Made by a program: the position numbers and the translations under genes
Origin: Thermomonas sp.
Lineage (GTDB): Bacteria; Pseudomonadota; Gammaproteobacteria; Xanthomonadales; Xanthomonadaceae
Length of the DNA: 64,000 nt
NCBI RefSeq assembly: GCF_029945965.1
Contig: NZ_JAQSDO010000002.1
Coordinates: 1-64,000, forward strand
Reading direction: 5' to 3'
Notes under the pieces: model-generated
Told to the model about the DNA's origin: nothing
What the model saw: only the letters and a program-made list of their open reading frames with translations
The model's database searches: none
Part shown: positions 1 to 64,000 of the stretch, one piece after another
Layout of the letters: every line of letters starts with the position of its first letter
How positions within the stretch are numbered: the first letter of the stretch is position 1

Positions 1-669
1 GCCTTCGCTGATCGCCGTGCCGGCCGTCGTCGAGCTCAGCGTCACTGTCGTGGCCGCCATCGCAGTATCTTTCGCTGCCACCGGCGCAGGAACTAAAGGA
101 AAGACGCCAGCAATATTCGCATAGTTGTTAACAGAAGCAGAAGCCTCATAGAGGGATTGCACCCTGCCCGAAGGCAAATATCCTAAGGCCTGTCGATCAA
201 GCGAAGCGTAGTCATAGGTTAACGGTGCAAGCCCCTCGGCTGTCCTTAACAACTGAACAAAATTGTTGCCATCGTCAGCCCTGATGTTGGTGCCGCCGAC
301 GTCAGAAACCGAATTCACCCCGGACGATGTTTCCTGCAATAGCCTGTCAAGACTACTGCCTTCGTTGATGGCATTAAGAATGCTTGTTAGCTCTCCGACA
401 CGCGGCAAAAGAGCGCCGCTGTTGGCATCCGGCAAGACGTTGCCAAAGACCGTTGAGTCAAGTGTTACGGTTTCGCTGGAACGGAGAAGAAACTTTCCCC
501 CCTGATCGAAGGCGAGTTCCACACGGCCTCCGGCAGCAGTGACAATCACTTCCCCTTCAAAAACAGGATCGCCAAACTTGAGAGGGCGCTGCTCGCCATC
601 GCTGTTTTGAGCGAAAGCTATGCCTTCAATCAAAACGACATTGCCGACGACGTTGGCTTCTTTTGCCAT
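1..669 (-). CDS. lapA: LapA-like giant adhesin with N-terminal retention module (partial, C-terminus beyond window)
   Basis: Only the first 223 residues lie in the window and the frame is still open at base 1. The ATG at 669-667 follows GGAATTCGCT, which gives a usable ribosome site. Residues about 1-75 match the N-terminal retention module of LapA/BrtA-type adhesins: VVGNVVLIEGIAFA, then PLKFGDPVFEGEVIVTAAGG, then FLLRSSETVTLDS. This module plugs the type I secretion outer-membrane pore so that the adhesin stays on the cell surface. A Ser/Thr/Ala-rich linker follows and the visible end (TTVTLSSTTAGTAISEG) looks like the start of a repeat domain. The gene lies directly downstream of a type I secretion ATPase and adaptor. 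The TAAG at residues 44-47 sits inside the module, so it is probably not the LapG-type protease site. Total length and repeat type cannot be seen. Confidence 0.85.
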   Translation of the reverse strand, partial: MAKEANVVGNVVLIEGIAFAQNSDGEQRPLKFGDPVFEGEVIVTAAGGRVELAFDQGGKFLLRSSETVTLDSTVFGNVLPDANSGALLPRVGELTSILNAINEGSSLDRLLQETSSGVNSVSDVGGTNIRADDGNNFVQLLRTAEGLAPLTYDYASLDRQALGYLPSGRVQSLYEASASVNNYANIAGVFPLVPAPVAAKDTAMAATTVTLSSTTAGTAISEG

Positions 670-691
670 AGCGAATTCCAGACGGAGTTAT

Positions 692-710
692 TACATTGGG
701 TTTCAATGTA
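692..710. promoter_or_regulatory. Perfect 7-bp inverted repeat in the lapA leader
   Basis: TACATTG and CAATGTA flank a 5-base spacer (GGTTT). The dyad lies between the luxR stop and the lapA start, 23 bases before the lapA ATG. It could be an operator for the adjacent LuxR-type regulator or a leader hairpin. Symmetry is the only evidence. Confidence 0.4.
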
Positions 711-746
711 GTCCGTTTGCCTGGCCGGGGGAACTGTACTGAGGTA

Positions 747-1418
747 CTAGGTCGAACCTGGACTTTCGGGACGTCCGGACGCCTGGCCGTTCACGATCAG
801 CGACAACTGGAGGCGATCCCGCACATGGAGTTTTTCAAGAATGGCGCCTACATGCGCCTTGACGGTACGCTCCGTAATACCAAGTGCCCGGGCAATTTCC
901 TTGTTGCTGGCCCCGGCGGCCAGCGTGGTGGCAACCTCTTTCTCCCGATCAGTGAGATCTTTAGACCAACTCGGCCTCACCGCGGCACGCCCCCCGCTGG
1001 CCTGCACCTGAACGCGGCTGGTGGCGCTGACGAGCCGCTGCATCAATGACTCGCCAATCCAGAGCCCACCCTGCAACACGACTGCAGCTACCTGAATCAA
1101 AACCTGAGCAAAGGCGTGTGTATTGCAATATCCCCGTGCACCTGCCGAAAAAGCGGCTATCGCCTCCTCATCTGTCGGCAGATCACTTAATACCACGCAT
1201 GGAACCAGCTTCAAACGCGGGGCAAGACGTTCCATCTGCAGAGCCACAGGCACGCCCTGCTCCAGCCGTAGCCAAACGAGATCTACCCTGCCTGCCCCCG
1301 AACCGGGTCTCGCGGCGTGGACTTTGCCGGCTCTTCCCGTCTTGAAAGCCTCACTCCAGCGAGGAAGCATGCGTCCGTGCGGGCAAAGAAAAAGATGTCC
1401 GGAGTCCTGAATTCCCAC
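747..1418 (-). CDS. LuxR-family (NarL-type) transcriptional regulator in the lap cluster
   Basis: This 223-residue protein has a clear C-terminal LuxR-type helix-turn-helix at about residues 150-210 (LTDREKEVATTLAAGASNKE, then ARALGITERTVKAHV). The N-terminal half (VVLSDLPTDEEAIAAFSAGA, then RGYCNTHA) resembles a receiver domain but lacks an obvious acidic pocket and phospho-Asp, so it may be a phosphorylation-independent or degenerate receiver. The start used is GTG at 1418; an ATG at 1370 is an alternative. It sits between lapC, 12 bases upstream, and lapA, 77 bases downstream, all on the same strand, so local control of adhesin expression is the natural inference. Confidence 0.85.
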   Translation of the reverse strand: MGIQDSGHLFLCPHGRMLPRWSEAFKTGRAGKVHAARPGSGAGRVDLVWLRLEQGVPVALQMERLAPRLKLVPCVVLSDLPTDEEAIAAFSAGARGYCNTHAFAQVLIQVAAVVLQGGLWIGESLMQRLVSATSRVQVQASGGRAAVRPSWSKDLTDREKEVATTLAAGASNKEIARALGITERTVKAHVGAILEKLHVRDRLQLSLIVNGQASGRPESPGST

Positions 1419-1430
1419 TGCCGTCTCGAT

Positions 1431-2846
1431 CTAGCGCTCTGTAAAGGCGGCTTGTTTTGCCTTCAATACAGGTTTGAGAAGATAGGACAGTATGGATTTT
1501 TGGCCGGTGATGATATCCACTTCAGCGACCATCCCCGGAATGATGGGCAAGCCCTCACCCAGCTTCGATTTTTCGGTACGAACACGCACGGTATAAAAGG
1601 TATTGCCGCGTTCATCAGTGACCGAATCGGCGCCAATAAACTCCAGCTTGGCCTCGAGACCGCCATATATGGAAAAATCATACGCAGTGAATTTCACCAG
1701 CGCCCGATCCCCTGGTCGCAAGAAAGCAATATCTTTTGGCAAAACTTTGGCTTCGAGAAGCAGGTTTTCCTCGAGCGGCACAATTTCGATGATGTCCCTG
1801 CCCGGCTGGACCACGCCACCCACCGTATTGACAAGAAGACGCTTGACCGTGCCTTTGACCGGCGACCGCAGGGAGGATTTATCAACCTTGTCCGCCAGTC
1901 CCACCCCGCCGGCTGAACTCACGTTTAGTTTCGCCAGGGTATCGGACAACTCCTTGCGAGCCTCGCTCTGAAAATTCAAGGTGATTTCCTGAATCTTGCG
2001 TGAGGCCTCTTCGATCGCCGACTGTGTTTTTGAAATTTGGGCGGAGGCCATTTCCCGCTCACCCAGAAAACGTCCGGTTTCCCGCTCCAGCCGCAGCAAT
2101 TCGACCTCGGATACAGCGCCATCCTTGAGCAAGGGCTTGGTGTACCCCAGTTCCCTGGCGGTCAACTCGTACGCCCGGGACGCCTGCTCCCTTTTCGCCC
2201 GAACTTCAACCAGTTCCTGCTGACGCTGGGCCAATTGCTGCCGGGCGATAGCCAGCTGTGCATTCAATGTTGACGTACTGGCTTCGTAGGAGCGGAGCTC
2301 TTCTCCGACTGTCTTCGGCGCCTCGGCAACGGCTTCAGGGGGGGGTACAAAAGCCACCCCTTCGGCAAGGGCACGAAGTCGGGCCGCCTTGGCCAGCAGG
2401 GCCAGGTACTGGACGCGGTTTTCCTTCACGGAAGAATCGAACCGCGTCGTATCGATGTTTACCAACACCTGCCCAGGCTCGACAACCTGCCCCTCCTGGA
2501 CAAGAATTTCGGAAACAATACCGCCATCCAGACTTTGCAGAACCTGCAATTGCCTGGAGGGAATGACCTTGCCTTCGCCTTTTGTAATTTCATCGACTTC
2601 CGAAAGCCCGGCCCATAAAACCGCCAGAATGAAAACCACGCCGAGGCTATTCACGAGCATTCTGGCTCGGAGCGGCTCCTGGGCAAGCATGGCGCGATCT
2701 GCATCTCCGCCAAATCCTGCATCCATGCGGCGATCATCCTCCCGCCAAGAGGAGAGGGTGCGGTCAAGTCCAGGCTGCAACATGCGCCGGACAGACTTCA
2801 GGCCTGCAATCAAGGGGCGAGCCAACGCTATCCATCGCGGCTTCAT
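1431..2846 (-). CDS. lapC: HlyD-family type I secretion adaptor (LapC-like)
   Basis: This 471-residue periplasmic adaptor bridges the inner-membrane ABC exporter to a TolC-type outer-membrane channel. It has a cytoplasmic N-terminus, one membrane segment at about residues 63-82 (VNSLGVVFILAVLWAGL), a lipoyl/barrel half-motif (GIVSEILVQEGQVVEPGQ), a long coiled coil (about residues 190-300) and the second barrel half (SLRSPVKGTVKRLLVNTVGG). Length and order are normal for the family. The ATG overlaps the lapB stop by four bases, so the pair is co-translated. No outer-membrane partner is encoded in the window. Confidence 0.93.
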   Translation of the reverse strand: MKPRWIALARPLIAGLKSVRRMLQPGLDRTLSSWREDDRRMDAGFGGDADRAMLAQEPLRARMLVNSLGVVFILAVLWAGLSEVDEITKGEGKVIPSRQLQVLQSLDGGIVSEILVQEGQVVEPGQVLVNIDTTRFDSSVKENRVQYLALLAKAARLRALAEGVAFVPPPEAVAEAPKTVGEELRSYEASTSTLNAQLAIARQQLAQRQQELVEVRAKREQASRAYELTARELGYTKPLLKDGAVSEVELLRLERETGRFLGEREMASAQISKTQSAIEEASRKIQEITLNFQSEARKELSDTLAKLNVSSAGGVGLADKVDKSSLRSPVKGTVKRLLVNTVGGVVQPGRDIIEIVPLEENLLLEAKVLPKDIAFLRPGDRALVKFTAYDFSIYGGLEAKLEFIGADSVTDERGNTFYTVRVRTEKSKLGEGLPIIPGMVAEVDIITGQKSILSYLLKPVLKAKQAAFTER

Positions 2847-5041
2847 GAGGCTTTCCCAATGCGGCCGGCTTTCAGCGCCTCGATAACCTGCTCATAGGGG
2901 CCATCGGCAACGATGCGGCCTTCGTCAATAACAATAATGCGGTCGGCCAGATCAAGCAGGGTATTTCTATGCGTCACCACAACCATCGTCTTGTGCTTGG
3001 CATAGCTGCGCAAGCGTTCCTTGAATTGCGCTTCTGAAGAAAAATCCATGGCGCCCGTCGGCTCGTCCAGCAACAACACAGGCGGTTCCAGCAACGCTGC
3101 ACGGGCGATTGCGACACCTTGCCGCTGTCCGCCGGAAAGCGACTCTCCTCGTTCGCCAATGATCATGTCGAAGCCCTGGGGATGGCGATTGGCAAACTCG
3201 ATCAAACCGCCCACCTCGGCGGCTGCCAGAATGGCACCGTCGTCGGCATAAGGGGCAGCGATCGCGATGTTGTCTCGCAAGGTGCCATAAAAGAGCATGG
3301 CATCCTGCTCAACGTAACCGACGTTGCGACGCAAATCCGCGGGATCGAGCTGCCGGAGGTCGATGCCATCCATGGTGATCGCACCTTCAGTAGGGGTATA
3401 AAGACCCAGGATCAATCTCTGCAGGGTCGTTTTGCCCGACCCGACCCGACCAATCACAACCACATTTTCCCCTGGCTTGATCCTGAAGGACACTCCTCGC
3501 AACGCTTCCTGCGTACGCCCGGGATAACTGAAGTGCACATTGTCAAATACGATTTCGCCAACGATGTCGGGACGATGTACGAAATTTATTTCATCGGAAC
3601 GCTCACCGGGTTTTTTCATCGTGTCCTCAAGCGAGGCCAAGGCTGTTCTGGCATTCTGGTATTGCATCAACAGGGCCACAATTTGCCCCAGCGGAGCCAT
3701 GGCGCGCCCAGACAACATCGTGGCCGCGATCAGGCCACCCATGGTCAGCTTGCCTTCATGAATCAGGTACACGCCTGCCACGATCATTACGATATTGATC
3801 AGTTGCTGCAGGCTTGAGACGACGTTGATCACCGAAGACGACAACAACCGCAGCTGGGCACTGACACGCGCCAGAAACGCGGCAGTGTCCTCAAGCTTGG
3901 CCTGCATCTGACTTTCTGCCCCGTGGGCCTTGATGGCCTCCATGGCTGTTAGTGTTTCCACCAACGTGGCATTGCGCATTGCAGAGGCCCGGAACGTGGT
4001 CTCGGAAAGCAGGTGCATCTTGTGCTGAACAACGTAGCTGTAGATGACAACCACAATGACCCCAACCAAGGGTGGTATGACCAGCGGCCAGGATATCCAG
4101 CCGAGAACAAGGAAAAACAGCAGGGCAAACGGGAGGTCAACCACCGCAGTGACTGTGGCAGATGCGATAAAGTCGCGCACCGATTCGAAGGAGCGCAGTG
4201 TCGCGGCATAGGACCCCACAGAAGCCGGCCGTTCGGAGAGACGCATCCCGAGCACCCGTTCCATGATCAGCGTGGAGAGCTTGATATCTATGCGCGAACC
4301 CGCGAGATCCACAAAATAACCCCGCATGACGCGAAGGAAATAATCAATGACCAGCACCAGCAGCAGACCGAAGGCCAGCATCCAGAGTGTTTCAACCGCG
4401 AAGTTGGGCACAACACGGTCATAGACATTCATTGAAAAAAGTGGCAACGCGAGCGCAAACAAATTGATGAGGAGCGCCGCCGCCAGAATATCCCGGTAAA
4501 GCGGAAACTGGTCGCGAAAAGCGCCCCAAAACCAATGCCGCTGGGGAATGTCAGCCAGCTCAGGTGTACGCTGATCGAAACGAAAGTTCGGCCGCGAGAA
4601 AATCGCAATGCCGACATATCGGCCAAGCAACTGTTCACGTGACAGCTGCACAACGCCCTGCCCGGCCTCTGGGAAAAGCAGATTTGCCGTTTGCCCCTGC
4701 TCATCCCAGCCCAGCAAAAGACAGGCCCCATCTCCTTCAAGGAGCAGGACCACAGGCAACAGAGCCGAATCAATTTTTTCGAGGGGGCGCCGCAATATCT
4801 TGCATGACAGGCCCGCGCGCGCTGCAGCACGGGAGAAGAGCGAGGGAGGAAGACCCGCTTTGGGCAGGGGAAGGCCGGCGGACAGAGCGGCCCGGGTACT
4901 TGGACGACCATGTATGCGCGTCAACTCCACCAGGCAGTCGAGCAAGGGATCGTGATGCAGCAAGTCTTCGCGCAAGCCTTGGGCCAAGTGGCTAGCCTCG
5001 CGCTTAGGACTGGTCTGCAATGGCACGTTCATGTCACTCAT
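2843..5041 (-). CDS. lapB: Type I secretion ABC transporter, permease/ATPase (LapB-like)
   Basis: This 732-residue ABC exporter energises secretion of the adjacent adhesin. Residues about 30-150 form a C39-peptidase-like domain, likely a docking domain without protease activity. A six-helix membrane domain follows (about 165-460; FALALPLFSMNVYDRVVPNF is a typical LapB segment), then the nucleotide-binding domain with Walker A GRVGSGKT near residue 533, signature LSGGQRQGVAIAR and Walker B VLLLDEPTGAMD. The ATG at 5041 is preceded by AGGAA; a second ATG lies nine bases in. It is the first gene of a lapB-lapC-luxR-lapA series on this strand. Confidence 0.93.
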   Translation of the reverse strand: MSDMNVPLQTSPKREASHLAQGLREDLLHHDPLLDCLVELTRIHGRPSTRAALSAGLPLPKAGLPPSLFSRAAARAGLSCKILRRPLEKIDSALLPVVLLLEGDGACLLLGWDEQGQTANLLFPEAGQGVVQLSREQLLGRYVGIAIFSRPNFRFDQRTPELADIPQRHWFWGAFRDQFPLYRDILAAALLINLFALALPLFSMNVYDRVVPNFAVETLWMLAFGLLLVLVIDYFLRVMRGYFVDLAGSRIDIKLSTLIMERVLGMRLSERPASVGSYAATLRSFESVRDFIASATVTAVVDLPFALLFFLVLGWISWPLVIPPLVGVIVVVIYSYVVQHKMHLLSETTFRASAMRNATLVETLTAMEAIKAHGAESQMQAKLEDTAAFLARVSAQLRLLSSSVINVVSSLQQLINIVMIVAGVYLIHEGKLTMGGLIAATMLSGRAMAPLGQIVALLMQYQNARTALASLEDTMKKPGERSDEINFVHRPDIVGEIVFDNVHFSYPGRTQEALRGVSFRIKPGENVVVIGRVGSGKTTLQRLILGLYTPTEGAITMDGIDLRQLDPADLRRNVGYVEQDAMLFYGTLRDNIAIAAPYADDGAILAAAEVGGLIEFANRHPQGFDMIIGERGESLSGGQRQGVAIARAALLEPPVLLLDEPTGAMDFSSEAQFKERLRSYAKHKTMVVVTHRNTLLDLADRIIVIDEGRIVADGPYEQVIEALKAGRIGKAS

Positions 5042-5078
5042 TTCCTGATCTTTAGGGTCAACTCATTCAAAATTCAAA

Positions 5079-5107
5079 TTGACACTTGACGTAACCAATT
5101 GTAATAA
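5079..5107 (+). promoter_or_regulatory. Predicted sigma-70 promoter facing away from lapB
   Basis: TTGACA at 5079-5084, a 17-base spacer and TAATAA at 5102-5107 form a near-consensus plus-strand promoter. It points into a region with no convincing coding sequence that ends at a strong terminator (5482-5508). It is separate from whatever minus-strand promoter drives lapB. Confidence 0.55.
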
Positions 5108-5113
5108 AATCAA

Positions 5114-5481
5114 GCACTTGCCGCTACATCTGCAAGTTAGATTTTGCAAGTTGGCAGTTTTTTTGGTGACATTGCCCGCTAAGTGTGGTGGCTTGACCCC
5201 ATGACCACCGGCCCATGGGACCTACTGCTCCCATTTGGGCGCGTTCAGGGAGTTTACGCGACACTGGGGCATACAGATTCGCCAATTGCGTCGCTCCAAG
5301 ATAAAAGCAGTACCGCTGGGACATGTTACCCCGCCACGGTGAGCCTACCAGCGTCACAGGACACCGGCTTCTCATGAAGTTCCCAGTCCAACCACGAAGA
5401 AACAGCGGATCAACATCCTGAGCCCGGACTAATCCGCAACGCCGTGCGGCCCAAGGCCATCACGAACGAATAGCGGAAAGC
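5114..5481 (+). ncRNA. Candidate structured non-coding transcript
   Basis: The stretch lies between a near-consensus promoter and an intrinsic terminator and has no credible gene. It can fold locally. GGTGG (5187-5191) pairs with CCACC (5205-5209). Immediately after, GCCCATGGGA (5211-5220) pairs with TCCCATTTGGGC (5229-5240), giving two five-pair stems with a two-base bulge and an eight-base loop. Further on, GCGAC and GTCGC can form another stem. Short open frames here have no ribosome site or recognisable product. A small RNA is an inference from promoter, fold and terminator, not a match to a known family. Confidence 0.35.
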
Positions 5482-5508
5482 AAAACGCCCACTTGATGTG
5501 GGCGTTTT
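5482..5508 (+). terminator. Intrinsic terminator with perfect 11-bp stem
   Basis: AAAACGCCCAC and GTGGGCGTTTT flank a five-base loop (TTGAT). The stem has an A-run before and a T-run after, so it could act on both strands. It closes the 5079 transcript candidate and isolates the recombinase gene that starts at 5690. Confidence 0.8.
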
Positions 5509-5689
5509 GATCCCGGCATGATTAGCCAGGAGATTGGTTGCGCGGGCAAGATGGTTATGAGGCTACGCCATCTAGGAACGTATATTATGTTTTAAATAGG
5601 CTTAGAACGTATTAAATCATTGATTTTCTCTCCGAAGTCGAGCTGGAGCGATACACTTGAACGATGATCATCCACCCAGTTAAACCCAA

Positions 5690-8600
5690 TTGAACTCACG
5701 GAACCTGCTAGGAATTGCGCCGCAGGCACCCAGTGACTTGGACGAAATAGCGACCTTTGGGCTACACAAGAAACTGCACTCCATCTCTCGGTGGGCCCAC
5801 AGACTGGGCTTGGATAAAATCTGGATCGCATTACTCGACGCCACCAAAACGGACCGGCATCCCGACTATGTTGGCACCATCGTCCAGTTCCTCATGCAGC
5901 AAGACTCTTCAGCTTTGCTGCGTATATGGAGCGATGAATTGCCATGCGCAGAGGAATTACGCCGACTCTCTGACGCCTGCCAGGCTTCCCCATTCATTGC
6001 GACCGAATACCCGGCAATGCCATCCATCAAACAGGTCTCCCGTCAACTCACAGGCGGACTGCTGACCAAACTGCCCGCCGTAGCGCTAGTCGCTCGCCCC
6101 GTCACCGCAACCACAGACGAAGACCGGCAATGGATTGTTGGGTTACGAATGTGGGTCCTCCTTCAATGCATCAATTCGGTTTTCCAGGGTGGCCGTCCGA
6201 ATAGCTATTTGGTGGAGATAACCCAGAAACTGCGACTGGCTATCGACAAGGATGAAAAATGGCTAGGACTTTTTGCTCGCCTGCGAGGATCAACTGCCTC
6301 GGCAAATGGAATGACAAGGGACCTGACTTCCGCCTGCGAACGCCTTCTTGCCAACCAAAACGTCCCCGTCGAAAGTGCGGCGCACCGGAACCTGCTTTCC
6401 ACATTGCGAAATTTTTGTAACGGCAAAACACCGGTATCGGGAGAGGATGATGGCACAGAGGATCAGGGACTATTTCGAAGATTTCTGGATCAAAAATCGC
6501 AACAGATCCCGACCTCGTTTGTAGCGTCTGAAGTGCAAGGTGGATGGCGGCTACTGGATAACGCCTCACCGGGCCAAGACCAGGATGAGCAAGTTCTTAC
6601 CCAGAATTTTGATCCCCCAGGAGCTGAAGAGTCCATATTAAAACTGGCCATAGTCGACGAGGATCGAACCCCACTGGAACAAGACCACCAGGCCAAGGGC
6701 ATCCTGCTGGCCACGGCTGAGGACCATCAGTTTCTGCCTTTCAGCTGGAACCGCCCGTCCCCCGCCGAAAAGTACTGCCTGGAGCAATGGATTACATCGG
6801 CTTTGAAGAGCAGTGATTTGATGCTGCAGTCTTTGGCAAGTTTTGTGGAGATCGCCGCTAAGTCGGCGTACTCGCTGGACACAGTTCGGACCATTCAACT
6901 TTCAGATGTTCCTGCGCAGGATTGGTCCATCGATATAGACCGGAGGCACTTGCATCGGTTACCACCACGCCGATACAACGGCTGGCGGGTCACGGCGGAG
7001 GCCGCGTCTTGGGTGGAGCCCATCGCAACAACTTCGCGGATCATGCTCAATCCGGCAGTAGCCACCACCTTGCAACGATTGCGCGCCGATGCGTCAGCCA
7101 GCAGGCAGTTGGGGCATTTGTGGCCCATCTCGGTTGGCGATACCCCAGAAACATTATTCAACCGTATCTGTCGAGAAACCAAGGGACTGGAGCGACTGCG
7201 ATCTGGCATGTTGGCCCATATCCTCGAACAACGAGTGTTCGAGGGGACGGGTGACCCCGTTTTGAGCCAGTTGCTAGCCAGTCATCCGAGAACTGGATTG
7301 GGCGGTGCTTGTGCCTATGCCTCGTATAGAAGTGATCAGGTGCGGCGTCTGCTGACCAACGCAACATCTGAATCAACAAATTTCCCAAACGATCCGATTG
7401 AGCCCCTGTCGAACGCCGCGGGCAGTGAACTGTCGCCGTTGGACGCCGCGCTCCGTCAGGCTTGTCAAGAAGCGCTGTCCAAAGTCAATGATCTGGCCAC
7501 CCAGTCCGAGCAGTGGGTCGCGCACCATAACGCGCTCACCGCCTATATGGTCACGGTACTGCTGGCAGCGACTGGCGCGCGGCCCGTGAGCAGCCCATTC
7601 GAATCCCTGAAATATTTTGACTGGATTACGCACGCTATATATATAGAGGACAAAGTTTCATCTCAATTACACCAAGGTCGGCTCGTCCCCCTTCCTGAAT
7701 CGGTGGTTTCACTGATGCAGAACAGCTACTTGCCGCACCTGGCCCGACTTGCCGTCACTGTCGCGCAGATCGATGGGCCATTGAGTGAGGTGCTCACGAA
7801 ACTCTCTCGGGGCGTTCCCTGCGAACGCTTGCCCTTGTTTTTTCTACTGGGAAGGAGCTCGGAGAATGAAAAGCAGTTGCGGTGGATCGAGGTCTCGGAG
7901 ACATCTTTAAGTGCGCTGGAGGTTTTTTCGTGGCCGCTGCCCTGGAATTTGATGCGGCACCGGTTGCCGTCGACACTCAAGCGCGCCGGCCAGGACCATG
8001 AATGCATCAATGGGCTTACGGGGCACGGCGAGAATGGCACAGCCGCCTACGGACCATATTCAATGCGGATTTGGCACGCAGATGCCCAGAAAATGCGCCA
8101 GCCCTTGATGGACGCGCTGCTAAACCTTCAGCTCCAGACCCCGAAGATGCCGCAATGGCCAGCCTCTACGATACCCGCCCAAACCGGGCAAGCGCCCACG
8201 TCCTGCCTTGGAACGGTCTCTAATTTTGGCGCGATGGCGCGCACGATCCGGCGCAAGGACAGTCACAAAAAAGCCGCCCAACAGGCACGAGCCGATATCC
8301 TGGATTTCGTAGGCGGGCGCACGATTGACAGCTTGAGTCCACAGGAATGGGAAACCCTGAGTCAAAAAATGCTGCTCAACGTTGATGGGCGACCTCGTAC
8401 CCTAGGCACGCTTCGCTATGAGGCCTTGCAACATTGGATAGCCCAAAACTGGCAAGACAGCGGATTACGACCCCGCATCAAGCGGCGTTATATCCCATCC
8501 CTTGAAGAGCAGTCTCCGTTTACGGTCGATGCAATTGGATGCTTGGAGCGCATCAGCGCGTCACTTGAAAATGCGCGCCGGATACAGGCGATACTCTCAC

Positions 8601-11335
8601 GCCCTTCGAAACGCGAATCGCGGGCACTGGGGATTCTGTTTGTAATCCTGGAGTCCCGCCTTGGGGACCCGGCGGTGATCAAAGAGCTGCTACAGGGCAA
8701 AAACTTTCGGCTGGTTTTATTCCAGAAACGCTACTATATTGAGCACTCCCCTGGACTGGACAAAGCGCCCGACGCACCGGTTCGTCGCCATGCAGTCAGT
8801 GCGGCTGCAGCCGTACTGCTAGCCAGAGGCAAATCGTCAACCTACAGATTGGATTTGCGTCAGTGGCCGGTCGCGGATCTGCTACGGGTCATCGGTCAGC
8901 CATTCGGCCTGGATGATCGTCAGTTTGAATCATTGCAATCCTGCACTCTCGCCATTGCGATCCACGTGCGCCAAGCCAACGCACTGCAATATCCCGGGCT
9001 GGTTGCCGCCTATCTCAATGGTGACATTATTTCGGCTGGCCTTCATCACCTCGACTGGGTGCGCGTCAGTCTGGGCAAAGCAGTCAGCCCTGCAGCCCTC
9101 GCAAGGCCGGGAAGTGATGCCTCAAAAAGCGATACAGAGGATGAAGATGAAAACGACGCATTACCTTCCGAAGCGATGGATGAAGGCTACGTCGCCTGGC
9201 CCGACGCATTCATGTCGCTGGATCACGAAAAGCCTGCCACTCGCCCCGAAATGTCCCAGCTGCAACATTGCAGCTTCAAATTCTTCCAACATATACGCGA
9301 CGCGCTCAATGCCGAATTGGACGGCACAAATCCCTCCCGGCGGAATCTGGACGCAAAGCTGCGCACCCTGATCTCGGCGAACAAGGATCTGGTCAGCCGT
9401 TCCTGCCTGCTACTTGGTGAATGGCAACGCTCGCTTTTGTGGCGAAAAACCAAGAAGGGGCTGATTCGCATCCGGTCACTACAGCGCTACCTCAACGCCC
9501 TGTCGGTCTGCTTCCAGGCCATGGCCTATGAGCATGACCTGCTTGAATGCGATGGGGACGAGGTCACCGAGTTTTATCGAAAAGTAATGGAGGTCCGCCA
9601 GCTGGTCCGCCCCGGTCATTCGCCCGAAACAGGCGTCTTATCGCCACAGGCCACAGCAGCCGAGAAGATAGATGGTGATGATGCGGAGACTGCCATGCAA
9701 TACCGTTCGCAAGGTCTGGCGCTGCAACTTCTCACGGATTTTCATAGGCTGGTGAGCCGCGAGTTCGGTGTCGAGGATCCTGACTGGTCTGAGCTCAGCA
9801 TCAGTGACGCGCTGCTGTCGATCTCCCCCGGGATGATGACCGAGGCGGAGTATTGCTGTGCGCTCCGCACCTTGACCCCCGCGCCAGCCCAGGCGTCGCG
9901 AGAAGACTTGGCGCGCGCCTTCATCCTCCTCACGATCTATCGCTTCGGACTTAGGGGCGACGAATCTACCGGCCTGCTCCGCTCAGACTGGGTCGATGAC
10001 CAGCCCGACGCCATCGTGCTCCTGGTGCGTACCAACCGCTTTCGCCGCCTCAAAACTGCGGCGGCGCAGCGGCAAGTGCCTCTACTGTTTGTGCTGACCG
10101 ACCAGGAAAAGGAAATTCTCGCGAGCTGGCTGACCTCTTGGGAGGGTATCACTACGCTCAGTAGCGCTGGTCCCCTGTTCGCTGATAGGCAGTTACCCGA
10201 CAAGTTGATGAACGTCAAGCAGCTGCGACGTGACGTCGGCAAGATCATCAAGCAGGTTACGGGCAATCCCGATCTATCCCCGCACCATGCGCGTCATTCC
10301 TTCGGCAATCGGGTTGCCCTGCTGCTCATGCAGAGCGCTGGAAGCATCTGGCCTCACGCAGCAACCACCAGCCAATCGAACGAGGAACGCCAAAACCATG
10401 TGCGGCGCCTCCTGCTAGGTACCGACCAGGTCACACGGCGCAGCCTATGGGCAATTGCCCGATTGCTGGGGCATGCACACCCAACGACGACGGTTCGCAG
10501 CTACCTTCACTTTCTGCCGGATTTAGCGATGCACTATGTGAATCTGCCGGTATCCGACAAGCGCCCTGTATCCAAGCACCTCAGCGCCATTTGCGTCAAC
10601 CTTGAGAACCTGGCATTTACCGAAGACTACCTCCAGCCAATCCCCACAGAGTTTGAAGTGGCTGCACCGAGCCCACTCACAACGGATCGAGCCCTGAGCT
10701 TTCTGCACCTTTGCCAGCGTGGCGTTCAGACTGTACGCGCTCAACAGATCGTCGGCATTTCCACGGAAGATGCCGATCAACTGATTCACGGCGTGGAAAA
10801 GATAGACAGCATTCTCGCTCGCCGCCCTGCCATCAATCGCTCAATGGGAGGGCCTTACAACCTGCTCGGCCATATACCGCAAGCGCGCTGGGCCGATTTG
10901 ATTGCGCGCGCTCATGACGTGGCATGGAAACCGGAGTCACCAGAAAAATTGGCGATCACTTCTGACGAGCTGCCCTTGATGATCGGCAGCTCACGCCAAA
11001 TTGTGCTGTGGAAGCCCCTGCACTTCCGTTTTTTCAGGGAAATGGTGGACCTTTGGAAATTGGGTGAAGATAGTTATCGCATCCACAGCACCGTAACTGG
11101 TCAGGCCGCCTTGCAGGGCATGGCAGATCAATTTCAATTGCGTCTAGAGCCCACAACAGGAACTCAAGCTAACAAGTCTTTTCAGCAAATTGATACGATT
11201 ACGGTTGAAATTGGCGATTCTTCGATGCTTGTCCGGCATCGCTGCGCAGCACTTGCACAGACTCACGCGAGGTCTGCATTTCGCTCAAATCATGAGTTGG
11301 TGTTGCTCGTCCTAGTTAGCCTGGCACTGCAATGA
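5690..11335 (+). CDS. Giant protein with two tyrosine-recombinase catalytic regions
   Basis: This 1881-residue protein is several times longer than a usual 300-450-residue phage integrase. The C-terminal region holds a full catalytic set: R1422 (YRFGLRGDE), K1455 (RRLKTAAAQRQVPL), H1532 and R1535 (PHHARHSFGNRV), H1595 and Y1605 (LLGHAHPTTTVRSYLH). A second, more divergent set lies earlier: R631 (LLAATGARPVSS), K655 in a beta-hairpin context (EDKVSSQLHQGRLVPLP), R756 (NLMRHRLPSTLKRAG, with Asn where His is usual) and H779 with Y787 or Y790 (TGHGENGTAAYGPYS). It looks like two large recombinases fused end to end. Residues 1-600 are not recognised. The start is TTG at 5690, just after an in-frame TAA at 5681; there is no clear ribosome site, so the start is uncertain. 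A DNA-integration or excision role follows from the family; the fused architecture is what the sequence shows. Confidence 0.85.
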   Translation: MNSRNLLGIAPQAPSDLDEIATFGLHKKLHSISRWAHRLGLDKIWIALLDATKTDRHPDYVGTIVQFLMQQDSSALLRIWSDELPCAEELRRLSDACQASPFIATEYPAMPSIKQVSRQLTGGLLTKLPAVALVARPVTATTDEDRQWIVGLRMWVLLQCINSVFQGGRPNSYLVEITQKLRLAIDKDEKWLGLFARLRGSTASANGMTRDLTSACERLLANQNVPVESAAHRNLLSTLRNFCNGKTPVSGEDDGTEDQGLFRRFLDQKSQQIPTSFVASEVQGGWRLLDNASPGQDQDEQVLTQNFDPPGAEESILKLAIVDEDRTPLEQDHQAKGILLATAEDHQFLPFSWNRPSPAEKYCLEQWITSALKSSDLMLQSLASFVEIAAKSAYSLDTVRTIQLSDVPAQDWSIDIDRRHLHRLPPRRYNGWRVTAEAASWVEPIATTSRIMLNPAVATTLQRLRADASASRQLGHLWPISVGDTPETLFNRICRETKGLERLRSGMLAHILEQRVFEGTGDPVLSQLLASHPRTGLGGACAYASYRSDQVRRLLTNATSESTNFPNDPIEPLSNAAGSELSPLDAALRQACQEALSKVNDLATQSEQWVAHHNALTAYMVTVLLAATGARPVSSPFESLKYFDWITHAIYIEDKVSSQLHQGRLVPLPESVVSLMQNSYLPHLARLAVTVAQIDGPLSEVLTKLSRGVPCERLPLFFLLGRSSENEKQLRWIEVSETSLSALEVFSWPLPWNLMRHRLPSTLKRAGQDHECINGLTGHGENGTAAYGPYSMRIWHADAQKMRQPLMDALLNLQLQTPKMPQWPASTIPAQTGQAPTSCLGTVSNFGAMARTIRRKDSHKKAAQQARADILDFVGGRTIDSLSPQEWETLSQKMLLNVDGRPRTLGTLRYEALQHWIAQNWQDSGLRPRIKRRYIPSLEEQSPFTVDAIGCLERISASLENARRIQAILSRPSKRESRALGILFVILESRLGDPAVIKELLQGKNFRLVLFQKRYYIEHSPGLDKAPDAPVRRHAVSAAAAVLLARGKSSTYRLDLRQWPVADLLRVIGQPFGLDDRQFESLQSCTLAIAIHVRQANALQYPGLVAAYLNGDIISAGLHHLDWVRVSLGKAVSPAALARPGSDASKSDTEDEDENDALPSEAMDEGYVAWPDAFMSLDHEKPATRPEMSQLQHCSFKFFQHIRDALNAELDGTNPSRRNLDAKLRTLISANKDLVSRSCLLLGEWQRSLLWRKTKKGLIRIRSLQRYLNALSVCFQAMAYEHDLLECDGDEVTEFYRKVMEVRQLVRPGHSPETGVLSPQATAAEKIDGDDAETAMQYRSQGLALQLLTDFHRLVSREFGVEDPDWSELSISDALLSISPGMMTEAEYCCALRTLTPAPAQASREDLARAFILLTIYRFGLRGDESTGLLRSDWVDDQPDAIVLLVRTNRFRRLKTAAAQRQVPLLFVLTDQEKEILASWLTSWEGITTLSSAGPLFADRQLPDKLMNVKQLRRDVGKIIKQVTGNPDLSPHHARHSFGNRVALLLMQSAGSIWPHAATTSQSNEERQNHVRRLLLGTDQVTRRSLWAIARLLGHAHPTTTVRSYLHFLPDLAMHYVNLPVSDKRPVSKHLSAICVNLENLAFTEDYLQPIPTEFEVAAPSPLTTDRALSFLHLCQRGVQTVRAQQIVGISTEDADQLIHGVEKIDSILARRPAINRSMGGPYNLLGHIPQARWADLIARAHDVAWKPESPEKLAITSDELPLMIGSSRQIVLWKPLHFRFFREMVDLWKLGEDSYRIHSTVTGQAALQGMADQFQLRLEPTTGTQANKSFQQIDTITVEIGDSSMLVRHRCAALAQTHARSAFRSNHELVLLVLVSLALQ

Positions 11336-11346
11336 CAAGCGTGCAG

Positions 11347-12195
11347 TCAAGAATTCAACGGCTTGAACGGTACGTCAGGCAAGTAAGCATACTCGTCTCG
11401 ACCGTTCGGGCTGATAATTTTATGCGTGCGTACCGTGCATTCCCGTCGGTCTCTCGCGGCACGCGCTACCTCCACCAGATCGATCGGAATCTTTCCAAAA
11501 TTAATCTGAATTCGCTTTTCACCCGCTTGGAAAAAAAGCTCCTCCTTGTACAAGTCAAAGCCAATGAAGCTGCCGCAAATATTTTCTTCAATCGGATGAA
11601 AGTTTGCCTGGCTCGGCTTTGCACCGAGTTTGCCCTCGATCTTCAAAGGATGGCCCTCAGTCTGGACGTATACCGGCTCTGACAATTTCTTTCCTCCTAT
11701 CGAGCCCAGGGATTCTGCGACCGCTTGCTGAACCGCGACGCGTTCCGTCAATTCCAGATCCATCGAAGCAAAGTCATCAGCGTCGTTTGCTGCATCACGG
11801 GTGAGACCGGCGAGAACTAAGTCTTTGACTGTCTCTATCTTTTTATAGTCGATACAACTGTTCTGCGAGGCGTCTGCCCATAATTCAAGTCCGGGACTCC
11901 AGCCCGACGCTGCCTTTCTGATAAACGGCGCACAGCAAAGAAGTTCTGAAGGTACCAAGCCGGCCAAAACGATGGCGGCTTTGAGAGTGTCGTGGAAGAT
12001 ATGCAACTCCTTCCACTTGACCATATCTACAGGCCCGCGCAAAAACAGCACTGAGCCTTCGGACAACTCGGCAGACATCTGCAGATCTTGCGATTGAAGA
12101 AAACTCGCCAGCAGTACATGCCCCTTTAGACCACGGGATGCGGCATCTCCCACAAAGGAGGTGATTTTCGTTTTTTTTTCTTGCAAAGCTGACAT
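11347..12195 (-). CDS. Unrecognised protein convergent with the giant recombinase
   Basis: I do not recognise this 282-residue protein. The start at 12195 is chosen because GGAAAG lies seven bases upstream; an ATG 15 bases earlier is possible but leaves the ribosome site inside the reading frame. It has no signal peptide or membrane segment and looks soluble, with a hydrophobic middle (LKAAIVLAGLVPSELLCCAP) and a mixed C-terminal part (IQINFGKIPIDLVEVARAAR). By eye its base composition is less GC-rich than the catabolic genes to the right. The stop faces the recombinase stop with an 11-base gap. A partner role with the recombinase is possible but rests only on adjacency. A plus-strand frame over the same bases (11332-11682) was judged a shadow. 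Confidence 0.6.
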   Translation of the reverse strand: MSALQEKKTKITSFVGDAASRGLKGHVLLASFLQSQDLQMSAELSEGSVLFLRGPVDMVKWKELHIFHDTLKAAIVLAGLVPSELLCCAPFIRKAASGWSPGLELWADASQNSCIDYKKIETVKDLVLAGLTRDAANDADDFASMDLELTERVAVQQAVAESLGSIGGKKLSEPVYVQTEGHPLKIEGKLGAKPSQANFHPIEENICGSFIGFDLYKEELFFQAGEKRIQINFGKIPIDLVEVARAARDRRECTVRTHKIISPNGRDEYAYLPDVPFKPLNS

Positions 12196-12540
12196 GAGCA
12201 TTCTTTCCAAATAATTGTTGCTATTGATCGGAGAGCTGAACAGGCCGTCAGTAGGTCATCGACAGGGGACCCTTCTCACCCCTGCCCGTTGAACTTGACA
12301 AAACGAGTCCTTTCAGATACCCGGTAACGCTGACAAACGTTGATTCGTTCAACCTCTCAGATATAAGATACCGAATCGATGTCATTGATTCAAGTCAGCA
12401 CCCTGACTGCACTGTTTTTAAGCGAATGCGGTATCTTGGCTGCATATTGATCCGACCAAATCAGTCCGGACCCCCGGCTTTTTCCGACCCTGTCGACTAC
12501 AACCCTGACGACTTCAAGAGGAGAGCTTGGTGGTGGCGTG
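12196..12540. other. Intergenic stretch, no gene seen
   Basis: No coding sequence is supported here. A 9-bp inverted repeat, AAGATACCG (12365-12373) and CGGTATCTT (12429-12437), lies 55 bases apart. It may be a worn element end or chance. The last part may include more of the IS1380 remnant that becomes recognisable at 12541. Confidence 0.5.
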
Positions 12541-12827
12541 CAGTCCTGGGCCAAAGAGCGCCGCATCATCACGCGCCTGGAGTAGGGCGCACAGGGCAAC
12601 AACCGCGCTACATTGTGACCAACCTCACGGCAGACGCCCAAGCCTTGTACGACGAGGTGTGTTGCAAGCGCGGCGAAGCCGAGAACCGGATCAAGGAGGC
12701 CCAGGTCGGACTGTTTGCCACGCGCACAAGTTGCCAGCAGTTCCAGGGCAATCAGCTTCGCATGTTGCTGGCGGTTTTGGGTACTTGAATATCGAGCGGC
12801 TGCGCGCGCTGGCGCTCAAGAAAACCA
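12541..12827 (+). pseudogene. IS1380-family transposase remnant (C-terminal part)
   Basis: Pieces of an IS1380-type DDE transposase are readable across two frames: SWAKERRIITRLE then a stop, then after a one-base shift PRYIVTNLTADAQALYDEVC, then ENRIKEAQVGLFATRTSC and NQLRMLLAVLGYLNIERLR. The ENRIKE block and the preceding VTNL block are characteristic of the family. In-frame stop, frameshift and missing N-terminus make it non-functional. No terminal repeats were identified. Confidence 0.8.
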
Positions 12828-12828
12828 G

Positions 12829-12920
12829 ACTTGCCGTCTGGGTCTCATCGTTCCACCCAACAACACAGTCAGCGAAGCCGAATGGGCCAGTGCCATGCCT
12901 GAGGGTGTCTCACTACACAC
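12829..12920 (+). pseudogene. Asp/Glu racemase / arylmalonate decarboxylase-like N-terminal fragment
   Basis: About 30 codons read RLGLIVPPNNTVSEAEW followed by MPEGVSLHT, which resembles the opening strand of the Asp/Glu racemase and maleate isomerase superfamily (LGLIVPP...). It is fused to the IS1380 remnant on the left and cut off exactly by an IS3-family end at 12921, so it is a gene fragment. The intact racemase-like gene at 55549-56319 belongs to the same superfamily but is not an obvious copy. Confidence 0.5.
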
Positions 12921-13158
12921 TGAATCGCCCCAGGTTTTGAAGAGGCTCTATTCTCTGAGAGGATTGAGCCATGAAGAAGTCAAACAAGTTACCCCCCGAG
13001 GTGCGCGAACGCGCGGCGCGCATCGTGCAAGAGCACCGAGGGGAGTACCCGTCCTTATGGGCGGTCATTGAGTCATAGCGCCCAAGACTGGCTGCGTGCC
13101 GCAAACCCTCAATGAGTGGGTGCGCCGGCACGAGGTCGGTTCCGGTGCCCGCGACGCG
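12921..13158 (+). pseudogene. Left end and broken orfA of an IS3-family element
   Basis: The terminal repeat begins TGAATCGCCCCAGGTTT at 12921 and is nearly the reverse complement of the IS3-family end at 36822-36838. OrfA starts at 12971 ([19 protein letters not shown], then [14 protein letters not shown]) and stops at 13076-13078 because one base is missing. After restoring it, the frame continues [20 protein letters not shown], the typical end of the orfA helix-turn-helix region of this group. OrfB is absent here. Bases 13159-13276 hold nothing recognisable. Confidence 0.8.
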
Positions 13159-13276
13159 AGGTGGTCAGCCAGTGGCGCCAGCGCCTGGGCGCACTGGCCA
13201 GTTTGAGGATTTCATTGACGCGGCGCCGCGCAGTGGCGGAAAGATGTGCTGAAGGACCGCACGCCGACGTGCTCCC

Positions 13277-13756
13277 TCATTGAGAGCCAGGCCGGCCTGC
13301 GAGCATCCGCGTCACCGTGTACGTGATCACCTGCTCGTCACGCTGGTTGTAAATGTCGACCTGCGAGGTGACAATGGCGCGGTTGCCTTTCGACGTCAGC
13401 CGCACACCCGTGATTTCCACTTCGGCGAACACCGTATCGCCGACCATCACGGGCTTGAGAACCTTCTTGTGCACTTCGAGCGAGGCGAGTCCGGTCCCCT
13501 GGATCATCGATTGCAGCAGCAAACCTTCGATGAGCGAGTACGTCAACACCGCGGGCACGGGCCGTCCCGGGATCGCGCCTTCCTCGAAGCTTGTATCGAT
13601 GAAGATCGCCTCGAGCATGCCGGTGACGCCGATGAAGTTCACCAAGTCGGTTTCCGTCACCGTCCTGCGGAAAGTGCGGAAGCGTTGCCCGACCTCGAGG
13701 TCCTGCCAGTAAAAGCCCTGCCCCAGCCGGGGCAGGTTCGTGTCGCGCGCAGTCAT
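13277..13756 (-). CDS. MaoC-family acyl-CoA hydratase/dehydratase
   Basis: This 159-residue single hot-dog-fold protein is expected to hydrate or dehydrate an enoyl-CoA or 3-hydroxyacyl-CoA. YWQDLEVGQRFRTFRRTVTE is the usual MaoC opening, and LEVHKKVLKPVMVGDTVFAE and the central helix follow family order. The motif that usually carries the hydratase Asp/His pair reads DLVNFIGVTGMLEAIFID here, so the catalytic His is not obvious and activity may differ. The ATG at 13756 lies 23 bases after the Bug-protein stop, so the two are probably co-transcribed. Confidence 0.8.
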   Translation of the reverse strand: MTARDTNLPRLGQGFYWQDLEVGQRFRTFRRTVTETDLVNFIGVTGMLEAIFIDTSFEEGAIPGRPVPAVLTYSLIEGLLLQSMIQGTGLASLEVHKKVLKPVMVGDTVFAEVEITGVRLTSKGNRAIVTSQVDIYNQRDEQVITYTVTRMLAGRPGSQ

Positions 13757-13779
13757 GTCGTCCTTGGGAATCCGGCTCT

Positions 13780-14781
13780 TCAGTTCTCGGGCTGGATGTT
13801 GAAGTCCTTGAGAAACTTGCGCCAGTCCTGCAGTTGCGACTTGAGGTACCGGTCGAGCTCCTGCGGTGATGCGGGCGAGATCTCGACGCCCAAGTTGTGC
13901 AGCCGCAGCTTCACGTCCTCGCGCTGCAGCACTTGGTCCAGTGCGGCGGTGATCTTCGCGGCGATGGGCGCAGGCAGTCCCGCTGGACCGTACAGACCCC
14001 ACCAACCGGAGTTGTCTGGGAAGTTTTGCAGGCCGGCTTCAGCCATCGTCGGCACGTCGGGCAGCAGAGCGCTGCGCTTAAGGCTTGTCACTGCGTACGC
14101 CTGCAACTGCCCCGACTTGACCCTCGGCCCGCCGGATGGCACATCGACGAACATCAGCTGGACCTGTCCGCCGATGAGGTCGTTCAAAGCCGGCGGCGTC
14201 GACTTGTAGGGCACGCCCATCAGGTTGGCGCCGACGCGCTGCTTGAACAGCTCGCAGAAGACGACTCCGTTGGTGTTGCCGGAGGCGCAGTTCACCTTGT
14301 CGGCGTTGCGCTTCGAGTAAGCCATCAGCTCCGTCAGCGTCTGCGCCGGCACCTTGGTGTTACCAACCAGCATGAAGTTCACGGTTGCGACCTTCCCGAG
14401 CGGCGTGAAGTCCTTCACGGGGTCGTAATCGATGTTGCGTATCACGCCAGCAGGGCCCGTCGCCAGCGCAGAGTTCGTCCCCAGCGTCAGCGTATAGCCG
14501 TCGGGCATAGCCTTCGCAACCATACTCGTAGCCAGCGTGGACGCCGCGCCGGGCTTGTTGTCGACCACGATCTGCTGGCCAAGCGCCGCGCCGAGCGGCT
14601 CGGCCAGCGCACGCGCGACTGAGTCGGTGGCTGATCCCGGCGCGAAGCCGATCAGCAGCCGAATTGGCTTGGTGGGGTACTGCTGCCCGAAGGCGGTGTG
14701 CGGAGCGGCGAAACCTGCAAGGGCGAGCGAGCAAAATACGCCCAGCGCGGCCCGGCGCGTAGCGCGCGGAAATGTGTTCAT
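13780..14781 (-). CDS. Bug/TctC-family periplasmic solute-binding protein
   Basis: A 333-residue extracytoplasmic receptor of the tripartite tricarboxylate type, a family greatly expanded in Bordetella and relatives. The N-terminus has an arginine pair before a hydrophobic core (RRAALGVFCSLALAGFAAP) and probable cleavage after AFG. The family hallmark YPTKPIRLLIGFAPGSATD follows, then VVDNKPGAAS, MPDGYTLTLG and PDVPTMAEAGL. No TctA or TctB membrane partner is nearby, as is usual for orphan Bug proteins. Its neighbours suggest it binds the carboxylate degraded by this island. Confidence 0.93.
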   Translation of the reverse strand: MNTFPRATRRAALGVFCSLALAGFAAPHTAFGQQYPTKPIRLLIGFAPGSATDSVARALAEPLGAALGQQIVVDNKPGAASTLATSMVAKAMPDGYTLTLGTNSALATGPAGVIRNIDYDPVKDFTPLGKVATVNFMLVGNTKVPAQTLTELMAYSKRNADKVNCASGNTNGVVFCELFKQRVGANLMGVPYKSTPPALNDLIGGQVQLMFVDVPSGGPRVKSGQLQAYAVTSLKRSALLPDVPTMAEAGLQNFPDNSGWWGLYGPAGLPAPIAAKITAALDQVLQREDVKLRLHNLGVEISPASPQELDRYLKSQLQDWRKFLKDFNIQPEN

Positions 14782-14819
14782 CGAATATCTCCTGGTCGTC
14801 TCAATGCGGTTGGACAGTT

Positions 14820-15575
14820 CTATGCGGCCGCGTATTCGTCCGGGCGGGTGGCGAGCCTCAGATACAGAACGTCGGCGCCACCCGTGCCTGCGCGAAGGGG
14901 AAGCGGTGGCTCGTCGGCCGAAACGAAAATCGGCTCCCAGCGCGTGAACTCGCGCCCGCCATGCAGCAGGCTGCCCGCCACGGGCATGATGTACTGACCG
15001 GAGGAACCCGCACCCGGGGGGGCAGCGACCTCGCCACCCGGCGGCAGCAGCAGGCGCGTCGCCGCGACCCCGTCGGGTTGCGCCGGGAAGAGCTCGATGG
15101 TTTCGATGCCGGTGCGTGCAGCGAGTGCCGCGGTCTCTGACGCCGGATAGGGCTGGCTGTGCATCTGTCGCTTGGGTCCCCGAACCATCTTGTCACGGCC
15201 CTGCGGCAGTAGGAAGGCGCCTTGCTCGAACACCGAACGGATCGTGAAATAGGAAAGCCCGTTCTCCCCCGCGATGATCGGACCGTAGCCGGTGTACGCA
15301 CCCGCGTAGTGCACGGTGATGGCTTGCACTTCGTGGGCGCCAAACGTGCCGCCGCCCTCAACCACCACCTGGAACTCGTTCTGGCGATGGAAGTGCGCGG
15401 CCAGCGTGGAATGAGGGCCTTGCTCGATCAGGAACATGGTGGGGGACAGGTATGGATCCTGGCCCGCCTCCAGCCATTCGCCCTTGAAATACTCGAATCC
15501 GTCTTCCAGCCGGAGCTTGCGCCGCCTGCTTTGCCCGTGCTCCGCCGATCCCGTAACGATCATGATCTTCCTCAC
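14820..15575 (-). CDS. Cupin-like protein of unknown function
   Basis: A 251-residue cytosolic protein with two probable cupin-type beta regions. The first (residues about 45-110) carries HFHRQNEFQVVVEGGGTFG, a typical cupin motif-1 pattern with paired His and a Glu. The second (about 175-235) has GGEVAAPPGAGSSGQYIMPV and loses the histidines. Bicupins of this shape often bind a metal and may be dioxygenases or isomerases, but no substrate can be named. It is transcribed toward the Bug protein and away from the Nudix gene, across a 174-base divergent gap. Confidence 0.65.
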   Translation of the reverse strand: MRKIMIVTGSAEHGQSRRRKLRLEDGFEYFKGEWLEAGQDPYLSPTMFLIEQGPHSTLAAHFHRQNEFQVVVEGGGTFGAHEVQAITVHYAGAYTGYGPIIAGENGLSYFTIRSVFEQGAFLLPQGRDKMVRGPKRQMHSQPYPASETAALAARTGIETIELFPAQPDGVAATRLLLPPGGEVAAPPGAGSSGQYIMPVAGSLLHGGREFTRWEPIFVSADEPPLPLRAGTGGADVLYLRLATRPDEYAAA

Positions 15576-15749
15576 TTATTCACACACAGGAATATAAATG
15601 TACGCATAGGTGAATCAAAATATCTTGGTAGATTCCCTAGTAACTGAAGACTTCTGGTAATTTTACCTCTCACCTCCCTTCAAAGTCAGGATGGGGAGAA
15701 ACCCTGAATTGACTTTTTGATCACGGGCAAGCATTATTTGTTCATCACT

Positions 15750-16871
15750 ATGGACAAAACCATACCCCGCAATGCAGCCACCGTCGCTGTGACTCGTGAC
15801 GGCCCCTCCGGCCTCGAAACGCTGCTCCTTCAGCGCGCAGATCGCGGCGACCATAACAGCGGCGCCTGGGTGTTCCCCGGCGGGCTGGTCGATGCAGCGG
15901 ACGCCGATGTACCTGTTAGCGGCCTGTCGGACGAACAGGCAAACGCCACTCTCGCTGTGGAACAAGGCGGGCTCGCGTTCTACGTGGCCGCGATCCGCGA
16001 ATGCCTGGAGGAAGCGGGTCTGCTCTTCGCCACAGACGGCATAGGCCAAGGCGTTCACCTGAGGAGTGACGCCGGGGCGCGCCTACTCGATCTGCGTCCA
16101 GCGCTTCAATCCGGCACCGCCTCGATGGCAGAAGCCTGCCGCGAGCTGCAGCTGCGCCTCGCTGCGGACCAGCTTTTTTATGTCGCGCACTGGCTAACCC
16201 CGGTGGGGCGCACGAAGCGCTTCGACACCCGCTTCTTCGTGGCCATCGTGCCGCAGGGACAGGAGAGCGCACACGACCAGGTGGAAACGCTGGACCACAT
16301 CTGGATCCGTCCTTCGGCTGCCCTCGCACCTGAAAACACCCGGCGCCTGATGACACCGACGCGCGCCGTGCTGGAACTGCTTACGCGTTTCGCGGACACG
16401 GCAGCCCTCGTCGAATGGGGGGGGTCATCACGCGAAGTTATGCGCGTGCTGCCGCGCCTTGCCACTGGGGAGTCCGGCCAGCGTCCCGTCCTGCCGCATG
16501 AGGCGCCTTGGGAGGAAATCGGTCTGATCGATCCCGAGGGCAAAGGCACCGCCTGGTGCGAGCCGCGCGCCAACGTTCCGGTCCGGCTTTCGTCGACGCT
16601 GTGGCGCGTGATGGCCACGAACGGCGCGAACACCTATATCGTCGGCACCGAAGAGTGCGTGGTCGTCGCGCCGGCAAGCGCAGCCCGGGCCCACCTCGAC
16701 GCCGTCATCGCCGCACTGGCAGGACGCCTGACCACCGTCATTTGCGATGATGAGGATCAAATTGCAGCCGCTGAACAGCTGCAGCGACTCACCGGCGCCG
16801 CGCTAGTCATCGCACCGCGGCGCGGCTTCCTGCGGCTCCTCACCGCTTCCTCCCCAGGAAACAAGCCATGA
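15750..16871 (+). CDS. NUDT19-like Nudix hydrolase with a vestigial metallo-beta-lactamase-like tail
   Basis: The 373-residue protein begins at ATG 15750 (a TTG at 15717 is possible). The Nudix box is split: GAWVFPGGLVDAAD, then an insertion of about 40 residues, then REcLEEAGLLF. This arrangement is typical of NUDT8/NUDT19 and related CoA diphosphatases, which cleave CoA or acyl-CoA. From about residue 270 the sequence resembles the start of a metallo-beta-lactamase domain (GANTYIVG, then AHLDAVIAAL), but the expected THxHxDH metal site reads ICDDEDQI and the protein stops soon after. The stop overlaps the next start by four bases, so it heads an acyl-CoA operon. Confidence 0.82.
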   Translation: MDKTIPRNAATVAVTRDGPSGLETLLLQRADRGDHNSGAWVFPGGLVDAADADVPVSGLSDEQANATLAVEQGGLAFYVAAIRECLEEAGLLFATDGIGQGVHLRSDAGARLLDLRPALQSGTASMAEACRELQLRLAADQLFYVAHWLTPVGRTKRFDTRFFVAIVPQGQESAHDQVETLDHIWIRPSAALAPENTRRLMTPTRAVLELLTRFADTAALVEWGGSSREVMRVLPRLATGESGQRPVLPHEAPWEEIGLIDPEGKGTAWCEPRANVPVRLSSTLWRVMATNGANTYIVGTEECVVVAPASAARAHLDAVIAALAGRLTTVICDDEDQIAAAEQLQRLTGAALVIAPRRGFLRLLTASSPGNKP

Positions 16872-17980
16872 AAAACCGCCTCTGCGAGATGTTCGGCATC
16901 GAAGTACCGATCTTCGCATTTTCCCACTGTCGCGACGTTGTGGTCGAAGTGTCCCGTGCCGGTGGCCTGGGTGTCCTCGGCATGGCGCGCATGAGTGCCG
17001 AGCGTGTTCATGAGGAGCTGACATGGATCGACGAGCACATCGGCGGCAAACCCTACGGCGTCGACATCCTGAACCCTGCAAGCTACGAGGACTTCGGTGA
17101 CCGCAAGTTCGATCCCGAGCGCCTGTTTCCGCAGGAACACCGCGATTTCGTGCGCAAAATGCTCGACGAAGCCGGAATCCCGCCTCTGCCGACCGCCGAT
17201 GCCGACCGCATCATGAAGGCGATGGTAGGCGAGTTCACATTCACGCCCGCCGAGAGCGCGAAGATGCTCGACGTCGCTTTCCGGCACCCGATTAAGCTAA
17301 TCGTCAACGCGCTTGGCTCGCCCTCGAAGGAGCTTGTCGAGCGGGCCCACGCGAAGGGCGTGAAGATCGCGGCGATGGCTGGCGCCCCCAAGCACGCGCT
17401 GCGCCACAAGGAAGCGGGCTGCGATTTCGTTATCGCCGTCGGCACCGAGGCCGGCGGGCATACAGGCAGCACCACCTCGATGGTGCTGTGGCCGCGAGTT
17501 GTCGATGCGGTGGCGCCGATGCCCGTGCTCGGTGCTGGCGGCGTCGGCCGGGGCCGTCAGATGGCGGCCGCACTGGCGCTCGGCTGCGAGGGCGTGTGGT
17601 GCGGCTCGGTCTGGCTCAAGACGCGCGAGAGCGAAGTGACGCCCGAGATCAAGCAAAAGATGTTCGAAGCTGGATCCGAGGATGCTGTTCTCACCCGCAC
17701 CGTCACTGGCAAACCCTGCCGCACCCTGCGCAGCAGCTTCACTGACGCGTGGGAACAGCCCGGCGCGCCCAAAACGCTGCCAGCGCCTCTGCAGGCCCTG
17801 CTGTGGTGGGGCCAGGGCCGCACGCGCGTCGAGCGTGTGCGAGCAAAGGAATTCCTCACCTATCCTGTCGGCCAGATCGTAGGCGACATGACCGAAGAAA
17901 CGTCCGTGCGCAATGTCATCCACGACATGCTGCTCGAATTGTCCGAATCCAAGGAGCGGCTGGATGGCCTGCTCGATTGA
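16868..17980 (+). CDS. Nitronate monooxygenase-family flavoprotein
   Basis: A 370-residue TIM-barrel FMN protein of the nitronate monooxygenase / enoyl-reductase-like family. Family landmarks are PIFAFSHCRDVVVEVSRAGG near the start, IVNALG, the central VGTEAGGHTG FMN-binding block, and VLGAGGVGRGRQMAAALALG for phosphate binding. Several relatives oxidise nitroalkanes; others act in unrelated acyl-CoA pathways, so the substrate is open. It overlaps the Nudix gene by four bases and sits 13 bases before the CitE-like lyase gene. Confidence 0.85.
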   Translation: MKNRLCEMFGIEVPIFAFSHCRDVVVEVSRAGGLGVLGMARMSAERVHEELTWIDEHIGGKPYGVDILNPASYEDFGDRKFDPERLFPQEHRDFVRKMLDEAGIPPLPTADADRIMKAMVGEFTFTPAESAKMLDVAFRHPIKLIVNALGSPSKELVERAHAKGVKIAAMAGAPKHALRHKEAGCDFVIAVGTEAGGHTGSTTSMVLWPRVVDAVAPMPVLGAGGVGRGRQMAAALALGCEGVWCGSVWLKTRESEVTPEIKQKMFEAGSEDAVLTRTVTGKPCRTLRSSFTDAWEQPGAPKTLPAPLQALLWWGQGRTRVERVRAKEFLTYPVGQIVGDMTEETSVRNVIHDMLLELSESKERLDGLLD

Positions 17981-17993
17981 AAGTCGAAAACAC

Positions 17994-18878
17994 ATGATGA
18001 TGATCCGAAGCCTCTTCTTCGCGCCCGCAAACCGGGCCGACCTCGTTGCCAAGTTTCCGCGATTTCCGGCCGACTGCTACGTCGTGGATCTGGAAGACGG
18101 CACGCCGCTGGCCGAGAAGGAACCCGCGCGCGCTGGGCTGGCCGCAATGGTGGCGGCAGCTCGCAAGCAGTCGGTGGGCGGCCTACTGACCGTGCGGGTG
18201 AACGAGCCCGAATCGGACCAGTACCTTGAGGACCTGGACGCCGCACTGCGCGCCGATGTCGATGGGATCGTCATTCCCAAGCTGGAACAGGTCGAGCAGC
18301 TCTATCCGGCGCTGCACCTCATGCGTCGCCTCGATCGCGATGCGCCGCGCGCGGCGCCGCGCTTCATCGTGGGTGGCATCGAGTCGATCACCGGCGTGAC
18401 CAATTCGGCGGCGCTATGCGCCGCGCATCCGGCCATCGCCGCCGTCTACTTCGGCGCGGAAGACCTGGCGAGCGACCTCGGCGCCCGCCGCACTGCCGAT
18501 TCGGCGGAAGTGGCCTATGCGCGCTCTCGCGTGCTGTTGCACGCAAAGGCAGCCCGCATTTTGGCGCTTGACCAGGCAGTGCTGGAGATCCGCGACGACA
18601 ACCATTTCGAGCGCGACGCCACCACGGGCCGCGACATGGGCTACGACGGCAAGATCTGCCTGCTGCCGCGCCAGCTCGAGGTGGCTAACCGGGTGTTCCG
18701 TCCCAGCGACGCAGAACTCGACCACGCGCGCCGCCTCATCGCACGCTACGAGGAAGCGATGGCCCGCGGCATCGGCACCATCGATTTCGAAGGCAAGATG
18801 GTCGACGGTCCGCTCCTGAAGCGCGCACAGCGTATGGTCGGGTTCGCCGAGGCGCTGGCCGCGCGGGGGACGAAATGA
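17994..18878 (+). CDS. CitE-type CoA-ester lyase (HpcH/HpaI family)
   Basis: A 294-residue aldolase-type lyase starting at the first of three ATG codons at 17994. FAPANRADLVAKFPRFPADC, VVDLEDGTP, GIVIPKLE, IESITGV and AVYFGAEDLASDLGARR are the landmarks of CitE, malyl-CoA and citramalyl-CoA lyases, including Mg-binding acidic residues. Such enzymes cleave a 3-hydroxyacyl-CoA to acetyl-CoA or pyruvate plus a smaller product. Lying beside MaoC hydratases and CoA-transferases, it would suit the last step of branched dicarboxylate breakdown (inference). The stop overlaps the next start by four bases. Confidence 0.88.
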   Translation: MMMIRSLFFAPANRADLVAKFPRFPADCYVVDLEDGTPLAEKEPARAGLAAMVAAARKQSVGGLLTVRVNEPESDQYLEDLDAALRADVDGIVIPKLEQVEQLYPALHLMRRLDRDAPRAAPRFIVGGIESITGVTNSAALCAAHPAIAAVYFGAEDLASDLGARRTADSAEVAYARSRVLLHAKAARILALDQAVLEIRDDNHFERDATTGRDMGYDGKICLLPRQLEVANRVFRPSDAELDHARRLIARYEEAMARGIGTIDFEGKMVDGPLLKRAQRMVGFAEALAARGTK

Positions 18879-20143
18879 TCCGCATCGCCCCCTCCGACCT
18901 CGACCTGCGCGAGTGGATCCGCAAGGGCGATCACATCCTCGTTGCGCAAGGAACGGCCGAGCCGCAGACGCTTACCGAAAAGCTCGTCGAACAACGCGCC
19001 GAACTCGGTGGCGTGAACACCTTCCTCTGCGCCATGTTTTCCGGGACCTTCCAGCCCGATGCGGTGGACGGCCTCGGCCTGCGCGGCATCGGCGGTGTCG
19101 GCACCAACCGCCGCCTGATCAAGGCCGGCCGGATGCGCGTCATCCCGGCGCATGTCTCGCAGATCCCCGCGTTCATCGAAAGCGGCGCAATCGGCTGTGA
19201 CGTGGCGTTCGTGCAAGTCAGCCCGCCTGACGAGAACGGCCGGTACAGCCTCGGCCTGGCGGCGGACTACACGCGCATCGCCGTGGACAAGGCCAGGATC
19301 GTCATCGCCGAAATGAACCGGCAGGTGCCGCAGTCGCTCTGCGACGGCGCCCTGACCGAAGCCGACATCGACGTGCTGGTCGAGACGGACCGCCCGCTCA
19401 TGGAGCTGCCGTCGGCCGCCGTTGGCGACCTCGAGCGGCAGATCGCCGTCCACGTGGACCGTTTCATTCCCGACCGGGCGACGCTGCAGGTGGGGATCGG
19501 CGCCATCCCCGAGGCCATCATCGCGATGCTGTCCAGCCGCAAGGACCTGGGCATCCATTCCGGCATGGTGGGCGACTCGGTCGTGGACCTGATGGAATCC
19601 GGCGTCGTCACCAACGCATACAAGGAGATCGACCGCGGGCTCACGGTGAGCGGCGTCCTCTTCGGAACGCGCGACAAGCTCTATCGCTTCGCGCACCGCA
19701 ACCCGGCGCTGCGCCTCAAGCCCATTCCCTATACGCATGGCGCGGCCGTGCTGTCGCAGCTCTCGCGCTTCATTTCCGTCAACTCCGCCGTCGAGGTGGA
19801 CCTGACGGGCCAGGTGAACGCCGAACTGGCTGGCGGCGACTATGTGGGCGCGGTCGGCGGGCAGGTCGACTACGTGCGGGCCGCTGGCCAGTCACCGGGC
19901 GGCGCGTCGATCATTGCCTTCCCGAGCGCCGCCAAGGGCGGCACGGTGCCGCGCATCGTTGCCAGGCTGGGCGGCCCGGTCACGACGGCGCGCGCGGATG
20001 TAGACATCATCGCCACCGAGAACGGCGCCGTGCGGTTGCGCGGCCTGGACCTGCAACAGCGGGTCCGCGCGATGATCGATCTGGCCGCACCCGACCACCG
20101 CGAGGCGCTGGCCCGAGAAGCGCGCGAGCTGTACGGTACCTGA
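18875..20143 (+). CDS. Family I CoA-transferase (acetyl-CoA hydrolase / 4-hydroxybutyrate CoA-transferase type)
   Basis: A 422-residue CoA-transferase related to Cat1/Cat2. Key segments: GDHILVAQGTAEPQTL, LQVGIGAIPEAIIAML for CoA binding, GMVGDSVVDLMESGVV, SVNSAVEVDLTGQVNAE with the likely catalytic Glu, and the glycine-rich GGQVDYVRAAGQSPGG. These enzymes move CoA between a donor thioester and a carboxylate through a glutamyl-CoA intermediate. It ends the Nudix-NMO-CitE-CoA-transferase operon. A 188-base convergent gap with no clear terminator follows. Confidence 0.88.
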   Translation: MIRIAPSDLDLREWIRKGDHILVAQGTAEPQTLTEKLVEQRAELGGVNTFLCAMFSGTFQPDAVDGLGLRGIGGVGTNRRLIKAGRMRVIPAHVSQIPAFIESGAIGCDVAFVQVSPPDENGRYSLGLAADYTRIAVDKARIVIAEMNRQVPQSLCDGALTEADIDVLVETDRPLMELPSAAVGDLERQIAVHVDRFIPDRATLQVGIGAIPEAIIAMLSSRKDLGIHSGMVGDSVVDLMESGVVTNAYKEIDRGLTVSGVLFGTRDKLYRFAHRNPALRLKPIPYTHGAAVLSQLSRFISVNSAVEVDLTGQVNAELAGGDYVGAVGGQVDYVRAAGQSPGGASIIAFPSAAKGGTVPRIVARLGGPVTTARADVDIIATENGAVRLRGLDLQQRVRAMIDLAAPDHREALAREARELYGT

Positions 20144-20331
20144 CGGCCGACCAGGAACTGCGGACAGGCTTGGTACGACACCCCGACAATAGCGAAACAT
20201 CAAAACGCGTCTTCAGGCCCATGGCCGCATTGCCACCCTTGTCAAGGCGCCCGGCCTTCGCTGCGGCTTGGTCTTGCCCTGCGCACGAAGCCATCGCTTT
20301 GTTCTTGTTTCACTACTTTCGAGTTGCCTCA

Positions 20332-21123
20332 CTAGTCGTCGCCAAACACCGGTTTGCGCTTTTCAACGAAGGCGTTCACGGCTTCGACGTGCTGCGGTGT
20401 CTTGTGCGCTAGTGCCTGGAAGCCCGCCGACATTTCCAACAGGCTTTCCAGCCGCATGTGCTGGCCCTCGCGCAACAGCCGCTTGCTCAGCCGCAGCGCG
20501 CCGCCCGGGTTCGCGGCGATGCGGTTGGCCAGCGAGCGCGCCTCGTCCATCAGCCGGTCCGCCGGAACAACTAGCGACACTAGCCCGCATGCGAGCGCTT
20601 CCGCCGCGCTGACCGCATCGCCGGTGAAGGTCATCTCCGCTGCCTTCGACATTCCGACAACACGTGGCAGCAACCATGCACCCCCGTCTCCGGGGATGAG
20701 ACCCACTTTCACAAAGCTTTCCGAAAAGGACGCCGCCTCAGAGGCGATGCGGATGTCGCACATGCAGGTGAGGTCGCAGCCGGCGCCGATCGCTGGGCCG
20801 TTCACTGCGGCGATGGTCGGCACGTCCAGGTTGTAGAGAGCGGTGGCCACGCGCTGGATACCCTCGCGGTACCACGTTCTCAGCGCCGCGGGCGACGCAT
20901 CGAACAGCTCCTGCATGTGCTTGAGGTTACCGCCCGACGAGAACACCGTGCCTGTGGCCGTCAGGATGACGACGCGCACCGAAGCATCCCTGGCGATGCG
21001 CTCGCAAGCCTCGAAGAACTCCTGGGGAGCGTTGTTGCCGGTAAGTGCGTTGCGCGTTTGCGGTGAGTTCATCGTCAAGGTGACGACGGGACCCGATTGT
21101 TCGTAAAGAAGGAAGGCAGTCAC
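20332..21123 (-). CDS. Enoyl-CoA hydratase/isomerase (crotonase family)
   Basis: A 263-residue crotonase. The start is taken as GTG at 21123, which overlaps the upstream acyl-CoA dehydrogenase stop by four bases; a longer reading from 21252 adds non-homologous sequence. The oxyanion-hole segments are VVILTATGTVFSSGGNLKHM and NGPAIGAGCDLTCMCDIRIA. The second glutamate region reads ESFVKVGLIPGDGGAWLLPR, giving one of the two hydratase Glu positions as Asp or Gly, so isomerase or hydrolase activity cannot be excluded. Last gene of the 31037-20332 minus-strand series. Confidence 0.85.
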   Translation of the reverse strand: MTAFLLYEQSGPVVTLTMNSPQTRNALTGNNAPQEFFEACERIARDASVRVVILTATGTVFSSGGNLKHMQELFDASPAALRTWYREGIQRVATALYNLDVPTIAAVNGPAIGAGCDLTCMCDIRIASEAASFSESFVKVGLIPGDGGAWLLPRVVGMSKAAEMTFTGDAVSAAEALACGLVSLVVPADRLMDEARSLANRIAANPGGALRLSKRLLREGQHMRLESLLEMSAGFQALAHKTPQHVEAVNAFVEKRKPVFGDD

Positions 21124-22136
21124 ACGAAGATCTCCTCGTTGGCGGGAATGATGCTGGCGCGCATGAATTCCAGCGCGCCACGGCAGTCGGCAATAAAGGC
21201 ACGTCCAAGTTCGAGGTTCCAGTGCCGCTCGGAACCGAAGTCGGCGCGCCACTCGTGGATGCGCCGGGTGAAGAGTTGCAGGTCGAGTTCGGAGGTAACG
21301 CCGATGGCGCCATGGATCGCATGCGCCATCGGCGCTGCCAGAGCCGCGGCCTCGCTCGCCCGGGCCTTTCCTGTCGCGGCGCGCAGGGGCTCGGGCAGGC
21401 AGCCTTCGGAAGTACAGCCGATCTGCGCTGCCATCCGGGTCGCCGCCACGTTCTCAGCCAGGACGGCGAGCTGGTGCTGGATCGCCTGAAATCTGCCGAT
21501 CGGCTTGCCGAACTGCACCCGGTCGTTCGCGAATGCGACAGTCATCGCCAGCACGCGTTCCATCGCACCGGCGAGCTGTGCTGCCGTAATCGCCGCCCCT
21601 GCCGCCATCCAGTCGACGCTGGAGTCGGCGCGGATGGTTTCGGCGGGCAACGCGTCCCAGTGAAAATCCGCACGCAGGCTGCCGTGGATACCGCTCGGCT
21701 CGCGCCGGGCCGCAGCCACCGGCAATAACAGCCAGCCAGCACCTTGCGACAGCGCAACCCATTGCGTCGTCATCCCGCAGGGCACCTGATGGGCATGCAC
21801 ACCGTCTTGCGCAAGGGATTCGACACGCGCCGCAATCGTGATTGGCCCTGCCGGCGCGCTGGCGCCCACCTGCGCGAGCAAGGCCCGCACAAGCATCGTC
21901 GCAGCCACAGGCACGGGCAACACCGAAGCGCCCGCCGCCACGAGCAGCTCAAAGGCCTGGGCCAGCGAGAGTCCCGCGCCGCCTGCCGTCTCAGGCACCA
22001 TGGCATCGAGAAAGCCCGAGTCCTCGAGCCTCTCCCACGATGCGTCCGCGTTCCTGCCGGCCTCGATGGCGCGTACTGTCGTCAAGGGGAATACATCGGC
22101 AAGAAGACGCTCGAAAGGCGCTGTCAGATCGTTCAT
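21120..22136 (-). CDS. Acyl-CoA dehydrogenase, short partner subunit
   Basis: A 338-residue acyl-CoA dehydrogenase-like protein with reduced N-terminal and middle domains but an intact C-terminal helical domain: RVQFGKPIGRFQAIQHQLA and HAIHGAIGVTSELDLQLFTR. It overlaps the 383-residue dehydrogenase on its left and the hydratase on its right by four bases each. Such adjacent unequal pairs (for example ChsE-type) form alpha2beta2 heterotetramers in which each partner supplies part of the FAD and catalytic site. Heteromerisation is inferred from family and gene order. Confidence 0.82.
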   Translation of the reverse strand: MNDLTAPFERLLADVFPLTTVRAIEAGRNADASWERLEDSGFLDAMVPETAGGAGLSLAQAFELLVAAGASVLPVPVAATMLVRALLAQVGASAPAGPITIAARVESLAQDGVHAHQVPCGMTTQWVALSQGAGWLLLPVAAARREPSGIHGSLRADFHWDALPAETIRADSSVDWMAAGAAITAAQLAGAMERVLAMTVAFANDRVQFGKPIGRFQAIQHQLAVLAENVAATRMAAQIGCTSEGCLPEPLRAATGKARASEAAALAAPMAHAIHGAIGVTSELDLQLFTRRIHEWRADFGSERHWNLELGRAFIADCRGALEFMRASIIPANEEIFV

Positions 22137-23284
22137 CGCAACCCCAAGCCGCGTGCAATCAGCCCGCGCAAGACTTCGCGGGTGCCGCCGCGCAGTGAAA
22201 AAGTCGGTGCGAACTGTGTCACGTAGGCAAGCGTGCGCATCAGCGCCGGCGAAGCCACGTGGCGCGTGTCGCTGGCGATCGCATCGGCAATCGCGATCGG
22301 GATGTACTGCTCGAGCTCGGTGCCCAAGTCCTTCACCAAGGAGGCCTCGGTCATCGGGCTGCCCCCCGCACCGATCCGCGCGGTCACTGCCACGGACATG
22401 GAGCGCAGCGACGCCAGGTGGCCGACCATGCGGCCGGCCAAGGCCAACGCCTGCTCGTCCGGGGCCTGCATCTGGCGCAGGTGATCGATCCAGGTGTCGA
22501 GCAGCACCATGCTGGAGTAGAGACGCTCCGGGCCGCTGCGCTCGAGCGCCAGTTCGGCATTGACCTGCTTCCAGCCGGAGCCTTCATCGCCGATCAGGGC
22601 CTCGTGCGGCAACTCCACATCGTCGAAGAACACCTCGCTGAAGTGGCGGTCGCCGGTGAGGTCCTGGATCGGGCGAACCGTGACACCTGGCGCCTTCATG
22701 TCGACCAGCAGCTGCGACAAGCCGACCTGCCGGTCCGCGGGCGTGCCCGAGGTCCGCACGAGTGCGATCATCCAGTGCGAGTGGTCGGCGTTGGTCGTCC
22801 AGATCTTCTGGCCCTTCAGGCGCCAGCCGTCCTGCGTCGGCGTCGCCCTCGTCCCAACGCTAGCCAGGTCCGAACCGGACTGCGGCTCGCTCATGCCGAT
22901 GCAGAAGAAGAGCTCGCCTTTGCAGACGCGCGGCACGAAGAAGCGCTTCTGAGCCTCAGTGCCGAAGCGCAGCAGCATCGGGGCGCTCTGGCGCTCCGCG
23001 ATCCAGTGGGCCGAAACAGGCGCACCTTGCGCTAGCAGCTCCTCGACGAGCACGAACCGCGCGAACGCATCGCGCCCGCCGCCGCCGTATTCCTGCGGCA
23101 AGGCCATGCCGATCCAGCCGCGCTCGCCCAGGGCACGGCTGAAGTCCGCGTCGAAGCCGAGCCAGGAGCGCGCCCGCCGCTCGGGCGGCACGCCGCGCAG
23201 CTTCTCGTCGAGAAAGTTGCGGACTTCGGCGCGGAGGGCTTCCGCCTGCAGCGGCAAGGGCTGCAGGGACAAGGTCTCGATCAC
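22133..23284 (-). CDS. Acyl-CoA dehydrogenase, large partner subunit
   Basis: A 383-residue flavoprotein that would desaturate an acyl-CoA. The middle domain is typical: GMALPQEYGGGGRDAF, FFCIGMSEPQSGSDLASVGT and WRLKGQKIWTTNADHSHW for FAD and substrate contacts, then GVTVRPIQDLTGDRHFSEVF. A likely catalytic Glu lies in LALERSGPERLYSS. The C-terminal region lacks the usual RDA-type glutamate segment, fitting a heteromeric pair with the next gene. It starts three bases after the TRAP receptor stop. Confidence 0.87.
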   Translation of the reverse strand: MIETLSLQPLPLQAEALRAEVRNFLDEKLRGVPPERRARSWLGFDADFSRALGERGWIGMALPQEYGGGGRDAFARFVLVEELLAQGAPVSAHWIAERQSAPMLLRFGTEAQKRFFVPRVCKGELFFCIGMSEPQSGSDLASVGTRATPTQDGWRLKGQKIWTTNADHSHWMIALVRTSGTPADRQVGLSQLLVDMKAPGVTVRPIQDLTGDRHFSEVFFDDVELPHEALIGDEGSGWKQVNAELALERSGPERLYSSMVLLDTWIDHLRQMQAPDEQALALAGRMVGHLASLRSMSVAVTARIGAGGSPMTEASLVKDLGTELEQYIPIAIADAIASDTRHVASPALMRTLAYVTQFAPTFSLRGGTREVLRGLIARGLGLR

Positions 23285-23287
23285 GCC

Positions 23288-24310
23288 TTACTTCAGGCCG
23301 GCGCGGAAGGCATTGAGGATCTCGGTGCCCGACTTGCCGCGCTTGTCGAGCGTGTCGGCCCAGTCCTTGGCCACTTCCAGCGAGAGCGTCGACAGCGTCG
23401 CCTTGTCGGCGGCGGGCAGCGGCGTGAGCTTCACGCCGGCTGCCTTCACCTTCTCGATGTCGCCCGCTTCGTCCTTTTCCACCTGCAGGCAGACGCTCTT
23501 GGTGAACTGTTCGCCCATCGTGGTGAGTTCCTGCTGGACGGCCGGCGGCAGCGACTGGAAGCGCTTCTCGCTGATGACCCAGTTGGCCACGAAGGTTCCG
23601 AAGTTCTCGCCGATCGTGCCGGCCTTCGACAGCTTGTGGATGTCATAGGGCGGCAGGCTGTTGAACGGAAACAGGACGCCGTCGATGGTGCCGCGCGAGA
23701 GCGACTCATACACCTCGGGCGTGGGCATCAGCACCGGCACGGCCTTCATCTTCTTGAGCAGCAGTTCCTTGGCTGAGCCCGAAGCGCGAATCTTCATGCC
23801 CTCCACTTCCTTGAGCGTCGCGAACGGCTTGCGCGTGACCACTTGGTACGGTGGCAGTACGATCGTGAACAACAGGCGCACGCCGTTCGGCTCGAACTCC
23901 TTCTTGGACAGCGTGCCGCCCGGCTTCGCCAGGTTCCAGTACGCCATGGTTGCCATGCATGAGCCGGTGAACTCCAGGGGCAGTTCGGCCACGACGGACA
24001 GAGGCATCTTGTCCGACACGAAGCCCGGGGCGACATAGGCGATGTCGACCACGCCCGACTGTGTCAGCGCCAGCAGGTCCTTGGCCTTGCCCAGCTGTTC
24101 GGCCGGATAGTACTCGAACTCGTAGCCCTTGGCGGCCGGGTTGGCCTTCAGCCGCTCAATCATCGGCATCGTGAAGTACTTTGGCAGATAGTGACCGACC
24201 GGGAAAGAGTCGGCAATCTTGATCTTGACGGTCTGGGCGTTGGCCCCACCGGCGGCCAGGAGCACTGCGGCGGCGAGAGCCAGGGGCGCGTTGTGAATTA
24301 GCTTGGACAT
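23288..24310 (-). CDS. dctP: TRAP transporter solute-binding protein (DctP family)
   Basis: A 340-residue periplasmic receptor. The start at 24310 gives a clean signal peptide (HNAPLALAAAVLLAAGGANA, cleavage before QTVKIKIAD). Family landmarks include AEQLGKAKDLLALTQSGVVD, MKIRASGSAKELLLKKMKAV and SRGTIDGVLFPFNSLPPYDI. The membrane subunits lie just upstream on the same strand. The ligand should be an organic acid handled by the surrounding acyl-CoA genes, but it cannot be read from sequence. Confidence 0.92.
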   Translation of the reverse strand: MSKLIHNAPLALAAAVLLAAGGANAQTVKIKIADSFPVGHYLPKYFTMPMIERLKANPAAKGYEFEYYPAEQLGKAKDLLALTQSGVVDIAYVAPGFVSDKMPLSVVAELPLEFTGSCMATMAYWNLAKPGGTLSKKEFEPNGVRLLFTIVLPPYQVVTRKPFATLKEVEGMKIRASGSAKELLLKKMKAVPVLMPTPEVYESLSRGTIDGVLFPFNSLPPYDIHKLSKAGTIGENFGTFVANWVISEKRFQSLPPAVQQELTTMGEQFTKSVCLQVEKDEAGDIEKVKAAGVKLTPLPAADKATLSTLSLEVAKDWADTLDKRGKSGTEILNAFRAGLK

Positions 24311-24354
24311 GATGTAACCTTTCGTTTTGGGTAAGGAGAGATGGAGATCCGGCT

Positions 24355-25644
24355 TCAAGGCGCCATCTGCTTTGGCAGCCAGAGGATGATGGAAGGGAAC
24401 GCGACCAGCACTGCCAGCAGCATCAGGTGGCTGAAGACGTGCGGCCAAACACCAGCGAAAATTTCCTGCAACGGTCGCTTCGCGTAGCGGGCGACGACGA
24501 AAACGTTCAGCCCCACGGGTGGCGTGACGAGCCCGACCTCGGCAACGACAATGATGATTACGCCAAACCAGACGGGATCGAAGCCCAGCGCCTTGATCAG
24601 CGGCAGCACGACAGGCACCGTCAGGATCAGGATCGCGACTTGGTCCATCAGGCAGCCCAGCACGAGGTAGCCGAACAGGATGATCACCAGCACGACCCAG
24701 GGTGAAACGCCAAGCGATCCGACCCAGGTCACGATCATCTGCGTGCTCTGGGTCATCGTCAGGAAGTAGCCGAAGATCTTGGCGCAGACGATGATCATGA
24801 TGATCATGCAGCTGGCGTGTGCCGCGTGCGTGAGGGCCTTGACCAGGCTCTTGCGGTTAACCGTCCCCGCCTTGATCGCCAGAAGGAAGGCCCCGAAGGC
24901 GCCGATGCCCGAGGCCTCGGTCGGCGTGGCGATGCCGCTGTAGATGACGCCGGTGACGGCCATGAAGAGCAGCAGCATCGGGCCGACGACCTTCAGCGAC
25001 AGTATCTTTTCCTTCATCGTGTAGGCCTGACCGCGGGGCGCCGCGGACGGGTCGATGAGGACCAGCACATAGACGGTGGCCATGATCGTGAGCGTCACGA
25101 GGATGCCAGGAATCACGCCGCCGATGAGGAGCTGGCCGATGTTGACGTCGGCAATGATGCCGTACAGCACCAGGGCGATGCTGGGTGGAATGAGCATCGC
25201 CAGCGTTCCCGAAATCGCGACCACGCCGCCCGCGAGCCTGGGGTCGTAGCCTTGCTTGAGCATCGCCGGCATCGTGGTCGACGAGAGCGTCGCCGCTGAT
25301 GCCGTGCTCGAGCCCGAAATCGCGCCGAACCCGGCTCCTGCAAGCGCGGTAGCCATGCCGAGGCCGCCCGGCACGCGGCCCACCCAGGTCTTGGCCGCCG
25401 TGAAGAGCCCGTCCGCGACGCCGCTCAGGATGACGAACTCCGCCATCAGGATGAACATGGGGACGGAGATCAGTTCGTAGCTGCCCGCGGTGGACAAGGG
25501 GGTCGTCGTGATGACGCCAGCCAGCACGTCGAGCCCGCCGATCATGAACAGGCCCAGGCTGCCCGCGATCGCCAGCGAGAATGCGACCGGCGTCCCGAGC
25601 GCCAGCAGCACGAACAGCAGGAGGGTGATACCGGCGGCGATCAT
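24355..25644 (-). CDS. dctM: TRAP transporter large permease (DctM)
   Basis: A 429-residue inner-membrane protein with about 12 hydrophobic segments that couples solute uptake to a sodium or proton gradient. The landmarks FGAISGSSTASAATLSSTTM, AISGTLAMLIPPSIALVLYG and GLVTPPVGLNVFVV are the paired re-entrant and substrate motifs of DctM. The start overlaps the dctQ stop by four bases. Confidence 0.94.
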   Translation of the reverse strand: MIAAGITLLLFVLLALGTPVAFSLAIAGSLGLFMIGGLDVLAGVITTTPLSTAGSYELISVPMFILMAEFVILSGVADGLFTAAKTWVGRVPGGLGMATALAGAGFGAISGSSTASAATLSSTTMPAMLKQGYDPRLAGGVVAISGTLAMLIPPSIALVLYGIIADVNIGQLLIGGVIPGILVTLTIMATVYVLVLIDPSAAPRGQAYTMKEKILSLKVVGPMLLLFMAVTGVIYSGIATPTEASGIGAFGAFLLAIKAGTVNRKSLVKALTHAAHASCMIIMIIVCAKIFGYFLTMTQSTQMIVTWVGSLGVSPWVVLVIILFGYLVLGCLMDQVAILILTVPVVLPLIKALGFDPVWFGVIIIVVAEVGLVTPPVGLNVFVVARYAKRPLQEIFAGVWPHVFSHLMLLAVLVAFPSIILWLPKQMAP

Positions 25645-26204
25645 TGCGCCGTCTCCTCGGTGCCGGCGATGGGTGGCAGCGCCAGCAGCTCGCGACCGCT
25701 CGCGAGCGTGCCCAGGTAGCCGATGGCGTTGAGGATCAAGCGGATCGTGAGCAGGCCGAACCCGATCGGCAGCATGATGCTGATCGTCCAGGTCGGGACC
25801 GCCAGGCCGCTGGTTGACTCGGCGGCCGTCGCGAGGTCGGCCATCGTGTTGCGCGCCGAGACCCAGGTGCAGATCGCGAACGCGGGGATCGACACGAGCG
25901 TGGCGATCGCCTCGAAGACATACCGCGCACGGGGGCTGATGTAGTTGTGGACGATGTCGACAGAGACGTGGGCATGGGCCTTCAGCGTGTGCGACACGGC
26001 GAAGAAGAAGAGGCCGGGCATGAGGTAGCTCGACACCACTTCATACGCCCACTGGAGCGGCGCGTTGAAGAGGTAGCGCAGGGACACGTCCGCCACGACG
26101 ATGAACATCAGCGCGAAGAGCATCGCGCAGCCGACGAACATCACGACGTTGTCGATTGCATCGACGACGCCGCGGATCGTTTGGTAAGCAGTTGGTTTTG
26201 TCAT
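25641..26204 (-). CDS. dctQ: TRAP transporter small permease (DctQ)
   Basis: A 187-residue inner-membrane protein with four predicted helices. ADVSLRYLFNAPLQWAYEVV and the following LMPGLFFFAVSHTLKAHAHV match the DctQ consensus (RYxFN, W..E, and the HxxVD region). It completes a Q-M-P TRAP system in this strand order. Confidence 0.92.
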   Translation of the reverse strand: MTKPTAYQTIRGVVDAIDNVVMFVGCAMLFALMFIVVADVSLRYLFNAPLQWAYEVVSSYLMPGLFFFAVSHTLKAHAHVSVDIVHNYISPRARYVFEAIATLVSIPAFAICTWVSARNTMADLATAAESTSGLAVPTWTISIMLPIGFGLLTIRLILNAIGYLGTLASGRELLALPPIAGTEETAQ

Positions 26205-26213
26205 TCGTCTTTC

Positions 26214-27005
26214 TCAACGCCCTTTCCAGGCGGGTGTTCTTTTTTCTCGGAATGCGCGAGGACCCTCCTGGGCGTCCTCGCTCAGGTAAACCTTCTCAAA
26301 AAGGTGCGTCGCCGCACGCTGCGCGGCGGAGCGCCCCATCTCGTTAGACAGGTAGACGAGTTCGCGGGCGGCCCGCACCGTCAGCGGCGCGTTGGCGGCG
26401 ATTCTTGCGGCCATCGCCATGGCGCGCGGCAGGACTTGTAGCCCCGGCACCACGTGATTCACGAACCCGATCTCGTACGCACGCTGCGCAGTAATCGGCT
26501 CGGCCGTCAGCAGCAATTCCATCACGGCCCGCTGCTGCACCATGCTCATGAGCGGCGCTGCCCAGGGCATGCCGCGTCCCACCCGCGCCTCGGTGATGCC
26601 GAAAGTCGCGTGGTCGGCGGCGATGCACAGGTCGCACATCTGGGCCAGCAGCCAGCCGCCCGCGAAGGCCAGCCCGTTCACGGCGGCGATGGTGGGCTTG
26701 GTCACCCGTATGCTGTCACCTATGATCGGCAGGAAACCCGGCGGCGGCACCGCCAGACCCGATTCGGCGGCCTCCTTCAAGTCCATGCCGGCGCAAAAGG
26801 CCTGGTCCCCGGTTGCGGTGAGGATGGCGACCAGCGCCGAGTCGTCCTGCTCGAAGCGCTCGAATGCAGTGAAGAGGCCGGAGCGCACTTCGCCGCTGAT
26901 CGCGTTGCGCTGGTCGGGCCGGTTGATCCGGATCACGACCACGGACCCGTGCTGCTCGTAAAGCAGGCTCGGATTGATCGCTTCTATGCTTCCGGGCGCG
27001 TTCAT
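26214..27005 (-). CDS. Enoyl-CoA hydratase/isomerase (crotonase family)
   Basis: A 263-residue crotonase starting at ATG 27005, which overlaps the MaoC stop by four bases; a longer frame from 27305 only adds shadow sequence. Oxyanion-hole segments: AILTATGDQAFCAGMDLKEA and NGLAFAGGWLLAQMCDLCIA. The region where hydratases carry the second Glu reads ITEARVGRGMPWAAPLMSMV. The gene has drifted from its paralogue at 20332-21123, so a different substrate is likely. Confidence 0.87.
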   Translation of the reverse strand: MNAPGSIEAINPSLLYEQHGSVVVIRINRPDQRNAISGEVRSGLFTAFERFEQDDSALVAILTATGDQAFCAGMDLKEAAESGLAVPPPGFLPIIGDSIRVTKPTIAAVNGLAFAGGWLLAQMCDLCIAADHATFGITEARVGRGMPWAAPLMSMVQQRAVMELLLTAEPITAQRAYEIGFVNHVVPGLQVLPRAMAMAARIAANAPLTVRAARELVYLSNEMGRSAAQRAATHLFEKVYLSEDAQEGPRAFREKRTPAWKGR

Positions 27006-27460
27006 GCAGTCACTACCTTGCGCCGCATCATGGCCGTGCGCCGGCAGACAGCCACGATCTCGCCGCGCTGGTTCAGACCCGTGTGCTCGAACTCGACCAG
27101 ACCGGTGTCGGGGCGCGACTTGCTGGCACGCACCGACACCACGCGGGTGCGGGCCTTGAGCGTATCGCCATGGAACACGGGCTTGGGAAAACGCACGTCG
27201 GTCATGCCCAGGTTGGCTACCGTCGTGCCCATGGTCGTGTCGTTCACCGTCATGCCAACCAGGATACCCAATGTGTACAGGCTGTTGAAAAGGCGCTGGC
27301 CCCATTCGGTGCCGGCGGAAAAATGGGCGTCCAGGTGCAGCGGCTGCGGATTCATCGTCAGGAGGCTGAACAGCGTGTTGTCCATTTCCGTGACGGTGCG
27401 CGACCAGTCGTGCATGAATTCTTGGCCCTCAAAAAATTCCTCGAAATGCAATCCTGCCAT
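27002..27460 (-). CDS. MaoC-family hydratase (mesaconyl/itaconyl-CoA hydratase-like)
   Basis: A 152-residue hot-dog-fold protein beginning FEEFFEGQEFMHDWSRTVTE. The strongest landmark is NDTTMGTTVANLGMTDVRFP followed by KPVFHGDTLKARTRVVSV, a block shared with mesaconyl-CoA and related C5 dicarboxyl-CoA hydratases. NPQPLHLDAHFSAGTEWGQR supplies the likely catalytic Asp/His environment. With the CaiB and CitE genes it suggests a branched-dicarboxyl-CoA route, which is inference. Confidence 0.85.
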   Translation of the reverse strand: MAGLHFEEFFEGQEFMHDWSRTVTEMDNTLFSLLTMNPQPLHLDAHFSAGTEWGQRLFNSLYTLGILVGMTVNDTTMGTTVANLGMTDVRFPKPVFHGDTLKARTRVVSVRASKSRPDTGLVEFEHTGLNQRGEIVAVCRRTAMMRRKVVTA

Positions 27461-27470
27461 GTTGTCCCTC

Positions 27471-28643
27471 CTATGTCCTCAGGTCATACCCGCAGCCCGT
27501 AAGTTCGCCCCCCGGGACGCCCCAGGCCGCTGCCCATTCCTCACCACCGTCTTGCCCAGGCGGCTCGGGCAGGTCGGGGACGGTGGCGCTGAAACGTGGT
27601 GCCGGCGCCGGCTGGACGACGCCCGCGATCTCGATGAAATTGCGGCGCGCGGCGCTGTGCGGATGTCGTGGCGCTTCGGTCGGCGAGAGCACGGGCGCGA
27701 AGCAGCTGTCGCTGCCTTCGAGAATTTCGCACCACTGCGCGCGGGTTCGTGTTTCGAAGATCGCCGTCAGGCGCCCACGCAAGTGCGGCCAGTTCGCCCG
27801 ATCGTCGAAAGCGGTCAGGTCCAGCGCGTCGATGCCGGCCTCAGCGAGCTTTTTTCGAAACACCTGCTGGAACTTCGCCTCGATCGGCGCCAGGCTGACG
27901 TACTCACCGTCGGCACAGCGATATACATCGTAAAAGGGCGCGCCAGAGTCCAGCAGATTGGTGCCGCGCGGGCCCTTTTGAAGCCCGGCGGCGATGAGCC
28001 CGTGCAACGGCGTCATCAGCGCACCCACACCATCAACCATCGCCGCGTCGACTACCTGCCCTTGCCCAGTGGCGCGGGCATGGAGCACCGCGCTCACCAT
28101 GCCGAAGGCCAGCATCAGGCCGCCACCCCCGTAGTCGGCGACCAGATTCAACGGCGGCGTCGGCGGGCCGCCTTCACGGCCGATCGCATGCAGCGCGCCG
28201 GTGAGCGCCAGGTAGTTGAGATCGTGGCCCGCGGCGTGCGCGAGCGGGCCTTCTTGGCCGAAGCCGGTCATGCGGCCGTAGATGAGTTTCGGATTGTCGG
28301 CCAGGCACACATCAGGGCCGAGGCCGAGGCGCTCCATCGTCCGGGGACGGAATCCTTCAATGAGCGCATCCGCCCGCGCCACAATGCTGCGAGCCAGAGC
28401 CAGGCCAGCCCCGCCCTTCAAGTCGACGCGCATGGACCGCTTGCCGCGTTGCAGCAGGTCGAACTGCGGAGGGCGCGGAATACCCAGGCTGCTGGGCTCG
28501 GTGCGGTCCAGGCGCAGCACCTGCGCCCCCAGGTCGGCCAGCAGCATGCCGCAGAACGGCGCCGGGCCGATGCCCGCGAACTCGACGACGCGCAGCCCTG
28601 CCAAGGGGCCGCTTCGCGCAAGGTCGTGCGTGCCGGCTGCCAT
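27471..28643 (-). CDS. Alpha-methylacyl-CoA racemase-like CaiB/BaiF protein
   Basis: A 390-residue family III CoA-transferase-fold protein. The opening FAGIGPAPFCGMLLADLGAQ and later NLLDSGAPFYDVYRCADGEY and PIEAKFQQVFRK match alpha-methylacyl-CoA racemases better than typical CaiB transferases. The region GRMTGFGQEGPLAHAAGHDL carries the His/Asp pair of the racemase site. The enzyme would interconvert 2R- and 2S-methylacyl-CoA before dehydrogenation. It lies four bases after the acyl-CoA dehydrogenase gene and 10 bases before maoC. Confidence 0.83.
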   Translation of the reverse strand: MAAGTHDLARSGPLAGLRVVEFAGIGPAPFCGMLLADLGAQVLRLDRTEPSSLGIPRPPQFDLLQRGKRSMRVDLKGGAGLALARSIVARADALIEGFRPRTMERLGLGPDVCLADNPKLIYGRMTGFGQEGPLAHAAGHDLNYLALTGALHAIGREGGPPTPPLNLVADYGGGGLMLAFGMVSAVLHARATGQGQVVDAAMVDGVGALMTPLHGLIAAGLQKGPRGTNLLDSGAPFYDVYRCADGEYVSLAPIEAKFQQVFRKKLAEAGIDALDLTAFDDRANWPHLRGRLTAIFETRTRAQWCEILEGSDSCFAPVLSPTEAPRHPHSAARRNFIEIAGVVQPAPAPRFSATVPDLPEPPGQDGGEEWAAAWGVPGGELTGCGYDLRT

Positions 28644-28647
28644 GGGG

Positions 28648-29814
28648 TCAGTACGACTTCGGCAAGCCGAGCACCCGCTCGGCGATGTAACAAAGCACCA
28701 GCTGCGGGCTGATCGGCGCGATACGCGGGATCAGCGATTCGCGCAGGTAGCGCTCGACGTGGTATTCCTTCGCATAGCCGAAGCCACCGTGCGTCATCAC
28801 TGCCTGCTGGCAGGCATTGAAGCCCGCCTCGCCCGCCAGGAACTTCGCCGCATTGGCGCTCGCGCCGCAGTCCTTGCCGCTGTCGTACTCCCACGCCGCC
28901 CTCATCACCATGAGGTTGGCCGCCTCCAGTTCCATCCAGTTCTGCGCGAGCGGGTGCTGGATGCCCTGGTTCATGCCAATGGGGCGGTTGAAGACGTTGC
29001 GATCCTTGGCGTAGGCCGTGGCGCGCTGCAGAGCCACACGGCCCAGCCCCACGGCCTCGGCCGCGATCAGCACGCGCTCCGGGTTCATGCCATGCAGGAT
29101 GTATTCGAACCCACGACCTTCCTCGCCGATCAGGTTCTCCGCAGGGATTTCGAAGTCCTCGAAGAAAAGTTCGTTGGAATCGACGCACTTGCGTCCCATC
29201 TTCTCGATCTCGTGCACCGTGACCCGGCTGCGGTCGAACGGCGTGTAGAAGAGGCTCAGGCCGTGCGTGGGCTTCTTGACCCCTTCCAGCGGCGTGGTGC
29301 GTGCCAACAGCAGAATGTTGTCGGCCACCTTGGCGGTCGAGATCCAGACCTTCTGACCGTTGACGACATAGCGGTCGCCCTTCTTGACCGCGCGCAGTTT
29401 CAGTTGCGTCGTGTTCAGGCCCGTGTTCGGCTCGGTCACGCCGAAGCAACTCTTGGCCTCGCCCCGCGCCACCGGCGGCAGCATGCGGCGCCGCTGTTCC
29501 TCGTTGCCGAAGACGGCCACCGGGTTCAGACCGAACAGGTTGATGTGCACGGACGACGCGGCCGACATGCCGCCGCCCGACTGGGTGATGGCTTGCATCA
29601 TGATGGCCGCCTCGGTCACGCCCAGCCCGGCCCCGCCGTATTCCTCACCGATGCACATGCCCAGCCAGCCATCGTCGGCCAGCGCCCGGTAGAGCTCTTC
29701 GGGGAAGCGCCCGTCATGGTCGCGGTCAAACCAGTACTGGTCATCGAATTGCGCGCAGATGCGCGCGATGGCCTCACGGATGCTTTCCTGTTGTTCGCTC
29801 AGTTCGAAATTCAC
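28648..29814 (-). CDS. Acyl-CoA dehydrogenase
   Basis: A complete 388-residue acyl-CoA dehydrogenase. Landmarks: GMCIGEEYGGAGLGVTEAAI, CFGVTEPNTGLNTTQLKLRA and YVVNGQKVWISTAKVADNIL for FAD and substrate, then RNVFNRPIGMNQGIQHPLAQ. The C-terminal THGGFGYAKEYHVERYLRE carries the usual catalytic Glu position. It overlaps the upstream CaiB gene by four bases, implying that CoA activation and first oxidation are translated together. Confidence 0.92.
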   Translation of the reverse strand: MNFELSEQQESIREAIARICAQFDDQYWFDRDHDGRFPEELYRALADDGWLGMCIGEEYGGAGLGVTEAAIMMQAITQSGGGMSAASSVHINLFGLNPVAVFGNEEQRRRMLPPVARGEAKSCFGVTEPNTGLNTTQLKLRAVKKGDRYVVNGQKVWISTAKVADNILLLARTTPLEGVKKPTHGLSLFYTPFDRSRVTVHEIEKMGRKCVDSNELFFEDFEIPAENLIGEEGRGFEYILHGMNPERVLIAAEAVGLGRVALQRATAYAKDRNVFNRPIGMNQGIQHPLAQNWMELEAANLMVMRAAWEYDSGKDCGASANAAKFLAGEAGFNACQQAVMTHGGFGYAKEYHVERYLRESLIPRIAPISPQLVLCYIAERVLGLPKSY

Positions 29815-31037
29815 GCTGTGTTTTCCTTGGAAGAGGGAGCCGGCGGGGCCTGCACGGCGCCGCTGGCGAGAAACGAATCAATTTCCTCGGCGCTGTAGCC
29901 GGCCTGGCGCAGAATCTCCACGCTGTGCTCACCCTGGCTGGGCGCATGCTTGATGGGGCCGGTCGGCGTGCCGAAGAAGCTGACAGGGGCGCGCATCGAG
30001 CGGATGGTGCCCTCGGTGGGGTGCTCCACCGTAGTAAAAAACCGGGTGGCGGTGAGGTGCGGATCCTCGAGCACGCTCTCGAAGTCGTGCATCGGCATCA
30101 TCGGGATGTCGGCCTCTTCCAGCACGCGCATCCATTCGGCCGTCGTGCGCTCCCCGAAGATGTCCGAGAGCCGCTCGTAGACGAAGTCGATGTTGCGCGA
30201 ACGGTTCGCGAACGTGGCAAAGCGCGCGTCTTCCTTTTGCAGGGACTCGCGGCCGATGGCGCGCAGAAAACCTTCCCACTGCTTGTCGTTGTAGACAAGG
30301 GCGCAGATGTAGCCGTCCTTCGTACGGTAAGGACGCCGGTACGGCGAAAGCTGCCGCGCGTAGCCACCACCGTCGAGCGGAGGCTCGTACGTCAGGCCGC
30401 CGAGGTGGTCGCCGAGCACGAAGCCCACCATGGTCTCGAACATCGGGATGTCCACGCGCTGTCCACGGCCGGTGCGGCCCCGCGCGATCAGGCTGGCAAG
30501 GATGCCGCCCACCGCCGTGATGCCAACGATGCGATCCGCCATCGCCGTGGGCACATAGCGGGGCGTGCCGTCGCTGGCGCGGGCAATCAGGTACGAGAGC
30601 GTGGACGCACCCTGTATCAGGTCGTCGTAGGCGGGCCGCGCGGCATAGGGGCCATCCTGGCCGAAGCCGAAGAGGCCGGCGTAGACGATGCGCGGATTGA
30701 TCTTTTCCACGGCCTCGTAATCCAGGCCGAGACGCGCCATCGCTTGCGGGCGCACGTTGTAGACCAGCACGTCCGCTTCGGCGATGAGTCGATGAAGCAC
30801 CGCGATGCCTTCGGGACGCTTCAGGTCCAGCGAGAGCGATCGCTTGTTGCGGTTGGTGTTAAGGAAGATGGGCCCCATGTCGTCATGGCGAGCAGGCCCG
30901 ATCTGACGCACGACGTCCCCTTGTGGCGCCTCGACCTTTATAACGTCTCCACCCATGTCGCCGAGCGCCTGGGTGGCGAACGGACCCATGAGGACCGACG
31001 TCATGTCGATGATGCGAATGCCGTCCAAGGGTCCCAT
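29811..31037 (-). CDS. CaiB/BaiF family III CoA-transferase
   Basis: A 408-residue CoA-transferase, first gene of the long minus-strand series. GIRIIDMTSVLMGPFATQAL and MGGDVIKVEAPQGDVVRQIG are classic openings; NRNKRSLSLDLKRPEGIAVL follows, and the catalytic Asp is expected near YDDLIQGASTLSYLIA. These enzymes activate a free carboxylate with CoA from a donor thioester without ATP. Its position suggests it activates the acid imported by the TRAP, Bug or MFS carrier. Confidence 0.9.
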   Translation of the reverse strand: MGPLDGIRIIDMTSVLMGPFATQALGDMGGDVIKVEAPQGDVVRQIGPARHDDMGPIFLNTNRNKRSLSLDLKRPEGIAVLHRLIAEADVLVYNVRPQAMARLGLDYEAVEKINPRIVYAGLFGFGQDGPYAARPAYDDLIQGASTLSYLIARASDGTPRYVPTAMADRIVGITAVGGILASLIARGRTGRGQRVDIPMFETMVGFVLGDHLGGLTYEPPLDGGGYARQLSPYRRPYRTKDGYICALVYNDKQWEGFLRAIGRESLQKEDARFATFANRSRNIDFVYERLSDIFGERTTAEWMRVLEEADIPMMPMHDFESVLEDPHLTATRFFTTVEHPTEGTIRSMRAPVSFFGTPTGPIKHAPSQGEHSVEILRQAGYSAEEIDSFLASGAVQAPPAPSSKENTA

Positions 31038-31224
31038 TGGGGTCGTTCTCGTGGTTGAGTGAAAGTTAAGTTCAGCGGGCTGTCATCATTGTTCCTGAGA
31101 GTGGACAGATTATTAATAGGGTTTTTACCGATCGACGGAGAACTTTCTAGTGAAAAAACCAGATATTTCGCGACTACGACGTTATGACTAGAATTCAAAT
31201 TCAGATACCTGTACATTACCTTTC
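31038..31224. promoter_or_regulatory. Divergent promoter region between CaiB and MFS genes
   Basis: The 187-base gap is AT-rich compared with its flanks and must hold the promoters for both directions. GGTTTTT (31120-31126) and AAAAACC (31154-31160) form a spaced 7-bp inverted repeat. GTACAT (31211-31216) and ATGTAC (31225-31230) form another that overlaps the MFS start codon. Either could bind the IclR regulator encoded 1.3 kb away, but nothing more supports that. Confidence 0.4.
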
Positions 31225-32481
31225 ATGTACAAGAATGAAGGCAATCCTGCGGCTAGCGCTCGTCTGCCGGCCTTGGTGCTGGGGCTCTGCTTCCTTTTCA
31301 ATTTTCTGGCCCGCGGCATAGGCGATACGTTCATGGTGTTCCTGCTGCCGCTGCAGGCCGAATTCGGCTGGCAACGGTCGCAGATGACGGGCGTTTATTC
31401 AACCCTGATGGTCATCAGCGGCTTGAGTTCGCCCCTGGCTGGGCTTCTGATCGAGCGCTGGGGTCCGCGCAAGCTTTATTCAGTGGGCATCGCCGTGTTG
31501 GCGTGCGGCTACTTCCTCGCGGCATTCGCAACGAAAATTTGGCACTTCTACTTGTACGTGGGATTACTCGGCGGCCTGGGTGCGGGCGCGATCGGCATGG
31601 TGCCCGCCACCGCCCTGCTGAGCCGGTGGTTCTCGCACCGGTTCGGCGCAGCCACGGGCATTGCTTACGCGGGATTCGGTTGCGGCTCGCTCGTGATGGT
31701 GCCTCTCACGCAGGCGTTGATCGATGCCTCGGGCTGGCGCGCCACCTACCGGTGGGCCGGCGAAGCCTTGCTGGTCGTGCTGGTCCTCTCGCAGTTCATC
31801 CCTTGGCGGTCGATCCTAGTGGGGCGCACCGATCCGCTGTCGCCCAGACTGGCTCGCGGGGCGGCCGGCGCGAAGAGCGCGTCCGCGGGGTTGCGCTCGG
31901 CATTGGGGCAGCGGCGCTTCTGGCTGATGGTGCAAACCATGTTCTTCACCGCCGTGGGCATGTACCTCGTGATCGTCCAATCGGTTGCCTATCTTGTCGA
32001 TGTGGGCTTCCCGCCACTGAAGGCCGCGAGCGCCTTCGGGGCCGCGGGCATGCTATCCGTGGTCGGGGTGTCCAGCGCCGGCTGGATCGCCGACCGCTTC
32101 GGCTACAAGCTGTCGGCCACCGCGAGTTTCATCGGCACGGCCTCGGGAGTCGCCATGCTTTACAGCCTCTCGTTCGGGCCCAGCACCGTGCTCCTCGCGT
32201 GCTACGTCCTGTTGTTTGGGCTCTTCCAGGGTGTCCGGGGGCCACTTATCGCCAGCCTGAGCTCGCGGCTCTTCGCGGGCCCCGGCCAAGCGGCGATTTA
32301 CGGCGTGATCTACGCGTGCATGGCGATCGGCTCGGGCATCGGCGCCCTGCTCTCCGGCGTGCTGTACGACGCAACAGGCAGTTATAGCCTGGCGTTCATG
32401 CTGTCACTCGGGTGCCTGGCCATTGCGGCCGCGCCGTTCTGGACGTCCGACCTGCTGCGGCATAATCGGGCCGCCGATTAA
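31225..32481 (+). CDS. MFS transporter (monocarboxylate-type)
   Basis: A 418-residue inner-membrane carrier with 12 predicted helices. FMVFLLPLQAEFGWQRSQMT and SGLSSPLAGLLIERWGPRKL correspond to helix 1-3 signatures; the second half has GWIADRFGYKLSATASFIGT. This subgroup usually moves organic acids by proton symport. No ribosome site precedes the ATG, which lies in an inverted repeat, so translation may be poor or the start may be elsewhere. Divergent from the CaiB-led operon. Confidence 0.87.
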   Translation: MYKNEGNPAASARLPALVLGLCFLFNFLARGIGDTFMVFLLPLQAEFGWQRSQMTGVYSTLMVISGLSSPLAGLLIERWGPRKLYSVGIAVLACGYFLAAFATKIWHFYLYVGLLGGLGAGAIGMVPATALLSRWFSHRFGAATGIAYAGFGCGSLVMVPLTQALIDASGWRATYRWAGEALLVVLVLSQFIPWRSILVGRTDPLSPRLARGAAGAKSASAGLRSALGQRRFWLMVQTMFFTAVGMYLVIVQSVAYLVDVGFPPLKAASAFGAAGMLSVVGVSSAGWIADRFGYKLSATASFIGTASGVAMLYSLSFGPSTVLLACYVLLFGLFQGVRGPLIASLSSRLFAGPGQAAIYGVIYACMAIGSGIGALLSGVLYDATGSYSLAFMLSLGCLAIAAAPFWTSDLLRHNRAAD

Positions 32482-32503
32482 TCCACCCTTCGATAGATAA
32501 CCC

Positions 32504-33241
32504 GTGAACGTCAAACAAGCTGCGAACGTGCTCGATCTGCTCGAGTTCTTTGCCAAACACCGGCAGCCGGCGACGCTTGCGGAGGTGTCGAAGCAGCTCG
32601 AGTGGCCGCGGTCAAGCACCTTCAACCTGCTGGGTACGCTGGCGGCGCGTGGATTCCTCTATGAGCCGCGCGCCCGCGGTGGCTACTATCCCTCGCCGCT
32701 CTGGTTCTCGCTTCTGCAGCAGATCGAAAGCGCGGAGCCGATCCCCGAGCAACTGAGAGAACTGCTTCACGCCCTTGTCCAGCGCACCGGCGAGACGGCG
32801 GTGCTGGCCGCCTCGAGTAGCGCATACGCCGTGTTCCTGGATGTAGTGGAATCACCCCATGCCATCCGCTATACCGCTTCGCCAGGCAAGCTGGTCCCAC
32901 TTCATGTGACGGCCACCGGCCGCGTCCTGTTGTCGCAAATGACGACCGCTGAACGCTCGGCCGTGCTACGGCGGGCGAACTTCGAGCGCTATACGCCCTC
33001 CACACTCATGAGTGTGGCCGCGGTCGAAAAGGAAATCCAGCGCTCGCTGGAGCGCGGCTGGTTCGAGGGCAACGCCGAGTTCACGCCGGACTTGGGCGGC
33101 GTAGCGCTGCCTCTGAAGATGCCGCACCGCCAGTTCGCCCTGCTGTTGGCCGGGCCGATGTTCCGCGTGGGCGAGCGCGCCAAGGAACTAGTGGAAGCGA
33201 TGAAGGGCGAGATCGAGCGGCACTTGGGAAACCCCAAATAA
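32504..33241 (+). CDS. IclR-family transcriptional regulator
   Basis: A 245-residue regulator with a GTG start at 32504, 22 bases after the MFS stop. The N-terminal winged helix reads QAANVLDLLEFFAKHRQPAT then LAEVSKQLEWPRSSTFNLLG. The C-terminal effector domain follows with TASPGKLVPLHVTATGRVLL and WFEGNAEFTPDLGGVALPLK. IclR proteins usually sense a pathway acid and act on nearby divergent promoters, so the 31038-31224 gap is the likely target. Confidence 0.92.
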   Translation: MNVKQAANVLDLLEFFAKHRQPATLAEVSKQLEWPRSSTFNLLGTLAARGFLYEPRARGGYYPSPLWFSLLQQIESAEPIPEQLRELLHALVQRTGETAVLAASSSAYAVFLDVVESPHAIRYTASPGKLVPLHVTATGRVLLSQMTTAERSAVLRRANFERYTPSTLMSVAAVEKEIQRSLERGWFEGNAEFTPDLGGVALPLKMPHRQFALLLAGPMFRVGERAKELVEAMKGEIERHLGNPK

Positions 33242-33467
33242 CAGCGCCTACTCCCCCCGGTATTCGTTACAGATGAAATTCACGGCAGATTGCCGCGGAA
33301 CGGTTTGGAGCATCGCCAGACTTTGATCGGGAATCGTCCACCGCGCCTTAGCCCGGACGCCGCGATCCCCTCAAAGAGCCGACTTGACACTGTAGGATTC
33401 CCTCATTAGTAAGCGTCCGACCAGTACCGCCTTGTGGAGTTGAAGGGGTGGCGTAAAGATAGCGTCC

Positions 33468-33878
33468 ATGATGAAAATAGTGGACGCCAAAAATAGCGTG
33501 TCGATAGCGGCACCTGTTACCCGCAGAGCGCGACGTACCTACGCACAGCAGTTCAAGCGCGAGGTGGTTGCGCAATGCCTGCTGCCAGGAGCCTCAGTTT
33601 CAGCCATTGCGCTGGGCCACGGCATCAACGCCAACGTCATACGCAAATGGCTGCGCCGGCCCAAGCCAGGGACATCAACGTCGTTGGCGACGATGCTGCC
33701 GGTCAGCATCGAGCCAGCAGCAGCGGCAGTCACGCCCAGGTCTGGGATGAACCCAACACTCGCTGCGGAACGTGCGCCCATCGAGATGAGCCTGGCTGGA
33801 GCAACGGTGCGCTTGCCGGCCGGATTCGATCCGGCGGAGCTGCGCTGCATCGTGCAAATTCTGGCCGCATTGAGATGA
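33468..33878 (+). CDS. tnpA: IS66 accessory protein TnpA
   Basis: A 136-residue protein with a helix-turn-helix: [20 protein letters not shown] then [20 protein letters not shown]. It is needed with TnpB for IS66 transposition. The C-terminal half has the usual [20 protein letters not shown]. The stop overlaps the tnpB ATG as ATGA. Confidence 0.9.
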
Positions 33879-34221
33879 TCGGCTTGCCTGCGGGAACACG
33901 GGTCTGGCTGGCGGCCGGCATGACCGACATGCGCAAAGGATTCGACGGTCTGGCCGGTCTTGCACAAACTTCACTCACCCAAGACCCGTTCTCCGGCCAT
34001 GTGTTCGTCTTTCGTGGCAGGCGAGGCGACATTATCAAGCTGCTGTGGTGGGATGGACAAGGCCTGTGTCTGTTTGCCAAGCGGCTGGAGAAGGGGCGCT
34101 TCGTCTGGCCGCAGGCCGACAGCGGCGCGGTTTCATGACCCCGGCGCAGCTGTCCATGCTGCTCGAAGGCCTCGACTGGAGAATGCCGACTCGCACCTGG
34201 CAACCGCAGCGCGCGGCATAG
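33875..34221 (+). pseudogene. tnpB: IS66 accessory gene tnpB, broken by a frameshift
   Basis: From the ATG at 33875 the IS66 Orf2 sequence is normal: [20 protein letters not shown], then [20 protein letters not shown] and [15 protein letters not shown]. It then meets TGA at 34136-34138. Reading on from 34135 in the neighbouring frame restores the conserved tail TPAQLSMLLEGLDWRMPTRT to a stop at 34219-34221. One base appears to be missing near GTTTCATGACC. This is a real disruption, an assembly error or, less likely, recoding. Confidence 0.88.
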
Positions 34222-34304
34222 GCAATTGCATGGTCCACTGCGGCCTTGGTTGACAGGGACAATCCTGTAGCGAGGCGTCGGTTTGCGTGGCAAAGTCATG
34301 CCCC

Positions 34305-35882
34305 ATGACAACGGATGTGCTGCAGGCCACGATCGACACGCTGACCAAAACGGTTGAGCGGCAGGGCGGCGCGCTCAAGACGGCACACCTGACCATCGAC
34401 AAACTCAATCTGGAACTGGCGTACCTGAGGCGCATGCGCTACGGGCGCTCCAGCGAACAGATGGACGCCCAGCAGCTGGAGTTGCTGGTGCAAAACGCCC
34501 AGGTCAACGCAGCGCCGGTGATCGATCTGCAAGTCGAGCGTGAGCGTCGCAAGGGCAAGTCCAACAAACGCCCTGAACTGCGCCACCTGCCCGAGCATCT
34601 ACCGCGCGAGACGGTGGTCCACGAGCCCCGCCACGCAACGGACTGCACTTGCCTGAGCTGCGGCAGCGAGTTGCGCGCCATCGGACAAGATGTCTCGGAA
34701 GTGTTGGACTACGAGCCAGGCAGCTTCAAAGTCATCCGCCACGTGCGTCCCAAGTACGCTTGTGGGCAGTGCAGCAGCATCTGCCAGGCCAGCGCTGGCG
34801 AACGTCCGATTGAGCGCGGCATGGCTGGAGCCGGTTTGCTGGCCCATGTCCTGACCAGCAAATACTGTGACCATCTGCCGCTGTACCGGCAGAGCCAAAT
34901 TTACAGGCGGGTGGGTGTTGACCTGCACCGCTCCACCTTGGCCGACTGGGTGGGACAGACCAGCGCCTTGCTGCGCCCGTTGGTGGACAGTCTGGCCCGT
35001 CACGTCATGGATGGCGTGAAGGTGCATGCGGACGACACCCCGGTGTCAGTGCTTGACCCGGGCCGCGGGCGCACCAAGATCGCCAGGCTGTGGGCTTACG
35101 TACGGGATGATCGGCCGGCCGCTGGTCCCGCGCCACCGGCGGTGTGGTTCCAGTACACGCCGGATCGCAAGGGTGAACACCCAGCAAGACATCTCAGGAC
35201 GTTCCATGGCATCTTGCAGGCCGATGGCTATGCGGGCTTTAACGCACTGTATGAACCGACGCGCGAAGCCGGGGTGATTCTGGAGGCGGCGTGCTGGGCG
35301 CATGTACGCAGGAAGTTCTACGACATTCATGAGGATCAGAAACGGTTGCCGGGAACGCTGGCTGCGCAGGCGCTGCAACGCATTGCCCAGCTGTACGCCG
35401 TGGAAACGCCGATTCGGGGATGCCCGCCCAATGAGAGGGTAAGTGTTCGGCAGGCGAGTTCGCGGGCTCTGATGGAGGAACTGCACGCCTGGTTGCAGGA
35501 TGCGCTGGCGCAGGTATCGGCCAAGTCGGCTCTGGCCAAGGCGATTGGCTACGCGGTTACACGCTGGACGGCGCTGACCCGCTACCTGGACGATGGGCGC
35601 ATCGAGATGGACAACAATGCCGCCGAGCGGGCGATACGCGGCATCGCCCTGGGTCGCAAGAACTGGCTGTTTGCCGGCTCCCATGCCGGTGGCGAGCGCG
35701 CCGCCGCTGTTTATAGCCTGATCGAGACGGCCAAGCTGGGCGGGGTCAACCCGCAGGCCTACCTCACAGAAGTGATCAAGCGCATTGCGCAGCATCCAGT
35801 CAATCGGGTCGATGAGTTGCTGCCGTGGAATCTTGCGCAGGAGATGGCCGCAGCACGCGCACCTGAGCAGAAGGCGGCATGA
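34305..35882 (+). CDS. tnpC: IS66-family transposase TnpC
   Basis: A 525-residue DDE transposase starting at ATG 34305 (an in-frame GTG at 34287 also exists). It has an N-terminal leucine-rich coiled region (TIDKLNLELAYLRRMRYGRS), a zinc-finger-like segment with CTCLSCGSEL and KYACGQCSS, and the catalytic core with VHADDTPVSVLDP, LQADGYAGFNALY and the Glu in DDGRIEMDNNAAERAIRGIA. Length and motifs look intact. Confidence 0.94.
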   Translation: MTTDVLQATIDTLTKTVERQGGALKTAHLTIDKLNLELAYLRRMRYGRSSEQMDAQQLELLVQNAQVNAAPVIDLQVERERRKGKSNKRPELRHLPEHLPRETVVHEPRHATDCTCLSCGSELRAIGQDVSEVLDYEPGSFKVIRHVRPKYACGQCSSICQASAGERPIERGMAGAGLLAHVLTSKYCDHLPLYRQSQIYRRVGVDLHRSTLADWVGQTSALLRPLVDSLARHVMDGVKVHADDTPVSVLDPGRGRTKIARLWAYVRDDRPAAGPAPPAVWFQYTPDRKGEHPARHLRTFHGILQADGYAGFNALYEPTREAGVILEAACWAHVRRKFYDIHEDQKRLPGTLAAQALQRIAQLYAVETPIRGCPPNERVSVRQASSRALMEELHAWLQDALAQVSAKSALAKAIGYAVTRWTALTRYLDDGRIEMDNNAAERAIRGIALGRKNWLFAGSHAGGERAAAVYSLIETAKLGGVNPQAYLTEVIKRIAQHPVNRVDELLPWNLAQEMAAARAPEQKAA

Positions 35883-36151
35883 ACATGATCGGAAAAACCA
35901 GGAGGCGGCCACAGCCACAGCCCGGGCAGATCAATATTGAGGCGTTGATTGAAGGGGGCGGGGAAATTACGATCGGGCCCGTGCGTCCGTTTGAATGTGT
36001 GGCCACCGCAACCGATGCGCACAACTGCCTGGCAATGCTGGTGCGCCAGCCCGGTGAGTCTTTGGACGACTTGCTGCAGCGCCTGGATGCTGCCATCGAG
36101 GCTGCCTATGAATACGACCACTTCATTGACGAAGTGAACGGCCCCCAGTAG
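35879..36151 (+). CDS. Small IS66-associated protein of unknown function
   Basis: A 90-residue protein whose start overlaps the tnpC stop by four bases. It begins with a basic stretch (IGKTRRRPQPQPGQ) and ends with an acidic one (LDAAIEAAYEYDHFIDEVNG). It lies inside the IS, 26 bases before the right inverted repeat, so it travels with the element. I recall no defined function for it. Confidence 0.7.
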   Translation: MNMIGKTRRRPQPQPGQINIEALIEGGGEITIGPVRPFECVATATDAHNCLAMLVRQPGESLDDLLQRLDAAIEAAYEYDHFIDEVNGPQ

Positions 36152-36209
36152 CTGCTACCCGTTCAGCATCTGCGTCAAGACGGTATTGGTCGGACGCTTA
36201 CCCTCATTA

Positions 36210-36508
36210 TCACGGACACACCGTTAAGCTCGCATAGCGTTTTTCAAACTCTACCGGGCTCAATGCATCGAGCGTCGAATGCCGACGTCGGGGTTGTAGA
36301 ACCGCTCAATATAGTCAAAGATGCCTGCACGGGCTTCGTCACTGGTTTTGTACCTGGAGCGAAACACTCTTTCAATTTTGAGCGTCGAGAAGAAGCTCTC
36401 CATCGCCGCATTGTCCCAGCACTCACCGCGCCGACTCATGCTGCAGGTGAGGCCCTGATCGGCCAGCAGGCGCTGAAAGTCTTCGCTGGTGTACTGGGCG
36501 TATTCAAC
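36210..36508 (-). pseudogene. IS3-family orfB C-terminal remnant (minus strand)
   Basis: The frame reads EYAQYTSEDFQRLLADQGLT, then SRRGECWDNAAMESFFSTLK with the last catalytic Glu, then DEARAGIFDYIERFYNP. A missing base then throws it out of frame; restoring it gives RRHSTLDALSPVEFEKRYAS, the normal end of this IS3 group. Everything upstream of QYTSEDF is lost at a junction with the opposite-facing remnant. The IS66 element inserted next to its outer end. Confidence 0.85.
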
Positions 36509-36838
36509 AGTTACAGTGAGCGGCTGACCGAAGCCGGTATTGAGCCCTCTGTGGGCAGCCGGGGTGACAGCTACGACAACGCTCTGGCCGAAACGATCTA
36601 CGACTCGTACAAGGCCGAATTGATTCATCGGCGGGCGCCCTGGAAAACCAAAGAATCGCTGGAATTTGCAACGCTCGAATAGGCGTCATGGTTTAAACAC
36701 CACCGACTGCTGGAGCCCATCGGATACATTCCCCTTGCCGAAGCGGAAGAAAATTACTTTCAGCAATTAGCCAGCCAGGCCACCACGGCGGAGGTCTGAC
36801 TTAACCCAACGGGCCTCCACGAAACCCGGGGCGATTCA
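36509..36838 (+). pseudogene. IS3-family orfB C-terminal remnant and right end (plus strand)
   Basis: About 95 codons of a different IS3-group transposase: YSERLTEAGIEPSVGSRGDS, then YDNALAETIYDSYKAELIHR, then an in-frame TAG, then KHHRLLEPIGYIPLAEAEEN. The element's right terminal repeat, AAACCCGGGGCGATTCA, ends at 36838 and is the inverse of the left end at 12921. The two could be halves of one element or pieces of two copies. Confidence 0.83.
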
Positions 36839-36940
36839 GCTTTTGATAGAAAGTCTAGTCCACCACCTCTTACTCCAGCCGCTCATGTACTCGTCATCCG
36901 ATGGGACGCTATCCGACATCAATAAGTACCCCTAAATCTA

Positions 36941-37495
36941 ATGATCGCTTTTCTCGACTCCGAATTCACCGACCTGCTGGATCCGCAATTACTCAGCCTT
37001 GGACTTGCCTCCCTAGATGCGAGAGAGTTTTACGCAGAGCTCGACTTGGAATCGGACATCGGAAAAGCCCGCCTCAAAGCTTCATCTGAGTTTGTGCGCT
37101 ACAACGGCGTCATTGACCAATGGGGCCGTGTCCCAGGTGCGTTGGGAACGGAGTGGGAGATGGGCCGGCGAGCCGGGGAGTGGATCCTTGGGCTTGCTGC
37201 CGACGCCGGGGAAAAAGTCGAAATTGCCTTCGATTACTCGATGGACTATGAGCTGCTGGAATACGCGATACGGGATGCCGGGTTGTGGGAGCAAGTGCGA
37301 GAAGTTGTGATCCCAAGAAATGTCGACGCGATTACCGGCACCATCACCGGAGAGTTGGCGGCCGAAGAGTGCTTTCGCTCCCTCAAGGCTCGACGTCTCG
37401 GCCGACACCACGCCCTGGCTGATGCCCTTGCTCTGCGGGCCGCCTACATGGCAAAGGCCGCGGCGTTTCTGCCTGGATTCGGCGGCAAGGACTGA
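36941..37495 (+). CDS. Predicted DnaQ-fold 3'-5' exonuclease
   Basis: A 184-residue protein with an RNase H-like exonuclease layout. MIAFLDSEFTDLL carries the first Asp/Glu pair, VEIAFDYSMDYELLEYAI the second Asp, and RHHALADALALRAAYM the final His/Asp pair (DEDDh type). Relatives are small nucleases, some trimming RNA, that are common on plasmids and islands. No ribosome site is evident before the ATG. It stands alone between IS remnants and a decayed toxin-antitoxin pair. Confidence 0.75.
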   Translation: MIAFLDSEFTDLLDPQLLSLGLASLDAREFYAELDLESDIGKARLKASSEFVRYNGVIDQWGRVPGALGTEWEMGRRAGEWILGLAADAGEKVEIAFDYSMDYELLEYAIRDAGLWEQVREVVIPRNVDAITGTITGELAAEECFRSLKARRLGRHHALADALALRAAYMAKAAAFLPGFGGKD

Positions 37496-37551
37496 CCTCA
37501 GGGTGGAGTGAACTGTCGCCGAGCACCAAAAAAATTGGCTCTTTCGCCAAT

Positions 37552-37631
37552 CTAGAGGCTGGCTTCGCCGCATTCGAAGGCGCTCAAATCATGGACAGCG
37601 GAAAGAGGCTCGGGAGCGGACAGGCGCAGGC
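37552..37631 (-). pseudogene. TacT-like GNAT toxin remnant (first ~24 codons)
   Basis: Directly after the antitoxin stop the minus strand reads LSAPEPLSAVHDLSAFECGE then ASL and a TAG at 37554-37552. This is the conserved N-terminus of TacT-type GNAT toxins, which acetylate aminoacyl-tRNA. The expected start codon is CTG rather than GTG or ATG and the rest of the acetyltransferase is gone, so no toxin is made. Confidence 0.7.
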
Positions 37632-37820
37632 TCATTCGGCGTTGGCGGCCCAGGGGGCGCGCACGGCCATCAGGCGCTGCAGCCCGGCATTGGGTGTCGC
37701 CGGCGTATCGAGCAGTGCCGTGAACTGCATGAATCTGTCCGTATCGAGGCTGAAGAACACCTGGTCGATTAGGTCGCGTTGTTCGGGCTTGGCCCGCAGG
37801 TTGAGGGCAGCGTCACGCAT
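37632..37820 (-). CDS. TacA-like DUF1778 antitoxin with internal deletion
   Basis: The 62-residue frame starts at ATG 37820 with RDAALNLRAKPEQRDLIDQV, the ribbon-helix-helix beginning of DUF1778 antitoxins. It continues directly with FFSLDTDRFMQFTALLDTPA and the C-terminal toxin-binding tail (LQRLMAVRAPW). Complete relatives carry about 28 more residues between LID and the FF(S/P)LD block, so an in-frame deletion removed part of the DNA-binding domain and hinge. A longer N-terminus from 37883 looks non-native. Confidence 0.7.
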   Translation of the reverse strand: MRDAALNLRAKPEQRDLIDQVFFSLDTDRFMQFTALLDTPATPNAGLQRLMAVRAPWAANAE

Positions 37821-38151
37821 GGGAAACTCCGAATGTGTATGTAACAAATATACAGCACGCACGCACGTGTAGCTATTGTCCACACCGAGCTAGTTCTCGC
37901 AAGAAGCTGCATCCCGCGGTTCCGCAGCAATAGCCTTCACCCTCGCATACCGCCCGAAACTCCACGACGCCGCAACCATCTACCGAACCCTTCGCGCTCT
38001 AGCCCCGTCACACGCAACCGTTTTCTGCAGCTCCAGCCTCGAATTCCTATCACCCGGTCAAATCTCCAACGCCTATCCAGTCGTAATCCTCTGGCGCCCC
38101 TAAAATGAAAAACACAACTCAGCTCCTCAGACTCAGATCTTCAGCCTACAC
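37821..38151. other. Intergenic stretch, no gene seen
   Basis: No supported coding sequence. An open stretch to a TAA near 38102 reads sensible residues (FTLAYRPKLHDAATIYRTLR) but has no start codon and poor codon bias, so it may be a worn gene tail. Confidence 0.4.
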
Positions 38152-38361
38152 ATGAAATCCCTCATCTTTCTCTGCCTCATCCTAGGCATCGCAGCCGCGC
38201 TGCTGCTGCAAACTGAAACGCTATTCGGACGCGCTTTGAGCAACGCTGAACTTTTAATGGGCGCGCTAGTGACGATGGTAGTTGTGGTGATTTGGCGCGT
38301 GGTGGTGAGAAAGAACGCGCGGCGAAAGCTGGACGAGATACGTGATTCGGCGCTGTGGTGA
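38152..38361 (+). CDS. Small two-helix membrane protein, unknown
   Basis: A 69-residue protein with two hydrophobic segments, residues about 3-20 (SLIFLCLILGIAAALLL) and 34-52 (LLMGALVTMVVVVIWRVVV), followed by a basic tail (RKNARRKLDEIRD). This is a typical small inner-membrane protein. There is no strong ribosome site and no recognisable family. Compositional bias is the main evidence that it is real. Confidence 0.5.
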   Translation: MKSLIFLCLILGIAAALLLQTETLFGRALSNAELLMGALVTMVVVVIWRVVVRKNARRKLDEIRDSALW

Positions 38362-38751
38362 CGCGGCTTTTGATGGTATTCGGAGGACAAAGGGCTGGGA
38401 TGCGATAAAAGAAGGTTTACGTAGGTCAGGACAGGACTTCAATGCCAAACAGGTGGGGCGCAAACGCAATCAATAGAGCAATTAGTAAATTGGGCGGAGT
38501 CTGTACCCTACCAAATGATTGGTGCTGTCCCCGGGTAGCCAGACGGCAATTCGCGGAGCAAATTTAGCGGCTTGTTCAGGCCATCCTTTGCGTTGAAGCG
38601 TTGCAGCTCAGTTGCCCTCACAAGCGAATTCCAACTCCTTGCAGAAGTAGCCAGCGTGCCGCGTGTGGTCACGCTCAGCCTTAGTGGAAAGCAGTGAGTG
38701 CGCCGCGCCCCAGCCTGTGGCTCAGCAGAAGTGCGACCGCCGATCGAAGTA
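38362..38751. other. 390-base stretch without a recognisable gene
   Basis: No gene is supported on either strand. A minus-strand open frame across 38508-38813 overlaps the SDR stop and matches nothing I know. Base composition is less GC-rich than the SDR, which suggests this is a junction between modules. Confidence 0.4.
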
Positions 38752-39510
38752 CTACTGGTTTGCATCCATCGTGGAGTGCCCGCAAATTTTGCGAAATGCC
38801 TCATCACGCGCATCGACTTCCTGGCCTGAATATTGATGTGCTACACCTTCAAGAAGAGAAACAATCAGACTTGCCGGAACCGAGGGCGACGTCAGGCTCG
38901 TGCGATTCAGCTTTGAAACAGGGTTGACTCCGGAGTGGCGGATGGACGCCTGCATGTCTGTGTCCACCAACCCTGGAGCGAACCCCACGGTGCTGATACG
39001 TGCACCGAATTCCTGATGCATGGAGCGCGTGAACATGGCAAGAGCGGCCTTGCTGGCGCAGTAGGCGGACCAGCCTTCCATTGGTTTATTTGCGGCGCCG
39101 GACGATAGATTCACGATCACGCCACCGGCATCTGCCATGTACGGTACTGCACATGCGCTGCACAGATAGGGCCCATATACGTTGGTCAGCAAGGCGTCTT
39201 TCCATTTCGTTGCAGGGACTTCAGAGATTTTCCCGATGGGGTGCACCGTGCCCGCGTTGTTGACCAGCCCGTCCAGTCTGCCGAACTGCTGCATTGCAAC
39301 TTGAACGAGCATGCGAACCTGCACGGAATCGCTGACATCACAAAGAACGGCCTCAAGATGAGGTCCGATAGCGGAGGCGATGTCCTGTATATCTTTCTCT
39401 TGGCGCACAGCGGCAACGACTCGATGACCACGGCCTACAAGTTGCCGGCAGACCTCGTAGCCAATGCCACGAGCGGCGCCAGTCACGATAAAAACTTTCG
39501 CTATGATCAC
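38752..39510 (-). CDS. SDR-family NAD(P)-dependent oxidoreductase
   Basis: A 252-residue short-chain dehydrogenase with the cofactor motif VTGAARGIG, LVNNAG, the catalytic Ser in VNLSSGAANKP and the YxxxK pair in AYCASKAALAMF. The C-terminal residues vary most and set substrate choice. Its start overlaps the acetoacetate decarboxylase-like gene by four bases, so it closes a seven-gene operon. Confidence 0.92.
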   Translation of the reverse strand: MIIAKVFIVTGAARGIGYEVCRQLVGRGHRVVAAVRQEKDIQDIASAIGPHLEAVLCDVSDSVQVRMLVQVAMQQFGRLDGLVNNAGTVHPIGKISEVPATKWKDALLTNVYGPYLCSACAVPYMADAGGVIVNLSSGAANKPMEGWSAYCASKAALAMFTRSMHQEFGARISTVGFAPGLVDTDMQASIRHSGVNPVSKLNRTSLTSPSVPASLIVSLLEGVAHQYSGQEVDARDEAFRKICGHSTMDANQ

Positions 39511-40295
39511 GAAGCACGGTCCAGGTAATCGTGGAGCACACGCCCCTGCACCAACGTGAAATCACCTCGCCAGTAAAACCCGTCCAGCATTTCAACTACA
39601 GGAAGTCGATGGACAGGGGCTTGCACGTTAGGCCTCAGTTCGACGGTGCAGGGACCGGACCAGCATTCATGCACCGTCAATTCACCCAATCTGCGTGCTG
39701 TCAGCTGGCGAATCGCCGGACGGCCGTCGATGTGGTCAATGGCTTTCAGGTTGAAGTTCAGTGCGAAATCGTAGTAGTCGGCCATTTTGGCGATAACGCT
39801 GCGCGATTGTTTGTACGCCAGCGTTCCCGTAATGATCTCAATACCATTTCTTTCTACCCGCCCAACCCAAGCATCGCCGTCGGTGACCAATGTGGGCTTG
39901 CCTAGCTTTTTCGGCTGACCGTGGACTTCACGTCCATGAGCCACACCGACGTCAGAGGACAGGAACAGATAGGGAGAATATGAGCCTGCCTCGCCCGTAC
40001 GGTCATAACGGCAACCCACCATGAAGTTGCTTTCCGTGTAAGGCCCGAGCCATTCGGTGTCGTTCATCTTGTAGATATGGGCCATCACTACATCAGAAGT
40101 GCGAGACAGTTCGGGTGGCAGCAAGGCGTCGACGCACTCGCCACGGGTTCGCCAGGCGAGCGTCAGTACTTCTACGTTCCGGAATGAAAACGGAAACGGC
40201 GGAATCATGGGCGCGTCGAAGGGTGTGGAAAAACCACTGCCCAGAATCTGTTCCGTCGTCAGGCGCCGGCCACGCATAACATCACGCTCACTCAT
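39507..40295 (-). CDS. Acetoacetate decarboxylase-family protein
   Basis: A 262-residue protein with RNVEVLTLAWRTRGECVDAL, ESNFMVGCRYDRTGEAGSYS and HGREVHGQPKKLGKPTLV. The last holds the region where acetoacetate decarboxylase keeps its Schiff-base lysine and neighbours. Family members decarboxylate 3-keto acids or act as aldol dehydratases on keto acids. In a sugar-acid-like cluster the second role is plausible. Four-base overlaps on both sides fix it in the operon. Confidence 0.82.
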   Translation of the reverse strand: MSERDVMRGRRLTTEQILGSGFSTPFDAPMIPPFPFSFRNVEVLTLAWRTRGECVDALLPPELSRTSDVVMAHIYKMNDTEWLGPYTESNFMVGCRYDRTGEAGSYSPYLFLSSDVGVAHGREVHGQPKKLGKPTLVTDGDAWVGRVERNGIEIITGTLAYKQSRSVIAKMADYYDFALNFNLKAIDHIDGRPAIRQLTARRLGELTVHECWSGPCTVELRPNVQAPVHRLPVVEMLDGFYWRGDFTLVQGRVLHDYLDRAS

Positions 40296-41056
40296 TGGTT
40301 CTCCTTTTCGGGAAGTTCGACATTCATAACTTGGCGGGTGGAGTTGTGCACGCTGTGCATATGGCGCTCCATGGCGCTGACGACGCGGGTGCTGTCCCGC
40401 GCTGCGAGGGCATCCACTATTTCCTGGTGATCAGACAGCGACTGCTGCAGCATGCCCGGCGTCTCCCAACGCACGCGCCGGTATTCGGTGCCAAGGACAT
40501 AAAGTGAGGCGGATACGCGCTCGAGAAAAGGATTGGCAACCGCCACGCGCAGGGTGTGATGGAATTCCATATCTGAAATACGGAATGCGACCGGGTCATT
40601 GACCAGCTTGCGCTGGGCTTGGACCATTGCATCGAGGCGTTCTATTGCCACGTCTGAAATGCGGCCTGTCAAGAGCCGACCCAGCCCGGCCTCGACCTCA
40701 AGCCGCGCCTCGTGCAAGGCTTCGAAGTTTTCGCCGGACAGGGTCAGGTACACCTGAAGCGGCTGGAGCAGATCGGTCGCATCTAAGCTCGAAACAAAAA
40801 TTCCGCCACCCTGCCGAGTTTTGATGACGCCAAGAATCTGCAGGCCCCGTAGCGCTTCGCGAACTGATGGCCGCGACACCTGCAGGCTGGCAGCCAAGTC
40901 GCGCTCCGGTGGAAGCTGCTGACCCGGCTCCAGATTGCCCGTGCGAATCAGGTCGAGCAGGTGTTTGGCAACCTTCTCGGCAATGGAGACCCGTTCGATC
41001 GGCGCAATACCCAAATCCCGGCTTTCACCGGTTGAGACGGTAGGAAGGGAGGTCAT
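40292..41056 (-). CDS. GntR-family (FadR subfamily) regulator
   Basis: A 254-residue regulator. The winged helix reads IAEKVAKHLLDLIRTGNLEP then ERDLAASLQVSRPSVREALR. The C-terminal FCD domain has the expected Asp and His ligands (DMEFHHTLRVAVANPFLERV and SLSDHQEIVDALAARD). It is embedded in the operon with four-base overlaps on both sides. The 17-bp palindrome at 44870-44886 in the divergent promoter is a good candidate operator. Confidence 0.92.
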   Translation of the reverse strand: MTSLPTVSTGESRDLGIAPIERVSIAEKVAKHLLDLIRTGNLEPGQQLPPERDLAASLQVSRPSVREALRGLQILGVIKTRQGGGIFVSSLDATDLLQPLQVYLTLSGENFEALHEARLEVEAGLGRLLTGRISDVAIERLDAMVQAQRKLVNDPVAFRISDMEFHHTLRVAVANPFLERVSASLYVLGTEYRRVRWETPGMLQQSLSDHQEIVDALAARDSTRVVSAMERHMHSVHNSTRQVMNVELPEKENQ

Positions 41057-42330
41057 TCGGTGAGAAGTGATGGCAGAAAGTTGGCAATAGAAGGAACGTA
41101 GGCAATCAATGCGATAACAGCCAGCCAGACTAGCGTGAAGGGAATGATCACACGGAACGTAGACGAATAGGGGATTTTGGCGATTCTGCAGGCGATCATG
41201 GCCAGCACGCCTACAGGTGGGGTCACGCTGCCGACGATGAGCATCATGATCACGGCAATACCGAATGACAGTGGATCAAAGTTCATGGCGTTGGCTGCTG
41301 TTACCAGCAGTGGCCCCGTCAACACCAGGGCGGGTATCGGCTCCATCACAATGCCAACAAAGAACAGCATGCCGAGGACCAGGGCCATGACCACATGTGG
41401 GTTGTTGGACACACCCATGATCATGTTCATCATAGCGGCGCTACTTCCAGTGCGAACAAGCACCCAGGAGAACAGAGCAGCACCTGCCAACACGACCAGC
41501 GCGGTGCCGGTGGTAATGGCCGACTCCATCACCGCCTCATAAAATGCACTGGCCCCCGTGCGCATGCGAAACAGGCAATAAATCAGCGCATAGACACAAG
41601 CTAGAGCACCGGCTTCGGTGGCCGTGAAGATGCCACCGAGAATGCCACCGAGCACAAGGACCGGCATCAACAAAGCAGGACCTGCTACAACGATGGCGCG
41701 GCCGCGTTGTGCAAAAGTAGCCTTGGTATCCCGCGGTGTTCCGGCGCGAAGGGCGTAGTACCAAGTCAGTAGCATGATGGCCATGGCACAGATGATCCCG
41801 GGTATCACGCCGGCGATGAAAAGCTTCCCGACTGATACGCCTGTAACGGACGAATAGATGACAGCAATGATGGACGGCGGAATGATTGGGGCCAGCATCG
41901 CGGCGCTGCTGGTCACGGCCACCGCGAAGGGCTTGTCGTATCCGGCTCGAGTCATGGCGGGAATCATGATCGACCCGACGGCAGCCACGTCGGCAGCCGC
42001 GGAGCCAGAAATCGCAGACATGAACGTGTTGGTCAGCACGTTGGCCTGTGCCAACCCACCGCGGAGATGACCAACCAATGAACGCGCCAGCGCCACAAGT
42101 TGTTCGGTGATGCCGCTGAGGCCCATCAGGGCGCCAGCGAACACGAATAATGGAATCGCCAGCAACGAAAAATTGTCGATAGACGTGTAAAAGAGTTGTG
42201 GGAGCAAGATAAGCGGAGCGCTCTCAAAAGCTGCAATTGCCACCACAGCGGCAAGACCCATCGAGAAGCCGATCGGTGTTCCGAGGGTCATTAGCACCAG
42301 AAACACAAGAATCATCACTGTGGCTGTCAT
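41053..42330 (-). CDS. dctM: TRAP transporter large permease (DctM)
   Basis: A 425-residue membrane protein with about 12 hydrophobic segments. FMSAISGSAAADVAAVGSIM, AMLAPIIPPSIIAVIYSSVT and SVTPPVGVLAMIACRIAK are the DctM family blocks. It differs clearly from the other DctM at 24355-25644, so the two TRAP systems are not recent duplicates. Overlaps the regulator and dctQ by four bases each. Confidence 0.94.
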   Translation of the reverse strand: MTATVMILVFLVLMTLGTPIGFSMGLAAVVAIAAFESAPLILLPQLFYTSIDNFSLLAIPLFVFAGALMGLSGITEQLVALARSLVGHLRGGLAQANVLTNTFMSAISGSAAADVAAVGSIMIPAMTRAGYDKPFAVAVTSSAAMLAPIIPPSIIAVIYSSVTGVSVGKLFIAGVIPGIICAMAIMLLTWYYALRAGTPRDTKATFAQRGRAIVVAGPALLMPVLVLGGILGGIFTATEAGALACVYALIYCLFRMRTGASAFYEAVMESAITTGTALVVLAGAALFSWVLVRTGSSAAMMNMIMGVSNNPHVVMALVLGMLFFVGIVMEPIPALVLTGPLLVTAANAMNFDPLSFGIAVIMMLIVGSVTPPVGVLAMIACRIAKIPYSSTFRVIIPFTLVWLAVIALIAYVPSIANFLPSLLTE

Positions 42331-42836
42331 GCAATCTGCCTAGGCCGTACAAGGGCGTCTATGGTAAAAACAATGGCTGCTAGGCAACCGATGGGCGCGG
42401 CTAGGTATACCCAGCTCATCGAAATCTCGGTGACCGGCGACATCGTTTCATGCGACCGGTTGACCAGCTGAACGCCGTAATAGCTGAGGATGGCTAGGAA
42501 TACTACGGACACCGCGGCATTTATCCAGTCGAGCACCTTGCGAAAGGCCTCTCCGACCGAGGTGTGTAAGAGGTCCATAACGATGTGCGCCTTGCGGTCC
42601 GCCGCAATCGCAATTGATAGCATGGTCATCCAGTAGAGCGCAAAGCGCACATATTCTTCGGCCCAAAAAATGCTGTCATTAAGTACATAGCGCCAGAAAA
42701 CTTGGGCGGCAACGGCCACCACGAAGCTCAAAAAAATCAGGACGGCTGCGGTTTCCACGCAGATTCGCAACGCCCGTATGAAAAGCGCCAGCGGCCTGAT
42801 GGGCGCTGGGCCCGAGTTTTCTAGCGCGCCGTTCAT
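42327..42836 (-). CDS. dctQ: TRAP transporter small permease (DctQ)
   Basis: A 169-residue protein with four predicted helices. FWRYVLNDSIFWAEEYVRFA and DRKAHIVMDLLHTSVGEAFR match DctQ. The start overlaps the dctP stop by four bases. Confidence 0.92.
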   Translation of the reverse strand: MNGALENSGPAPIRPLALFIRALRICVETAAVLIFLSFVVAVAAQVFWRYVLNDSIFWAEEYVRFALYWMTMLSIAIAADRKAHIVMDLLHTSVGEAFRKVLDWINAAVSVVFLAILSYYGVQLVNRSHETMSPVTEISMSWVYLAAPIGCLAAIVFTIDALVRPRQIA

Positions 42837-43828
42837 TTCGCCGCCCCGACCTTTGCCAGTATTTCACCGAGGCCGTTGCGTTTGGAGAAGTCCTCGACCA
42901 CCGGAGCGACGGCAGTTCTGAAGCTTGCGAGTTCCGGGTTTGGATTTAGCGTAGCCCATTTGGCGAGGTCGTTCCAAGCACCGGTTTCCAGAGCGATCTG
43001 CTGTTTGGACAGGCTATCGGTTACATGGCGTTTGGCCGCGGCGGCAATTATGGCCTGCGTGTCGCGTGGTAGTGCGCCAAAGCGGTCGGGATTCATCAGC
43101 AACCCGCTGTCCAGCAGGATGTGCTGCGTGCGCGATGCGAACTTGGTGACCTCGACATGCTTGGCAAGGATGAAGCTCGACGGGTTGCTTTCCACTCCTT
43201 CCACGACGCCAGCCTGCAGAGCCGAGTACACCTCGCCCCAAGGAACTGGCGTGACATTGGCGCCCAGCGCGCGGAACGTGGAGACATAAATCGGGATCTC
43301 TGGCACCCGGAGTTTCATTTGGCGAATGTCTGCGGCGGAATTTACTGCGCGCTTAGAGGTCAACATCACACGAAAACCGACGACGGCATGACCCAGTGCA
43401 ACCAGGCCGGCTTTGGATCGAATTTCCTTCGTGCGCCATTCACCCACCGGTCCAGCCATGACCCGCTGCGCATGGTCGTAGTCATTGAAGATGAAAGGCA
43501 AGGACCACATCCCCAAGGCCGGAGCCCAGTTGCCGATGGTCGCGGTGTCGGCCATAGTCAGGTCGATGGTACCCAGGCGCGTTCCCTCGACACTGTCTCG
43601 CAAGCCGCCCATCTGGCTCAAGGGATGGACAACGATATCCACTTCACCGTTGGTTTTGGTGCGTACTTCGTCGGCAAACGCCAGCGCAGATTTATGCCGC
43701 AGGTCTTCTAAGTTGAAGATGTGCGACAGGTGCAGTGTTTGCTTAGCGTGAGCTCGGAACGGAATAACGCCGACGGTGGCTGCTGCCGCTGCGGATTGAA
43801 TGAAACGGCGCCGGTTGCTGGTCATCAT
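42833..43828 (-). CDS. dctP: TRAP transporter solute-binding protein (DctP family)
   Basis: A 331-residue receptor. The start is ATG at 43828, preceded by AGGAGAC; a longer frame to 43945 adds implausible sequence. The signal peptide has a twin-arginine look (SNRRRFIQSAAAAATVG, ending FRAHA). Family landmarks: LSHIFNLEDLRHKSALAFAD, MKLRVPEIPIYVSTFRALGA and WGEVYSALQAGVVEGVESNP. Sugar-acid or keto-acid ligands would fit the neighbouring enzymes. Confidence 0.92.
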   Translation of the reverse strand: MMTSNRRRFIQSAAAAATVGVIPFRAHAKQTLHLSHIFNLEDLRHKSALAFADEVRTKTNGEVDIVVHPLSQMGGLRDSVEGTRLGTIDLTMADTATIGNWAPALGMWSLPFIFNDYDHAQRVMAGPVGEWRTKEIRSKAGLVALGHAVVGFRVMLTSKRAVNSAADIRQMKLRVPEIPIYVSTFRALGANVTPVPWGEVYSALQAGVVEGVESNPSSFILAKHVEVTKFASRTQHILLDSGLLMNPDRFGALPRDTQAIIAAAAKRHVTDSLSKQQIALETGAWNDLAKWATLNPNPELASFRTAVAPVVEDFSKRNGLGEILAKVGAAK

Positions 43829-43883
43829 TGATTTGTCTCCTGTTGTGAATGGCGCAGTAGCCCTGCGCTCGCGGCTTTTGCAT

Positions 43884-44843
43884 TTAGGCTGTGAAAGGAA
43901 CGGGGCAGCGGGCCGGCTTGCCAGAAAGGCCGCGGTCAACTTCATCGGACGCCAACTCCTGCAATCGACCTATCGCCCGGTCGGAATACCAGGCTGCATG
44001 AGGCGTTAGGATGAGGTTCGGCGCCGAACGCAGAGGGCTGGTTTCGACTAAGGGCTCATGACCGAATACATCAAGGGCGGCGCGAACCTTCCCGGCCGTC
44101 AGAGCTGCGGCTAGGTCATTTTCATCAATCAGGTCGCCGCGGGAGCAATTCACGATCAATGCGCCATCGCGCATGGACGAAATGCTTTGCCGGTTGATCA
44201 TTCCGCGCGTCTGCGACGTGGAGGGAACGTGCAGAAGCACGGCATCGGAGGACGTCAAGAGTTCATCTGTGGATACGCGGCGGACATTCAACGCCACGGC
44301 CTGCTCATCAGTCATCATCGGGTCGCTGACCACCATGTCAAAACCGAAATTTCTGATCCGGTGTAGCACAGACCGGCCGATGCGCCCCAATCCGACAAAA
44401 CCGATAGTCGAGAGATCAAACGGCTTGAGCGGCGCAGAAATAGCGACCGCCTTCCATTGCCCTTGCCGGACCGATGCGTCCAGTTGAGGGATTTTGCGCA
44501 ATCCGGCCAGCAAGAGCGCCACGGTGTGATCAGCCACCTCGTCGGTGCAATAGTCGGGTACATAGCACACACGATGCCCGCCAGCGAGTGCCGCTGCCAC
44601 GTTGACATTGTCGAAGCCTACCCCATAACGAACGATGGTGGCGCCTGGCGCCAAGCCGTTAATCGCCTCTTCCTGAAGCGGGGCAAATTGCACAAATACA
44701 GCTGCCGCGCCTTTGACAGCCTCCGTCACCTCGGCACTTGTTCTGCATTGGTGTGCATTGAACTGGCCCTGATGCCGCAAGGCAACTGCCTGTTCGTACT
44801 CCAGCGTTGGAAATGTGCTGTCAGTGACCACAACTTTACGCAT
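43884..44843 (-). CDS. D-2-hydroxyacid dehydrogenase family protein
   Basis: A 319-residue NAD-dependent dehydrogenase. VRYGVGFDNVNVAAALAGGH, the Rossmann motif VGLGRIGRSVLHRIRNFGFD, NCSRGDLIDENDLAAALTAG with the catalytic Arg/Glu neighbourhood, and LILTPHAAWYSDRA with the catalytic His are all present. Such enzymes interconvert 2-keto and D-2-hydroxy acids. It is the first gene of the minus-strand operon and faces the divergent promoter with the 17-bp palindrome. Confidence 0.9.
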   Translation of the reverse strand: MRKVVVTDSTFPTLEYEQAVALRHQGQFNAHQCRTSAEVTEAVKGAAAVFVQFAPLQEEAINGLAPGATIVRYGVGFDNVNVAAALAGGHRVCYVPDYCTDEVADHTVALLLAGLRKIPQLDASVRQGQWKAVAISAPLKPFDLSTIGFVGLGRIGRSVLHRIRNFGFDMVVSDPMMTDEQAVALNVRRVSTDELLTSSDAVLLHVPSTSQTRGMINRQSISSMRDGALIVNCSRGDLIDENDLAAALTAGKVRAALDVFGHEPLVETSPLRSAPNLILTPHAAWYSDRAIGRLQELASDEVDRGLSGKPARCPVPFTA

Positions 44844-44869
44844 AGTGCTTTTACTTGGTTTGCTTGACT

Positions 44870-44886
44870 AATTGGACAGACCAATT
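44870..44886. promoter_or_regulatory. Perfect palindrome, likely GntR operator
   Basis: AATTGGACAGACCAATT is a perfect 6+5+6 dyad in the 97-base gap between the divergent operons starting at 44843 and 44941. Its form (TTGGTxxxxxCCAA type) suits an FCD-type GntR dimer, and such a regulator (40292-41056) is encoded in the operon. A single regulator could control both directions from this site. Confidence 0.65.
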
Positions 44887-44940
44887 GTAAGATGACTGTA
44901 GGTACTCGCTAGTAGTAACTACCCTAATAGGAGACAGCCG

Positions 44941-46065
44941 ATGACGATTCAGGCACTGCGCACGCATGTCCTCGCTTGCCCGGAGCCCAATGACTTTGGT
45001 AATACGCGTTACACCCTGCTACTTGAAATGCGTACGCTGGAAGGCATACGGGCCTGGGGCGAGGCAATCACGCTATGGCCCGAAGCTGCGCATGCCGTGG
45101 CAAGCCTGATCAATTCCGGCTTGGGAGACACGGTTTGCGGTATGGACGAGCGTGAACCCGAGGCAGTCTGGCTAAAGCTCAAGACGCATACATGGTGGTA
45201 CGGCGAAGGCGGACTCGCGTCAATGGCCATCTCGGCCATTGACATGGCTTGCTGGGACGCGGCCGCGCAGAATGCCGACCTTCCGCTCTATGCCTTGTTG
45301 GGAGGGCGGGCTCATCAGAGCCTGCCGGCACTCGCGTCCATGCACGTCAACCGCGCCACCCACGAAGAAGGCGCAGAGGAAGTGGCCGGACATATCCGCT
45401 CGGGCTTCAAGGGCGCAAAGCTGGGATTCGCTAAACGCGGCCTGTCGAGAGTCGGTCCTGACCCCGTCGTGAATCTTGCCTACCTGAAAGCAGTACGCGA
45501 CGCGTGCGGCCCAGACGCTTCACTGATGGTTGACATCGGCAACGGTGTGCGTTGGGATGCTGCAACCGCCATTCGCGCCACCGACCTGTTTGCAGAAGTA
45601 GGAATCGACTGGATCGAGGAGCCGTTGCACCCGGACGACTTGGAAGGGCTTGCGCAACTGCGTAGACATACCGCGACACGCATCGCTACCGGCGAACGTG
45701 AGTGGACAGTTGAAGGCTACCGCCGGCTTATCGCGACGGGACTGGTCGATGTCGTGGGCGTCGATCCGGCGCGGGCCGAAGGGGTTACCGGGTTTCGCAA
45801 GATTGCGGCGATAGCGGAAGCGGCCCGGGTGACTGTGAACGCGCATGCGTGGTCCTCGGCGATTCTGACCGCAGCCTCGCTTCACCTGTCACTGTCCACA
45901 CGATGTGCCCGCTGGTTTGAACTCAAGCCCTTGCCAAGTCCCCTGCAGCATGAACTGGTGCGTGAGCCTATCTGGCATGTGAAAGGGGAGGTCTTTGCGG
46001 GAAACCGTCCCGGTCTCGGCATTGAAATAGTGGATGCGGCATTGAACCGCTACAAGCATCAGTAA
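44941..46065 (+). CDS. Enolase-superfamily (mandelate racemase/muconate lactonizing type) enzyme
   Basis: A 374-residue metal enzyme, probably an acid-sugar dehydratase. AISAIDMACWDAAAQNADLP ends the capping domain. Barrel residues: a Lys in GFKGAKLGFAKRG, Asp in LMVDIGNGVRWD, Glu in IDWIEEPLHPDDLEGL, Glu in IATGEREWTVEGY and His in VNAHAWSSAI. GGAGACAG lies just before the start. With the SDR and FAH genes behind it, it fits the non-phosphorylating diketo route known for L-fuconate and L-rhamnonate; the actual substrate is inference. Confidence 0.9.
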   Translation: MTIQALRTHVLACPEPNDFGNTRYTLLLEMRTLEGIRAWGEAITLWPEAAHAVASLINSGLGDTVCGMDEREPEAVWLKLKTHTWWYGEGGLASMAISAIDMACWDAAAQNADLPLYALLGGRAHQSLPALASMHVNRATHEEGAEEVAGHIRSGFKGAKLGFAKRGLSRVGPDPVVNLAYLKAVRDACGPDASLMVDIGNGVRWDAATAIRATDLFAEVGIDWIEEPLHPDDLEGLAQLRRHTATRIATGEREWTVEGYRRLIATGLVDVVGVDPARAEGVTGFRKIAAIAEAARVTVNAHAWSSAILTAASLHLSLSTRCARWFELKPLPSPLQHELVREPIWHVKGEVFAGNRPGLGIEIVDAALNRYKHQ

Positions 46066-46108
46066 TCTCCGGATTCAAAACCGCAACATACTCAAAGAAT
46101 TCACGTCC

Positions 46109-46849
46109 ATGCAACTTTCCAACTGCTTTTCACTGCAGAACAAGCGCTTCCTCGTGACCGGTGCCGCCTCCGGTATAGGCGCGGCTACGGCGGAGCTTCT
46201 GGTCGCCGCTGGTGCGAGAGTTGTCACGGCCGACCTCAATGAGGTTGCACAGCAATGCCGAGGCGAAAAAAGCCTCCGGCTGGACCTCGGTATCGAGGCT
46301 TCCTGCCTGGAGACCATACACGAGACCATTGCGGTTCTAGGTGGGCTCGATGGGCTGGTGCACTGCGCCGCAATGATTCGGCGCGAGGACATTGATGACG
46401 TGACCGAATACTCCATGCAACGCCAGTTTGCGGTCAACATGGCCGGGCCATTCCATCTCTGCCGCGCCGCCCGCCCATTGCTCGCAAAAGGCGGAGATGG
46501 ACGGATCGTGCTATTCACGTCGCAAGGAGCGCACACGGGCGGCTATGTCGGATCTACTATCTATGCGATGACAAAAGCGGCGGTCATCGCCCTCGGCAAA
46601 TCGCTTGCCCGGCAATGGGCTCCGGAGGGTATTCGCGTGAACATGATTTCGCCCGGTGCAGCCGATACCCCCATGCTGCGTGACGGTACATCATCCGCAG
46701 CTCTCGATGCATTCCTGAAGCTTGCGCCGCTCGGACGTGCAGGAACACCTTTTGAGGTGGCTGCGTGCGCTGCTTTTCTCCTCTCGCCCGCTGCTGCCTA
46801 TGTGACTGGCCACACACTGGATGTGAACGGCGGCATGCTGATGCGCTAA
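46109..46849 (+). CDS. SDR-family dehydrogenase, possibly 2-keto-3-deoxy-acid dehydrogenase
   Basis: A 246-residue short-chain dehydrogenase with VTGAASGIGAATAELLVAAG, a YAMTKAAVIALGKSLARQWA catalytic helix, RVNMISPGAADTPMLRDG and the C-terminal YVTGHTLDVNGGML. It sits between the acid-sugar dehydratase-like and FAH-fold genes, the usual order for oxidation of a 2-keto-3-deoxy acid to the 2,4-diketo form. The SDR identity is certain; the step is inferred. Confidence 0.9.
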   Translation: MQLSNCFSLQNKRFLVTGAASGIGAATAELLVAAGARVVTADLNEVAQQCRGEKSLRLDLGIEASCLETIHETIAVLGGLDGLVHCAAMIRREDIDDVTEYSMQRQFAVNMAGPFHLCRAARPLLAKGGDGRIVLFTSQGAHTGGYVGSTIYAMTKAAVIALGKSLARQWAPEGIRVNMISPGAADTPMLRDGTSSAALDAFLKLAPLGRAGTPFEVAACAAFLLSPAAAYVTGHTLDVNGGMLMR

Positions 46850-46873
46850 CTGATTTATACAAAGGAGACTACT

Positions 46874-47716
46874 ATGAAACTAGTTCGATATGGAGAATCC
46901 GGCAAGGAAAAACCTGGCCTGGTAGACAAGGAAGGGACGCTGCGTGAACTGGGCGCGCATGTCGCCGACATCAACCTGCATATACTCACACCGGACAAAC
47001 TGGCGGTGCTGCAGAAAATCGATACGAATAGCTTGCCTCGGGTAAATGGGGACGTACGCTTCGGTCCCTGTGTCGCCGGCATCAGCAAGATCATTTGCGT
47101 AGGCTTGAACTATGCCGATCACGCAGCCGAAACTGGTGCTGCAGTACCAGCGGAACCCATTATTTTCATCAAACCGCCATCTGCCGTCTGTGGTCCAGAT
47201 GACGATGTAGAAATTCCCCGAAACTCCCATAAGACGGACTGGGAAGTCGAGCTAGGAGTGGTAATCGGAAAACGCACCAAATACGTTGATGAGGCGCAAG
47301 CGATGGAACACGTAGCAGGCTATTGCCTGATGAACGATGTGTCCGAACGCGAATTCCAGCTGGAACGTCTTGGCCAATGGGACAAGGGAAAAAGTCACGA
47401 CACCTTCGCGCCGGTTGGTCCGTGGCTGGTCACAAGAGATGACATCGCCAACCCGCATGATCTCTCAATGTGGCTTGATGTAAACGGCAAGCGCTACCAA
47501 AACGGCAGCACCCGTACCATGGTGTTCGGCGTCGAAAAACTGGTGTCATACATCTCGCAGTTCATGACGCTGGAACCCGGCGACATTATTTCAAGCGGAA
47601 CACCCCCAGGTGTTGGGCTGGGCCAAAAACCGCCGGTTTACCTGAAAGCCGGCGACGTGATGGCGCTGGGCATCGAAGGCCTCGGCGAACAACGGCAGGT
47701 GTGTGTTCAGGCCTGA
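46874..47716 (+). CDS. Fumarylacetoacetate hydrolase-family protein
   Basis: A 280-residue FAH-fold hydrolase with a strong AAGGAGAC ribosome site. IICVGLNYADHAAETGAAVP, then KTDWEVELGVVIGKRTKYVD with metal-binding Glu, then GYCLMNDVSEREFQLERLGQ and SSGTPPGVGLGQKPPVYLKA. This subgroup includes 2,4-diketo-3-deoxy-L-fuconate hydrolase and ureidoglycolate lyase-annotated proteins. In this context carbon-carbon cleavage of a diketo sugar acid to pyruvate and a hydroxy acid is most likely. Confidence 0.92.
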   Translation: MKLVRYGESGKEKPGLVDKEGTLRELGAHVADINLHILTPDKLAVLQKIDTNSLPRVNGDVRFGPCVAGISKIICVGLNYADHAAETGAAVPAEPIIFIKPPSAVCGPDDDVEIPRNSHKTDWEVELGVVIGKRTKYVDEAQAMEHVAGYCLMNDVSEREFQLERLGQWDKGKSHDTFAPVGPWLVTRDDIANPHDLSMWLDVNGKRYQNGSTRTMVFGVEKLVSYISQFMTLEPGDIISSGTPPGVGLGQKPPVYLKAGDVMALGIEGLGEQRQVCVQA

Positions 47717-47734
47717 CACCAAAGCAGATCTACC

Positions 47735-48544
47735 GGTTCTGTCGTGATAAGGGTATCCGACAATCCGGGCCATGCTTGATTTCCGCAAAAGTTCAATCAA
47801 CAGCGCCCTGCGCAAGGTCCTCAAACGGTTTCACTATCCCCTCGAAGTTATGCTGACGTGCGTGCGCTGGTATGTGGCCTATCCGTTGAGCCTGCGCCAT
47901 GTTGAGGAAATGATGCAGGAGCGCGGTGTTTTCGTTGACCACGCCACTGTGCATCGCTGGGCAATCAAGATGGTGCCGGTGTTGGCTGCCGTTTTGCGGC
48001 GGCGCAAACGACCCGTTGGCCTGAGCTGGCGGATGGACGAGACCTACATCAAAGTGGCCGGCCAGTGGAAGTACCTTTACCGCGCGGTTGATCGCGCTGG
48101 TGATACGGTTGACTTTCTTCTCACTGCCAAGCGAGATATGGCTGCAGCGCGGCGCTTCTTGGAGCGCGCCATCAACCTGCACGGATTGCCAGAGAAGATC
48201 ACCATCGACAAGAGTGGAGCCAACACGGCGGCCATAGAAAGCATCAAGGCCGACGCTTGCGTCGATATCCTGATGCGTCAAAACAAATACCTCAACAACA
48301 TCGTCGAGCAGGACCATCGCGCCATCAAACGAATCACCCGACCGTTACTCGGATTCAAGTCGTTTTGGAGTGCACGAATCATCATTGCCGGGGTCGAGAC
48401 AATGCACATGATTCGCAAGGGGCAGCTGAACTGCCCTGCCGGTCAGACCATGTCCGCAGCACAGCAGTTCTACAGTCTCGCAGTTTGATCACCAGGTCAG
48501 CAACGCAACTCCTTTCGGCCAGAGTCCGTTATTGCGACAAAACC
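47735..48544 (+). mobile_element. IS6-family insertion sequence, about 810 bp
   Basis: The left end GGTTCTGTCGTGATAAGGG (47735) is an imperfect inverse of the right end, which closes with ...GCGACAAAACC at 48544 (15 of 19 positions match). One transposase gene fills it. The 8 bases on each side differ (GATCTACC versus ATTTTTAC), so there is no target duplication, as often happens when IS6 elements join replicons or delete DNA. Confidence 0.85.
47772..48488 (+). CDS. IS6-family transposase
   Basis: A 238-residue transposase with an N-terminal HTH region (FHYPLEVMLTCVRWYVAYPL then RHVEEMMQERGVFVDHATVH) and a DDE core: first Asp in SWRMDETYIKVAGQWKYLYR, second in PEKITIDKSGANTAAIESIK, Glu in LNNIVEQDHRAIKRITRPLL. 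It appears intact. Confidence 0.94.
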   Translation: MLDFRKSSINSALRKVLKRFHYPLEVMLTCVRWYVAYPLSLRHVEEMMQERGVFVDHATVHRWAIKMVPVLAAVLRRRKRPVGLSWRMDETYIKVAGQWKYLYRAVDRAGDTVDFLLTAKRDMAAARRFLERAINLHGLPEKITIDKSGANTAAIESIKADACVDILMRQNKYLNNIVEQDHRAIKRITRPLLGFKSFWSARIIIAGVETMHMIRKGQLNCPAGQTMSAAQQFYSLAV

Positions 48545-48571
48545 ATTTTTACCCCACCTGGTTATCGCCGC

Positions 48572-48596
48572 AAGACGGTACTGGTCGGACGCTTAC
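48572..48596 (+). repeat. Orphan IS66 right terminal repeat
   Basis: The 25 bases ending GGTCGGACGCTTAC match the right end of the intact IS66 at 36177-36201 except for one base. No other IS66 sequence is recognisable here, because the IS6 element lies 27 bases to the left and probably removed it. The repeat abuts the relaxase remnant, marking an old insertion into that gene. Confidence 0.85.
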
Positions 48597-48783
48597 CTTT
48601 ATCCCGCAAGAGCATCGAGCCCATGTCAGTGGTCGATTCGCCATGATCGAAGACGGCATGGGCTTCAGCCTGGCTCCGTGGCGCCTGATGGTTGAGCAGC
48701 GGTTGGCGCAGTACGTAGCTTTCGTGGTGCGCGGCCAGTTCGTTACCTGGAAGTTCGGCCGCCAGCGCGGTATCGGTATCTAA
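48597..48783 (+). pseudogene. Relaxase (DUF3363-type) C-terminal remnant
   Basis: About 62 codons in frame across the IS66 end: FIPQEHRAHVSGRFAMIEDG, then MGFSLAPWRLMVEQRLAQYV, then VRGQFVTWKFGRQRGIGI and a stop. This resembles the C-terminus of VirD2-like DUF3363 relaxases of broad-host-range conjugative elements. Everything upstream is replaced by IS sequence, so it cannot function. It shows that conjugative DNA once lay here. Confidence 0.75.
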
Positions 48784-48856
48784 GATTTGTTGACATTTCA
48801 GCCGAGCACACGATGGCACCGACGCGGCTGATGAACGAATGCCAGCCCGCGCACTA

Positions 48857-49654
48857 TCAAGCCGATTCAACGACCCGCGTGGCTTCGCGATTTCCATCGG
48901 ATGCTGTCCGACCTCCGTCATCGATTGAGGCGGAAGTGGCCTCCACGAGGAAGAAACGCGCGACCATTTCCTTTGTGATTTCGATCGCCCGCTTGAGGCT
49001 CATGTCGATATGTTCGGTGAGGGTATTGAGCGCCTCCTCCGTTTTGCGCTGCGCGATGAGGTCAACAATGGCCAAGTGGGCATCGAAGGCCTGGATGTTC
49101 CATGCAGACAATTGTTGGATGTCGATGTGCCGCGCTACGTGGATGCGGCGGGTGACGATTTCCATGAACGCCGACAGTTCCTTGTTGCGGGACAATGCAA
49201 CTAATCTGCGGTGAAACTCCTCATCGGCGAGCAGCAGATCGCCGGTCGTTAGCGTCGCCGTTCGCTGCATCACTTCGACCCAGAATCGCTTGAGGGACGC
49301 GATCTCCTCGTCCGTGGCTCGTTGAATCACCAGGAACACAGCCCTGCGCTCCAACGCAATGCGCACCTGATACAGATCGAACACTTCGTCGACGCTGATG
49401 GCTTTGCGGAAGAACCCCTTGTTCATCACAAAGTCAAACAGACCTTCAGCCACGAGGCGATTCAACGCTTCCCGAAGCGTCGCGCGACTGACACAAAGTT
49501 CTCGTCCGAGCGCCTGCTCGTTGATTCGCGAGCCTGGTTTGAAGTCATACCGCATTGCTCGATCGCGCAGCTCATAATACAAACGCTCCACGCTGCTTTC
49601 GTCTCGGACCCGAGGCGGCGGTTTAACGGCGCTGCGTCGTGAAGTTGTAGCCAT
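48857..49654 (-). CDS. GntR-family regulator with FCD domain
   Basis: A 265-residue regulator with a winged helix (RINEQALGRELCVSRATLRE then ALNRLVAEGLFDFVMNKGFF) and a C-terminal FCD domain (ADEEFHRRLVALSRNKELSA and AHLAIVDLIAQRKTEEALNT) that normally binds a metal and an acid effector. Its promoter region contains TGTCGGCACTTGT (49725-49737), a motif repeated in the divergent promoter at 57962-58097, so auto-control and control of both catabolic operons are inferred. Confidence 0.92.
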   Translation of the reverse strand: MATTSRRSAVKPPPRVRDESSVERLYYELRDRAMRYDFKPGSRINEQALGRELCVSRATLREALNRLVAEGLFDFVMNKGFFRKAISVDEVFDLYQVRIALERRAVFLVIQRATDEEIASLKRFWVEVMQRTATLTTGDLLLADEEFHRRLVALSRNKELSAFMEIVTRRIHVARHIDIQQLSAWNIQAFDAHLAIVDLIAQRKTEEALNTLTEHIDMSLKRAIEITKEMVARFFLVEATSASIDDGGRTASDGNREATRVVESA

Positions 49655-49724
49655 ATGTTTATTTCAGTGTGGGTGGGCTCCCAGTGTAGCCAGTTCGTGT
49701 ACGACACACATCTGCGTAGACAGC

Positions 49725-49737
49725 TGTCGGCACTTGT
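49725..49737. promoter_or_regulatory. Operator-like site upstream of the GntR gene
   Basis: TGTCGGCACTTGT, the reverse complement of ACAAGTGCCGACA, lies 70 bases before the regulator start. The same core occurs twice more between the divergent operons at 57922 and 58137. Confidence 0.5.
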
Positions 49738-49801
49738 TTCAACATGACCCACAATAGGGCTTCACCCTAAGCCGCCGCTGGCACGCGTACCTTGGAAACC
49801 C

Positions 49802-50755
49802 TCATTTCGGGTCAACAACGCCACTGTGCGTCACCGTGTTCCGATTTGCTATCGGCAAACCCGCCTCTCGCATGGCCACAGCCACACACTCTGCCAACTC
49901 GGGTGGCAGCGAGGTCATGGGCAGCCGAAGCATGGGGGCACTGAGGCCTAAGAGGGACACGGCGTGCTTCACTGCAATCGGGTTTGATTCGCAGAAGAGC
50001 GCCGTGGTGAGGGGGTGTAGTTTCCGGGCGACCGTGCGAGCCATGTCGAGTTGGCCGAGGGCCATGTATGCACACAGGTCAGCGACCATACGCGGTGCAA
50101 CGTTGGCAGTCACCGAAATGATGCCCCAGCCGCCCACGGCGACGTAAGGCAACGCGGTGAAGTCGTCACCGCTGTACAGCGCGAAATCAGTTGGAACCAC
50201 GGAGGCGATGGCTTGGGCTCGGATCATGTCGCCCGACGCATCCTTGATGCCGCATATGTTCGGATGGGCCGCGAGGCGCTGCACAGTCTCCACGGAGAAA
50301 TCGACGACCGTACGCCCCGCGACGCTGTACAGGATCAACGGCAATGAGGTTACCTCGGCTTGAGCGCTGAAATGGCGAAACAAGCCATCCTGCGTCGGCT
50401 TGTTGTAGTAGGGCACCACGCTGAGCAAAGCGTCAGCGCCTGCTTCGCTGGCGATGCGCGCGAGTGCAATCGCCTCGGAGGTGGCATTGGCGCCGACACC
50501 GGCGACTATCGGAATCCGCCCCGCGGCATGCTGAGCCGCCTCCACCAGCAGGCGGCCATGTTCTTCAATTGACAGGGTGGAGGATTCGCCCGTCGTCCCG
50601 GCAACGACGATGCCGCTCGTGCCCTGGCCAATGTGCCAATCTATCAGGGTTCGGAACTTCTGAAGATCCACCGAACCGTCATGAAGGAACGGGGTGATCA
50701 GTGCAACCAACGAGCCCCGTGGCAGGTTCGAAGACAATTTGGTGCACGCGTTCAT
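49802..50755 (-). CDS. DapA-family (DHDPS/NAL superfamily) aldolase or deaminase
   Basis: A 317-residue TIM-barrel enzyme. VALITPFLHDGSVDLQKFRT, VVAGTTGESSTLSIEEHGRL and VVPYYNKPTQDGLF are classic DHDPS blocks; the Schiff-base Lys is in GIKDASGD. The usual YNVPxRT motif reads ILYSVAGRTVVD, keeping Tyr and Arg but losing the Pro. It sits at the end of a transporter and amino-acid oxidation operon rather than with lysine genes, so a catabolic role is more likely, such as the pyrroline-carboxylate deaminase or keto-acid aldolases of the same family. Confidence 0.87.
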   Translation of the reverse strand: MNACTKLSSNLPRGSLVALITPFLHDGSVDLQKFRTLIDWHIGQGTSGIVVAGTTGESSTLSIEEHGRLLVEAAQHAAGRIPIVAGVGANATSEAIALARIASEAGADALLSVVPYYNKPTQDGLFRHFSAQAEVTSLPLILYSVAGRTVVDFSVETVQRLAAHPNICGIKDASGDMIRAQAIASVVPTDFALYSGDDFTALPYVAVGGWGIISVTANVAPRMVADLCAYMALGQLDMARTVARKLHPLTTALFCESNPIAVKHAVSLLGLSAPMLRLPMTSLPPELAECVAVAMREAGLPIANRNTVTHSGVVDPK

Positions 50756-50815
50756 GTTCGCGTTCTTTGCTCTTCGCTTTTCATTGTGTTTTCCCTTGCT
50801 GTTCCGGGGCGAGGT

Positions 50816-51607
50816 TCAATGGGGACGGCCGCCCAGGTAGAGCTCTCGCATCTCGCTGCTGTTAAGAAGATAGCTCGCACTGTTCTCCAGCGCGACGGTT
50901 CCCATCGACAGGACATAGGCTCTGTCGGACATGCGCAAGGCTTCCATGGCGTTCTGTTCCACCATGAGTACGGATACTTGCTCGGTCTCCCGAATGCGAG
51001 AGATTGCATCGAAAACCTCGCCCAAGGTCTTGGGCGAGAGACCCGCCGAGGGCTCGTCAAGCAACAAGACCTGAGGGCGCGGCATCAGCGCACGCGCAAG
51101 CGAGAGTATTTGCCGCTCGCCGCCGGAGAGCGAGGATGCGGGGGCAGTCATCTTCCGACGAAGGACCGGATAGATGTCGCACAGTTGCTCCATGCGTTCA
51201 GCACAAGCCACCTTGGTGCAGAACTGGCCCCCAAGCGCCAGATTCTCCCAAGTAGTGAGCGCGCCGAAGACGTTCTCCGTCTGCGGTACAAAGCCTACGC
51301 CGCAGTGGCGGACCTTGCGATGCGCAGGTACATTCGTGACTTCGCTACCGGCAATCCGCACGACGCCGGAGCGGGGTTTCAGGAAGCCCGCGACCGTCTT
51401 CAGCAGCGTGGACTTTCCGCACCCGTTGGGTCCGAGAATGCAGACGATCTCACCGCGCGCGACTTTCAATGAAATGCCACGCAGGATATCGACCTCCACC
51501 GCATATCCGGCGACCACGTTGTCGACTTGAATGGCGAGGCTGTCCGTCCGCTGCAGGGCCGACGGCACCGCTTGTGGCGTCTGGGGCCAGAGTTCAGGTG
51601 TCATCAC
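50816..51607 (-). CDS. livF: Branched-chain amino acid-type ABC transporter ATPase (LivF)
   Basis: A 263-residue ATPase with Walker A GPNGCGKSTLLKT, signature LSGGERQILSLARAL and Walker B VLLLDEPSAGLSP. FVPQTENVFGALTTWENLAL is the typical LivF Q-loop region. It overlaps livG by four bases. With the other Liv subunits it forms a periplasmic-receptor-dependent importer for an amino acid or related acid. Confidence 0.94.
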   Translation of the reverse strand: MMTPELWPQTPQAVPSALQRTDSLAIQVDNVVAGYAVEVDILRGISLKVARGEIVCILGPNGCGKSTLLKTVAGFLKPRSGVVRIAGSEVTNVPAHRKVRHCGVGFVPQTENVFGALTTWENLALGGQFCTKVACAERMEQLCDIYPVLRRKMTAPASSLSGGERQILSLARALMPRPQVLLLDEPSAGLSPKTLGEVFDAISRIRETEQVSVLMVEQNAMEALRMSDRAYVLSMGTVALENSASYLLNSSEMRELYLGGRPH

Positions 51608-52404
51608 GCGGCTTCCTTGCAGATCTGGGAAACGGGTTGAGCTTGATCAGTCGGGCGGCCCAGGTAGGCCTCCAGCACCTTGGGGTTAGTAGCAAGCTCG
51701 GAGGGAAGGCAGTCGGCGACGATCCGGCCACGATCAAGGACGATGCACCGGGTGCAGACTTCACGAACGAAGTGCATGTCGTGTTCGACGATCATTTGAG
51801 AAATGCCGCGCTGGTTCAGCCGTTGCAACGTACCCACAATGTCGCGCCGCAGATTCGGATGAACGCCGGCAGTAGGCTCGTCGAGCATCAGGAGTTTGGG
51901 CGCGCCCATCAGTGAGCAGGCGATGCTCAAGAGCTTCTTCTGCCCCCCCGACAGGGAGGCCGCCGGCAGATCCTTCACCTTGGCCAGCAGGAGCTCGTCG
52001 AGCAACCTGTTGGCCTGGTCTATGGCGGCTCGCTCCGCTTGTTTCACCGATGCAGGACGCAACATCGTCGCGATCACGCCGTGGTGCGAGGTGCTCGCTG
52101 CCACCGTAACCTCGAGCACCGACATCTTCTGAGGCATCGAGGGCAACTGAAACGTTCTGGCGATACCGCTGTGCACGATCTCGTGGCTCTTCCAGCGGGT
52201 GACATCGGTATTCCCCAGACAGACGCTTCCGGCATCTGCCCGCGTGAAGCCCGAGATCGCATTCAACAAGGTGCTCTTGCCAGATCCGTTCGGACCGAGC
52301 AACCCGACGATCTCGCCGGGGTGGATCTCAAACGAGACATCGTTCAACACCTGGTTGCCGCCGAACGCCTTGGCGACGTGGGCGACCCTCAGAAGTACTT
52401 TCAT
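51604..52404 (-). CDS. livG: Branched-chain amino acid-type ABC transporter ATPase (LivG)
   Basis: A 266-residue ATPase starting at ATG 52404, which overlaps the livM stop by four bases. Walker A GPNGSGKSTLLNA, ARTFQLPSMPQKMSVLEVTV in the LivG-specific insertion, signature LSGGQKKLLSIACSL and Walker B LLMLDEPTAGVHP. It pairs with LivF. Confidence 0.94.
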   Translation of the reverse strand: MKVLLRVAHVAKAFGGNQVLNDVSFEIHPGEIVGLLGPNGSGKSTLLNAISGFTRADAGSVCLGNTDVTRWKSHEIVHSGIARTFQLPSMPQKMSVLEVTVAASTSHHGVIATMLRPASVKQAERAAIDQANRLLDELLLAKVKDLPAASLSGGQKKLLSIACSLMGAPKLLMLDEPTAGVHPNLRRDIVGTLQRLNQRGISQMIVEHDMHFVREVCTRCIVLDRGRIVADCLPSELATNPKVLEAYLGRPTDQAQPVSQICKEAA

Positions 52405-53300
52405 CGAATTCTCCGAACGCGTTCCGGCAGCAGGCCCTCTGTGCGCCACAGTAGGCAGGCCAGAAGAAGGCAGCCAATCAAACCGAGACGTACCGCGCCA
52501 GCGACGTCCGAGCTAATGCCCAGGTAATCTTTTGCGAAAGGAACGGCTGTATAGATCATCTGAACGATCACGGCACCTAGGACTACGCCTCCGGCATTGC
52601 CGAGCCCACCGATCATGACCATCGTCCAGATCAGAAACGTCTCGGAGGCGAGCATGAAGTCCGGGCCGACGTAGCTCATGTACAGCCCCAGCAAAGATCC
52701 ACCGATGGAGGCCGCCACGGCCGAAACCATGGTGGCTTTGGACTTCAGCGACACTAGGTTGTATCCAAGGCTGGTCGCCAACGCGGGCTCCTCCCGCATG
52801 AGCCGAAGGGCACGCCCGAAGCGTCCAGCTGCCAGGCGTCGCGATAGCAGAGCTGCCACCAACGCCGCGCCAACAGCAGCGGCAAGAAATGCACTTCGGT
52901 CCCAAGGGCGTTCGATGTGTTGGAACAGCCGCGGAATGCCGCTCATCCCCTGCGCCCCTCCCGTGAGCCAGTTTTCGTTCAGCGCAACCGTGCGTAGGAT
53001 CTCTGCAATCGCGAGCGTGGCGATTCCCCAGTAGTCCGCGCCGAGGTTGCGACCGAGTCGCGACATCCCGAAACCCAGCGCCGCAGCGGCAGCGCAGCCG
53101 GCTGCGATCCCGATGATGGGTGACACGCCCGATGCGCTGGAAATGCCGATCGCATATGCGCCGATACCCACGAATGCGATGTGGCCCAGATTCAGGAGTC
53201 CGGCATAGCCCGCCTGGAAGTTAAGAGCAATCGCGATGAGCGCATAGATCGAAGCGACCGTGGCGATATGGATAGCAAAGTCAAACACGGCGAACCTCAC
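52401..53300 (-). CDS. livM: Branched-chain amino acid-type ABC transporter permease (LivM)
   Basis: A 299-residue membrane protein with about eight helices. LNFQAGYAGLLNLGHIAFVG, then GADYWGIATLAIAEILRTVA and TFLIWTMVMIGGLGNAGGVV are LivM hallmarks. It overlaps the livH stop by 20 bases. Confidence 0.93.
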   Translation of the reverse strand: MRFAVFDFAIHIATVASIYALIAIALNFQAGYAGLLNLGHIAFVGIGAYAIGISSASGVSPIIGIAAGCAAAAALGFGMSRLGRNLGADYWGIATLAIAEILRTVALNENWLTGGAQGMSGIPRLFQHIERPWDRSAFLAAAVGAALVAALLSRRLAAGRFGRALRLMREEPALATSLGYNLVSLKSKATMVSAVAASIGGSLLGLYMSYVGPDFMLASETFLIWTMVMIGGLGNAGGVVLGAVIVQMIYTAVPFAKDYLGISSDVAGAVRLGLIGCLLLACLLWRTEGLLPERVRRIR

Positions 53301-54174
53301 GATCGAACAGACCGTACGGGCGGAAAAGCAATGCCACCAGCAGGAAGAGGAAGGATGCCGCCCCGATGTAGGTGACGGGAAGAAATGCCAGGGGCTGGCC
53401 GACAGCCCAACCGAAGTTGATGTTGGTCACGGCTGTCTCCGCGATGGCGATGAGAAAAGCACCTGCTGCTGCCCCGAGGGGATTGCCCAGCCCCCCGATG
53501 ATGGCCGCAGCGAACACGGGCAACAGGAGGTCGGTGCCCAGGTTGACGTGGACGTCGCCCGTCATCGCGAGCATCGTGCCACCGACCGACGCGAAGGCTC
53601 CGCTGGTGAAGGCGATCAGGTTGGTGATAGTCGCGGCATCAATACCGGTGGCTGCGGCCAGAGATCGGTTGGCCGACAAGGCACGCATCGAGCGCCCGAC
53701 ACTGGTCCGGTACAAGACCAAGGCGAAACCGATCAGGACGGTCAGTCCTGCGGCAATCGAGTAGAGCTGTGCATGCGCCACCCTGGCACCGCCGATGATG
53801 ACGGGTGGTGTGATATCGAATGCGTACCGCAGGGGACGCGATCCGGCAAAACCTAGGATGCAAGCCACGATCACCATGGACACAGCCAATGAACCGATCA
53901 TCGCGATCGCAGGACCGGCGCGAAGCAGTCGGGTGAAGATGAGGCTATTCAGGACCACCGCGAAGATGCCCGTTATCAGGCACGAGACAAGCATGGCGAC
54001 GGTAAACGGCAAGCCAAGTTTTTGGCCGGCCAGCGTAAGGAAGGCGCCCAGTGTTGCGTACTGTACGTGCGCGACATTTGGGAACTTGACCAACGCGTAG
54101 ACCGCGCTCAGGCCGACCGCGACCAGTGTGATGTCGGCCGACCGGATCAGCACGTCCAGGATGAATTGAAACAT
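53281..54174 (-). CDS. livH: Branched-chain amino acid-type ABC transporter permease (LivH)
   Basis: A 297-residue membrane protein; the ATG at 54174 fits the family better than the longer frame to 54222. ADITLVAVGLSAVYALVKFP, then GRSMRALSANRSLAAATGID and FAAAIIGGLGNPLGAAAGAF are LivH landmarks. A 143-base gap separates it from the receptor gene upstream. Confidence 0.92.
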   Translation of the reverse strand: MFQFILDVLIRSADITLVAVGLSAVYALVKFPNVAHVQYATLGAFLTLAGQKLGLPFTVAMLVSCLITGIFAVVLNSLIFTRLLRAGPAIAMIGSLAVSMVIVACILGFAGSRPLRYAFDITPPVIIGGARVAHAQLYSIAAGLTVLIGFALVLYRTSVGRSMRALSANRSLAAATGIDAATITNLIAFTSGAFASVGGTMLAMTGDVHVNLGTDLLLPVFAAAIIGGLGNPLGAAAGAFLIAIAETAVTNINFGWAVGQPLAFLPVTYIGAASFLFLLVALLFRPYGLFDREVRRV

Positions 54175-54317
54175 GGCAGTAGCCGCTTGGGTTGCTTCAG
54201 GAGCGCGCAGCGGACCGTGCACGCCTGAAGTATCGGGTTATCGAACTGCCTGCAGCCGTTGGATTTCTCCGAGACGTGCCGCAGGCTGCGTCCTCGCAGG
54301 AGGAAAGAACTGCCATT

Positions 54318-55418
54318 TCAGCGCGGCACAACACCGTTCGTATAGCGGGTCTTCACGTAGGGTTGAACCGTGCGCTGACGATCGGCATCGAATGCAATGG
54401 CGCCGGTCACGCCCTCGAATTTCCTGCCCGTTTCAAGCAGTGCCGCGCGAACTTTGGCCGGCTCCGTGGATCCCGCCTTGTTGATTGCAGCCGCGGCCAG
54501 GATGACGCCGTCGTAGGCATAGCCGCTGTAAGCCGATTTGAACTTCTCGCCAAACCGCTTCGTGTACGCTTCTTCATATTGACGGCCGTTGGGCCCGGTG
54601 GAGCTCACCTCCATGCCCAGCTGTCCATTGGCAATCTGCGCCGGGGTGTCAGTGGTGCACATGGTCTGGTAGATCGCATACCATGCCGACTTGTTGAGGG
54701 CCAAGTCATAGGCTTCGCGGTTGATGATGGCCGCTTCTTGGCCATATGCACTGTAGACATAGACGTCGGGCGCGGCCCGCTCGAGCTGCTGCAACTCACG
54801 CCGGTAGGTGGATTGGCCCGCGGTGTAGAGGACGGATCCAACCACTTTGCCACCCATGGCTTCGAAGTTCTTCTTGAACTCCTCTGCAACGCCCTGGCCG
54901 TAGGCGTTGTTCGGTGCAATGAATGCAGCCTTGCGGTACTTTTGATCGAAGACATCCTGCGCTGCGAACTTGGCGGATACGTCATCCAGCCCGATCACGC
55001 TGAATGAGCCTTCGCCGATGCTGCGTACCTTGGGGCTCGAACTCCCGATGTTGACATGCGACACGCCTTCGTTGACTAGGTACTGTGCGGTCGGGATTGT
55101 GATGCCGGAAGAATACTCACCCAGAACCACCGGCACCTTGTTGACTGTCACGAGTTTCTTCGCGCCGTCCAGCGCGGTCGGCGCACGCCCACCCGAATCT
55201 TCGGTGATTACTTTCAATTTCCGCCCAAGTACACCGCCGGACGCATTTACGCGTTCAACGGCCAGTTCCATGCCGCGGCGCTGGTCCTCACCAATGCTCG
55301 CACTCGAACCCGTCAGGGGCAGCACCGCGCCGATGGCGATGTCCTGCGCTCGGACGGCGCCGATCGATCCCACACACACGCCCAGCACAGCCAGGGCTTT
55401 GATTGCACGCTTCATCAT
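54318..55418 (-). CDS. Liv-type ABC transporter substrate-binding protein
   Basis: A 366-residue periplasmic receptor with a signal peptide (IKALAVLGVCVGSIGAVRA, cleavage before QDIAIG). IGAVLPLTGSSASIGEDQRR, GVLGRKLKVITEDSGGRAPT and AAFIAPNNAYGQGVAEEFKK follow the peripla_BP_6 pattern. Its operon with a D-amino-acid dehydrogenase and RidA suggests an amino acid, perhaps a D- or modified one. The ligand cannot be read from the sequence. Confidence 0.92.
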   Translation of the reverse strand: MMKRAIKALAVLGVCVGSIGAVRAQDIAIGAVLPLTGSSASIGEDQRRGMELAVERVNASGGVLGRKLKVITEDSGGRAPTALDGAKKLVTVNKVPVVLGEYSSGITIPTAQYLVNEGVSHVNIGSSSPKVRSIGEGSFSVIGLDDVSAKFAAQDVFDQKYRKAAFIAPNNAYGQGVAEEFKKNFEAMGGKVVGSVLYTAGQSTYRRELQQLERAAPDVYVYSAYGQEAAIINREAYDLALNKSAWYAIYQTMCTTDTPAQIANGQLGMEVSSTGPNGRQYEEAYTKRFGEKFKSAYSGYAYDGVILAAAAINKAGSTEPAKVRAALLETGRKFEGVTGAIAFDADRQRTVQPYVKTRYTNGVVPR

Positions 55419-55548
55419 GATTGGATCCTTTAGATTCCTTGGTTGCTAAATCGCCGCGGGCAACTTGTCCGCGACACGGTAAAAGAAGACGAAAGACTTT
55501 GCGGGGAAGGAGATAACGGCGCCTCCCGCGCGCGACGCCGTCCTGGTT

Positions 55549-56319
55549 TCAGAGGTCAAAGAGCCGTCCTAGGTGGGGCACTTTGTCTTGCACCCCACCT
55601 AGGCGGAGCGCGTGCCAGGCCATGGCGTGGTTGCTGGACAGCACGGGTTTGCCCAGTAGCTGTTCCAGTTCAGTGACCTGGCTTGCCACGCGCAAGCTGG
55701 TGCACGACACAAAGACTGCGTCGACGGCGTCGTCAGAGCCCAGGTCAAGCACTGCATTGCGAATTGATTGGGCATCAATGCGGGCGACCTCGTTGTCATT
55801 AGCGTGGTTGAACGAACCGGCCTTGACGACCTGGATGTCGCGCGCTTCGATATAGCTGGCCATCCATTCGCTCACGCTGCGCACATAAGGCGTCAGCAGC
55901 GCGATGCGCTTGGCTCCCAGGGCACGCAGGCCCGCGAGTGCCGCTGTGATAGGAGTGGTGCACGCAACACCTGGTCTCGCCTCGCGAATGCGCTCAAAGA
56001 CTTTCTCTTCGCCGATCACCATTGCACCAGACGTGCACCCGAATGCAACGACGTCGATGCGCTCTCCAGGCCGGATCAAAGCGACGCTTGCGGCAATGTC
56101 CTTTTCCATGGCCGCCAGCGTCTCGGGTGATATGTCGGGCGAATTGGCAAGTCGGCATTCGTAGAAGCCCACGCCATCCAGACGCAGCAGGTTCCGCCAC
56201 TCGTGTTCAATGGTGTGATCGGTGGCCAAGACCACCAGTCCGATGGCCGCCCGGTGTGAGACACCCTGATCCAGCGTGAAGGGTTGCACCGCGAAAGCTG
56301 CTTTTGCAATCGTGCTCAT
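55549..56319 (-). CDS. Asp/Glu racemase-superfamily protein (maleate isomerase/arylmalonate decarboxylase-like)
   Basis: A 256-residue protein starting at ATG 56319, which shares one base with the dehydrogenase stop (TGATG). IGLVVLATDHTIEHEWRNLL opens it. Two cysteines are in the expected places: VVAFGCTSGAMVIG and AVFVSCTSLRVASQV, the pair used by two-base racemases and by maleate isomerase. Next to a D-amino-acid dehydrogenase an amino-acid racemase role is attractive, but isomerase or decarboxylase chemistry is equally compatible. Confidence 0.85.
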   Translation of the reverse strand: MSTIAKAAFAVQPFTLDQGVSHRAAIGLVVLATDHTIEHEWRNLLRLDGVGFYECRLANSPDISPETLAAMEKDIAASVALIRPGERIDVVAFGCTSGAMVIGEEKVFERIREARPGVACTTPITAALAGLRALGAKRIALLTPYVRSVSEWMASYIEARDIQVVKAGSFNHANDNEVARIDAQSIRNAVLDLGSDDAVDAVFVSCTSLRVASQVTELEQLLGKPVLSSNHAMAWHALRLGGVQDKVPHLGRLFDL

Positions 56320-57560
56320 CACAGTGTCAGTCCTTGAAGATCGAGATCCGGCGTGTGTCCATTCATGATGTCGACGAGGATCTGTGAGGTTCCGCAAGCC
56401 ATGGTCCAGCCCATGTGCCCGTGGCCCGTGTTGAGGTAGAAATTGCTATGGCCGGTCTTGCCCAGGATTGGCGCACCGGCCGGTGTCATGGGACGCAGAC
56501 ACGACCAATAGGTGGGCTTGTCGTAATCCGCGCCTTCGGGGAACAGGTCCCGTGCGGCTTGCAACATGTGAACGAAATCGCTGGGCCGATACGAGGTGTC
56601 ATAGCCGGCGAATTCGGCGGTGGCGGTGAATCGAAGTCGATCGCCAAAGCGGGCCCAGGCCACCAGGTTGTTCTCATCGACTCCACCCATGGTGGGCGGC
56701 CGGTGGTGCGCATGCACGGGCAACGTGACCGAGTAACCCTTGACCGGGTAGACCGATAGCCGATAACCGAGCTTGCTTGCCAACAGCGGCGAATAGCTTC
56801 CTAGGGCCAAAACGAAGTCATCACCCTTGACTTGGCCTTTGTCCGTAAGAACGGCGTCGACGCGGTTGCCCGCGTGTGAGAAGCCCTGGATCTGTCGGTC
56901 CAGCTCGAATCGCACGCCGAGAGCCCTGCAGCGCCTTTCAAGGTCCTGGGAGAAAAGGTGCGCATCGCCGCTTTCGTCGGTCGGGCAGAAGATGGCGCCG
57001 GCGATGCGGTGCTTGGAAGCTGCCAGAGTGGGTTCGCGCAGCGCGACCTCGTCGGGCGTCAGAATCTGCAGAGACAGACCGTTGTCCGAAAGGACGGTCA
57101 TCGCTGAGCAGCCTTTGGCGAAGGAGGCTTGGTCCCTGTAGAGGTAGAGCAGCCCACCTTCAATGCGGTCGTACTGCAAGCCCTCGGATGCCGTGAGCTC
57201 CTGCAGCTTGCGCTGGGAGTAGACGCACAAGTGCAACTTGCGCGTAGTGTTCAGCCGGGACCGTTCCGCTGTGCAGTTGCGCAGGAACTGCAGACCCCAA
57301 GCCCACATCCTGGGATCGGCATTGAGCCGCAGCCGCAAAGCCTGTCCGTCCTGGAAAAGCGATTTGAACAGGATCTTGGGCGCCTTCGGCGATGCCCAAG
57401 TGTAGGAATGCCCGGGCGCGACCAATCCCGCATTGGCATAACTTGTCTCCCGCGCGACGCTAGGCTGACGGTCGATCACCGTGACCTCGCGTCCGCTCTT
57501 CGCCAAGTAGTACGCCGTGGTCACACCCACGATGCCCGCTCCAAGGATAACCGTCTTCAT
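56319..57560 (-). CDS. D-amino acid dehydrogenase-like FAD oxidoreductase (DadA family)
   Basis: A 413-residue FAD protein. The dinucleotide motif VILGAGIVGVTTAYYLAKSG opens it and ETSYANAGLVAPGHSYTWAS is the DadA signature. Later blocks include FDFVLALGSYSPLLASKLG-like sequence (read as DDFVLALGSYSPLLASKLG), YSVTLP and the C-terminal GHGHMGWTMACGTSQILVDI. It would oxidise a D-amino acid or cyclic imino acid to the keto acid or imine. RidA next door would clear the imine. Confidence 0.9.
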   Translation of the reverse strand: MKTVILGAGIVGVTTAYYLAKSGREVTVIDRQPSVARETSYANAGLVAPGHSYTWASPKAPKILFKSLFQDGQALRLRLNADPRMWAWGLQFLRNCTAERSRLNTTRKLHLCVYSQRKLQELTASEGLQYDRIEGGLLYLYRDQASFAKGCSAMTVLSDNGLSLQILTPDEVALREPTLAASKHRIAGAIFCPTDESGDAHLFSQDLERRCRALGVRFELDRQIQGFSHAGNRVDAVLTDKGQVKGDDFVLALGSYSPLLASKLGYRLSVYPVKGYSVTLPVHAHHRPPTMGGVDENNLVAWARFGDRLRFTATAEFAGYDTSYRPSDFVHMLQAARDLFPEGADYDKPTYWSCLRPMTPAGAPILGKTGHSNFYLNTGHGHMGWTMACGTSQILVDIMNGHTPDLDLQGLTL

Positions 57561-57574
57561 TCGGAACTCCCCGA

Positions 57575-57922
57575 TCAGGCTGCCGCGATGACGCCGATTT
57601 CGACGGTGTACTGCGGGAATGCCAGTTTCGACTCCACACAGGCTCGGGCAGGCGTGTTGCCGGCGGGCACCCAGGCGTCCCAGACAGAATTCATCTCGCC
57701 AAAGCTGGACGCTTCAGCCAGCCAGATGTTCGCGCTCAGGATCTTGGTCTTGTCGCTGCCAGCCTCCTCCAGAAGCTTGTCTATCTTGTTGAGGATTTGC
57801 TGGGTCTGCCCGGCCACGTTTGCGCCGGTATCGTCGGCTACTTGGCCCGAGACAAAAACGAAGCCATTGTAGTTAACGGCGGCGCTCATGCGGGCACCAG
57901 GTTGCAAGCGTTTGATCTGCAT
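57575..57922 (-). CDS. ridA: RidA-family enamine/imine deaminase
   Basis: A 115-residue trimeric hot-dog-like protein with VNYNGFVFVSGQVADDTGAN, ILSANIWLAEASSFGEMNSV and the near-C-terminal NTPARACVESKLAFPQYTVE, which supplies the catalytic Arg. RidA hydrolyses reactive imines formed by amino-acid oxidation. It is the first gene of the minus-strand operon and starts 14 bases before dadA. Confidence 0.93.
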   Translation of the reverse strand: MQIKRLQPGARMSAAVNYNGFVFVSGQVADDTGANVAGQTQQILNKIDKLLEEAGSDKTKILSANIWLAEASSFGEMNSVWDAWVPAGNTPARACVESKLAFPQYTVEIGVIAAA

Positions 57923-57961
57923 TCGATAGTCCTTGAAAAAATAATGTTGATTGATTTCACA

Positions 57962-57979
57962 TGTGCCGACACTTGTGCA
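57962..57979. promoter_or_regulatory. Operator-like site in the ridA promoter
   Basis: TGTGCCGACACTTGTGCA contains the core GCACAAGTGTCGGC on the opposite strand. It is 40 bases before the ridA start and shares the core with sites at 49725-49737 and 58074-58097. Confidence 0.5.
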
Positions 57980-58073
57980 ACCACTTGTTTATAATTTACC
58001 CATTAGATTTGCGAACAGAGTGTTTTCCCTAGGTGCAATCAACTAGTAAATATGAGACCTTTGAATTCTGAAG

Positions 58074-58097
58074 TGTGCCGGCACAAGTGCCGACACA
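58074..58097. promoter_or_regulatory. 24-base imperfect palindrome, operator-like
   Basis: The site starts with the perfect 12-bp palindrome TGTGCCGGCACA and continues AAGTGCCGACACA. As a whole it is symmetric at 20 of 24 positions around its centre. The core ACAAGTGCCGACA is identical to the site before the GntR gene at 48857-49654. It lies 40 bases before the plus-strand operon. Confidence 0.55.
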
Positions 58098-58136
58098 TAT
58101 ATTTAAAGGATAAGCAAAGGCCATGCCAACATTTTT

Positions 58137-59171
58137 GTGGACATTTTCCTGGTGCGTATGGACTTAATTGAAATTCCGGAAATCGCCGACCGTCTTGCGC
58201 ATTGGCTGGCGGTGGTCCTCCACCGCCCGGGTTTGCGAATCACGTCGACGCGTCGGCTCACTGGCGGCGCCATCCAACAAAACTGGAAGGTGGAGACCAT
58301 CGATCTCATCGGGGAATCCGCATGGCTGCTGCGCACCGACGCCGACGTACTAGTTTCCGCCAGCGGATCGCGCGCGGGTGAGTACGCCTTGCTAAAGGCC
58401 ATGGTGAAAGCTGGTGTGAAGGTCGCGACGCCGCGTGCGCTGTGCGATTCGCGTGAGGTGATCGGTAGGCCCTTTTTCATCACCGATTTCGTTCCTGGCC
58501 TGGCCACGGCGTACCGCCTGGTGCGTGACGACAGTCTGGTGCCCGACCGGGAAGCGCTGACCTTCGAACTCGGGCAGAACTTGGCGCGCTTGCATCGCGT
58601 CCTCCCACCGGTTGCCGAACTCGACTTTCTCGCTCCGGTGGAGAGCCGCCCAACGCTTGCACAAGTCTTGCTACAGCGTGCGCATCTCGATGAAATCGGC
58701 GTCGCCGATCCCGCCCTCGAATGGGGCCTGCGCTGGCTCGAATTGAACGCACCGGGGAAAGAACGCGCCCATTTGGTGCATCGCGACTTCCGTACCGGCA
58801 ACTACATGGTCCACGAGGGGCGCCTGGCTGCCCTGCTGGATTGGGAGTTCGCCGGCTGGGGCAACCCGTTGGAAGATATGGGTTGGTTCACGGCCAAGTG
58901 CTGGTGCTTCGGCAGACCGGACCGCGCGGGCGGTGTTGGTCCGCTGGCCTCGTTCCTCGCCGGCTACCGCGACGAAGGCGGCGAAGCACCCTTGCCGGAG
59001 GAATTACGCTACTGGCAGATGCTGGCCCAGGCACGTTGGGCCGTAATCGCCCACTTGCAAGCCCACCGCCATCACAGCGGGAAGGAACGTTCGCTTGAAC
59101 TGCTGTTGACTGGTCGAATTCCGTCGCAGCTCAACCTTGAACTGCTGACCGCTGGAGGACGCGCTTCATGA
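58137..59171 (+). CDS. APH-type phosphotransferase (acyl-CoA-pathway associated)
   Basis: A 344-residue kinase-fold protein of the aminoglycoside-phosphotransferase superfamily. RITSTRRLTGGAIQQNWKVE is the glycine-rich region, HLVHRDFRTGNYMVHEGRLA the catalytic loop (HxDxxxxN), and ALLDWEFAGWGNPLEDMGWF the metal-binding segment. Relatives sit beside acyl-CoA dehydrogenases, as in ACAD10/11 fusions, where a hydroxyacyl substrate is phosphorylated. The start is GTG at 58137; GTG 58152 or ATG 58158 are alternatives. The stop overlaps the next start by four bases. Confidence 0.87.
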   Translation: MDIFLVRMDLIEIPEIADRLAHWLAVVLHRPGLRITSTRRLTGGAIQQNWKVETIDLIGESAWLLRTDADVLVSASGSRAGEYALLKAMVKAGVKVATPRALCDSREVIGRPFFITDFVPGLATAYRLVRDDSLVPDREALTFELGQNLARLHRVLPPVAELDFLAPVESRPTLAQVLLQRAHLDEIGVADPALEWGLRWLELNAPGKERAHLVHRDFRTGNYMVHEGRLAALLDWEFAGWGNPLEDMGWFTAKCWCFGRPDRAGGVGPLASFLAGYRDEGGEAPLPEELRYWQMLAQARWAVIAHLQAHRHHSGKERSLELLLTGRIPSQLNLELLTAGGRAS

Positions 59172-59557
59172 ATAAAAAAAGCGACGCTGTCGACCTGCTA
59201 AAAACGTCGTTGGAAGCCTTGCGCCAACAGGTGCTCCCCGCGTTGAGCGGGAACACGCGCACAGTCGGACTGATGGTGGCCAATGCGATGGGCATCGCGA
59301 TCCGGGTGCTGCAACAAGGCGATGCGCAGGAAGCGGAAGAAATGCGCGGCCTGCAAGCCTTGGTCCGGGGCGAATTGGACGATCCCTCCTCGCTTCGCCG
59401 AGAACTGATCCAGCAGATTCGCACCGGAGCGTTCGACGCGGAAACGCACCCCGAAGGAGCAAGCCGACTCAAGTCATTTCTTTCACAGTCCGTGGTCGCT
59501 CAGTGTTCCATTGACCAACCCAAGGCGCTCGCGGCATTGGAGGAGGCACAGCCATGA
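59168..59557 (+). CDS. DUF6285-like protein, unknown function
   Basis: A 129-residue helical protein beginning KKSDAVDLLKTSLEALRQQV, with LPALSGNTRTVGLMVANAMG in the first half. It resembles the small DUF6285 proteins that accompany APH-type phosphotransferases and acyl-CoA dehydrogenases; the name is given from memory of that gene pair. Four-base overlaps with both neighbours imply tight coupling. No catalytic motif is evident. Confidence 0.7.
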   Translation: MNKKSDAVDLLKTSLEALRQQVLPALSGNTRTVGLMVANAMGIAIRVLQQGDAQEAEEMRGLQALVRGELDDPSSLRRELIQQIRTGAFDAETHPEGASRLKSFLSQSVVAQCSIDQPKALAALEEAQP

Positions 59558-60339
59558 GGGGGTTGTTTTCCCTTCAGGGCCGCACGGCTGTCGTCACCGG
59601 TGGTTTTAGCGGCCTTGGTAAGCACTTCTGTTCCACGCTGCTGGAGGCTGGCGCCAACGTAGCGATCGCGGGGCGACGCATCGACTTGGGACGAGCCACG
59701 GCGGAAGCATTGCAACAAGTGGCCATCGACAAGGGCTCGAAAGCCACCGTTCGCGCTTTTGCTCTCGATGTGACAGAACGAAAAAGCGTGGAGTCCTGCT
59801 TGCGCGACGTCCACGCAGCATTCGGTCAACCAAGCATTCTTGTCAACAACGCCGGTGTGGCAACGACCACACCCATTCTGGAAACCTCGGACTCGGACTG
59901 GAATGCTGTTGTCGACGTCAACCTCACGGGTGCCTGGCGTGCCGCGCAGGTGTTTGCGCAGAACCTGGTCGCCCATGGTGTGCCCGGTTCGATCATCAAC
60001 GTGGGCTCTATCCTGGGGCTGCGCGTGGCGCAGCAGGTTCCGGCTTACGCGGCGAGCAAAGCAGCGCTGCTGCACCTCACCAGCGCGATGGCCATCGAAC
60101 TGGCGCGTCACTCGATCCGCGTCAACGCACTGGCGCCGGGCTATTTCGAGACCGACCTCAACCAGGAATTCTTCGCCGGAGAAGCCGGCGAGGCGTTGAC
60201 CCGCAGAGTACCTCAACGACGAATTGGCAACCCGGCCGAGCTGGACGGGCCGCTGCTGCTGCTCGCATCAGACGCCTCTTCATTCATGACCGGCACCGTC
60301 TTGACAGTGGACGGTGGTCACAGCATCAACAGCCTCTAA
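59554..60339 (+). CDS. SDR-family NAD(P)-dependent oxidoreductase
   Basis: A 261-residue short-chain dehydrogenase: VVTGGFSGLGKHFCSTLLEA, ILVNNAGVATTTPILETSDS, SIINVGSILGLRVAQQVPAY with the catalytic Ser, AYAASKAALLHLTSAMAIEL with Tyr/Lys, and the C-terminal FMTGTVLTVDGGHSINSL. Probably a 3-hydroxyacyl-type dehydrogenase in this operon. Confidence 0.92.
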   Translation: MRGLFSLQGRTAVVTGGFSGLGKHFCSTLLEAGANVAIAGRRIDLGRATAEALQQVAIDKGSKATVRAFALDVTERKSVESCLRDVHAAFGQPSILVNNAGVATTTPILETSDSDWNAVVDVNLTGAWRAAQVFAQNLVAHGVPGSIINVGSILGLRVAQQVPAYAASKAALLHLTSAMAIELARHSIRVNALAPGYFETDLNQEFFAGEAGEALTRRVPQRRIGNPAELDGPLLLLASDASSFMTGTVLTVDGGHSINSL

Positions 60340-60344
60340 TCATC

Positions 60345-61541
60345 ATGGACTTCAAACTCGACCCCACCACCGAATCCCTGCGCCTGCGCATCCGACAGTT
60401 TGTCGATGAGGAACTGATCCCGCTCGAGGCCCAGCCCGACGCGTACGACGCCCACGAGAACATCGACGAGCACACTCTCGAAATATATCGGGCCAAAGCC
60501 CGCGACGCCGGCCTGTGGTCGCTGCAGATGCCAGTCGCGCGCGGGGGCAAAGGCTTGTCGGTGACCAGCATGGCTGCGTGCTACGAAGAAATGAACCGTT
60601 CCCTCTTTGGTCCCGTTGTTTTCAACAGTGCCGCGCCTGACGATGGGAACATGATTGTCCTGGAGAAAGTCGCCACCGAAGAACAAAAGGTACGCTGGTT
60701 GGATCCGATCGTGCGAGGCGACGTTCGCTCTGCCTTCGCCATGACCGAACCGGCACCCGGCGCGGGCTCCGACCCCTCGATGATGAAGACGACGGCGCGT
60801 CGCGAAGGCGACCGCTGGATCATCAACGGCCGCAAGTGGTTCATCACTGGCGCCGGCATCGCGAGTCACTTCATCCTGATTGCCAAGACCTCGGACGATC
60901 AAAGGAAAGGCTTGACCGCCTTCCTGTTCCATGCCGACCAGCCTGGCTGGCGCATCGTTCGTCGCATTGGGATCATGGGGCCGGAGGAGCACGGCGGCCA
61001 TTGCGAGATCGAGTTCGAAGGCCTGGAAATTCCTGACGAGAACCGTCTCATGGACGTCGGGGACGGCTTGAAGCTCACACAGATCCGCCTTGGCACGGCC
61101 CGTCTGACGCATTGCATGCGCTGGCTCGGCCTAGCCCGGCGATCAATGGAGATCGCGCGGGAACACGTTGGCACGCGTCGCAGCGGCGGGGTGTTGCTTG
61201 CCGACCGCGAAGGCGTGCAATGGATGCTGGGCGAGGCGGCCATGCAGATCGAGATCGGACGCTTACTGACGATGCGGGCCGCGGCACGGCTAGACCAGGG
61301 TGACTTTGCGCGCAAGGAAGTATCGATGGCCAAAATCGTAGTCTCGGAAGCCCTGCACAAGGCCGTGGATACCGCGATCCAGCTCAATGGCGCACGGGGT
61401 TACTCCAAAGACACGCCGCTTGAATGGATCTACAGGTACGCGCGCCAGGCACGCCTTGTCGATGGCGCCTCCGAGGTCCACAAGATGGTCCTCGCCCGAT
61501 TCCTGATGTCACAGGGCGACCAGTTCTGGCAGTGGGACTGA
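60345..61541 (+). CDS. Acyl-CoA dehydrogenase
   Basis: A 398-residue acyl-CoA dehydrogenase. SAFAMTEPAPGAGSDPSMMK and WIINGRKWFITGAGIASHFI are the FAD and substrate blocks; ARGYSKDTPLEWIYRYARQA is the C-terminal region where short-chain enzymes hold a Glu (here PLEW). Five bases separate it from the SDR stop. ACAD10/11-type proteins with a neighbouring kinase domain have this sequence style. Confidence 0.92.
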   Translation: MDFKLDPTTESLRLRIRQFVDEELIPLEAQPDAYDAHENIDEHTLEIYRAKARDAGLWSLQMPVARGGKGLSVTSMAACYEEMNRSLFGPVVFNSAAPDDGNMIVLEKVATEEQKVRWLDPIVRGDVRSAFAMTEPAPGAGSDPSMMKTTARREGDRWIINGRKWFITGAGIASHFILIAKTSDDQRKGLTAFLFHADQPGWRIVRRIGIMGPEEHGGHCEIEFEGLEIPDENRLMDVGDGLKLTQIRLGTARLTHCMRWLGLARRSMEIAREHVGTRRSGGVLLADREGVQWMLGEAAMQIEIGRLLTMRAAARLDQGDFARKEVSMAKIVVSEALHKAVDTAIQLNGARGYSKDTPLEWIYRYARQARLVDGASEVHKMVLARFLMSQGDQFWQWD

Positions 61542-61585
61542 GCCAGACGACCGTTCCTCCAACCACCCCCATAGAAGCGATAGCC

Positions 61586-64000
61586 ATGCAACTTAAAACA
61601 GTCACACTGGACGACAAGTACACACTCTCCGAAGGGCGAATTTTTATCACCGGCACCCAGGCGTTGGTTCGCCTGCCCATGACCCAGCAGCAACGCGACC
61701 GCCAAGAGGGACTCAATACTGCGGGCTACATCAGCGGTTACCGCGGCTCCCCACTCGGCAACTTCGATGACCAGATCGGGAAAGCGAAAAAGCATCTGTC
61801 AGCGCACAACGTGGTGTTCGTGCCTGGCGTGAACGAAGACCTGGCAGCGACCGCCGTATGGGGTTCGCAACAGGCCGAAATCGGTGGCGAAGGCAAATAT
61901 GACGGTGTGTTCGCGCTTTGGTATGGCAAAGGGCCAGGCGTGGATCGCACGGGTGATGCTTTCCGCCACGGCAACCTCGCGGGTTCTTCCAAACACGGTG
62001 GTGTGATCGTGCTCATGGGCGATGACCATACCTGCGAGTCTTCCACCACATGCCACCAAAGCGAGTTCGCGATGGTGGACGCCATGATCCCGGTGCTGAG
62101 TCCAGCCGGCGTTCAGGAAATCCTCGACTACGGCGTCATTGGCTGGGCCTTGTCCCGCTACAGCGGCTGCTGGGTAGGGATGAAGTGCGTCAAGGACACC
62201 GTTGAGGCCACTGCCTCCATCGACGTGGATATCAACCGTGTCCGCATCAAGATTCCGGAAGGTGTGGGCTTGCCGCCCGACGGAGTGAACATCCGCCAGC
62301 CGGACACACCGCATGCGCAGGAAGCCCGGCTGCATCGGCACAAGCTTGTGGTGGCCAAGGCATTCACCCGAGCAAACGGCATCGACCGGACCATCATCAA
62401 CGGACCAGCGGCAAAGCTCGGTGTGATCACCCACGGCAAGAGCTATCTCGACGTTCTGCAGGCTCTGGATGACCTGAACCTTTCGGAAGAGGCAGCTGCC
62501 AGGTTGGGCCTGCGTCTTTATAAGGTCGGGATGCCCTGGCCTCTGGAGCCCGAGGGCGTAGCGGCGTTCGCTGATGACCTGAAAAAAATTCTTGTCGTCG
62601 AGGAAAAACGCAGCCTGCTTGAGTTTCAATTGAAGGAACAGCTGTACGGCCGGACCGACGCCCCCACCATCGTCGGCAAGTTCGATGAAAACAAGCAAAC
62701 GCTATTCCAGTCGGAGATGGCGCTCGACTCCAACCAGGTCGCTATCGCCATCGGCGAGCGTTTGCTGGAACTGAACGAGGGGGACAACGATGCGCTGCGC
62801 AAACGGGTGGAGGAAATCCGCACCTACCGCGCCCCCAAGGGAGTCATCGACATCTTGTCGCGCAGCTTCTACTTCTGCAGCGGGTGCCCGCACAGCTCCT
62901 CGACGGTCCTCCCGGAGGGAAGCAAGGGCTACGCCGGCATCGGTTGCAGCTGGATGGCGCAGACCATGGACCGCTCCACCACTGGCTATACCCAGATGGG
63001 TGCCGAGGGTCTTTCATGGGTGGGGGAGGCGCCATTCTCAAAGCGCAAACACATGTTCCAGAATATCGGCGACGGGACGTACTTCCATTCCGGCTTGCTA
63101 GCCATCCGCGCTGCGGTCGCGGCAAAAACGAACATCACCTACAAGATATTGTTCAACGATGCAGTCGCAATGACTGGCGGACAGCGGCACGACGGTAACC
63201 TTGACGTGCCTACCATCGCCCACCAAGTGCATGCTGAAGGTGTGAAGCGTATCGTTGTGGTCACCGATGAACCCGACAAGTATCCGGCCCGCACCGCCTG
63301 GCCGCCCGGCGTGACGGTGCACCACCGGGACACCATAGACGACGTACAACGCGAATTGCGCGAGACCGAAGGCACGACCGCCCTAATTTACGACCAGACC
63401 TGCGCCGCGGAAAAGCGCCGCCGCCGAAAGCGCGGCGCCTTCCCTGATCCGGCCAAACGCATCGTCATCAACGATCTCGTGTGCGAAGGTTGCGGCGATT
63501 GCGGCGTGAAGTCCAACTGCGTGTCTGTGCAGCCGCTCGAAACCGAGCTCGGTCGCAAGCGCACCATCGACCAGTCCTCTTGCAACAAGGATTATTCCTG
63601 CGTCAAGGGGTTCTGCCCTAGTTTCGTGACCGTTCTCGGCGGCAACCTCCGCAAACCCGAACGCGTGAGCGAGGCCAACGTGTTCGCCGCATTGCCTGAA
63701 CCGGTGCTGCCTTCCCTGGACAGTCACGTGTACAGCATCATGGTGACCGGCATGGGCGGTACCGGTGTGGTCACGATTGGCGCCATCCTAGGAATGGCGG
63801 CCCACCTGGAGGGGCGCGGCTGCGGGCTGCTGGACATGGCTGGCCTCGCGCAAAAAGGCGGCTCGGTATGGAGTCATCTGCGCTTCGGCGCCTCGCCTGA
63901 GGCCATCAAGACCATCCGCATCGCCGCGGGCGGCGCTGACCTGGTGCTCGGCTGCGACATGATCGTGGCAGGGAACTCGAAGACCCTGGCCGCCACGCGG
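61586..64000 (+). CDS. Indolepyruvate:ferredoxin oxidoreductase-family protein (partial, C-terminus beyond window)
   Basis: The first 805 residues lie in the window. It is the fused alpha/beta/gamma type of 2-ketoacid:ferredoxin oxidoreductase that decarboxylates an aryl- or other 2-keto acid to its CoA thioester. It starts GYISGYRGSPLGNFDDQI in the alpha-like domain, then FCSGCPHSSST and GIGCSWMAQTMD in the thiamine-diphosphate part. Next come cysteines in CEGCGDCGVKSNC and SCVKGFCPSF for iron-sulfur binding, then the gamma domain VTGMGGTGVVTIGAILGMAA. The ATG at 61586 follows the dehydrogenase by 44 bases. A full member has about 1150 residues. Confidence 0.9.
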   Translation, partial: MQLKTVTLDDKYTLSEGRIFITGTQALVRLPMTQQQRDRQEGLNTAGYISGYRGSPLGNFDDQIGKAKKHLSAHNVVFVPGVNEDLAATAVWGSQQAEIGGEGKYDGVFALWYGKGPGVDRTGDAFRHGNLAGSSKHGGVIVLMGDDHTCESSTTCHQSEFAMVDAMIPVLSPAGVQEILDYGVIGWALSRYSGCWVGMKCVKDTVEATASIDVDINRVRIKIPEGVGLPPDGVNIRQPDTPHAQEARLHRHKLVVAKAFTRANGIDRTIINGPAAKLGVITHGKSYLDVLQALDDLNLSEEAAARLGLRLYKVGMPWPLEPEGVAAFADDLKKILVVEEKRSLLEFQLKEQLYGRTDAPTIVGKFDENKQTLFQSEMALDSNQVAIAIGERLLELNEGDNDALRKRVEEIRTYRAPKGVIDILSRSFYFCSGCPHSSSTVLPEGSKGYAGIGCSWMAQTMDRSTTGYTQMGAEGLSWVGEAPFSKRKHMFQNIGDGTYFHSGLLAIRAAVAAKTNITYKILFNDAVAMTGGQRHDGNLDVPTIAHQVHAEGVKRIVVVTDEPDKYPARTAWPPGVTVHHRDTIDDVQRELRETEGTTALIYDQTCAAEKRRRRKRGAFPDPAKRIVINDLVCEGCGDCGVKSNCVSVQPLETELGRKRTIDQSSCNKDYSCVKGFCPSFVTVLGGNLRKPERVSEANVFAALPEPVLPSLDSHVYSIMVTGMGGTGVVTIGAILGMAAHLEGRGCGLLDMAGLAQKGGSVWSHLRFGASPEAIKTIRIAAGGADLVLGCDMIVAGNSKTLAATR

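Follow-up and report, generated by a model that had tools for sequence, protein, structure and literature searches.

Tyrosine recombinases (YRs) assemble synapses from subunits of the same kind, and it has long been asked what gives such an assembly its order. In the XerC/XerD system, two different YR protomers, both catalytic and each of about 300 amino acids (aa), occupy the two arms of one core site. Flp cleaves in trans: the tyrosine of one protomer enters the pocket of another. The integrases of tRNA islands that carry an Arm-DNA-bind_2 domain (PF12167) are single enzymes of 400-500 aa.

The known systems closest to the locus described here are the GInts and the SEs. In the available part of their description, GInts need ginABCD, GinC lacks the first Arg, and the loss of 2 or 6 nt at certain attB sites that had been cloned is described as unexplained (PMC5385486). 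The available account of SEs lists intA, tfp (a YR fold without RHRY), intB, and srap (PMC10214605).

Here we examine a gene in a 64,000-nt stretch of Thermomonas DNA (the window), together with its relatives on plasmids and in other genomes; loci are given L numbers and genomes G numbers. In our view, the gene's likely product is a genomic-island integrase made of two parts, a complete part B and a degenerate part A, and its relatives likely insert at tRNA anticodon loops.

The fused gene and its recombinase domains

The gene occupies positions 5690-11335 of the forward strand. It starts at TTG and encodes 1881 aa in an open frame without an internal stop, so the single long protein proposed in a preliminary description of this DNA is real. 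The source genome holds one copy. Similarity to recombinases in Pfam, NCBIfam, and PHROGs is confined to the C-terminal part, approximately residues 1336-1616. The chain divides into an A part (residues 1-860, 5690-8269, +; alignment A1, 10 members), which is a frame of its own of 683-880 aa in split relatives, and a B part (residues 861-1881, 8270-11335, +; alignment A2), which is a separate frame of 877-1149 aa in the same kind of locus.

The B catalytic domain spans approximately residues 1400-1610 (9887-10519, +) and is defined by Pfam PF00589 and by family conservation. The preliminary description had placed a full R-K-H-R-H-Y set at 1422-1605, and it is there: R1422, K1455, H1532, R1535, H1595, and Y1605, with a Phage_integrase (PF00589) match at residues 1407-1541 (E 2e-7). 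R, K, R, H, and Y, Y1605 included, are all kept in 22 of 22 B domains; the first-His position holds H in 11 and Y in 11. A profile of B searched against PDB matches YRs (best E 4e-8). As judged from its sequence, the B part is a complete member of the tyrosine recombinase superfamily.

The A part carries a second, catalytic-like domain at approximately residues 540-800 (7307-8089, +), delimited by profiles and family conservation and without a conserved tyrosine. Its set in the window is R631, K655, N753, R756, and H779. Among 23 family members, R631, R664, R756, and G778 are present in all, K655 in 22, N753 in 20, and H779 in 18, with W in the other five; this conservation places the second set beyond chance. 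Asn in place of the first His is a family trait (20/23). The counts hold when 32 further A domains are added, drawn from at most 49 loci (L195, L199-L227, L238-L256) with matches of at least 60 bits kept: in the resulting 55 rows, some of them gapped, R631 is found in 49/50, K655 in 50/52, N753 in 44/50, R756 in 48/51, and H779 in 44/49. The earlier proposal of a divergent set at 631-790 thus stands for R-K-N-R-H but not for the terminal tyrosine. Y790 was rejected as the catalytic tyrosine, as neither Y787 nor Y790 is conserved in the family. Position 787 is a gap in 6 of the 55 rows, and in the other 49 it is F in 14, W in 8, Y in 7, and other residues in the rest; the family alignment, over the 49 rows with a residue, contains no conserved catalytic tyrosine after the GH of the A domain.

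Relatedness of the A domain to YRs appears with profiles. The profile of 23 A domains (A7) matches XerD in PDB (chain E 5e-8, best single stretch 1.2e-5), and hhalign of the A and B domain profiles gives E 4e-6 and a probability of 87%, with R631 on R1422 and N753xxR756 on H1532xxR1535. The A profile also matches integrase-like frames of about 300 aa; these matches start ahead of the first Arg and stop shortly after the GH. Support from single sequences is thin: searched against four ordinary integrases and the 22 B domains, A7 reaches a best E of 0.003, close to the 0.02 of shuffled sequences. The full-length profiles A1 and A2 pair with a probability of 0.6%, the domain profiles A7 and A8 doing better. 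Pfam matches one of the 23 A domains as a single sequence, and NCBIfam models match none at E 0.01. We conclude from these alignments that the A part is homologous to the YR catalytic fold, at the level of profiles only. The matches to XerD and to the B profile bear out two YR catalytic regions in one chain. Separate profile searches of the two halves, as the preliminary description had advised, gave a Pfam match for the B half; the window's A half searched alone has no match in Pfam or NCBIfam, and it is the family profile that reaches XerD. The advised structure prediction of both halves was run with AlphaFold2 on residues 440-830 (5-row alignment) and 1180-1640 (4-row alignment); mean pLDDT was 37 and 36, which is uninformative.

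A further module precedes the A domain. A7 also matches XerA in PDB (E 1e-8) through two stretches that are out of order, one of them from A before R631; we accordingly do not credit this match to the catalytic-like domain of A alone, and the out-of-order stretch led to a module at residues 340-585 (6707-7444, +). A profile of this module from 23 loci (A9), searched against 177,635 PDB sequences, has XerA (E 4e-4) and XerD (E 0.08) as its top two hits. Both matches fall at the YR domain's end, with Y543 aligned on or beside the catalytic tyrosine of XerA. Against the B profile, hhalign gives a probability of 44.5% and E 2e-4 in the first part of the domain, and A9 hits individual B domains no better than noise. 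Within residues 340-585, Y543 and G578 alone are invariant (23/23), and the pocket His and Arg are unconserved. Y543 is kept in 47 of 48 rows of the 55-row set, the sole exception being poorly aligned. We regard the module as a putative degenerate YR-like one, corresponding to the C-terminal part of a YR and of moderate homology, that keeps Y543 and has lost the catalytic pocket. The preliminary statement that residues 1-600 match nothing is correct for the databases, but approximately 340-585 resemble the C-terminal part of a YR in the XerA alignment.

A thus seems to consist of a module with a tyrosine and no pocket, followed by a module with a pocket and no tyrosine. This is at odds with a first domain that is simply a weakened protomer: the domain has no tyrosine of its own, and A's sole invariant tyrosine sits in the preceding module. 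The double-recombinase reading is right in outline, and the first half is a degenerate partner. With a tyrosine-less pocket and an invariant Y543 upstream of it, A may hold a split active site, in which Y543 would be donated to the R-K-N-R-H pocket, as in Flp but within one chain, and which would be paired, and often fused, with a standard B. We offer this reading tentatively and hold it to be unlikely; if true, the asymmetry of the recombinase would concern its chemistry and not just its order.

A divergent family of fused and split loci

Profiles of both parts find A followed by B on the same strand in all 23 loci: three from plasmids, the window, and 19 strong matches from whole genomes. 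Locus L018 (genome G142), a weak fragment, and many short frames are excluded from these counts. The pair is fused in 14 loci and split in 9, which answers the survey for split versions proposed beforehand. In split loci, the second frame overlaps the first or begins within 4 bp of it (first-start frames). The 13 further fused loci include 12 of 1725-1893 aa and L017, cut by the end of its contig; the fused frame of L195 is 1898 aa. Ketogulonicigenium vulgare and Vibrio cyclitrophicus carry the halves on plasmids as two neighboring genes, labeled hypothetical protein or integrase, and the genes are likewise adjacent in Acinetobacter johnsonii.

Identity within the family is about 20%, and its occurrence is uneven. 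Among sampled genomes of the source's taxonomic family, 7 of 198 match, its own included. A relative in that taxonomic family is a Chiayiivirga MAG. In a phylum sample, the A-domain profile reaches E 1e-9 in 20/398 genomes (own included); in a class sample it reaches E 1e-5 in 87/369, of which 15 (own included) exceed 55 bits. The remaining class-sample matches are mostly 280-480 aa, by length like ordinary integrases or XerC/XerD. Both samples hold long frames of fused size and shorter ones of split size. A tblastn search returned 216 plasmid records, 212 of them from Acinetobacter, and none covers 80% of the query. When the full protein was used in a pattern scan of GTDB contigs, no relative appeared, because the family is divergent; phage records and IMG/VR contigs, scanned with two pattern sets, yielded none either. 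A-B is a divergent and sporadic family.

The tree comprises 22 loci, L017 being left out because most of its B is missing. Twelve fused rows stand apart from the nine split rows and the window (support 99/98). A branch with all 13 fused rows on one side has support of only 45/54, so that one fusion or two would fit; the window has a long branch and its placement is unsure. HipA-like genes lie a few kb from A-B in L002, L013, L014, and L056, one annotated and three recognized by similarity.

Islands at tRNA anticodon loops

DNA comparison of the loci revealed short conserved stretches upstream of A that are reversed tRNA 3' halves starting at the anticodon loop. They derive from tRNA-Met in L052, L053, L059, L062, and L063, from tRNA-Arg in L012, L013, L017, and L061, from tRNA-Thr(CGT) in L054 and L057, and from tRNA-Pro(CGG) in L055 and L058. 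The broken loop lies 157-303 bp from the start of A in these 13 relatives. The pattern was first spotted by eye and later scored against the 3' halves of the 42 tRNAs of the window's genome. Scores above 18 were obtained in 10 of 22 loci, all reversed relative to the gene, and in 0 of 22 in the other orientation. One of 266 control windows exceeded 18; its score, 40.0, is that of a reversed tRNA-Arg half in L016, about 2.9 kb upstream of A. Below 18 were L017 (15.0), L053 (12.5), the window (11.4), and L052 (11.1). L051 is outside the scoring, as it lacks upstream sequence, and the search found no remnant in L002-L004, L056, L060, or L014.

A prediction set beforehand was that a restored tRNA of the same kind, reversed, would be the first tRNA at the far end of the island. 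This was found in 7 of 11 loci with right flanks: Met in L052, L053, L059, and L063, Thr(CGT) in L057, and Pro(CGG) in L055 and L058. In these seven islands, A and the tRNA are 17-75 kb apart. The contigs of L013 and L062 end before any tRNA. L014, which has no remnant, has tRNA-Lys as its first tRNA, at 81 kb. In L015, an intact tRNA-Met lies upstream in the opposite orientation, and the sequence retrieved contains no partner. When all 23 loci were scanned with 3' halves, strong matches fell at island ends. Further matches were the cases of L014, L015, and L016 given above and a tRNA outside the L063 island, and L055 has an extra half at +51 kb. In the L055 island, two reversed tRNA-Pro 3' halves stand 7 kb apart, at 59099 and 66170, the inner one without a 5' half. 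The extra half suggests that L055 probably holds two islands in tandem.

L055 also bears on which half is displaced. Two congeneric genomes, G236 and G360, have a native tRNA-Pro that is 98% and 94% identical to the displaced half, versus 86% and 85% for the element-type 3' half (measured on the inner copy, whose 3' half equals that of the functional tRNA). The displaced half is nearer the native tRNA; therefore it is the host half that is displaced, and the element brings its own. L055 and L058 are 96.5% identical over 6.07 kb around A-B and 71% in their syntenic left flanks. One search found no empty site: two relatives of L055/L058 that lack A-B have an unrelated left flank at that tRNA. 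The loci are not all independent, since L055 and L058 are near-identical and genomes are shared by L012/L017, L053/L060, L054/L057, and L014/L061.

On these comparisons, the relatives read as tRNA-targeting genomic islands, with a displaced 3' fragment at one end and a restored tRNA at the other. A remnant beside A with a matching tRNA at the far end points to A-B as most likely the integrase of anticodon-loop islands. For the relatives, the advised survey of attachment sites is answered by the conserved kind of site in their islands. Among 29 frames scanned for cargo, L063 carries methylases, Z1, and DUF4420, L058 cation efflux and RND-type transport, and L053 AbiEii. In practical terms, the A-B family marks island ends that annotation misses.

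A different agent is possible, as most complete islands also carry an ordinary integrase. Those of L058 and L063 have Arm-DNA-bind_2, and a profile built from four proteins (of L058, L063, L015, and L016) finds one ordinary integrase in six of seven complete islands, always on the strand opposite A-B and split in two in L055; it finds none in the L053 island. The independent count is 4/5, because two of the six islands supplied rows of the profile. A PF12167 search of 16 A-B genomes gave 14 matches in 13 genomes, with two only in G286: in eight genomes inside the island of A-B or no more than about 7 kb away from A-B, and in five on another contig. PF12167 is absent from the other three, the window's among them. 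This co-occurrence would fit a PF12167-type integrase that is the true tRNA integrase, with A-B as cargo or an accessory at the island end. Position speaks against it: in the six islands, 5-30 kb separate the ordinary integrase from the right end and 15-64 kb separate it from the left end, whereas A keeps its short distance from the broken loop in 13 relatives across four kinds of tRNA. With the L053 island lacking an ordinary integrase, five genomes having theirs on another contig, and three having none, we judge this explanation very unlikely. The ordinary integrase may be a partner or a passenger of A-B.

It could also be a required third YR, encoded elsewhere in the island, so that a GInt- or SE-like set of one ordinary active, one large active, and one degenerate YR would act together. 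A single co-occurring ordinary integrase fits the composition of GInts and SEs, and it lies near B in L015 (0.7 kb) and L016 (1.3 kb). Mostly, however, it is distant from A-B, and it is missing in L053 and in the window's genome. A GinD- or Srap-like gene conserved beside A-B was not found either: no gene is common to the 2.5 kb on either side of the 23 loci, and leave-one-out profiles of small upstream frames in seven loci recovered no shared partner of this kind. We consider a requirement for a third YR unlikely, and A-B as the two-part integrase remains our preferred reading.

The window's own site can be compared with this pattern. A weak candidate for a displaced tRNA-Met-like remnant lies at 5535-5561 on the reverse strand, with the anticodon loop CTCATAA at 5555-5561; its score is below the 95% point of the controls (12.6) and is not significant alone. 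Beyond it, at 5482-5508, is a terminator-like inverted repeat between A and T runs; similar stem-loops were seen by eye at that place in L052, L053, and L062. A right end was not found: both assembled tRNA-Met (CAT) genes have ordinary-looking flanks, their frames being judged by eye, and contig C2 has no tRNA. Against 25 genomes of the genus, the left flank gives only short matches, mostly to an ABC-transporter gene. Three genomes of the window's genus (G430, G439, and G183) carry 28-30-nt 3' fragments of tRNA-fMet at places other than the intact gene, which suggests other elements that use that tRNA.

Mobility of the window copy is inferred from the A-B family. The copy might instead be a stranded relic without a functioning island, as it has no significant att remnant, no PF12167 partner, and transposase fragments just downstream. 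Yet its frame is full-length and retains the whole B set together with R631, K655, N753, R756, H779, and Y543, despite the low identity of the family, and a relic seems to us somewhat unlikely.

The surroundings of the gene are mixed. Convergent with it is a 287-aa frame at 11347-12210 (-) without a Pfam match; L013 and L063 have frames of 270-279 aa in the same place and on the same strand, with no similarity detected. A 116-aa frame at 11332 was dropped as a gene, by judgement, because the 287-aa frame covers the same DNA on the other strand. Positions 12426-13154 contain an IS1380-like transposase fragment and DNA that resembles a stretch near L052, and near 13 kb the GC content climbs from about 0.53 to more than 0.63. 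To the left of the candidate attachment site, 747-5041 (-) encodes a type I secretion unit: a LuxR-type regulator, an HlyD-type adaptor, and an LssB-type ABC exporter. Farther right, 58137-59171 (+) encodes an APH-family phosphotransferase domain, for which resistance is not claimed.

Deletions beside the loop and comparison with known systems

Alignments to intact 3' halves cover twelve remnants and exclude L017 and the window, which lacked a reference or a convincing match. Five remnants are complete (L013, L055 with substitutions, L057, L058, and L059), the completeness of L013 being by construction because it supplied the Arg reference. Six (L062, L063, L012, L061, L054, and L052) have one internal deletion each, of 4, 5, 5, 8, 9, or 24 nt. 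These deletions start 8-12 nt from the start of the loop, just 3' of it, with at most one other change. The last remnant, that of L053, is lost beyond the loop except for two or three bases. The references used for L012, L013, L054, L061, and L062 were taken from another locus or were of the remnant's own type. Either the junction is made in this form, or breaking one arm is how selection locks the islands in; on the split-site reading, the deletions could be a trace left where one junction handles its strands unequally.

In the relatives, comparison shows the host tRNA 3' half displaced beside A-B and the tRNA restored at the far end by the element's new 3' half; for the window we infer the same. 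As a hypothesis for the mechanism, one A-B chain would span both arms of the core site: B would cut as a standard protomer, and A would be a non-equivalent one. Within A, the phosphate-binding R, K, R, and H (Asn for the first His) lie in the domain that has no tyrosine, and the preceding module has a tyrosine but not those residues. Such unequal protomers would give the synapse a built-in orientation. The ordinary integrase of most complete islands would be a helper or a passenger.

Some features are familiar from single systems. XerC/XerD likewise place unlike protomers on one core site, and the A profile matches XerD, whereas A and B are large, unequal, and often fused. A sharing of the Flp type would fit Y543 and the tyrosine-less pocket of A. 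PF12167 integrases share with A-B the use of islands at tRNA genes, and indeed the same islands, but A-B is not detected by PF12167.

Similarity to multi-recombinase systems goes further. In the text available for Tn554-type TnpA/TnpB and RIT elements, YRs are abnormally long and adjacent YR genes co-operate, as in A-B; their partners have a possible catalytic motif, and that text describes no partner without a nucleophile (PMC3414803). A-B is not a RIT, as it lacks three consecutive YR genes all with the catalytic Tyr. In the literature searched, largely open-access and available in part, neither fused nor split A-B pairs are described at the anticodon loops of tRNA genes (PMC5385486, PMC10214605, PMC8138268, PMC3414803, PMC2864759).

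GInts, as far as the available portion of their report goes, resemble A-B in being islands moved by several YR-fold proteins, one without a catalytic residue, and in the low identity of members; they differ in having a four-gene operon, in naming protein genes as targets, and in that this portion mentions neither an A-B fusion nor a tRNA anticodon loop (PMC5385486). A test of the GInt order with the family profiles found no third YR frame directly beside A-B, save a weak frame 1.3 kb beyond B in L016; in L015 an ordinary integrase lies 0.7 kb from B. Without an adjacent ginABCD or a conserved small neighbor, A-B is set apart from the GInts by gene order and description. SEs, in the sections available, combine one ordinary and one large active YR with Tfp, which resembles A-B, and differ in the order intA-tfp-intB-srap, which is described with terminal inverted repeats (PMC10214605). 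Tfp is said there to lack catalytic residues, whereas A keeps R-K-R-H (PMC10214605). The intA-tfp-intB-srap order is absent from A-B loci, and A-B is thus distinguished from the SEs by gene order and description as well. What A-B shares with both is a degenerate YR partner, whose role this family makes testable in one polypeptide.
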